DNA of 32,942 bases from Pseudomonadota bacterium (GTDB lineage Bacteria; Pseudomonadota; Gammaproteobacteria; Burkholderiales; SG8-39), in NCBI GenBank assembly GCA_021813275.1, contig JAKALD010000007.1:1-32942 (forward strand), given 5' to 3'. The first letter of the stretch is position 1. Every line of letters starts with the position of its first letter. Under the pieces are notes generated by a model. That model worked only from the letters and a program-made list of their open reading frames with translations, was not told where the DNA came from and made no database searches. Positions 1 through 32,942 of the stretch are shown here, piece by piece. The position numbers and the translations under genes are program-made.

Positions 1-107
1 TCCGGGGCGGCGTCGAGCGCGGGCGGGTAGCGCTTGGCGATGGTCTGCGCCAGGTCCTTTGCGAACGCGTCGATCTCCTTGCCGGAGGGGCCGCCGAACA
101 ATGCCAT
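1..107 (-). CDS. N-terminal fragment of a hypothetical protein, truncated by window edge (MALFGGPSGKEIDAFAKDLAQTIAKRYPPALDAAP...)
   Basis: Minus-strand ATG at 107-105 preceded by GAAGGAGATCACG (strong Shine-Dalgarno); open to the window edge, so absent from the ORF track. Confidence 0.6.
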   Translation of the reverse strand, partial: MALFGGPSGKEIDAFAKDLAQTIAKRYPPALDAAP

Positions 108-349
108 CGTGATCTCCTTCGCAACACCTTGTGCGCACCATCATTGTGCCATGCCTTGCAGCGGGAACTATGGCCCCGGCATGCGCCAGGCGAGGCAAGC
201 ACGGCAGGTATCATAGCAACGCTGACGGGAACGCGTCGGCCGCGGCGTGATTGGTTCCACGGAAGGTCGGCAGGTCGGTCAGCGTGCCAAGCGGAGTCGC
301 GCGGGACTAGCCTGCGAACGGTGAGTGCTGGAGAATTGGTGAGCCGGGC

Positions 350-2092
350 ATGAGCATATTGGGCAGGATCTGGAGCCAGGCAAAACGCTCGCTGGCAGTC
401 GCTTCGCCACCGCGGCCCGAGGGCGCCGGGTTCGCCGAGCTGGCGCGCGCGGCGGAGGAGGGTGCCGATGCGGAAGCGGCCGCCGCGCTGTTCGCGCGCC
501 TGAGCGCAGCCGGGATCGCCGACGCGGAAGCCTGCTGGCGGATCGGCAGGACGCTCGGTCGTGTCGGCCGGCTCGACCAGGCGCGCCGCGCCCTCGAGGC
601 CGCGTGCGAGCTCGATCCGTCGAGCGCGGACGTGCACTCCGATCTCGGCAACGTCGCGGCGCTTTCCGGTCGCCTCGAGGAGGCCGAGCGCCATTATCGC
701 GCGGCGCTGGCGCGCGCTCCCGTGAATCCCGGCATTCTGGCGAACCTGGGGCACTTGCTGCGGGCGCGCCGCGAGGCGGTGGGCGCGATGGTGGCGTTCG
801 CCGAGGCGCTCGAGCACGATCCCGGCTGCGAAGCGGCGCTCAAAGGCTACGCGAGCCTGGCCACCACGACCGAAGGGCTCGAGCGGCTGGCGCGCATTCT
901 CGAGCAGGTGCCGGACTGCGCCGCCGCGCACGCCGCGCACGCCGCGGTCCTGCTGCGCGTCACCCAGAACGCGCCACGCGCCTTGGAGCAATTCGACCTC
1001 GCCCGCGGCCTGGGCCTGGACGACGCCGACCTGCACGGCGGGCGCGGATTGGCGCTGAACGCGCTCGGCCGCACCGAAGAAGCGTTGCACGAATTCGACG
1101 CCGCGCTGGCCCGCGATCCGGATAGCGGGCCGTGGCGCTGGCATCGCGCCCTGGCTTTGCTCGCGCTCGGTCGCTATGCCGAGGGCTGGGTCGACTACGA
1201 GATCCGGCTGCGCAGTGAGGACCGGCCGCAGCGGGACTTCGCGCTGCGGCGCTGGGAGGGCGGCGATCTCACTGCGAAGACCATCCTGGTGCACGCGGAG
1301 CAGGGGCTCGGCGACGAGATCATGTTCGCGTCCTGCCTGCCCGAAGTGATCGCGCGCGCGGGGGGTTGCATCATCGACTGCCACCCGAAGCTCGCCGGGC
1401 TGTATCGGCGCTCGTTCCCGAGCGCGCGTGTGCACGCGGGGACGCAGTTCGACGATGGCGCCTGGCTCGCTGCGCTCGGGACGGCGGACTGCCAGATCCC
1501 GGTCGGCAGCCTGCCACTGTATCTGCGCCCTTCCCGGGAGGCGTTTCCCGTCCGCGAGCGCTACCTCGTGGCCGATCCGGCGCGCGTGCAGCGTTGGCGC
1601 GCAAGGCTGGCCGAATTGGGCGCGCGCAGCGTGATCGGCCTGTCTTGGCAGGGCGGCACGCGCGACACCGGGCGCGAGCGCCGCTCGGTGAGCCTGGAGC
1701 AACTGCGGCCGCTGCTCGGGCGGCCCGACACGGCTTGGGTGAGCCTGCAGTACGATGCGCGCGCGGAGGACGTAGAAGATTTCGCGCGCGCGAGCGGGCT
1801 GCCGCTGGTGCATTGGCCCGAGGCGGTCTCCGATTACGAGGAAACCGCGGCAGTGCTCTGTGCCTTGGAGCTCACGATCAGCGTGTGCACCGCGCTCGTG
1901 CACCTGGCGGGCGCCTTGGGCCGTCCGGCATGGGTGCTCGCGCCGCTCGCCCCGGAATGGCGCTACGGCGTGCGCGGCGAGCGCATGCCGTGGTATGGCT
2001 CGGTGCGCCTGTTCCGCCAACGGCCTGGAGAGAGCTGGCAGCCCGTCATTGCGCGAGTCGAAGAGGCGCTCGATGCACGGCCGGCCGGCTAG
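350..2092 (+). CDS. TPR-repeat protein with C-terminal GT9/heptosyltransferase-like domain
   Basis: Repeated TPR helices (e.g. AERHYRAALARAPVNPGILANLGHLLRA); C-terminal 'LVHAEQGLGDEIMFASCLPEV' and 'GLSWQGGTRDTGRERRSVSLEQLRPLL', 'HLAGALGRPAWVLAPLAPEWRYG'. Confidence 0.8.
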   Translation: MSILGRIWSQAKRSLAVASPPRPEGAGFAELARAAEEGADAEAAAALFARLSAAGIADAEACWRIGRTLGRVGRLDQARRALEAACELDPSSADVHSDLGNVAALSGRLEEAERHYRAALARAPVNPGILANLGHLLRARREAVGAMVAFAEALEHDPGCEAALKGYASLATTTEGLERLARILEQVPDCAAAHAAHAAVLLRVTQNAPRALEQFDLARGLGLDDADLHGGRGLALNALGRTEEALHEFDAALARDPDSGPWRWHRALALLALGRYAEGWVDYEIRLRSEDRPQRDFALRRWEGGDLTAKTILVHAEQGLGDEIMFASCLPEVIARAGGCIIDCHPKLAGLYRRSFPSARVHAGTQFDDGAWLAALGTADCQIPVGSLPLYLRPSREAFPVRERYLVADPARVQRWRARLAELGARSVIGLSWQGGTRDTGRERRSVSLEQLRPLLGRPDTAWVSLQYDARAEDVEDFARASGLPLVHWPEAVSDYEETAAVLCALELTISVCTALVHLAGALGRPAWVLAPLAPEWRYGVRGERMPWYGSVRLFRQRPGESWQPVIARVEEALDARPAG

Positions 2093-2164
2093 CCGGAACC
2101 CGTGCGGCGCGGCGCGATCGCCGCGCGAGGAGCACGCGCGAGCCGGTCGCGCGCGACTGCTCTG

Positions 2165-3904
2165 ATGCGCGTGCCCGGCTGGCTGCGCAGAATCGGTCGA
2201 GCGCCATCAACCGGCGCCGGCGGCGAGTCGGGCGGCCCGGAGACGACGGGCGTCGCGACCGACGGCGCACGCGATCCGATCCTGCAAGGCGAGCGAGCCC
2301 TGCGCGAGGGGCGCTACGCCGACGCGATCACGGCGCTCGAGGCGGCGCTGGATCGAGAGCCGCGCGCGGCCGTCCACCTGCTTCTCGCGCAGGCGCGCGA
2401 GGCATGCGGCGACGAAGAGGGCGCGATCGACGAGCTGCAGCTGGCGCTGCATCTGCGACCGGAGGACCCCGAGGTTCGCATCGCCCTGGCGGAGCGGCTG
2501 CTCCGCACCCGCAGGCGCGCCGAGGCGCTCGATCTGTGCGAGGCCGGCATCGATCGCGGCGTGAGCGTGGCTCTGCGCCTGCGCTTTGCGCATTGCCTGA
2601 TGGAGCTCGGCCGTCACCCGCAGGCCATCGCGCAGTACGAGGCGGCGCTGCTTTCGCGACCGCGCGACGCGGGGATCCTGAGCACGCTCGGGCTGGCTGA
2701 GGCGAACAGCGGCGATTTCGCCGCTGCCGAGGCGAGCTATGCCCGAGCGCTGCACAGCGACCCGAGCTGCGTCGAGGGGCTGCACAACCTCGCGTTGCTG
2801 CGCCGCGAGCAAGGCGCGCTCGATGCGGCGCGCGAGCTGTTCGAGCGCGCCCTTGCGCTGCGCCCCGAGTCGCTCGAGACCGAAAGCGCGCTGGCGAACG
2901 CGTTGCGCGACCTCGGTCGCTTCGAAGAAGCCCTCGCGCGTTACCGCAGCGTGCTCGCGCGGCGCCCGCAGGCCGTCGATGCGCTTCTCAACGTGAGCTA
3001 CGCGCTGCTCATGAGCGGTCGGTTGGCGGAAGGCTGGGACGCCTACGAGCGCCGCCTCACGTTTCCCGAGCCGCCGGTCGAAGTGCCTCCACGCGCGCAG
3101 TGGTGGTCGGGCGAGGCGGGGGTCGCGGTGCACGTGGCGGGCGAGCAGGGGCTGGGGGACCAGATCATGTTCGCAACGTGCCTGCCGGACCTGTCGCGGC
3201 GCGCTTCGCGCGTCTCGCTCGCCTGCGCGCCCAAGCTCGAACGGCTGTTCGCCCGCTCCTTCCGCGACATCGAGGTGCGCCGGGCGGAGGCGGGCATGCC
3301 GCGCGGTGCGCGCTGGGTCGCGATGGGCAGCCTGCCGCGTTTCTTCCGCCGGCACGCGGGCGATTTTCCGCCTGCCGGACGCACCCTGCAGGCCGATCCG
3401 GGCAAGGTGGCCCGCTGGCGCGAGCGGCTCGCGGCGCTCGGCCCGGGCGCGCGCGTCGGCTTGAGCTGGCACGGCGGGACGCTGCGCACGCGCGGGCACC
3501 TGCGCTCGATTCCGGTCATGGCGCTTGCCCCCCTCGCGAAAGCTGCTCCGGCGGAATGGATCAGCCTGCAGTACGGACACGTGGAAGAGGACGTTGCGCA
3601 GCTCGCGGGGCTGCTCGGGCTCCGGCACTGGCCCGAGGCCGGCAACGATCTCGACGAATGCGCGGCGCTGATCGAAGCGCTGGACCTTGTCGTGACCATC
3701 GACACGACGGTGGCGCATCTCGCGGGCGCTCTCGGCAAGCGCACCTGCATCCTGCTTTCGCAGGCACCGGAATGGCGCTTCGGGCTCGCGGGAGCGACGA
3801 TGCCGTGGTACCCCTCGGCGCAACTGTTCAGGCAGGCGGCCCCGGGGGACTGGGCCGGCGTCGTGCAGTCGGTCGGCGAGCTCCTGGCTCGCGAGCGCAA
3901 CTGA
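2165..3904 (+). CDS. TPR-repeat protein with C-terminal GT9-like domain (paralogue of preceding gene)
   Basis: ORF 2102..3904 (GTG start possible at 2102, ATG at 2165). Same architecture: 'HVAGEQGLGDQIMFATCLPDLS', 'GLSWHGGTLRTRGHLRSIPVMALAPL', 'HLAGALGKRTCILLSQAPEWRFG'. Confidence 0.8.
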   Translation: MRVPGWLRRIGRAPSTGAGGESGGPETTGVATDGARDPILQGERALREGRYADAITALEAALDREPRAAVHLLLAQAREACGDEEGAIDELQLALHLRPEDPEVRIALAERLLRTRRRAEALDLCEAGIDRGVSVALRLRFAHCLMELGRHPQAIAQYEAALLSRPRDAGILSTLGLAEANSGDFAAAEASYARALHSDPSCVEGLHNLALLRREQGALDAARELFERALALRPESLETESALANALRDLGRFEEALARYRSVLARRPQAVDALLNVSYALLMSGRLAEGWDAYERRLTFPEPPVEVPPRAQWWSGEAGVAVHVAGEQGLGDQIMFATCLPDLSRRASRVSLACAPKLERLFARSFRDIEVRRAEAGMPRGARWVAMGSLPRFFRRHAGDFPPAGRTLQADPGKVARWRERLAALGPGARVGLSWHGGTLRTRGHLRSIPVMALAPLAKAAPAEWISLQYGHVEEDVAQLAGLLGLRHWPEAGNDLDECAALIEALDLVVTIDTTVAHLAGALGKRTCILLSQAPEWRFGLAGATMPWYPSAQLFRQAAPGDWAGVVQSVGELLARERN

Positions 3905-3930
3905 GAAAGGCACGCCGGCGAGCAGAAAAA

Positions 3931-3958
3931 GAAAAGCCCCTCCGAAGAGGGGCTTTCC
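3931..3958 (-). terminator. Rho-independent terminator of the pilin gene (convergent with the TPR gene)
   Basis: AAAGCCCCTC-CGAA-GAGGGGCTTT hairpin; minus-strand reading is followed by TTTTCTTTTTCTGC (U-tract). Confidence 0.85.
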
Positions 3959-3975
3959 AGGTGGGACGGCGAAGC

Positions 3976-4383
3976 TTAGCGGCAGGAAGCCGGCAAGTAC
4001 TTGACCGGCGTGCCCGTGCACGTCCAGGTGACGGTTCCCTGAGTGTAAGTAGGAGTCAGCGTCACGGTGACGGCCGTGCCGACCGAGGTCGATGCGCCGT
4101 TGCCGGCGATCACGATCGTGCCGGTCTGCGTGACGGTGCCGCCAACGATCTTGCCCACCACCGTCACCGACAGGCCCTGGCCGGCGTTGGCCAAGGTGGC
4201 GTCGGTCTGGGCTTTCTCCGTGACCGAGGTGCGGAAGCCGCTCGCGGCCAGGATTAGCTCGGAGACCTTCGCGCGGATGGTGTAGTCCTGATAGGCCGGC
4301 AGAGCGACCGCCGCCAAGATACCGATGATCGCCACCACGATCATCAGTTCGATCAGGGTGAAGCCCTTCTGCAATGACCTCAT
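3976..4383 (-). CDS. Type IV major pilin / type IVa pilin-like protein
   Basis: Class III prepilin signal [43 protein letters not shown]-terminal Cys pair ([14 protein letters not shown]). Start at internal Met (4383) because the ORF-track start at 4452 lies in the promoter. Confidence 0.93.
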
Positions 4384-4440
4384 ACGCTTCTCCTGTGAAG
4401 TCTTGGATAAGCCCGGAACGAGCCGGACCCGAGTGTTCGA

Positions 4441-4456
4441 CGCAAGCGACATGCCA
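4441..4456 (-). promoter_or_regulatory. Sigma-54 (RpoN) -24/-12 promoter of the pilin gene
   Basis: Minus strand TGGCATGTCGCTTGCG matches TGGCACGN4TTGCW with GG at -24 and GC at -12 in exact register; about 45-50 nt leader to the ATG at 4383. Confidence 0.8.
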
Positions 4457-4667
4457 GACCTTGCATTCCCCGCGGACGGCTGAGCCAGCCAATAGCGGCC
4501 TGAAGTTAAAGGCTATTTTGCCCTCTCCGGATTGGCCATTAGCGAGTCGTGGAATTTGTCACGACCCCCCGGCGTCGACGAGCTGACCAAATTCGTCAGC
4601 ATCGGCAGAATTCGTCGCTCTACACGCTGCATGGCGCGCGTCTACAGCGGTCGTCGAGCCGATCGGC

Positions 4668-4689
4668 GGCTCGGCGGATTCGCCGAGCC
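4668..4689 (+). other. Perfect 9-bp hairpin in the pilin/OGT intergenic region, followed by TTTCGT
   Basis: GGCTCGGCG-GATT-CGCCGAGCC read directly at 4668-4689. Confidence 0.7.
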
Positions 4690-4863
4690 TTTCGTATACA
4701 CTCGCTCCGACCTGCAACGCGGAATCGACGGAACCGAAGGACATGCCGGGAAGCGCGATCGGGTATCTGGCGCAATGCGCTCACGGAGCCGGGGCGCCGC
4801 CACGATCGGAGCCCGCGCCGGTGCACGTCGTGCGCGCCTGAGGGGCGCGGCGGCTCACGCGCG

Positions 4864-6846
4864 ATGCTGCGGCGTTTCATCCGCTCGCTCGCCCGCCCGC
4901 GGAGCCCCGGCATCGAATTCGCCGCATGGATCCAGGCGCGGGTCCAGGCGGGCGACATCGCGGCTGCGGAGGCGCTCCTTCAGGAGCGGCTGCAGCGCGA
5001 TCCGCACAATCCCATGCTGCTGCACCTGCTCGGCCTCGTGCGCTACAGCGAGCGGCGCCACGCGGAAGCGGCGCAGCTGATCGAGCGCGCGCTGGTGCAC
5101 GCGCCCGACGACCCGGATTTCCTCGGCAATCTCGGCGAGGTCAAGCGCGCGGCGCGCCAGCTCGAAGCGGCCGAGTCGGCGCTGCGTCGCGCGCTGACGT
5201 TGACGCCGTCGAACCCGCGGCTATGGACGAACCTGGCGGTCGTGCTCGGCGAGCGCGGCACGCGCCAGGCCGCGATCGAAGCGGCGGACGAAGCGGTGCG
5301 GCTCGATCCGCACGACGCGCGCGCGCGGCTGCTGCTGGCGCAGTTGCTGCATACGAAGGGGCGTGCGGGGGACGCCATCCCGCATTTGCGCCGCGCGCTC
5401 GAGCTCGAGCCCGGGCAGGCGAACGCGCGCTTCCAGCTGCATGCGGCGCGCGCGATGATATGCGACTGGCCAGGGCGCGAGGCGGAAATGATCGAGCTGC
5501 TGGAGCGCTGGGACCGCTCGCCGAGCGAAGCCGAGTTCGGGGAGTTCCATCCCTTCGCGGCCTACTCGGTGCCGGTACCGAACGCGCTGCGGTTGCGCTT
5601 GGCACAGCGCTACGCCGCGCGCTTCATGGCACCGGGTGGGGAGCCGGCGCCGCCCGACCCTCCGGCGAGCGGCGACGGGCGCCTGCGCATCGGCTACCTA
5701 TCGGCGGATTTCCACGATCACGCGACGCTGCACCTCGCGGCGGGGCTCTTTCCCCGCCACGACCGAAGTCGCTTCGAGGCGTTCGCGTATTCTTTCGGGC
5801 CGGACGACGGCAGCGAGCAGCGGCGCCGGTTCGTGGCTTCGGTCGAGCACTTCACCGACGTGCGCGGCGAGAGCGTGGAGCAGACTGCGCGGCGCATCCG
5901 CGCGGACGGCATCCAGATCCTGGTGGATCTGAAGGGCTTCACCTTCGATTCGCGGCCGGCGATCCTCGGGCTGCGTCCGGCGCCGCTGCAGGTCGCATTT
6001 CTCGGCTACCCGGGCACGATGGGCGCGGGGCTCGTCGACTACGTACTGTGCGACGCGGCGGTCGCTCCGCCCGGGAGCGAAGCCTGGTTCGGCGAGCGGC
6101 TCGCGCTGCTGCCGCACAGCTATCAGGTCAACGACTGCGACCGCGCGATCCCCGCCGCGGCGCCCACGCGCGAGGCCTGCGGCCTGCCGCTGGAGGCGTT
6201 CGTGTTCTGCTCGTTCAACAGCCCCTACAAGATCGAGCCGCGCATCTTTTCGGTCTGGATGCGCATCCTGAGCCGCTCGCCCGGGGCGGTGCTGTGGGCC
6301 ATAGTGCGCGACGAGCAGGCGCAGGCCAACCTGCGGCGCGAGGCGCAGGCGAGGGGCGTCGATCCCGCGCGGCTGGTGTTCGCCGGCTACGTGCCGCCCG
6401 CGCAGCATCTCGCGCGCCACGCGCACGCCGATCTGTTTCTCGACAGCTATTTCGTCAATGCGCATACGACCGCGAGCGACGCGCTGTGGGCCGGCGTGCC
6501 GGTGCTCACCTGCCCGGGCGACGCGTTTCCGGCGCGCGTCGCCGCGAGCCTGCTCGAAGCCGCCGGCCTGCCGGAGCTGGTCGCCGGCACGCTCGAGGAG
6601 TACGAGGAGATCGCGGTGTCGCTCGCAGCAGATCGCCCGCGGCTCGCGGCGCTCAAGGCGCGGCTCGTGCGCGGCCGCGCGGCGCTGCCCCTGTTCGACA
6701 CGCCGCGCTTCGTGCGCAATCTGGAGCGCGCCTACGCGCTGATGTGGGAGGCGCGCCGCGCTCCCGGACCCCTGCCCGCGTTCACGGTCCTCGACTGCCG
6801 GCGCTTTCCCGAGCCTGCCGGCCGAGACCGCGCCGCGGGACCGTAG
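4864..6846 (+). CDS. TPR protein with O-GlcNAc transferase/SPINDLY-type (GT41-like) C-terminal domain
   Basis: Start MLRRFIRSLARPRSPGIEF at 4864 inside ORF 4549..6846. TPRs, then 'RIGYLSADFHDHATLHLAAGLFPRHDRSRFEAFAYSFG', 'ILVDLKGFTFDSRPAILGLRPAPLQVAFLGYPGTMGAGLVDYVLCD', 'FNSPYKIEPRIFSVWMRILSRSPGAVLWA', 'ADLFLDSYFVNAHTTASDALWAGVPVLTCPGDAFPARVAASLL'. Confidence 0.9.
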   Translation: MLRRFIRSLARPRSPGIEFAAWIQARVQAGDIAAAEALLQERLQRDPHNPMLLHLLGLVRYSERRHAEAAQLIERALVHAPDDPDFLGNLGEVKRAARQLEAAESALRRALTLTPSNPRLWTNLAVVLGERGTRQAAIEAADEAVRLDPHDARARLLLAQLLHTKGRAGDAIPHLRRALELEPGQANARFQLHAARAMICDWPGREAEMIELLERWDRSPSEAEFGEFHPFAAYSVPVPNALRLRLAQRYAARFMAPGGEPAPPDPPASGDGRLRIGYLSADFHDHATLHLAAGLFPRHDRSRFEAFAYSFGPDDGSEQRRRFVASVEHFTDVRGESVEQTARRIRADGIQILVDLKGFTFDSRPAILGLRPAPLQVAFLGYPGTMGAGLVDYVLCDAAVAPPGSEAWFGERLALLPHSYQVNDCDRAIPAAAPTREACGLPLEAFVFCSFNSPYKIEPRIFSVWMRILSRSPGAVLWAIVRDEQAQANLRREAQARGVDPARLVFAGYVPPAQHLARHAHADLFLDSYFVNAHTTASDALWAGVPVLTCPGDAFPARVAASLLEAAGLPELVAGTLEEYEEIAVSLAADRPRLAALKARLVRGRAALPLFDTPRFVRNLERAYALMWEARRAPGPLPAFTVLDCRRFPEPAGRDRAAGP

Positions 6847-6944
6847 ACAACAGCCGTCAGCCGCGTGCCCGGACGAGCCGCAAGGATGACGCAGCGTTTC
6901 GATATGCGCAGCTTTGCGGTCTGCGACGCGCGGCAGGGGGCGGC

Positions 6945-8852
6945 ATGCTAGGCCGGGTGTTCGGCCGAGTGCTCGCGCAGCTCCTTGGCGACGGCGCGGT
7001 CCCGGCGCCTCCGCAATTCGTGCTGTCGCTGCCTCCGGATGCGGTCGAGCGCCTCGACGCGGGCGCGCGCGACATGGCGCGGCGCGCGCTGCTCGCGCAC
7101 AATCTCGGCAAGTTCGGCGAGAGCGCGGCACTGCTGCGCTCCGCGCTGAAGCGTTTGGCGCAGAACCCCGACCTGCTCGCGCTGCTCGGCATGTCCGAGC
7201 TCGAGGCTGGCCGCGAGCCGCAGGCGCGCGACCGGCTCGCCGAGGCGCGCCGCCTGGAGCCGAAGATTTCGCGCCGCTATCACGATTCCGGCGTGCGGCT
7301 GTATCAGGCCGGCGAGCGCGAGCGCGCGCTCGGCTGCTTTCTGCTCGCCTCGCAGCTCGACCAGACCGAAGCGGCGCACTTCGCAGCGGTGGGCGACGCG
7401 CTCGTGGCGCTCGGGCGCGAGGCCGAGGCGAGGACATGGTACGAGTTGAGCGCGAGGCTCGACATGCGCCCGGCGTATCTGATCAAGAGCGCGCTCGCCG
7501 GGCTGCGGGCGGTCTACGGGTCGGCCGAGCAGGTGCGCGAGGCGCGCGCGCGTTACGAGCGCGAGCTCGCGAAGCTGGATTCGATCGAATTGCGCATGGA
7601 GCACCCGGAAGTCGAGGTCTCCTACCTGCCGTTCTACCTCGCGTACATCGGCATGAACGACCGCCTGCTGCAGGAGCGGCTCGCGCGGATCTACCTGAAG
7701 GCCTGTCCGGGGCTCGCGTTCAGCGCGCCGCACTGCATGCCCGGCCGGGCGCGCACGCCCGGTCCCATCCGGGTCGGGTTCGCCTCGGCCTTCTTCCGGC
7801 GGCACTCGGTGGGTTTCTACTACAACGAGCTGATTCGCCGGCTGCTCGAGCGCGGGGAGCTGGACGTGCACCTCATCAGCTTCGGCGAGGTGCTCGATCC
7901 CGAGCTGCTGGAGCTCGCCGCGGCGCGCTCACGCCACCTCGCGCTCTGGCAGAGGGAGCTCGGGGAATGTCGCGCGAGGATGGCCAAGCTCGAGCTCGAC
8001 GCGCTGCTCTACGCCGACATCGGCATGCACCCGATCAGCTACTTCCTCGCCTTTGCGCGCCTCGCGCCGGTGCAGATCTGCATGGCCGGGCATCCCGTGA
8101 CGACCGGCATCCCGAGCGTGGACTACTATCTCTCGAGCGAGCTGCTGGAGCGTCCCGATGCGGACGCGCATTACAGCGAGCGTCTGCTCCGGCTGCGGTC
8201 GCTGCCGCTCGTGATCAAGCGGCCCGACGCGACCGGGCCGCTGCTCGACCGCACGACGCTCGGCGTGTCGCCGGACCGGCACCTGTACGTGTGCCCGATG
8301 AAGCTGCAGAAGATCCATCCCGAATTCGACCGCGCGATTGCGGAGATCCTGCGGCGCGACCCCGAGGGCGAAGTCGTGATGTTCCAGGATCGCGACTCGC
8401 CCGCGTGGGACCTGCAGGTGAAGAAGCGCATCGCCGCCGCGTTTCCCGACGTGCTCGAGCGCGTCAATTTCATGCCCTGGGCGAATCCCCAGGAGTTCTA
8501 CAGCATCCTCAGGCATGCCGCGGCCGCGCTCGACACGTTCCACTTCGGCGGCGGCGTGACCGCGATCATCGTGCTCGCCGCGGGCTGCCCGTTCGTCACG
8601 CTGCCCGGCCGCATGCTGGCCGGGCGCGGCGTGCAGGGCTTCTATCGCAAGATGGGATTGACGGACTGCATCGCGACCGATTTCGAGGACTACGTGGCCA
8701 AGGTGCTGCGTCTCGGTCGCGACGCGGCTTTCCGCGACGCGGTCGGCGCGCGCATTCTCGAGCGCGGCGGCGCGATCTACGAGAACTACGAAGCGGCGGA
8801 CGAGCTGACCGAGCTGCTGCCGCGCCTCCTCGCCGAGCGCGCGGCGCGCTGA
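6945..8852 (+). CDS. TPR protein with divergent GT41/HMW1C-like glycosyltransferase domain
   Basis: ATG 6945 (MLGRVFGRVLAQLLGDG) in frame with ORF 4926..8852; 'IRVGFASAFFRRHSVGFYYNELIRRLLERGELDVHLISFGE', 'LAPVQICMAGHPVTTGIPSVDYYLSSE', 'HAAAALDTFHFGGGVTAIIVLAAGCPFVTLPGRMLAGRGVQGFYRKMG'. Confidence 0.75.
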   Translation: MLGRVFGRVLAQLLGDGAVPAPPQFVLSLPPDAVERLDAGARDMARRALLAHNLGKFGESAALLRSALKRLAQNPDLLALLGMSELEAGREPQARDRLAEARRLEPKISRRYHDSGVRLYQAGERERALGCFLLASQLDQTEAAHFAAVGDALVALGREAEARTWYELSARLDMRPAYLIKSALAGLRAVYGSAEQVREARARYERELAKLDSIELRMEHPEVEVSYLPFYLAYIGMNDRLLQERLARIYLKACPGLAFSAPHCMPGRARTPGPIRVGFASAFFRRHSVGFYYNELIRRLLERGELDVHLISFGEVLDPELLELAAARSRHLALWQRELGECRARMAKLELDALLYADIGMHPISYFLAFARLAPVQICMAGHPVTTGIPSVDYYLSSELLERPDADAHYSERLLRLRSLPLVIKRPDATGPLLDRTTLGVSPDRHLYVCPMKLQKIHPEFDRAIAEILRRDPEGEVVMFQDRDSPAWDLQVKKRIAAAFPDVLERVNFMPWANPQEFYSILRHAAAALDTFHFGGGVTAIIVLAAGCPFVTLPGRMLAGRGVQGFYRKMGLTDCIATDFEDYVAKVLRLGRDAAFRDAVGARILERGGAIYENYEAADELTELLPRLLAERAAR

Positions 8853-8878
8853 TGCGCCGCGCGCCCGCTCCGGCGGCC

Positions 8879-10582
8879 TCAGGCGAGGCCCGGATTGCCT
8901 CGCACGCCGATCAGCCGCGGCAGGTTGAGCCGCACCGGCGGCACTGTTTTCTTCGCACGCAGGTAGCCGGCCACGACCTCCCAGATCGGCTCGCCGCTCG
9001 CGCCCTCGGTGACCGGCGCCCAGCCCGCCACCTTGTACTTCTTGTGCGGCTCGAGCGGCTTGCCGGCGAGCCGCATGTCGCGGATGCGCGCGCCGATCAG
9101 CGCGTTCGGGTCGCAGGCGTAGGTCATGCCGCCCACGCGCACCATGTCGCCGCCCTGCTGCAGGTAGGGATCGGGGTTGAACAGGTTGTCGCACACGTCC
9201 TCGAGGATCGCCTTGATCTGCTCGCCGGTCAGCTCGTTGAGCGTGCTGTACGGGTAGGTGATCGCGGTCTGGTCCATGAGGTGCTCGTAGGTGATCGCGT
9301 CCCCCGGCAGCAGCGTCGTGCCCCAGCGGAATCCCGGCGAGAAGGCGATCTGCGCGTCCTTCACCGCGAGCTGCGCGTCGAGGATCAGCTGGTCGAAGGT
9401 GCCGTTGAAGTTGCCGCGCCGGTAGAGCAGCCCCTCGGTCGCCGCGAGGTGCTCGCCAAGCTTGGCGGCGTGCGGCTTGCGCACCTCCTCGATGTATGCG
9501 GCCATGTCGGGGTCCGCCGGCAGCAGCTTCGCGAACACCGGGAGCAGCTTGTAGCGGTAGCCCGCGAGGCCCCCGGAGCCGACCTCGAGATCGAGCACCG
9601 CGAGGAACTTGCCGTTCGAGCCCGCGTTCGTCACCAGCGTGCGGCCGCCGCCGTTCGCGATCACGCTGGGCGCCGGCACGCCGTCGTGAGTGTGGCCGCC
9701 GAGGATCACGTCGATGCCGCGGACGCGCGTGGCGAGCTTCAGATCCACGTCCATGCCGTTGTGCGAGAGCAGCACCACCACCTTGGCGCCCTTGGCGCGC
9801 ACTTCGTCCACCAGCTTCTGCAGCCGGCGCTCCTGGATCCCGAAGGTCCACTGCGCCATCAGATAGCGCGGGTGCGCGATCGGCGTGTAGGGGAAGGCCT
9901 GCCCGATGATGCCGAGCGGAACGCCGTTCACCGTGCGCAGCGAGTAGGGCGTGAAGACGGGGTCCTCGAAATCGACCGTCTTCACGTTCTGCGCGATGAA
10001 CTCGATCGGCGAAAGCTCCTTGGCGACCGCCTGCTGCACCCGCTCGGCGCCGTAGGTGAACTCCCAGTGCGCGGTCATGAGATCGACGCCGAGCCGCTTC
10101 TGGGCGCCGATCATGTCGGCTCCCTTGCTCCAGAGCGAAGTGGCCGACCCCTGCCAGCTGTCCCCGCCGTCGAGCAGCAGCGCGTGCGGCTGCTCGGCGC
10201 GCAGGCGCTTCACGAGCGTGGCGAGATGCGCGTAGCCGCCCACCTTGCCGTAGCGGCGCGCCGCGGCGACGAAGTCGAGGTAGGTGAAGGCGTGCGCGAG
10301 AGCCCCGCCGGGCGGGATGTGGAAGTACTTCAGCAGCGCCTCGCCGACCAGGTGCGGCGGCTTGCCGGCCGCCTGGCCGACGCCGATGTTGACGTCGGGC
10401 TCGCGGAAATAGATCGGTAGGAGCTGCGCGTGCACGTCGGTGATGTGCAGCACGCGAACCTGGCCGTACTTCGGCACGCCGTAGAGCTCGTCCGCGGCCT
10501 TGGCATCGGCGAGCCCCGGTCGCAGCGTGGCGCCGGCCGACCCGGCGATCGCCAGCAGCCTCAGAAAGTCGCGGCGGTTCAT
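8879..10582 (-). CDS. soxB: SoxB, thiosulfohydrolase / sulfate thiol esterase
   Basis: Tat-like N-terminus MNRRDFLRLLAIAGSAG; metallophosphoesterase motifs 'ITDVHAQLLPIYFREP', 'GGDSWQGSATSLW', 'LLSHNGMDVDLKLA', 'GGHTHDGVP'; 5'-nucleotidase-type C-terminal domain; sox operon context. Confidence 0.96.
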   Translation of the reverse strand: MNRRDFLRLLAIAGSAGATLRPGLADAKAADELYGVPKYGQVRVLHITDVHAQLLPIYFREPDVNIGVGQAAGKPPHLVGEALLKYFHIPPGGALAHAFTYLDFVAAARRYGKVGGYAHLATLVKRLRAEQPHALLLDGGDSWQGSATSLWSKGADMIGAQKRLGVDLMTAHWEFTYGAERVQQAVAKELSPIEFIAQNVKTVDFEDPVFTPYSLRTVNGVPLGIIGQAFPYTPIAHPRYLMAQWTFGIQERRLQKLVDEVRAKGAKVVVLLSHNGMDVDLKLATRVRGIDVILGGHTHDGVPAPSVIANGGGRTLVTNAGSNGKFLAVLDLEVGSGGLAGYRYKLLPVFAKLLPADPDMAAYIEEVRKPHAAKLGEHLAATEGLLYRRGNFNGTFDQLILDAQLAVKDAQIAFSPGFRWGTTLLPGDAITYEHLMDQTAITYPYSTLNELTGEQIKAILEDVCDNLFNPDPYLQQGGDMVRVGGMTYACDPNALIGARIRDMRLAGKPLEPHKKYKVAGWAPVTEGASGEPIWEVVAGYLRAKKTVPPVRLNLPRLIGVRGNPGLA

Positions 10583-10653
10583 CTATCGAGTGATCCCATG
10601 AAACGACGGCCGTTCGCGGCTCGCGCGGCCTGCCTGCGCGAGGGCGCGGCCCG

Positions 10654-10947
10654 TCAGTGGGTCAGCGGATACCGGGTCTGCTCGAGGCCGAGCCTTGCCT
10701 GATCGCTCGCGATCTCGGAGTACTTGAGCACGGCGGCGCTGTCGCCCTTCTTGGCCGCCGCCTCGGCCTCCTTGAGCGCCTGCTGGGCCGAAGTCCAAAG
10801 CGCGTCCTTCGCCGCGGCCGCTTTCACGTCCGCCTGCGCCTGCGCGAGCGCCTCGTTCGGATCGGTCGTCCGGACCGCGGTCGCTCCCTGGCAGCCCGCG
10901 AGAACGAGAGCCGCGGCAAGAGCCATTGCAACGAGAGTCTTTTCCAT
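10654..10947 (-). CDS. soxK: SoxK-like SoxXA-binding protein, predicted lipoprotein
   Basis: About 97 aa between soxA and soxB; MEKTLVAMALAAALVLAGCQG (lipobox LAGC), 'LWTSAQQALKEAEAAAKKGDSAAVLKYSEIASDQARLGLEQ', typical of small helical SoxK/SAXB proteins. Confidence 0.75.
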   Translation of the reverse strand: MEKTLVAMALAAALVLAGCQGATAVRTTDPNEALAQAQADVKAAAAKDALWTSAQQALKEAEAAAKKGDSAAVLKYSEIASDQARLGLEQTRYPLTH

Positions 10948-10962
10948 GATTTGCCCTCCGAC

Positions 10963-11793
10963 CTACTTCCGGAACACCGACGAGTGCATCACCAGCCCGT
11001 TGCTCAGGTAGGTATGGAAGTACTCGAGATCGTTGAACTCCTCGCTGCCGGGCTTCGGCGGCACCGCGCGAATGTTCTTCAGGCAGCCGGCGTAGCGCTT
11101 CTGCAGTGTGACCACGTTGGTCGCCGCGCGGAACACCGGCCAATGAGTGGCCTGGCCCACCACCGGAGACAGGAGCTCGGTGCGCAGCACCTTGCCGGCG
11201 CTGTCCACGTGGCAGGACGCGCAGGCGAAGTTGAGCTGGCCATGGCGCGTGTAGAAGAACTTCTTGCCGCGCTCGTAGGCCGCTTCGGCGCCGGACCCTT
11301 GCACCTTGATGTCGACGCGCATGCCGTCGGACAGCGTGCGCGCGTAGGACTCGAGCAGCCCCATGGTCTTCATGTCGCCGTAGCCGTAGGGTTTCTCGCC
11401 GTTCGCCTCGCGGCACATGTTGAGCTTCATCTCGAAAGTGACGACCTTGCCGAGCTTGTCGTCGTAGTAGGGGTAGTGCCCGGCGACGTTTCTTCCGCCG
11501 TTGGGGAAGCAGCTGGCGTAGGTCTTGCCGTTCTTGAACGGCGTTTCCCACATCTTCTTGCCCTGGTCGATTTCCTCGAGGAAGGGCGGGAACTCCATGA
11601 TGGACTCGTACTGGGCCTTGGCGTCCGGGCTGAACGCCAGCGCCCCGTACACATAATCCCCGGGCTTCAGCTCCGGAAAGTGCTTCTCGAACTGTCGGAC
11701 GAGCGCCTCGCGGTCGCTCTCCGGCGACGCAAGAGCCGCGGCCGGGCCGGCGAGCGCGCCGAGCCCGATGAGGGCCAGTATCAGTTTTCGCAT
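10963..11793 (-). CDS. soxA: SoxA, monoheme c-type cytochrome subunit of SoxAX(K)
   Basis: Signal peptide; single CXXCH (CASCH); Cys pair (ASCFPN / NMCREA) replacing a second heme; candidate active-site Cys in 'QKRYAGCLKN'. Confidence 0.95.
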   Translation of the reverse strand: MRKLILALIGLGALAGPAAALASPESDREALVRQFEKHFPELKPGDYVYGALAFSPDAKAQYESIMEFPPFLEEIDQGKKMWETPFKNGKTYASCFPNGGRNVAGHYPYYDDKLGKVVTFEMKLNMCREANGEKPYGYGDMKTMGLLESYARTLSDGMRVDIKVQGSGAEAAYERGKKFFYTRHGQLNFACASCHVDSAGKVLRTELLSPVVGQATHWPVFRAATNVVTLQKRYAGCLKNIRAVPPKPGSEEFNDLEYFHTYLSNGLVMHSSVFRK

Positions 11794-11821
11794 CGTCTCC
11801 TCCTTGTTTCTTGTCGCGGGG

Positions 11822-11862
11822 GAACGGGCGTACGGCGATGATTCGTCCGCCGCGCCCCGTTC
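11822..11862. other. Imperfect inverted repeat in the soxX-soxA intergenic region
   Basis: GAACGGGCG (11822-11830) versus CGCCCCGTTC (11853-11862) with inner CGGCG/CGCCG; overlaps the soxX stop codon. Confidence 0.5.
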
Positions 11863-12256
11863 ACAGACCGTAGATGTAATCCACGATCAGGTCGATCTCC
11901 TTCGGTGTCAGGATATGGTGGATCCCGAACGGCGGCATCACCGTGTTCGGATTCCTGACCATGGGATCCCAGATCTGAGCGCGAAGCTTTGCCTTGTCCG
12001 GGAAGCGCGCCTCCATCTTGATGAGCGGAGGGCCGATGGTGGCGTCCGTGTAGTCCTTCGAGACGGGCGACTGCGTGGCGGGATCGGTCGGAATCTGATG
12101 GCAGGCGAGGCAATTGCCCTTCTTATTGTCGTAGGCCAGCGCGCGGCCCAGCTCGCGGTTGCCCTCGGCGGCGGCAGACGCCTGAAGGCTCTGGCCGAGC
12201 AGCAGCGCCGCGGCGACGCCGGCGGCGGCCAGCATGAAAGTTCGCGATTTGCGCAT
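11861..12256 (-). CDS. soxX: SoxX, monoheme c-type cytochrome
   Basis: Signal peptide; CLACHQIP heme motif; 'GPPLIKMEARFPDKAKLRAQIWDP' and 'NTVMPPFGIHHILTPKEIDLIVDYIYGL'. Confidence 0.94.
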   Translation of the reverse strand: MRKSRTFMLAAAGVAAALLLGQSLQASAAAEGNRELGRALAYDNKKGNCLACHQIPTDPATQSPVSKDYTDATIGPPLIKMEARFPDKAKLRAQIWDPMVRNPNTVMPPFGIHHILTPKEIDLIVDYIYGL

Positions 12257-12305
12257 GTTTCCTCCTCCTCAAGTCCAAATGGCGCCGGTTCCCGCAGGCC
12301 GGGGT

Positions 12306-12358
12306 GTGCCGCGGGCTCGCGGCGGCGCGCGGTTCCGACCGCGCGCCGCCCGCGGCAC
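12306..12358 (-). other. Very strong GC hairpin between soxZ and soxX
   Basis: Perfect 13-bp stem GGCGGCGCGCGGT-TCCG-ACCGCGCGCCGCC (12321-12350) extended by GTGCCGCG/CGCGGCAC across a 7-nt bulge; no U-tract. Confidence 0.8.
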
Positions 12359-12366
12359 GACGCCGG

Positions 12367-12681
12367 TCAGGCGATCGCGCCGTCGATCTTGTTCGATTCG
12401 CCCTTGTTGTCGAGCCAGCTGATCTCGAGCTTGTCGCCGGTCTTGGCGCCCTTGAGGCGGAACGCGAACACCGGATTGCGCGAGACCGACTGGCTGGTCT
12501 GGCCGTTGATGACGACCTTGCCGTTCAGCTTCACGGTCACGATCTCGATGAAGTGCATCGGGATCAGCTTGCCGTCCGGACCCTTGCGCAGTCCGGTCTC
12601 CATCGGGTGGCTCATCAGCACGCGCACCTCGGCGGTGTCGCCCTTCATCATGGTGGCGCGCATCTTCATTGGTCCTGGCAT
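12367..12681 (-). CDS. soxZ: SoxZ, sulfur-carrier complex subunit
   Basis: 'MRATMMKGDTAEVRVLMSHPMETGLRKGPDGKLIPMHFIEIVTVKLNGKVVINGQTSQSVSRNPVFAFRLKGAKTGDKLEISWLDNKGESNKIDGAIA' is canonical SoxZ. Confidence 0.97.
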   Translation of the reverse strand: MPGPMKMRATMMKGDTAEVRVLMSHPMETGLRKGPDGKLIPMHFIEIVTVKLNGKVVINGQTSQSVSRNPVFAFRLKGAKTGDKLEISWLDNKGESNKIDGAIA

Positions 12682-12691
12682 GGCGTTCTCC

Positions 12692-13162
12692 TCAGCCCCC
12701 GCAACCGCCGATCGTGACTTTGACCTCGCGCGTGGCGACGTAATACTTGCCGTTCGCCTCGGCGATCGCCCGCACCTCCGACGTCTGCCCCATTTTCACG
12801 TTCACTTTCACGTAGGGCAGGGCGCCTTCCTCGAAATCGAACTTCGCCGACAGCGGGAACGGGTTCTTGTCGATGACGATGGCGATCGACTTGGTTCCGG
12901 GAACGTTGCTCGAGACTTCGATCGGCACCACCGCGCCGTTCTCGGCGATCTGCGGAGCCTCCAGGACCACCTCCTTGCTTTGCGCCGCGCTCTCGGCGCC
13001 CAGCTGCTTCAGCGCGTCGGCGGCCGACTTCGCCCGGAAGGCGTTCTGGTCCCATTGGGCCGCGAGCACGCGTTGCGGCCTGAGCAGGCCGGCGGCGAGC
13101 GCTGCGGCGGCGACGCCCGTGGCGCTCGCGCCCTTCAGCAACACTCTGCGTACGACATCCAT
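12692..13162 (-). CDS. soxY: SoxY, sulfur-carrier protein
   Basis: C-terminal swinging-arm motif VTIGGCGG; Tat-type leader MDVVRRVLLKGASATGVAAAALAAG; start at 13162 preceded by GGAGGAGGTATCGAGA (ORF track extends to 13228). Confidence 0.96.
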   Translation of the reverse strand: MDVVRRVLLKGASATGVAAAALAAGLLRPQRVLAAQWDQNAFRAKSAADALKQLGAESAAQSKEVVLEAPQIAENGAVVPIEVSSNVPGTKSIAIVIDKNPFPLSAKFDFEEGALPYVKVNVKMGQTSEVRAIAEANGKYYVATREVKVTIGGCGG

Positions 13163-13308
13163 TCTCGATACCTCCTCCATGTTAAGACCCGCGCCCGCTC
13201 GCAGGCGCGTCGGGCTCTTTTGTGTCACTCGTCGCGCGCCGCCGCGTAGGCCACGCTTCTGGGCCGGCGGGCTCGCCTCATCGGCGCCGCCAAGCCGATC
13301 ACCAACGA

Positions 13309-13321
13309 GATTGATCCAATC
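13309..13321. promoter_or_regulatory. Palindrome GATTG-ATC-CAATC upstream of the sox operon, sharing a 10-mer with the sat upstream region
   Basis: Direct reading; in the sox transcription direction it contains TGGATCAATC, also present at 16528-16537 upstream of sat. Confidence 0.4.
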
Positions 13322-13410
13322 TTAATGACTCCGCGAAAGCGCGAGAAGAGCGGAGGATATTAAACGTGTCTATATGTTCATCGGCTGCGTGGATTCGAGA
13401 TCCGTTCGCG

Positions 13411-13887
13411 TCACGCCGCGCCGCGGCGGAAGTGGCCGGACTTGCCGCCGCGCTTTTCCTCCAGCCGCACGTCGAGCAGCGTCATGCCGCGATCGACTGC
13501 CTTGAGCATGTCGTAGATCGTCAGCAGGCCGACGGCCACCGCGGTGAGGGCCTCCATCTCGACGCCGGTGCGCCCGCGGCACTCGACCGTCGCGCGCAGC
13601 GTCACGCGGCTGCGAGCGGCATCGAGCGAATACTCGACCGCGACGCGGCTGATCGGGATCGGGTGCGCGAGAGGGATCAGATCGGGAGTGCGCTTGGCAG
13701 CTTGGATCGCCGCGACGCGCGCGACGCCGAGCACGTCGCCCTTCTTCGCGCCGCCCTGAGCCAGCAGGCGGAAAGTGGCGGGCTGCATCTGGACGCGCCC
13801 CGAAGCCACCGCGACGCGGCGCGTCGTCGGCTTCGCCGCGACGTCGACCATGTGCGCCTGCCCCTTCCTGTCGAAGTGGGTCAGCAC
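13411..13887 (-). CDS. moaC: MoaC, cyclic pyranopterin monophosphate synthase
   Basis: GTG start [19 protein letters not shown]; '[39 protein letters not shown]', '[35 protein letters not shown]'. Confidence 0.95.
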
Positions 13888-13956
13888 GCTCGAACGCTTT
13901 GCAGCCACGGCAGCTTCTCGCACGGAACTCGTCGCTGCGCAAGGTATCATAAGTGG

Positions 13957-15396
13957 ATGCGTTTCAAGGCGTTGCTGCCGGTCTTGCTGCTGCTGGCCTT
14001 GCCGCGCGCCTTCGCCGACGGGCTGCCGGATCTGGGCGACCCCGCGTCCGCCGTGCTTTCGCCGCGGCTCGAGCACCGCATCGGGGAACAGGCCGCGCAG
14101 CAGATCCGCGCCGATCCCGCGTACCTCGACGATCCCGAGGTCATCGATTACCTGGACACGATCGGCAACCGCCTGGTGGCGGCCATGCCGAGCCCCTACC
14201 CGACGTTCCACTTCCTGCCCATCCGCGATCCCGAGATCAACGCCTTCGCGCTGCCGGGCGGGTTCATCGGCGTGAACACCGGCCTGATTCAGGCCACCGA
14301 CAACGAGTCGGAGCTCGCCGCCGTGCTCGCCCACGAAATCACGCACGTCGCGCAGAACCACATGGCGCGCATGCTCGCGGCGCAGCAGCGCATGCAGATC
14401 CCGGCGATGCTCGCGCTCGCGGCCGCGATCATCGCCGGGCATTCGCGTCCGGACCTTGCGGCCGGCGCCGCGGCCGCGGCGCAGGGCGGCCTGGTCCAGT
14501 CGCAGCTCACGTACTCGCGCGAGTTCGAGCGCGAAGCCGACCGCATCGGCTTTCAGCGCCTGGTCAAGGCGGGCTTCGATCCGCGGGGCATGGCGGAATT
14601 CTTCAAGAAGCTGGAGCGTTACACGGCCCTGTCGGAGGACGGCAGCATTCCGGGGTGGCTACGCGATCACCCGCTCACCCCCGAGCGCATCGCCGACGCC
14701 GAGAACCGGGCGGCGGACTATCCGTATCGCCAGCACGTGGACAGCGTAGAGTACGGCTTGGTGCGCGCCAAGCTGCGCGCGGAGGAACACGATCCGCGGG
14801 ACGCCGTGCTGCGCTTCTCGAGCGCGCTGCGCGACGGGCGCTACGCGAACGAGGCCGACGCGCGCTACGGCCTAGTCACCGCTTTGCTGCGCGCCAACCA
14901 GCCGAAGCAGGCCGAGGCGGCGCTCGCGAAGCTGCGGGCTACGGGCGTGGCGAGCCCGATGATCGAAACCCTCGCTGCGCGGGTGGCGCGCGCCCTCGGC
15001 AACCGTGCGGGCGAGCTCGCCACGCTGAAGAACGCCCGTACGGCATTTCCTTACAGCCGCATCGCGTTCTACGCCTATGCCAGCGCGCTCGAGGACGGCC
15101 GGCAGGACGCCCAGGCACTCCAGGTCGTGTCGGAAGGGTTGCGCCTCTACCCGCACGACGCGCGGCTGTTCGGGCTGAAGGCGCGGGCGTACGCCGGGCT
15201 CGGCAAGCAGCTGCTGCAGCACCAGGCGCAGGCCGAGGCCTACTACCTGCGCGGGAATCTGCCGGGGGCCATCGAGCAGTTGCAGCTGGCGCGCGCCGCC
15301 GGGGACGGCAGCTTCTACGACCTGTCGATGATCGACGCCCGGTTGCGCGACCTGCGGACCGAGCGCCAGATCGAGCAGAAGGAGCTGAAGCAGTAG
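13957..15396 (+). CDS. M48-family metalloprotease with TPR C-terminus, BepA/YfgC-like outer-membrane assembly factor
   Basis: Signal peptide [20 protein letters not shown]; HExxH motif in '[21 protein letters not shown]'; '[17 protein letters not shown]'; '[28 protein letters not shown]'; C-terminal TPR-like region. Confidence 0.93.
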
Positions 15397-15417
15397 GCGG
15401 CGGCCGGCCTCCGGGCC

Positions 15418-16398
15418 TCAGCGCGCGCCGGGCTCGTAGTACGCGTCGTACAGCAGGTCGAAGGTCTTCTCCGCTTCGCGCAGCAGCTCGTCCTCGGAGG
15501 ACGAGCGGCGCGAGGCGCCCTGCAGCAGGGTCTGCACGCCGGCCGCCTCGGGGACCACGGTGCCTTGAACTTCGAGAAAGTGCACGATCGCGCCGATCCT
15601 CGCCAGTGCCTGGTTCTTGCCCAGCTCGAACCGCGCCAGCATCTCCTCGAAGGTGACCCGCGCCTCGCTGTTGTCGAAGCGCGCGCCGGCGAACGCGAAG
15701 CCGAGCGCCTCGCGCGGGCACGGCTCGCCCTTGTCCAGCCAGACGAGAATTGCCTCCGGGTCGATGAAGCGGCGGATCAGCCAGGCGCAGGCGAGCCGAT
15801 CGGCCCACAACGGACGGCGCGTGGCCCAGCTGCGCCGCAGCAGGCGCTCAACCGGCGCGCGCGTCTGCGCGGACGAGGGCGGGTAAAGGAGGTCCCGGAT
15901 CGCCGCTTCCGCCCGGGCGAGCGCGGTCTCGGCTCGCTCGCGGGCCGCGCTCGGGAAGAAATCGAGGGCCGCGACGGCCTCGTATTCGCGGCGCTGCTTG
16001 TGCAGCACGCGAGCGAGAGCGGCGGGATCGGAGACGCCGAATCCGAGCCTGAGTCCCTCGATCACCTTGACGAGCGCCTCGTAGCGCGCCGAGCGGTCGA
16101 ACAGCGCGCGCAGCGCCCCCTGCTGCGGGGCATCGAGGCTCCGCGCGCGGAAGACCTGCGCGCTGCCGTCGTTCTTGACCACGTATTCGGCGAGATGCGC
16201 CACCGCGCGGCGCTTATCCTCGTGGTCGGGGAGGATATAGACGCCCTCACGCAGCATCGCCACGCCGAGCGACTCGAGCGTGCGCAGGATCAGCATGCGC
16301 GCCGGCGGGTTCTCGGTCGGAAGGCTGGCGATCAGCACCAGCCACCCGTCCAGCGCCGCCTGCGCGGCGTCGTCCTCTGGGGATTGTGGCGATTTCAT
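15418..16398 (-). CDS. chrB: ChrB-family protein (chromate-resistance regulator-like)
   Basis: 'TRRPLWADRLACAWLIRRFIDPEAILVWLDKGE' and 'FAGARFDNSEARVTFEEMLARF' with N-terminal 'WLVLIASLPTENPPARMLILRTLESLGVAMLREGVYILPD' are ChrB-like; no chrA in the window. Confidence 0.82.
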   Translation of the reverse strand: MKSPQSPEDDAAQAALDGWLVLIASLPTENPPARMLILRTLESLGVAMLREGVYILPDHEDKRRAVAHLAEYVVKNDGSAQVFRARSLDAPQQGALRALFDRSARYEALVKVIEGLRLGFGVSDPAALARVLHKQRREYEAVAALDFFPSAARERAETALARAEAAIRDLLYPPSSAQTRAPVERLLRRSWATRRPLWADRLACAWLIRRFIDPEAILVWLDKGEPCPREALGFAFAGARFDNSEARVTFEEMLARFELGKNQALARIGAIVHFLEVQGTVVPEAAGVQTLLQGASRRSSSEDELLREAEKTFDLLYDAYYEPGAR

Positions 16399-16527
16399 CG
16401 GCGCTCGCCCCGCGGGGGCGCGAGCATTTTGCGGGACGGCGCGACCGCGCGCAACGCCGCCGACGGGCCTCGGGCCGGGCGCGCGTGGCGCTCCGCGAAA
16501 CCGAGTTAAGCCCTTGAATCAGTGACG

Positions 16528-16546
16528 TGGATCAATCCATTAAAAT
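16528..16546 (+). promoter_or_regulatory. Candidate promoter/operator upstream of sat: TGGATCAATCCAT then TAAAAT
   Basis: 10-mer TGGATCAATC shared with the sox upstream region; TAAAAT at 16541-16546 is a plausible -10, but no well-spaced -35 was found. Confidence 0.35.
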
Positions 16547-16673
16547 TCTGAAGTTGTGGGCCCGGCGTTGCCTTCGGAACAATGCGGGCGGAGACCAGAG
16601 CGTGCACGCCGCGGCGTGAAGGCCGTCGGCGCGCATGCTCGCACCCGCATCGCATAACCCGACAGAGTCGATC

Positions 16674-17891
16674 ATGCCCGGATTGGTACGGCCGCACGGA
16701 GGGGGCGCGCTTCGGCCGCTCGCGCTCACCGCAGACGCGCTCAGAGCGGAGCGCACGCGCGCCAGGACGCTGCCCCAGCTGCGCGTCACCTCGCGCGAGA
16801 AAGGCGACCTCATCATGATGGGCATCGGCGGGTTCACCCCGCTCGACGGCTTCATGACGCGCGCCGACTGGGAAGGGGTGTGCGACGGCTACCGCATGGC
16901 GAGCGGGCTGTTTTGGCCCATCCCGGTGACGCTCTCCGCCGACGAGGTGTTCGCCGACGGCGTTCGCACCGGAGCCGAGGTGGCGCTCGTCGACCCGGAT
17001 ACGGACGAGATCCTCGCGACGATGCGCGTGACCGAGAAGTACCGCATCGACAAGGCGCACGAGTGCATGTCGGTATTCCGCACGACCGATCTCGAGCACC
17101 CGGGCGTGAAGATGGTGATGGCGCAAGGCGACGTGAACCTCGCCGGCCCGGTGAAAGTGCTCAGCGACGGCGGCTTCAAGGAAAAATACGGCGAGCTGTT
17201 CATGACCCCCGCCGAGACGCGCGCCGAGTTCGAGCGCCTGGGCTGGGCCAAGGTGGCGGCCTTCCAGACGCGCAACCCGATGCACCGCTCGCACGAGTAT
17301 CTCGCCAAGGTGGCGATCGAGACCTGCGACGGCGTGCTGATCCACTCGCTGCTCGGCAAGCTCAAGCCGGGCGACATTCCGGCCGAAGTGCGCACGCGCG
17401 CGATCGCGACGCTGATCGAGCGCTATTTCCAGGCCAACACCGTGGTGCAGGCGGGCTACCCGCTCGACATGCGCTACGCGGGCCCGCGCGAGGCGCTGCT
17501 GCACGCGCTGTTCCGGCAGAACTACGGCTGCTCGCATCAGATCGTCGGCCGCGACCACGCGGGCGTGGGCAGCTATTACGGGCCGTTCGACGCGCACAAG
17601 ATCTTCGACGAGATCCCGAAGGATGCGCTCGAGACGCAGCCGCTCAAGATCGACTGGACCTTCTGGTGCTACAAGTGCGGCGGGATGGCCTCGGCCAGGA
17701 CCTGTCCGCATGGGGACGCCGACCGGCTGCTCGTGTCCGGGACGAAGCTGCGCAAGTGGCTGTCCGAGGGCGCCGAAGTGCCCGCCGAATTCTCGCGTCC
17801 GGAGGTCCTGCAGATCCTGCGCGATTACTACGGCTCGCTCGAAGCGGGCGAGAAGGTGGAGGTCAAGCTGGTGGGCCACTCGGCCCGCTGA
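16674..17891 (+). CDS. sat: Sat, dissimilatory ATP sulfurylase
   Basis: '[18 protein letters not shown]' (QxRNP and HxxH), '[17 protein letters not shown]', '[16 protein letters not shown]'; homooligomeric Sat as in rDSR sulfur oxidizers. Confidence 0.97.
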
Positions 17892-18199
17892 CGTTGCGCG
17901 GGGCCCGCGCAGCGGGCGTGGTCCCGCGAAAGCGGGAACCCTCCACTTGGAACCCCCGCACGGGAAACCGGCGGGGGTTCTTGTTTTTCCGGGCTTCGCC
18001 GAGGGTGGCAATGCCGATCGTGATCCCAGCCGCCGCCGTGCAGCTCGAGCTCGATGTTCGGGCCGTAGTAGGGGTAGTAGTACCCCGGTGCCGCCCAGTA
18101 GTCGTCCCGATCGTAATACCCGGGTCCGGCCGGAACGGCCACGCAGGCGCTCACCAGCGTAAGCGCCGCCAGCGCCAAGGTGGCTTTCACGAGTCTCAT
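17828..18199 (-). CDS. Small Tyr/Gly-rich lipoprotein; annotated 3' end doubtful
   Basis: [65 protein letters not shown]; lipobox VSAC; upstream GGAGGACGCG RBS. The frame continues antisense through the sat terminator into sat. Confidence 0.6.
17895..17940 (+). repeat. Two tandem palindromes downstream of sat
   Basis: TGCGCGGG-G-CCCGCGCA (17895-17911), then GGTCCCGCGAAAGCGGGAACC (17920-17940). Confidence 0.65.
17950..17988 (+). terminator. Rho-independent terminator of sat
   Basis: GAACCCCCGC ... GCGGGGGTTC followed by TTGTTTTT. Confidence 0.85.
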
Positions 18200-18342
18200 G
18201 ATCGCGTCCTCCTTGACCGCTTGGACAGCGGGGAGCGAGATCGGTATCCGACTGAAGCGTGACAATATGTAACCGCGCCGCGCGCGCAGGTGTCGCGCAC
18301 GAACGACGGTCGCACGCTCGGCAGTCCCGAACGCCCTCTTCT

Positions 18343-19029
18343 TCAGGCGAACCCGCGCGCCGCCGCCGCGACGCCGACGCCGCCCGCGGCGACGAGGAGC
18401 GCTGCCCAGAGGAGGTCGACGTTCAACCACGAGCGCCGCAGCAGCTCGAGCCCCAGGTGCCGGTAGACGAGCCAAGCGAGCGCGCCGCCCGTCGCCACCA
18501 TGGCGAGCGTGTGAACACTGGCGGCGGCGAGTGTCAGCCCGAGACCGCCGCGGGCGATCTCGAGGAGCGCCTGGTGGCCGCCATGCGCGGCGCCAGGTCC
18601 CGCGCACAGTCCGAGAATGACCGGCACGAGCATGAGACCGGCCCCGTGCGCGGTCGCCATCAGGAACGACCACAGCGTGAGGTGGGACGGCCCGATCCGC
18701 GTCAGGAAGCGTGGATGCCGCCGGGCGAAGAGCTTGTAGAGGCCGAACGCCGCCACGAGCAACCCTGCCGCGAGCTGGATTTCGCCGAGCCGCTCGAGAT
18801 ACAAACCGAGCAGCGCGACGGGCAGCAGCGCCGCCGCCATCGCGAGAAAATGCCCGAGTGCGATCGGCGGGAGCGCCGCGAACACCGCGCGCGTGCGCCT
18901 CGCCTGCATGCCGTTCGATACCGCGAAGAGCCAGCCCATCGCCGGGTTCGCGCCGTGAAACGCGCCCAGCGCCAGGACCGCCGACCACACCCAGGCGTGC
19001 CGGCCGAGGCTCTCCGCCAGCTCGCCCAC
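18343..19029 (-). CDS. Polytopic integral membrane protein, co-transcribed with the SBP56/methanethiol oxidase gene
   Basis: Several hydrophobic helices (LPPIALGHFLAMAAALLPVALLGLYL, LLWAALLVAAGGVGVAAAARG); intramembrane His residues; 9-nt gap from the upstream gene. Confidence 0.7.
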   Translation of the reverse strand: MGELAESLGRHAWVWSAVLALGAFHGANPAMGWLFAVSNGMQARRTRAVFAALPPIALGHFLAMAAALLPVALLGLYLERLGEIQLAAGLLVAAFGLYKLFARRHPRFLTRIGPSHLTLWSFLMATAHGAGLMLVPVILGLCAGPGAAHGGHQALLEIARGGLGLTLAAASVHTLAMVATGGALAWLVYRHLGLELLRRSWLNVDLLWAALLVAAGGVGVAAAARGFA

Positions 19030-19038
19030 GCGGAGCGC

Positions 19039-20439
19039 TCAGGCTGACGGAAAGCAGAACGAGTCGGTCGAGCAGTCGCCGCCTTCGAGGCGCACCTGGT
19101 GCGAGCGGTAGCCGGGCTCGAACTCGACGCAGAAGTTCCGATCGAGCGCCAGGCCGCCGTTGGCCCTCGCCATCGCCATCATCCCGGGCACGCCGCCGGG
19201 ATAGAACTGGTCGTCCCACGTGCTGTAGAGCGAGTTCGTGAAGTACACGCGCTCGCCGTCGCGGCTGATCTCGACCATCTGCGGGCCGCCGCCGAACGCC
19301 GTGCCGCTCGGGTGCGGCGTGTGCCGGGCGACGCCGCCGACCCGCACCGAGCCCGTGAGCCTGGGGCTCATCGGGTCGGACACGTCGTATTGCCGCAGCT
19401 CGCCCGTCCCCCAGCAGGCGACGTAGAGGAACCGATCGTCGAGCGAGAGGTCGATGTCGCTGATCAGCGGCGGCACGGCCTTGAACGACTTGAGCAGATC
19501 CGGAAGCTGCGCCGGATCGGCCGGCTCGGGCGGGACGACCGCGGTCTTCTTCGCCTTGAACTTGCCGTTTTCGCGGTACCAGGTCCAGATGGAGGCTTCG
19601 AGGTTCGTGGTATCGACCACGACGCCGACGAAGCCGTAGTCCTTCGTCGGCTCGTGCGCCGGCCGGACCTCGAGCGCCATCTGGTGGTTGGCGCCCAGGT
19701 CGATGGTCTGCAGATGCCGTCGCCGGTGCAGGTCCCAGAAGTGCAGCCGATGGCCGTAGCGGTTGCCGAGCAGGTCCTCGGCGACCAGGCCGTTCTCGAA
19801 CTGCGGCGGCAGCCCCCACTCGCTCGAGATCATGTAGTCGTGCGGGATGTTCCACCAGAAGTCGTAGCTCAGGCGCTGGTCGCCGCGCTCCATCTCCCAG
19901 CGCCCGAGGACTTCGAAGCTCTCGCAGTCCAGAAGGAAGATTCCGGGAACGCCGTCGGTACCGTCGGCCCCTTTGCCGCCGAGCGTGCTGATGTAGACGC
20001 CCTCCGGCCCGCAATGCACGGTGTGCGGCCGCGAGTAGCCGGTCTTCTTCACGACCTCTTCCGGCTCGATCACCTTGACGATGGCCGCCTTCGTCGGTTC
20101 GGGCTTGGTGTCGACGATATAGAGCCGCGAGGAGCGCAGCCCCGGGACGATGAGATAGCGCCGCTCGGTGAACGGATGACCGTTGAGCGGGCAGAGCATC
20201 GAGCTGCAGGCATTCCAGCCGAAGTGGTGCAGCTCGTCGCCCACGTGGCCGAGCTCCACCTTGTGGACCGGCCGGCCGTAGCTCGCCGAGCCCGGCGCGA
20301 GATCGACGACCGCAAGCGCATCGGGTCGGGACTTGTCGGCTCGAAGCAAAGCCACGTAGGCATAGCGCTCGTCCGGAGCCTCCATGGCGAGGCGCGGCGA
20401 CGGGTAGAACGTAGGGTCGGGACGCAGCACGGCAGGCAT
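19039..20439 (-). CDS. mtoX: Selenium-binding protein 56 family / methanethiol oxidase
   Basis: 'HHFGWNACSSML', 'YSRPHTVHCGPEGVYISTLG', 'YDFWWNIPHDYMISSEWG', 'GHRLHFWDLHRRRHLQTIDLG', 'SDIDLSLDDRFLYVACWGTGELRQYDVSDP'. Confidence 0.9.
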   Translation of the reverse strand: MPAVLRPDPTFYPSPRLAMEAPDERYAYVALLRADKSRPDALAVVDLAPGSASYGRPVHKVELGHVGDELHHFGWNACSSMLCPLNGHPFTERRYLIVPGLRSSRLYIVDTKPEPTKAAIVKVIEPEEVVKKTGYSRPHTVHCGPEGVYISTLGGKGADGTDGVPGIFLLDCESFEVLGRWEMERGDQRLSYDFWWNIPHDYMISSEWGLPPQFENGLVAEDLLGNRYGHRLHFWDLHRRRHLQTIDLGANHQMALEVRPAHEPTKDYGFVGVVVDTTNLEASIWTWYRENGKFKAKKTAVVPPEPADPAQLPDLLKSFKAVPPLISDIDLSLDDRFLYVACWGTGELRQYDVSDPMSPRLTGSVRVGGVARHTPHPSGTAFGGGPQMVEISRDGERVYFTNSLYSTWDDQFYPGGVPGMMAMARANGGLALDRNFCVEFEPGYRSHQVRLEGGDCSTDSFCFPSA

Positions 20440-20710
20440 GACGGATCCTCCTCTCCTCGGATTGCGAATCGCGTCCTCGCCGGCAGGCCGCGCGCCCAGC
20501 CTGCTCGCCTCGGTCGCCGGCAGCTCGGGGTCGCTCGTCTCAATATAGACCTACGTCGGCGCACTTCAAGGACAGCGAAGCGCACCATCGCGCGGGCGGC
20601 GAACGCGCCGGTATTGCTGCGCTGCAGGCTGTTCCGAGGCGCTCAGAGAATTCCGGGCGCGCAGTCCTTCGCCGCGCGATGGTCAACTTCGCGCTCGACA
20701 ACAAGGACTG

Positions 20711-20737
20711 GAAAACCGCGCCCGGCAAGCCGCGCGG
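20711..20737 (-). terminator. Probable terminator of the downstream glycosyltransferase gene
   Basis: Minus-strand CCGCGC-GGC..GCC-GG-GCGCGG followed by TTTTCC. Confidence 0.45.
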
Positions 20738-20770
20738 GGGTCTTTGTCGCCCGCGGCCGCGGGGTCGCGC

Positions 20771-21829
20771 TCAGCCGTCCGGGTCACCCGGCAGCGCGAT
20801 AAGCTGCTCGGTCAGGTCAGGCCACTCCTCGAGGTCGTCGGTCAGAAACCTCGCGCTCTGCAGCGAAGGCGCGGGCCTGGGCCTGAGCCGGCCGCGGTGC
20901 TTGGCGGTGAAGCGCTTGGCGTAGCGCCTCCAGGCCTCGTCGTAGCGGCCTCTCGAGAAATGGCAAAGCAGCAGGTCGTTGCGCACGGCGAGCCGGTACC
21001 CCATCTGGGCCGCGCGGAAGCTGAAGTCGAGGTCGTAGAAGTGCCAGCCGTCGAAGCGCTCCTCGTCGAAGCCGACGCGGTCGGCGGCATCGCGCCGCGC
21101 GGCGAACAGCACTCCGTCGAATGCTTCAATGCCGCGCGCGCTGCGCGCGCGCACGCCATACACCGCGACCTCCCAACCCGCGCCGTCTTCGTTCGGATGC
21201 GCGACCTGGCCGTGCGTATGCGCCCCGCCGCTTGCGGCCCAGGTCGTTCCGCTCATCCAGTCGCTGCCGGCGACGCCGAGCAGGTCCGCCTCGGCGAGCC
21301 CGGCATAAAGCTTGGCGGCGAAATCGCGCGAGATGATCCGGATGTCGTCGTGCGAGAACACCACCAGCTCGCCTTTGCTGCGGCGCAGCCCGCGGTTGTA
21401 CCCCTCGCACAGCGAGCGCGCGTCATGGATGCCCACGATCTCGTGCGGCACGTCCTTCAGCAGCTCGCGGTACTGGGCGCTCGCCTGCGCGAAGCGCTCG
21501 GGCTTGATGCTGCACATCACGACCGACACGAGCGCGCCGCGCGCGCGATCCCGCAGCGGCAGCAGCGGCGCGCGCACGCCGCGCGCCCGAGCCATGCGCG
21601 CCCGCGCCAGCGCTTCGCCGACGCGGCAGTGATGCCAGAACGCTTGCGGCGGAGAAATTGCGCACGATGCGGAGAACACGTGCGCCGCCTCCTCCGGCCG
21701 ATCGAGCCTGAGCAGGAGGCTGCCGAGCATGTACTGCTGCGCCGGCTCCGCGGCACCGCGGGCGAATCGGCGCTCGAGCAGCCTCGCGGCGTCCTCGAGA
21801 GAGAGCCCGGCGATTTCGGCGCGCACCAC
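20771..21829 (-). CDS. TPR-containing glycosyltransferase family 2-like protein
   Basis: 'GALVSVVMCSIKPERFAQASAQYRELLKDVPHEIVGIHDARSLCEGYNRGLRRSKGELVVFSHDDIRIIS' and 'FDEERFDGWHFYDLDFSFRAAQMGYRLAV'; the open frame extends upstream, so the start is uncertain. Confidence 0.75.
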   Translation of the reverse strand: MVRAEIAGLSLEDAARLLERRFARGAAEPAQQYMLGSLLLRLDRPEEAAHVFSASCAISPPQAFWHHCRVGEALARARMARARGVRAPLLPLRDRARGALVSVVMCSIKPERFAQASAQYRELLKDVPHEIVGIHDARSLCEGYNRGLRRSKGELVVFSHDDIRIISRDFAAKLYAGLAEADLLGVAGSDWMSGTTWAASGGAHTHGQVAHPNEDGAGWEVAVYGVRARSARGIEAFDGVLFAARRDAADRVGFDEERFDGWHFYDLDFSFRAAQMGYRLAVRNDLLLCHFSRGRYDEAWRRYAKRFTAKHRGRLRPRPAPSLQSARFLTDDLEEWPDLTEQLIALPGDPDG

Positions 21830-22170
21830 ATCGAGCTGCGCGCGCAGCGTGAGCGTCCGGCCCTGCCGGCCGTTTGCCCTCGCGAATACCGACCTGAGCA
21901 GGCTGCGTAGGATGGTCCACTCCCCCCGAGGCGCGCGAGCACGAGAAAGCGCGCTGCCCTACCCGCGCCGCTGCCCGGCATTATAGGAGCGGCCGATGGG
22001 CGCCGACGCGGTTGCAGCCGCGAGCGGACCGAGCCGGGTGCCGCGGAGCCGAACAGGGTGCGCGCGGCCGACCGGAGCGAGGCGACGAAAGGCGCGGCGA
22101 TGTTTCTGCACACGATGGGGACGCGTAGAATTCACGGGCTCTGGTCCTTCCGGAACAGATAACCCCGACG

Positions 22171-22946
22171 ATGTCCACGGAAAACGAATTCCGCCTCGAG
22201 ATGCCGCCGCACAGCCCGGTCGTTCCGGTGCAGATGTGGGAGCACGACACGCTGCGCTTTCGCTGCCACAAGGGCATTGCCTGCTTCAACAAGTGCTGCG
22301 AGAACGCCGACATCCTGCTCACGCCCTGGGACATCGTGCGCATGGCGCCGCATTCCGGCATCACCACGCGCGAGGCGATCGACCGCTACACGGTCGACTT
22401 CCAGATGGACGGCCAGGGCATGCCGGGGCTCAAGCTCGCGCGCAAGGAGGGCTCGACCGCGTGCCTGCACCTGACGCCCGAGGGCTGCGGCATCTATGCC
22501 GACCGGCCTGCCGCCTGCCGCTACTATCCCCTCGGCAGCGTGGCGCTGCGCAAGAAGGACGCGAGCGCGGTCGAGGATTCCTACTTCGTGGTGAAGGAGA
22601 AGCACTGCCTCGGCCACAACGAGCCGCACGAGCAGACGATCGCCGCGTACCGCCGCGAGCAGGGCATCGAGCCCTACGACGAGGCGAACCGCGAGTGGCG
22701 CGACATCGTGCTGAAGAAGCGCTCGAGCGGCCCGACGGTGGGCGAGCCGCCTGCCTCAAGCTCGCGATGCGCTTTCTCAGGCAGTCGCTGTTCGGCGAGA
22801 CCACGCTCAAGGTGCGCGAGGACGCGGCCGAGCGGCGCAAGCGCGCCTACCGCGAGCGCCTGGAGCGCGAGGCGCGCGAGAAGGCCGCGCAGCACGCCGA
22901 GCAGCAGGACCGGATGTACGACTCGCTGAAGGAGCAGGGCTGGTGA
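22171..22946 (+). pseudogene. YkgJ-family cysteine-cluster (Fe/Zn-chelating) protein with internal deletion/frameshift
   Basis: Frame from 22171 encodes 'FRCHKGIACFNKCCENADILLTPWDIVRMA...CLHLTPEGCGIYADRPAACRYYPLG' up to about 22748. The tail '[42 protein letters not shown]' is in another frame, ending at 22946. Confidence 0.55.
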
Positions 22947-23758
22947 ACGCACCTCGCGCGGCTGAGGCGACCGCGCTGATGGTGAGCGAGGAGCCCTACT
23001 ACCGGGCGGTGCGCGGCGAGGCGGAGCTGTTCGAGGCGGCGCACCGCAACCGCGTGCCGGTGCTGCTCAAGGGCCCCACCGGCTGCGGCAAGACGCGCTT
23101 CATGGAGTACATGGCGTGGCGCCTGGGACGGCCGCTCGTGACGGTGGCCTGCCACGACGACCTGACCGCGGCCGACCTCGTCGGCCGCTACCTCGTGACG
23201 GCCGACGAGACCGTGTGGCTGGACGGGCCGATGACCCACGCGGTGCGCATCGGCGCGCTGCTCTACCTCGACGAGATCGTCGAAGCGCGCAAGGACACCA
23301 CGGTCGTGATTCACCCGCTCGCCGACGACCGGCGCACGCTGTTCATCGAGAAGCGCGGCGAGGTGCTGCACGCGCCGCCGGAGTTCATGCTCGCGATATC
23401 GTACAACCCGGGCTACCAGAGCGTGCTGAAGGAGCTCAAGCAGTCGACGCGCCAGCGCTTCGTGGCGCTCGACTTCGACTACCCCGCCGCGGAGCTCGAG
23501 GCGGCGATCGTGGCGCGCGAGAGCGGCATCGACGCAGCCGCCGCCGAGCGCCTGGTGCGCCTCGCGCACATGACGCGCAACCTCAAGGGCAACGGCCTGA
23601 ACGAGGGCGCCTCGACGCGCCTCCTGGTGCACGCCGGCAAGCTCATCGCGCAGGGCGTGGCGCCGCGCGCGGCCTGCGAAGGCGCGATCTCGCAGGCGCT
23701 CACCGACGAGCGCGAGATGCTCGCGGCGCTCAATGAGCTCGTCACCTCGGTCTTCTGA
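22943..23758 (+). CDS. MoxR-type AAA+ ATPase, CbbQ/NirQ/NorQ family
   Basis: Walker A GPTGCGKT, Walker B ALLYLDEI, '[31 protein letters not shown]'; GTG start overlaps the upstream TGA (GTGA). Confidence 0.92.
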
Positions 23759-25835
23759 CGCGCCGCTCTCGGCGGCCGAGCTCGAGGAGCGCTTCGAGGA
23801 GCTGATCGGCGCGGTGCTCTCCTCGCGGCGCACCGCGGCCGGAATCGCCCACGAGCTCGCCGCGCGCGGGCGCGCGCTGCAGGACTTCGTGCTGCAGTGG
23901 GCGGCGGTCACCGCGAAATCGAGCCCCGAGCTCGCCTACCAGTTCGCGGCGCTCGCCGCGCGCGCGGTGGCCGAGCTCGGCTTCGCCGGCGCCGAGCGCT
24001 GGCTGCTCGCCGCGATGGAGGTTCACGACCGCGAGGGGCTGTATCGCGCGAGCGCCGAGCTGAAGGACCTCGACGCGTTCGTCGAGCGCAGCCGCGAGCG
24101 CGGCCGCGGCATCGCCTTCGACGAGGTCGCGCCGGTGCTCGAGCTGTTCGTTGCGGGCCTCGCCGGGCGCAGGCTGAGGCTCGAGGCCGCGGAGAGCGCC
24201 TGGACCGACACGGCCACGCTCTATCTGCCCGCGCGCATCGCCCTGTTGCCCAGCCACGCTGACAATTTCCGCCTCTACAAGCTGAGCGCGGCGCTGCTCT
24301 GGGCGCAAACCCGCCACGGCACGTTCAATCTGCCCGAAGCGGCGTATCCGCGCGAGGAGCGGGCGCTCGCGCTTTTCAACGTGCTCGAGGCGCTGCGCCT
24401 CGCGGCGCGCCTGGAGCGCGGGCTGCCCGGTCTTCACCGCGACCTGCAGGCGCTGGCGAGGCCCGCCCTGGGCCCCGAGTGGGCCCAGGCGGCCGGACAG
24501 CTGCGCAGGCCCGGGGCGAGCGCCGCCGACAGCGCCGCGCTTGTCGCGACGCTGCCGCGCTCGGCGCAGCCTCCGGCGTGGCCGTTCCTCGGCATGCTCG
24601 ATCCGGCGTGCGCGGCTGCGGTGCGCGACGAGCGCCTCGCGCGCGAAAAGCGCCTGCTGCGCGCCGCGCTCGCGCGCTTCGAGGAGGAGCTGCGCGGCGC
24701 GCGCGACGAAGGCGCCTCGCCGGCGGCCGGAGAGACGCCGCGCCTGCGGCTCGAGTCCGCCGAAGGCGGCGAGGAGATCGCGGTGACCTTGGGCGGCCAG
24801 CCGGTCGCTCCGCCGCAGGAGCTGAAGAGACTTGCCGAGTCCGTGCTCCAGGACCTGGGGCGGCTGCCCGAGGATCTGCTGCAGCCTGCGGGCGAGGGGC
24901 CCTGCGGCGCGGCTGCGCAGGCCCAGCCCGCCTCCGAGGAGCGCCCGGCGGAAGAGGAAGCCGGCGCGTTGCTCTACGACGAGTGGGATCACCGCCGCAA
25001 GCAGTACCGCAAGGGCTGGTGCGTGCTGCGCGAGCGCGACGTCCACCCGGGCGATCCGGCATTCGTGCCGGCGGCGCGGGCGCGCTATCGGCCGCAGGTG
25101 CGGCAGCTGCGGCGCTCGTTCGAGGCGCTGCGCGGCGAGGACAAGCGCCTGCGCGGCGAGCCGTTCGGCGACGACGTCGATCTCGACGCGCTGGTGCGCG
25201 CGCTCGCGGCGCTGCGCGCCGGCGCCGAGCTCGACGAGCGCGTGTTCGCGCGCCGCGCGCGGCACGAGCGCGACATGGCGGTGCTGTTCATGGTCGACAT
25301 GTCCGGCTCTACCAAGGGCTGGATCAACGACTGCGAGCGCGAAGCGCTGGTGCTGCTCACCGAGGTGCTCGAGGTGCTGGGCGACCGCTACGCGATCTAC
25401 GGTTTTTCGGGCGTGACGCGCAAGCGCTGCGAGGTGTACCGGGTGAAGCGCTTCGACGAGCCTTGCGACGCCTTGGTCGAGCGGCGCATCGCCGGGATCC
25501 AGCCGCTCGACTACACGCGGATGGGGGCGGCGATCCGCCACCTGAGCGCCATCCTCGCGGCGCAGCAGGCGCGCACCCGGCTGCTGGTGACGCTCTCGGA
25601 CGGCAAGCCGGACGACTTCTCCGACGGGTATCGCGGCGAGTACGGCATCGAGGACACGCGCCAGGCGCTCGTCGAGGCGAAACGCGCCGGCATCCACCCG
25701 TTCTGCATCACCATCGATCGCGAGGCGCGCGGCTATCTGCCGCGCATGTACGGCGCTGTCAACTACACCGTGGTCGCCGACGTGGCGCGCCTGCCGCTGA
25801 AGGTCGCCGAGGTGTACCGGCGCCTCACCGCGTAA
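23733..25835 (+). CDS. VWA-domain protein, CbbO/NorD family
   Basis: MIDAS '[44 protein letters not shown]'; '[46 protein letters not shown]'; overlaps the ATPase gene. Confidence 0.92.
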
Positions 25836-25855
25836 TCGGCGTAACATCGACCGCC

Positions 25856-26044
25856 ATGGGGAAGATCGCCGAGTTCGACGACCTGCTCGAGTGCGTCACC
25901 GCGCTGCTGCGTGCCCAGGCCGACCACGAGAAGGAACGGAAGGGCGTGCACTCGGGCAAGTCGGGGCGCGAGCTGCGCGGCGTGATCGACCGCGACGAGC
26001 TCGACGCGGACGTCGACCCCGAAGAGGACCCGGACGCGCGATGA
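25856..26044 (+). CDS. Small acidic hypothetical protein (about 62 aa)
   Basis: MGKIAEFDDLLECVTALLRAQADHEKERKGVHSGKSGRELRGVIDRDELDADVDPEEDPDAR; ATGA overlap with the next ORF. Confidence 0.6.
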   Translation: MGKIAEFDDLLECVTALLRAQADHEKERKGVHSGKSGRELRGVIDRDELDADVDPEEDPDAR

Positions 26045-26265
26045 CCCTCGACAAGGCGCGCCAGCTGCTCAAGGTGCAGGCCGACTTCGGCGGCTTCTAC
26101 AACGCCAACGGCGCGAAGCTCATCCTCGCGGAGGTGAGCCGCGAGCACGGGCAGGCCGCGGTCGATCAGCTGATCCGCGAGCTCAATCTCGAGCGCGTCT
26201 TCGGATTCGCGCCGGGGATGGTGTTCGACGGCAGCCTGGCGGGCGGCGGCCGGCGACCGACGTAG
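26041..26265 (+). CDS. Small hypothetical protein (74 aa)
   Basis: MTLDKARQLLKVQADFGGFYNANGAKLILAEVSREHGQAAVDQLIRELNLERVFGFAPGMVFDGSLAGGG; ATGA-coupled to the previous ORF. Confidence 0.65.
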   Translation: MTLDKARQLLKVQADFGGFYNANGAKLILAEVSREHGQAAVDQLIRELNLERVFGFAPGMVFDGSLAGGGRRPT

Positions 26266-26301
26266 CGACGCGGGAGTGAGAAGCGCCTGACCCCGCGCCC
26301 C

Positions 26302-27723
26302 CTAGGCCTTCGAAGCCTCGGGCGGGCGCGGCAGGACCAGCTCTGCGATCAGACCACGCCCCTCGGGCGCATTGCGCAGCGTGACCTCGCCGCCGTGCCA
26401 GCGGGCAATGTTGCGTGCGATGCTCAACCCGAGGCCCGCGCCGCCGCTGCCCCGGTTGCGCGAGGTCTCGAGCCGGAAGAACGGCTCGAACACGCGCTCG
26501 AGCTCCGCGGCGGGAATGCCGGGGCCCTGGTCGCGCACGCTCACCCGTAGCGTGCGGCCGTCGTCCTCGATCGTGACGTCGGCTCGCTCGCCATAGCGAA
26601 GCGCGTTCTCGATCAGATTGTTGAGGCAGCGCCGCAGCGCCTGGGGGTGCGCGCTGTACGGCACGCGTGCCGTTCCTTGCACGCTCGTATCGTGGCCGCT
26701 CTCGCGCCAGTCCTCGCACAGGCTCTCGATCAGCGCGCGCACGTCGATCGGCTGGCGCCGCGGCTCGTTGCCGAGGCTGCGGAAGAACTCCAGCGTCGCG
26801 CCGACCATCGCCTCCATCTCGTCGAGGTCGCGCACGAACTTGGCGCGCAGCGCGGGGTCGGCCAGCATCTCGGCCCGCAGGCGCATGCGGGTGACCGGCG
26901 TCTTCAGGTCGTGGGAGATGGCGCTGAGCATGCGCGCGCGCTCGACCAGATAGCCGCGCACCTGCGACTGCATGCGGTTGAACGCGTCGATCACGCTTCG
27001 CACCTCGCGCGGACCGCTCGCCCTCAGCGGCGGCCCCTCGGGGTCCGCGCCGAGCGCGTCGGCGGCGCGCGCCAGGCGCGCAAGCGGGAGCGTCATCGTG
27101 CGCACGACGAGCCCCGCCAGCGCGAAGAAGATGAGCAGCGTCAGAAACAGGCGCGGCACGAGCGTCGCGAGGCGCCTGAGCGGCTCCTGTGGAACGCGCG
27201 CGTAGAACACCGCCGTCGTGCCGTCCTGCAGACCGATCTGCGTGACCATCGTGAAGGTATCGGGCAGCAGGAAGTAGAAGTTCCTGGCGAGCCACTGCCC
27301 CAAGCGGGTGCTGGCCTCCGTGTCGCTGGGCGAAGGCCGCACGGAGCGCAGGCGCGCGGTGATCTCCACGTCGGTGCGCCAGGGTGCGCCGAGATCGCGC
27401 TGCACCGTCGTCGCGAACGCGCGCTCGTAGGGGTCGAGCTCTTCCGGACCCTGGGGCACGACGATCGGCTTGGCGCTCAGCACGATGCGCAGGTCGCGGC
27501 TGTTGAATTCCTCCAGCACGTCCCCACGCTCGTCTGTGGGCACCCGGTTGAGCACCTTCGCCGCCTCGGCGATGCGCATCGCGACCTGCTGCGAGGCGAG
27601 GCGGTACACCGAGCTGCCGCGGTCGAGCACGTTGATCAGCACGGTCGCGAACTCCGCGAGCAGCAGCCCGACGCCGAGCACGAGCAGCGTGCGCCCGAAC
27701 AGCGAGGCGGGCACGAGGCGCAT
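26302..27723 (-). CDS. Sensor histidine kinase (EnvZ/OmpR-class)
   Basis: HAMP, 'MLSAISHDLKTPVTRMRLRAEML' H-box, 'NNLIENALRYG', 'DQGPGIPAAELERVFEPFFRLE', 'GSGGAGLGLSIARNIARWHGG'. Confidence 0.93.
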   Translation of the reverse strand: MRLVPASLFGRTLLVLGVGLLLAEFATVLINVLDRGSSVYRLASQQVAMRIAEAAKVLNRVPTDERGDVLEEFNSRDLRIVLSAKPIVVPQGPEELDPYERAFATTVQRDLGAPWRTDVEITARLRSVRPSPSDTEASTRLGQWLARNFYFLLPDTFTMVTQIGLQDGTTAVFYARVPQEPLRRLATLVPRLFLTLLIFFALAGLVVRTMTLPLARLARAADALGADPEGPPLRASGPREVRSVIDAFNRMQSQVRGYLVERARMLSAISHDLKTPVTRMRLRAEMLADPALRAKFVRDLDEMEAMVGATLEFFRSLGNEPRRQPIDVRALIESLCEDWRESGHDTSVQGTARVPYSAHPQALRRCLNNLIENALRYGERADVTIEDDGRTLRVSVRDQGPGIPAAELERVFEPFFRLETSRNRGSGGAGLGLSIARNIARWHGGEVTLRNAPEGRGLIAELVLPRPPEASKA

Positions 27724-28439
27724 CAGGCGAGCCGCTCGACCGTCGCAGCGAGTACGTAGCCACCGTTGCGCACCGTCTTGATGATGCGCGGCTCGCGCGC
27801 GTCGTCCCGCAGGCGCTGGCGCAGGCGGCTCACCTGGACGTCGATGCTGCGGTCGAACGGGGTGGCCTCGCGACCGAGCGTGAGGTCCATCAGCTGGTTG
27901 CGGTCGAGCACCCGGTTCGGGTGCTCGAGGAATACCGACAGGAGCCGATACTCGGTCCCGCTCAGGGACACGATCACCCCGTCGGGAGCGACCAGATGCC
28001 GCGCAGCCACGTCCAGCACCCATCCGGCGAAGCGCAGGCGCTGCGGTCCGTTGCGCTCCCGCGGCAGCGCGCGTGCGCGGCGCAGGATGCCCTTCATCCG
28101 CGCCAGCAGCTCGCGCGGATTGAACGGCTTGGCCAGGTAATCGTCGGCGCCCATCTCGATGCCGATGATGCGGTCGAGCTCCTCGCCGCGCGCCGTGAGC
28201 ATGATCACCGGCGTATCCGAGCGCGCGCGCAGGTCGCGGCACAAAGCGAGGCCGTCCTCACCCGGCAGCATCACGTCGAGCACTATGATGTCGGGCCGGC
28301 TCGCCTCGAGCGCCTGGCGCATTTCGCGCCCGTCGCGCGCGAGCGACACGCGGTAGCCGTTCTGGCCCAGGTACTCGGCCAGCAGGCTGCGGATCTCGGC
28401 GTCGTCATCGACGACCAGCACGTGGTCCTGGCGCTCCAT
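27723..28439 (-). CDS. OmpR-family response regulator
   Basis: MERQDHVLVVDDDAEIRSLLAEYL, 'IIVLDVMLPGEDGL', 'MGADDYLAKPFNPRELLAR', winged helix 'RSIDVQVSRLRQRLRDDAREPRIIKTVRNGGYVL'; TGA overlaps the kinase ATG. Confidence 0.95.
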   Translation of the reverse strand: MERQDHVLVVDDDAEIRSLLAEYLGQNGYRVSLARDGREMRQALEASRPDIIVLDVMLPGEDGLALCRDLRARSDTPVIMLTARGEELDRIIGIEMGADDYLAKPFNPRELLARMKGILRRARALPRERNGPQRLRFAGWVLDVAARHLVAPDGVIVSLSGTEYRLLSVFLEHPNRVLDRNQLMDLTLGREATPFDRSIDVQVSRLRQRLRDDAREPRIIKTVRNGGYVLAATVERLA

Positions 28440-28445
28440 CGCGCG

Positions 28446-28528
28446 TGTATATAGCACCCGGCCGGGGAGCGCGCCACGCGGCCGTGTAACGCCATGTTGC
28501 AGGCGGGCGCGGCGATACACGGCGTTAC
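28446..28528. promoter_or_regulatory. Response-regulator promoter region with repeated GTAACGCC/GGCGTTAC boxes
   Basis: GTAACGCC at 28486-28493 and inverted GGCGTTAC at 28521-28528; minus-strand TATATA just upstream of the ATG at 28439. Confidence 0.4.
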
Positions 28529-28662
28529 GCCAGCGGCCGTCGGCGAAATGCAAGGCGCGCAAACGGAAATGTTGCGCTTACAGCCGGAGCGTCCAATCGA
28601 CCCCCAGACGCAGCCTGTCGGCCGCGTCGAGCCGAACGCCAAATTCTCCAAGGAGTGCAACG

Positions 28663-28926
28663 ATGAATCTTCGATTGATCACGGCCGCGCTGATCGCGGT
28701 CGGGCTCGCCGCTTGCGGTGCGGAAAACGAGCCGGAAAGCAAGGCGCCCGAAGCCCCCGCCAGCGCCGCCCCGGCGCAGCCGGCCCAGCCGCCGGCGCAG
28801 GCCGAGGTACCGCCCGCCGCGCAGCTGGCGCCGGCTCAGCCCGCCGCGCAGGAAGAAAAGAAGGACATCGAGGAAGCGAAGGACGCCTCTGAGCAGAAAA
28901 CCGGCGACGAGAAGAAGTCCGACTGA
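28663..28926 (+). CDS. Small Ala/Pro/Glu/Lys-rich lipoprotein
   Basis: MNLRLITAALIAVGLAACGAENEPESKAPEAPASAAPAQPAQPPAQ...; lipobox LAAC; AAGGAG RBS. Confidence 0.75.
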   Translation: MNLRLITAALIAVGLAACGAENEPESKAPEAPASAAPAQPAQPPAQAEVPPAAQLAPAQPAAQEEKKDIEEAKDASEQKTGDEKKSD

Positions 28927-28985
28927 GCGGACGGTCTCGCTGCCGCCATCCCCGTAGTTGAACCACAGACCTGAAAGGAGACTCC

Positions 28986-29159
28986 ATGAAAGCGATATTT
29001 AGCGTCCTGTTTGCTGGTCTATTCCTCGTCGCGACCGCCTCGGCGTTCGCAGCCGAGCCGGTGAAGACCGACCGGGGTCAGATCGTGGCCGACCAGGACT
29101 CGAGCGGCAGCCAGGATTCGGCCAGCCAGGGCAGCGACCGGCAGAAATCCAACGACTGA
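28986..29159 (+). CDS. Small secreted peptide (57 aa), missed by the ORF track
   Basis: MKAIFSVLFAGLFLVATASAFAAEPVKTDRGQIVADQDSSGSQDSASQGSDRQKSND; GAAAGGAG RBS; followed by a terminator. Confidence 0.7.
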   Translation: MKAIFSVLFAGLFLVATASAFAAEPVKTDRGQIVADQDSSGSQDSASQGSDRQKSND

Positions 29160-29182
29160 TCGCAGCGCGGCTCGAGAAGCAG

Positions 29183-29207
29183 AACGGGGGCATCTGCCCC
29201 CGTTTGC
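29183..29207 (+). terminator. Rho-independent-type hairpin after the small secreted peptide gene
   Basis: AACGGGGGCA-TC-TGCCCCCGTT followed by TGCTGT. Confidence 0.7.
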
Positions 29208-29270
29208 TGTCGTGGACCGGCGGCGCCTCGGCTATGATGCGTGCGACGTCAGGTCAGCGAGGACGATGCG

Positions 29271-29894
29271 GTGAGCGACGCACTGACATACCTGGTGAAG
29301 GCGCGGCCCGAGGCGATGGGCCATTATTTCCGCTTCCTCAAGCAGGCGGGCAGCAAGCTCGATCCCAAGACGCGCTCGCTCATCTCGGTGATCACCAAGG
29401 TGCACGCGCAGACCGAGCGCGGGCTCAAGCAGTACGTCAAGCGCGCGCTCGCCGACGGCGCGAGCCGCGACGAGATCCTCGATGCGATGCTGATGGCGTT
29501 CCCGGCGCTCGGCCTGTCGAAAATCGTCTGGGCGGTGGATGTGCTGCTCGCCTCGGGCCTGCCGGAGTTCCGCCTTGAGGAGCCGGCGGCCGCGCGATGG
29601 CATCGGGTGGGCGCGCTCGAAGCGTTCCCCGAAGGCGCAGCCGCGCGCGTCGCGTGCGACGGCAGGACGGTCTTCGTGCACCGTTCGAACGGTGGCGTTT
29701 CCGTCTACGACAGCCGCTGCCCGCACGAGGGCACGGACATCCCGCTCCAGGCGATCGAGGGGGGCGAGCTGCACTGCCCCAAGCACGACTGGCGCTTCGA
29801 TCTCGCGAGCGGGCGCTGCGTCGCGAAGGGCGACCGGCCGCTCAAGCGCTACCCGAGTCGCGCCGAAGCCGGCGTGCTGTACGCCGAATGGTGA
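29271..29894 (+). CDS. Carboxymuconolactone decarboxylase-like domain fused to a Rieske [2Fe-2S] domain
   Basis: N-terminal CMD-like 'DPKTRSLISVITKVHAQTERGLKQYVKRALADGASRDEILDAMLMAFPALG'; C-terminal Rieske 'SRCPHEGTDIPLQAIEGGELHCPKHDWRFDLASGRC' (CxH...CxxH). GTG start at 29271 or 29241. Confidence 0.85.
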   Translation: MSDALTYLVKARPEAMGHYFRFLKQAGSKLDPKTRSLISVITKVHAQTERGLKQYVKRALADGASRDEILDAMLMAFPALGLSKIVWAVDVLLASGLPEFRLEEPAAARWHRVGALEAFPEGAAARVACDGRTVFVHRSNGGVSVYDSRCPHEGTDIPLQAIEGGELHCPKHDWRFDLASGRCVAKGDRPLKRYPSRAEAGVLYAEW

Positions 29895-29898
29895 CCTT

Positions 29899-30774
29899 TC
29901 AGACTTCGGCGATCCGATCGTAGGAGCGCACGCGGTACAGCAGCCGGTGCTGCTCGGGCGCATCGCGGAAGGCGCTGCGCGCGTGCAGCACGTTGTTGCA
30001 CACGATCCCCATCCCCGGCGCGAGCCGCAGCCGCAAGATCCAGGGCGACGCATCCTGCAGCACGTGCTCGAGCGCCGCGCGCGCGGTGCTCGTCGCGCGA
30101 TCGTCCTTCCAGGCAATGTTCACGCCGCGCGCGGTGTAGCGCATGTGGAGCTTCCCGTCCCCGGGATCGACGCTGAACACCGGGCCGGTCCCGGCTGCGC
30201 GCGCCACGGCCTCGCCTTCCAGCCGCGGCGGGATGATAAGCGCGTCGGGCGCGGAGAGCGCGCGGATCAAATCGGGGTCCTCGTCGCGCAGCAGGATATA
30301 GGCGACCTCATGGTCGAGCAGCGCGCTCTCGCCGCCCTCGAGCGCGTCCCGCACGCAATGCAGCGTCATCGCGCGAATGCGCCGGACGGCGGGATTGTAG
30401 TAGCCGTCGGTGTGCCAGCCGATCGCACGGTCGGTGTAGGGAATGAACTCGCCGCGCCGGCCGCCTCCGGGCGTGATCGCGGAGACCCCGTCGTCCTCGG
30501 CGAAATGGTGGCGATCGAGCCGCGCGAGACCGAGCTGTGCGGCCAGCATCCGCGCCGCGTCCTGGCGCGCCGCGGCGCGCGGCGGGCAGGCGTACACGGC
30601 GAAGTTGCTTTGCGAGCAGCGCGTAAGGAGTGCCGCGCGCTCGGGCGCGCTCAGGGCGTGCGGATCCGCGATTTCGACGAGCTGCGCCTCGAGCTGCGCC
30701 CGGTTGCGCTCGAGCTTTTGCGCGCGCCAGGCGCGGTAGGCGCGCGCGTCCTCGAGGTCGAACGGGCCCGGCAC
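29899..30774 (-). CDS. TauD/TfdA-family Fe(II)/2-oxoglutarate dioxygenase
   Basis: 'IGWHTDGYYNPAVRRIRAMTLHCVRDALEGGESALLDHEV' (HxD), 'MGIVCNNVLHARSAFRDAPEQHRLLYRVRSYD' (distal His and Arg). Confidence 0.85.
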   Translation of the reverse strand: MPGPFDLEDARAYRAWRAQKLERNRAQLEAQLVEIADPHALSAPERAALLTRCSQSNFAVYACPPRAAARQDAARMLAAQLGLARLDRHHFAEDDGVSAITPGGGRRGEFIPYTDRAIGWHTDGYYNPAVRRIRAMTLHCVRDALEGGESALLDHEVAYILLRDEDPDLIRALSAPDALIIPPRLEGEAVARAAGTGPVFSVDPGDGKLHMRYTARGVNIAWKDDRATSTARAALEHVLQDASPWILRLRLAPGMGIVCNNVLHARSAFRDAPEQHRLLYRVRSYDRIAEV

Positions 30775-30778
30775 CGCG

Positions 30779-31348
30779 TCAGCGCGCCGCGGCGCGCGGC
30801 CGGAGCAGGCCGTCGAGGGCCTTGTTCAGGGCGCCGAGCAGCTCCGGCATCTCGACGTCCATGACCTGGTCCATGATCCAGTGCTGGTCGTCGCGCTCCA
30901 TGACTTCGCGGACCTCGGCCGCGAGGTAGCGCAGCGCCGGGAAGCTCGCGCCGGACTCGGGCAGCTCGAACTCGGCGTAATCCTCCGCGCGCCGGTTGAG
31001 CAGCGCGATGAACTCGCCGCGAATGTCGCCCTCGCCGGGATCGCCGAGCGCGCGCACGTTCTCCGCCATGATCTCGCCGAGGCGCGCGCCGATCGCCTGC
31101 ACGAGCGCCGCGCGCTCGCTCTCAGGCCAGCGTGCGTACGCCCTGCGATCGCACAGGTGCAGGCCGAAGGCGAGCACCTCGGCCAGGATGCGAAAGCCGC
31201 GCGCCGGGGTGACGATGTCGTAGCCCGCGCGCGAGAGGTCGTCGACGAGCTTGTCGGAGAGCCGCCACAGCGTCGCCGCGAGCACGCTCGCGGCCTCTTC
31301 GGGCGCGCGCGCATCCTGCTTGCGGAACCAGACGGTCTTGACGCGCAC
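30779..31348 (-). CDS. Hypothetical helical protein (189 aa) in the TusA/TauD operon
   Basis: Complete ORF MRVKTVWFRKQDARAPEEAASVLAATLWRLSDKLVDDLSRAG...; tight spacing with both neighbours; no family recognised. Confidence 0.75.
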   Translation of the reverse strand: MRVKTVWFRKQDARAPEEAASVLAATLWRLSDKLVDDLSRAGYDIVTPARGFRILAEVLAFGLHLCDRRAYARWPESERAALVQAIGARLGEIMAENVRALGDPGEGDIRGEFIALLNRRAEDYAEFELPESGASFPALRYLAAEVREVMERDDQHWIMDQVMDVEMPELLGALNKALDGLLRPRAAAR

Positions 31349-31351
31349 CTT

Positions 31352-31840
31352 CTACCCCCTGCGCAGGTGGAACTCCCACTCGCCCGCGCCGATCTCGCGC
31401 GCCTCGGCGAGCACGACGCCGGTCGCCGCGGTCCAGGTGCGCACCTCGTCGCGCGCCGCGGGACAGTTGGTGAGCAGGCGCAGGACTTCGCGCGGCTTCA
31501 TGCCCTCGAGCACGCGGCGCGCCTCGAGGATCGGGCCCGGGCACACCGCGCCGCGCATGTCGAGGGTCACCTGGGCGCGCAAGGCCGGCCCCTTGCCCTT
31601 GCGGATGTAGAAGACGTTGCGGTTCGCGGCCTGATGCTCGACCTGGACGATTTCGTTGCCGGTGTGGCGCGCCCAGATGAACAGGTCGTCGCGCGTTCCC
31701 GGACAGTCCGAGACAAGGGCGAGGATCTGTCCCGGCTTGAGGTCGTCGACGACCTGCTTGGCGCCGAGCAGCGGCTCGGGGCAGATGAGGCCGGTGAGAT
31801 CGAGCCTCGCATCTGCGGCGGGCGTCGCTTTCTGGCTCAT
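31352..31840 (-). CDS. Tandem TusA-TusA sulfur-carrier fusion protein
   Basis: Two CPxP TusA domains: 'DLTGLICPEPLLGAKQVVDDLKPGQILALVSDCPGTRDDLFIWARHTGNEIV' and 'DMRGAVCPGPILEARRVLEGMKPREVLRLLTNCPAARDEVRTWTAATG'. Confidence 0.92.
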   Translation of the reverse strand: MSQKATPAADARLDLTGLICPEPLLGAKQVVDDLKPGQILALVSDCPGTRDDLFIWARHTGNEIVQVEHQAANRNVFYIRKGKGPALRAQVTLDMRGAVCPGPILEARRVLEGMKPREVLRLLTNCPAARDEVRTWTAATGVVLAEAREIGAGEWEFHLRRG

Positions 31841-32079
31841 GGCGCTTCTCCTTCGCCCGGCGAGCGCTCGCAACCGGACGCGGTTGACCAGGCGAGCATC
31901 GCCTCGCCCCAGGCGCGCGCGCTCTGCACATCGATGTCGAACACGGTGAAGCGCTTGCCCTCGCGGATGCGCACGCGCAGCAGCCGCATGCCGCCCGCAC
32001 CGAAGTCGATCTCGTGCAGCTCGATGCTCTGGCCGCCCAGCGGAACGGTGAGCTTCGCGAGGGGGTTGAGGGGGGTCAT
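31837..32079 (-). CDS. Small hypothetical protein (80 aa), first gene of the operon divergent from dsrA
   Basis: MTPLNPLAKLTVPLGGQSIELHEIDFGAGGMRLLRVRIREGKRFTVFDIDVQSARAWGEAMLAW...; ATGA overlap with the TusA2 gene; CAGGAGCG RBS. Confidence 0.75.
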   Translation of the reverse strand: MTPLNPLAKLTVPLGGQSIELHEIDFGAGGMRLLRVRIREGKRFTVFDIDVQSARAWGEAMLAWSTASGCERSPGEGEAP

Positions 32080-32116
32080 TGGCAACGCTCCTGCGGGCCA
32101 GCTTGCCAATGTGGCA
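32078..32116 (-). promoter_or_regulatory. Inverted repeat sequestering the start codon, with a second overlapping palindrome
   Basis: ATTGGCAA-N17-TTGCCAAT (8-bp perfect arms, 32078-32110) with AGGAG in the loop; overlapping TGCCA-ATG-TGGCA at 32104-32116. Confidence 0.6.
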
Positions 32117-32336
32117 CCGATCGGCCGGCCAGGACACTTCCCCGGTAGGCGGATCGCGACCTACCCGTTCGGCTAGGTATGCCACTCCCCGCCTGGGCGG
32201 GCCGCGGCTCCCGCACTGGCTGATGTGCGCGCCGAGGTCGAGCGCATACGATCACGCGGATCTGTCGGTGTTTTGACGGGGCGCGGGCCGCAAGAAAGCC
32301 CGCCACCGGGCGCGGATCTCCGAAGGAGGGTCGAGC

Positions 32337-32942
32337 ATGAGCAAGAAACAGCACGAGACGCCGCTTCTCGACGAGCTCGAGAAGGGCCCCTGGCCGAGCT
32401 TCGTGACCGGCCTCAAGCGCCTCGCGCAGGACAACGACATGGCGGCCGACCTGCTCGGCCAGCTCGAGACCTCGTACCGCACGAAGAAGGGCTACTGGAA
32501 GGGCGGCACGGTGGGCGTATTCGGCTACGGCGCGGGGGTAATCCCGCGCTTCACCGAGCTGAAGGACGCCGAGGGCAAGCCCGTCTATCCCGCCGCCGCC
32601 GAGTTCCACACGCTGCGCGTGCAGCCCCCGGCGGGCATGCACTACTCGACTGCGCTGCTGCGCAAGCTGTGCGACATCTGGGTGAAGCACGGCTCGGGCC
32701 TGATCGCCTTCCACGGCCAGAGCGGCGACATCATGTTCCAGGGCGCCACCACCGAGAACGTGCAGGCGGCCTTCGACGAGCTGAACGAGGCCGGCTTCGA
32801 CCTCGGCGGCGCGGGCGCGGCGATGCGCACCTCGATGAGCTGCGTCGGCGCGGCGCGCTGCGAGATGAGCTGCTACGACGAGCAGCGCGCGCTCAGGACG
32901 GTGATCAACTCCAACCTCGACGACATGCACCGGCCGTCGCTG
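32337..32942 (+). CDS. dsrA: DsrA, (reverse) dissimilatory sulfite reductase alpha subunit, truncated by window end
   Basis: ATG 32337 after GAAGGAGGG; MSKKQHETPLLDELEKGPWPSFVTGLKRLA..., 'TVGVFGYGAGVIPRF', 'FHTLRVQPPAGMHYSTALLRKLCDIWVKHGSGLIAFHGQSGDIMFQG', 'MRTSMSCVGAARCEMSCYD'. Not in the ORF track because it runs off the edge. Confidence 0.96.
   Translation, partial: MSKKQHETPLLDELEKGPWPSFVTGLKRLAQDNDMAADLLGQLETSYRTKKGYWKGGTVGVFGYGAGVIPRFTELKDAEGKPVYPAAAEFHTLRVQPPAGMHYSTALLRKLCDIWVKHGSGLIAFHGQSGDIMFQGATTENVQAAFDELNEAGFDLGGAGAAMRTSMSCVGAARCEMSCYDEQRALRTVINSNLDDMHRPSL

Follow-up and report, generated by a model that had tools for sequence, protein, structure and literature searches.

The rDSR pathway is one of the main ways in which microbes oxidize sulfur; to our knowledge, the regulation of its genes and the maturation of its enzyme are largely open. 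Its gene cluster (dsrABEFHCMKLJOPNRS) is represented in Allochromatium and Thiobacillus. It has been established for A. vinosum that DsrEFH passes sulfur to DsrC, and the Tus proteins are described as similar to DsrEFH/DsrC (PMC3397948). The accessory genes considered here share the divergent promoter region of dsrA and follow dsrA across genomes, but they lie on the opposite strand and are not among the named dsr genes. As in the Tus relay (TusA-TusBCD-TusE-MnmA), they include a TusA with CPxP motifs and, in relatives, a TusE/DsrC-type partner; however, this TusA is a tandem protein, the main DsrC partner lacks the carrier cysteine, and MnmA was not seen in the module. Within the DsrC/TusE family, that partner is set apart by its KGGY end, the missing terminal cysteine and the nearly constant loss of CysB. 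Another protein of the relatives' modules has a profile match, a Gly-rich loop and arginine residues in common with CRISPR Cas6/Cmx6 (TIGR02807, PF09559; type I-MYXAN, CAST type I-B), whereas it lacks the invariant histidine and a nearby array and is encoded among dsr genes, divergently from dsrA. Finally, the TauD-like protein belongs to the fold family of TauD/TfdA enzymes (including TmpA, gamma-butyrobetaine and trimethyllysine dioxygenases) and has their Fe/2-oxoglutarate site, yet it falls far below the cut-offs for the latter three and shows a conserved linkage to rDSR.

The window (the whole stretch of 32,942 nucleotides that was analysed) contains a minus-strand operon of four genes, divergent from dsrA, with the following features:

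31837..32079, minus strand: 80-aa protein, DUF6967 (PF22295, Pfam match), ATG start at 32079
31352..31840, minus strand: tandem TusA (TusA2), 162 aa, two domains with CPxP in both (CPEP, CPGP)
30779..31348, minus strand: p189, 189 aa, GTG start, modelled as a six-helix bundle, no known family
29899..30774, minus strand: TauD-like Fe(II)/2-oxoglutarate oxygenase, GTG start, intact HxD...H and Arg
32080..32336, no strand: divergent promoter region common to the module and dsrA, from the gene coordinates
32144..32178, no strand: ACCTAGCCGAACGGGTAGGT plus CCTACC, an operator-like element that imperfectly copies the palindrome ACCTACCC-N4-GGGTAGGT
32337..32942, plus strand: dsrA, oxidative dissimilatory sulfite reductase alpha (PF03460), truncated after 202 codons where the contig ends

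The tight packing of four minus-strand genes divergent from dsrA, reported by the first-pass annotation, agrees with the coordinates: an ATGA overlap joins the 80-aa gene (ending at 31837) to the TusA2 gene (starting at 31840), followed by gaps of 3 nt (TusA2 stop to p189) and 4 nt (p189 to the TauD-like gene). The two-domain TusA (PF01206 twice, 123 bits) and the TauD-like Fe/2-oxoglutarate dioxygenase (PF02668, 60 bits against a cut-off of 27, with intact iron site and arginine) were also recognized correctly. Of the two proteins regarded as unassignable, the 189-aa protein indeed has no Pfam or NCBIfam family, while the 80-aa protein is a member of the existing DUF6967 (92.2 bits, cut-off 27). 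The four genes are, almost certainly, the window organism's version of an rDSR accessory module that is transcribed divergently to dsrA and occurs almost exclusively in genomes with dsrA.

The usual parts of the module are the TauD-like protein, a Cas6-like protein, a DsrC paralogue ending in KGGY (KGGY-DsrC) and p189, to which betaproteobacteria add DUF6967 and a slot for a rhodanese or a tandem TusA. The usual betaproteobacterial order is dsrA (reverse), DUF6967, Cas6-family, DsrC-like, sulfur transferase, p189 and TauD, so that in this longer operon the Cas6-like and DsrC-like genes fill the place of the window's DUF6967-TusA2 overlap. Since a profile search of the window genome (a 3.67-Mb draft, 94% complete) gave no PF09559 match anywhere, the direct overlap represents a shortened operon. 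A KGGY-ended DsrC paralogue is also absent from the contigs of this genome, whose version of the module consists of DUF6967, TusA2, p189 and the TauD-like protein only; thus, neither the Cas6-like protein nor KGGY-DsrC is essential to every version. The sole DsrC-family gene of the genome lies off the module and adjoins genes that, named by eye, are nitrilase-like and benzoyl-CoA-reductase-like. The 202 codons of dsrA are mostly 79-88% identical to the dsrA of rDSR relatives, with a partial TIGR02064 match. As dsrB and a canonical dsrC were not found in the draft genome, the dsr cluster past the contig end is most simply unassembled.

As a single sequence, p189 had no match in a scan of genome contigs; a profile from an alignment of closer members retrieved 80 named loci (Thiobacillus, Sulfuriferula, Sulfuricella, Parasulfuritortus, Tepidiphilus, Gallionellaceae, and other Betaproteobacteria), 61 of which have enough sequence (more than 4.3 kb before p189) to be judged. 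All 61 contain a divergent dsrA and a Cas6-like gene (PF09559), 58 contain KGGY-DsrC and 55 contain DUF6967. Gammaproteobacterial loci follow another order: dsrA (reverse), TauD, an ORF of about 70 aa, sometimes an ORF of about 250 aa, Cas6-like and KGGY-DsrC, with p189 further off together with DUF6866 and two more Fe/2-oxoglutarate oxygenases. The exact four-gene set, whose joint conservation the first-pass annotation had named as a check, is not the conserved unit: a rhodanese replaces TusA2 in most of the loci, and DUF6967 is missing from most gammaproteobacterial ones.

Distribution across genomes reflects the same association. Strong dsrA occurs in 26 of 101 close relatives (same family and order), and p189 is present in 25 of these 26, in three genomes without a seen dsrA (84-88% complete or with short contigs) and, as a weak match, in one more. 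DUF6967 is found in 20 of the 101 genomes, each of which has dsrA; the TauD-like protein, counted at E below 1e-70, in 27, 23 of them dsrA-positive and the other four incomplete; and PF09559 in 26, with dsrA in 24. A class survey covered 369 Gammaproteobacteria (the GTDB class, which includes Burkholderiales), where p189 occurs in 116 genomes and strong dsrA in 119 (both in 108, p189 only in 8, dsrA only in 11, neither in 242; Fisher 1.4e-69, without correction for shared ancestry). PF09559 behaves in the same way (117 genomes, 110 with and 7 without dsrA, against 9 with dsrA only; Fisher 1.9e-73, likewise uncorrected for shared ancestry). The counts span many families with patchy dsrA, and most discordant genomes are fragmented; a few dsrA genomes, such as G307 (99% complete), appear to lack module parts. 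Where the Cas6-like gene and dsrA share a contig (83 genomes), they lie within 6 kb of each other in 81 cases, all divergent. The dsr-linked module with a sulfur-transferase component proposed by the first-pass annotation is supported, with a linkage far stronger and wider than could be seen from the sequence alone (61/61 loci and the class survey); its refuting condition that the genes are not confined to rDSR genomes was checked and did not refute it.

The operon arrangement is far beyond chance, since dozens of genera have its components next to dsrA. Distances were also found to correlate with DsrA (rho 0.61-0.75, without phylogenetic correction). In a phylum sample of 384 genomes, in which p189 but not dsrA was counted, p189 was found in five only, all from the window's own order, and the module thus seems limited to Gammaproteobacteria (GTDB class). 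Within these bounds it is conserved, back to back with dsrA, in nearly all sulfur-oxidizing gamma- and betaproteobacteria examined.

The relatives' Cas6-like protein is a full-length match to TIGR02807 (218 bits, cut-off 99) and PF09559 (202 bits, cut-off 27), and it matches the type I-B CAST Cas6 in the PDB (E 3e-14). The alignment included five true Cas6 proteins, four adjoining cas3 and one being the solved CAST Cas6. A histidine following helix 1 is present in all five true Cmx6/CAST Cas6 sequences and replaced in all 104 dsr-linked ones (0/104); judging from its position, it would be the catalytic histidine. The Gly-rich C-terminal loop and several arginines are retained, so the protein may bind RNA without the usual cleavage. 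A search for array-like repeats found no CRISPR-like array in 139 stretches (2.15 Mb of flanks), and the neighbours are dsr genes, whereas true Cmx6 genes adjoin cas3. Among plasmids, the only matches of the Cas6-like protein were cyanobacterial CRISPR Cmx6. Annotated as CRISPR defence, the module protein has nothing to do with CRISPR in these relatives.

The DsrC paralogue is a full-length PF04358 member, and its best PDB matches are DsrC structures. The KGGY C-terminus is present in 103 members, 91 of which have no cysteine in the last 25 residues; with this ending and a mostly cysteine-free tail, the paralogue cannot work as DsrC does. The name RspA has earlier been given to DsrC paralogues without cysteine; it did not occur in the open-access literature searched. 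The AF2 model of DUF6967 (bbbb-alpha, pLDDT 85) has Pur-alpha as its top Foldseek match (probability 0.96-1.00, TM about 0.6-0.7, yet E 0.15 or worse), and a PC4 homologue also resembles it in shape (E above 0.1), pointing to a putative nucleic-acid-binding member. PUR repeats and PC4 homologues are single-stranded nucleic-acid binders. For p189, the AF2 model is a six-helix bundle (pLDDT 85.5) with no PDB match at E of 0.001 or below, and profile searches of PDB and Pfam gave chance matches only. The protein is absent from phage records and present in genomes of roughly 1 Mb, taken to be those of symbionts.

The palindrome ACCTACCC-N4-GGGTAGGT, copied imperfectly in the window, is found in the same dsrA-module gap of related loci. 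Its core, CTACC...GGTAG, occurs in 31 of 104 such gaps against 0.3 expected from shuffling, an excess that partly represents shared descent because related loci are not independent. The strict form, CCTACCC-N2-6-GGGTAGG, has 19 copies in the dsrA gaps of the 80 loci and none elsewhere in them; the palindrome was not found in most gammaproteobacterial dsrA-module gaps. It looks like a shared DNA operator and is a candidate for one. An RNA element in the dsrA leader was also considered: Thiobacillus leaders form a consensus hairpin, but its covariation term is about 0, hence no RNA element is claimed and the palindrome is the stronger signal. An Rfam scan of the region gave no family, its one sub-threshold miRNA match being due to chance.

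Taken as a whole, the module is tentatively explained as a sulfur-responsive, nucleic-acid-binding control or quality unit for rDSR. The Cas6-like protein and DUF6967, as putative nucleic-acid binders, would have dsr transcripts or the shared promoter as their targets. The DsrC mimic, along with the sulfur-transferase slot, might report the persulfide load, for instance through competition with DsrC for its partners DsrEFH, TusA or DsrAB, and the oxygenase could contribute an O2- and 2-oxoglutarate-dependent modification of a module member or a Dsr protein, and the output would be DsrAB synthesis or activity matched to sulfur supply. The sensing of sulfane sulfur, which the first-pass annotation mentioned as an option, would form part of this explanation. 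A more specific version is possible, if somewhat doubtful: a domesticated CRISPR-type Cas6 that has lost its histidine might bind dsr RNA and, together with the DsrC mimic and the 2-oxoglutarate oxygenase, participate in the control of sulfur oxidation. Nearly all rDSR organisms among the gamma- and betaproteobacteria would possess such a system, hidden by CRISPR annotation, the window's lineage having lost the RNA-binding part and kept the tandem TusA.

The sulfur-transferase slot is occupied by a rhodanese in 65 of the 80 loci, by a tandem TusA in 11, by both in 1 and by neither in 5. Alternation of two sulfur transferases in one slot, with CPxP kept in both TusA domains and the active-site loop CGSGVTA in the rhodanese, is consistent with a relay or maturation role, in which persulfide from TusA2 or rhodanese passes to DsrEFH/DsrC. 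The oxygenase, p189 and the DsrC paralogue would then help to assemble or protect DsrAB or DsrC, with no nucleic-acid role. The A. vinosum transfer between DsrEFH and DsrC (PMC3397948) also argues for this explanation. We nevertheless consider it rather doubtful, as it leaves unexplained both the Cas6-family protein of 61/61 loci and the mostly cysteine-free KGGY paralogue, and as the slot, usually empty in gammaproteobacterial loci, seems to be the least conserved position of the module.

Another reading is RNA or tRNA modification: an RNA hairpin would be held out by the Cas6-like protein, TusA or rhodanese would deliver sulfur in the manner of the Tus-MnmA pathway, and hydroxylation of a base by the 2-oxoglutarate oxygenase would tune dsr translation. 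It would fit the likeness of Tus proteins to DsrEFH/DsrC (PMC3397948). The conserved loop and arginines of the Cas6-like protein, the intact oxygenase site, and a second DsrC-like protein with CysB only, which accompanies TusA2 in some loci, point in the same direction. Still, a thiolase (MnmA-like) and an adenylating enzyme are both missing from the module, sulfur could not be carried by the main DsrC paralogue for want of a cysteine, and members of the TauD family act, as far as is known, on small molecules; this makes RNA modification unlikely.

The TauD-like protein is probably an active oxygenase, since H121, D123, H264, and R281 (the HxD...H iron site and the C-terminal arginine) are invariant in 96 sequences and TmpA is its only PDB relative by sequence. 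It is closest to hydroxylases of trimethylamino compounds, not to taurine dioxygenase: the window protein reaches at most 46 bits where substrate-specific NCBIfam cut-offs are at least 268 (TmpA, gamma-butyrobetaine, and trimethyllysine models), and the NCBIfam taurine dioxygenase model gave no match. The first-pass annotation had asked whether this gene has an unrelated context elsewhere; in relatives' loci it is module-linked, while Sulfuricella and two other genomes have off-module paralogues, of which two lie in surroundings related to nitric oxide or denitrification. One adjoins NnrS (PF05940), and that of Sulfuricella lies near genes for hemerythrin, a haem-copper oxidase/NorB-like protein (PF00115), Rrf2, and NapC/NirT. 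These neighbours would agree with redox or nitric-oxide protection, whereby the oxygenase, p189, and their partners defend siroheme or Fe-S enzymes when the cells grow aerobically or by denitrification. We judge this improbable: a non-exhaustive look at gammaproteobacterial loci revealed no nitric-oxide gene that recurs near the module, and the Cas6-like protein and the DsrC paralogues are left unexplained.

The window also encodes a member of the SBP56 (selenium-binding-protein) family, which we take to include methanethiol oxidases. The initial proposal that a taurine-dioxygenase-like enzyme frees sulfur from an organosulfur substrate for TusA to carry into rDSR can draw on the PF02668 match, the TusA, and this SBP56 protein, but it is the least supported of the alternatives and very unlikely, given that the TauD-like protein comes near no substrate-specific cut-off, neither a transporter nor a sulfonate gene was seen to recur with it, the module usually pairs it with a Cas6-family protein and a cysteine-poor DsrC paralogue, TusA2 is often absent, and the module occurs in inorganic sulfur oxidizers such as Thiobacillus (and p189 in the small presumed symbiont genomes).

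In the open-access literature, to which the search was confined, no paper links Cas6, p189, or DUF6967 with dsr, and the composition of the module is not described in the papers searched. Cas6 is mentioned in two genome papers on sulfur bacteria, both times for CRISPR loci and not for dsr. The module as a whole thus appears to be undescribed; its composition and linkage would be what is new, while single genes may have been mentioned before.

For genome annotation, a PF09559 'Cas6' in Gammaproteobacteria (GTDB) marks sulfur oxidation and not CRISPR defence, dsrA being present in 110 of the 117 positive genomes, and the p189 family, which no Pfam or NCBIfam model covers, could serve as a marker of oxidative DSR. 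For the biology of sulfur oxidizers, this conserved module, which has no name yet and adjoins dsrA in almost every gamma- and betaproteobacterial rDSR organism sampled, provides a set of directly testable genes.

The promoter region between the module and dsrA contains an operator-like palindrome, which recurs in divergent dsrA-module promoters of betaproteobacterial relatives. The TauD-like gene converges, with few base pairs between, on a gene for a domain fusion whose homologue also adjoins tauD in two related loci, L115 and L205. Further sulfur genes of the window encode the first three proteins listed.

8879-10582, minus strand: 5'-nucleotidase-family protein, SoxB-sized
16635-17891, plus strand: ATP sulfurylase
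19039-20439, minus strand: SBP56 selenium-binding/methanethiol-oxidase family protein
22943-25835, plus strand: CbbQ/NorQ AAA protein, then VWA-domain protein
29241-29894, plus strand: carboxymuconolactone-decarboxylase-like and Rieske domain fusion
32144-32178: operator-like palindrome

Gammaproteobacterial genes for p189, the six-helix protein of the module, are flanked (L264-L303, e.g., L288 5329-9389) by DUF6866 (355 aa), two more Fe/2OG oxygenases (PF13640), and a ~70-aa protein without a Pfam match, which by eye appears ribosome modulation factor-like. A second recurrent set adjoining these p189 genes (L288 9417-14000; also L296), named by eye from sequence, comprises TrpD2-like, Sel1-repeat, MoxR-like AAA, and VWA/metallopeptidase-like proteins, glutaredoxin, and the siroheme synthase CysG.

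TauD-like paralogues also occur away from the module (L197 6122-8612; L200 2075-8705). One adjoins NnrS in one genome; in Sulfuricella sp. T08, the neighboring genes encode hemerythrin, a haem-copper oxidase (PF00115), Rrf2, and NapC/NirT.

DsrC-family proteins with CysB only were found in two settings.

C155 of the window's draft genome (L305), 2885-3241, minus strand: DsrC-family protein, CysB only (QACKVAG...RAWSTG)
L110, 10572-10892 (also L114, L115, and L190-L193): second DsrC-like protein, CysB only, ending in GFGSV

Neighbors of the former, named by eye, are nitrilase-like, Rrf2-like, and benzoyl-CoA-reductase-like. Because the latter accompanies the tandem TusA (TusA2) in all the loci listed for it, the two proteins are suggested to form a TusA2-DsrC2 pair.
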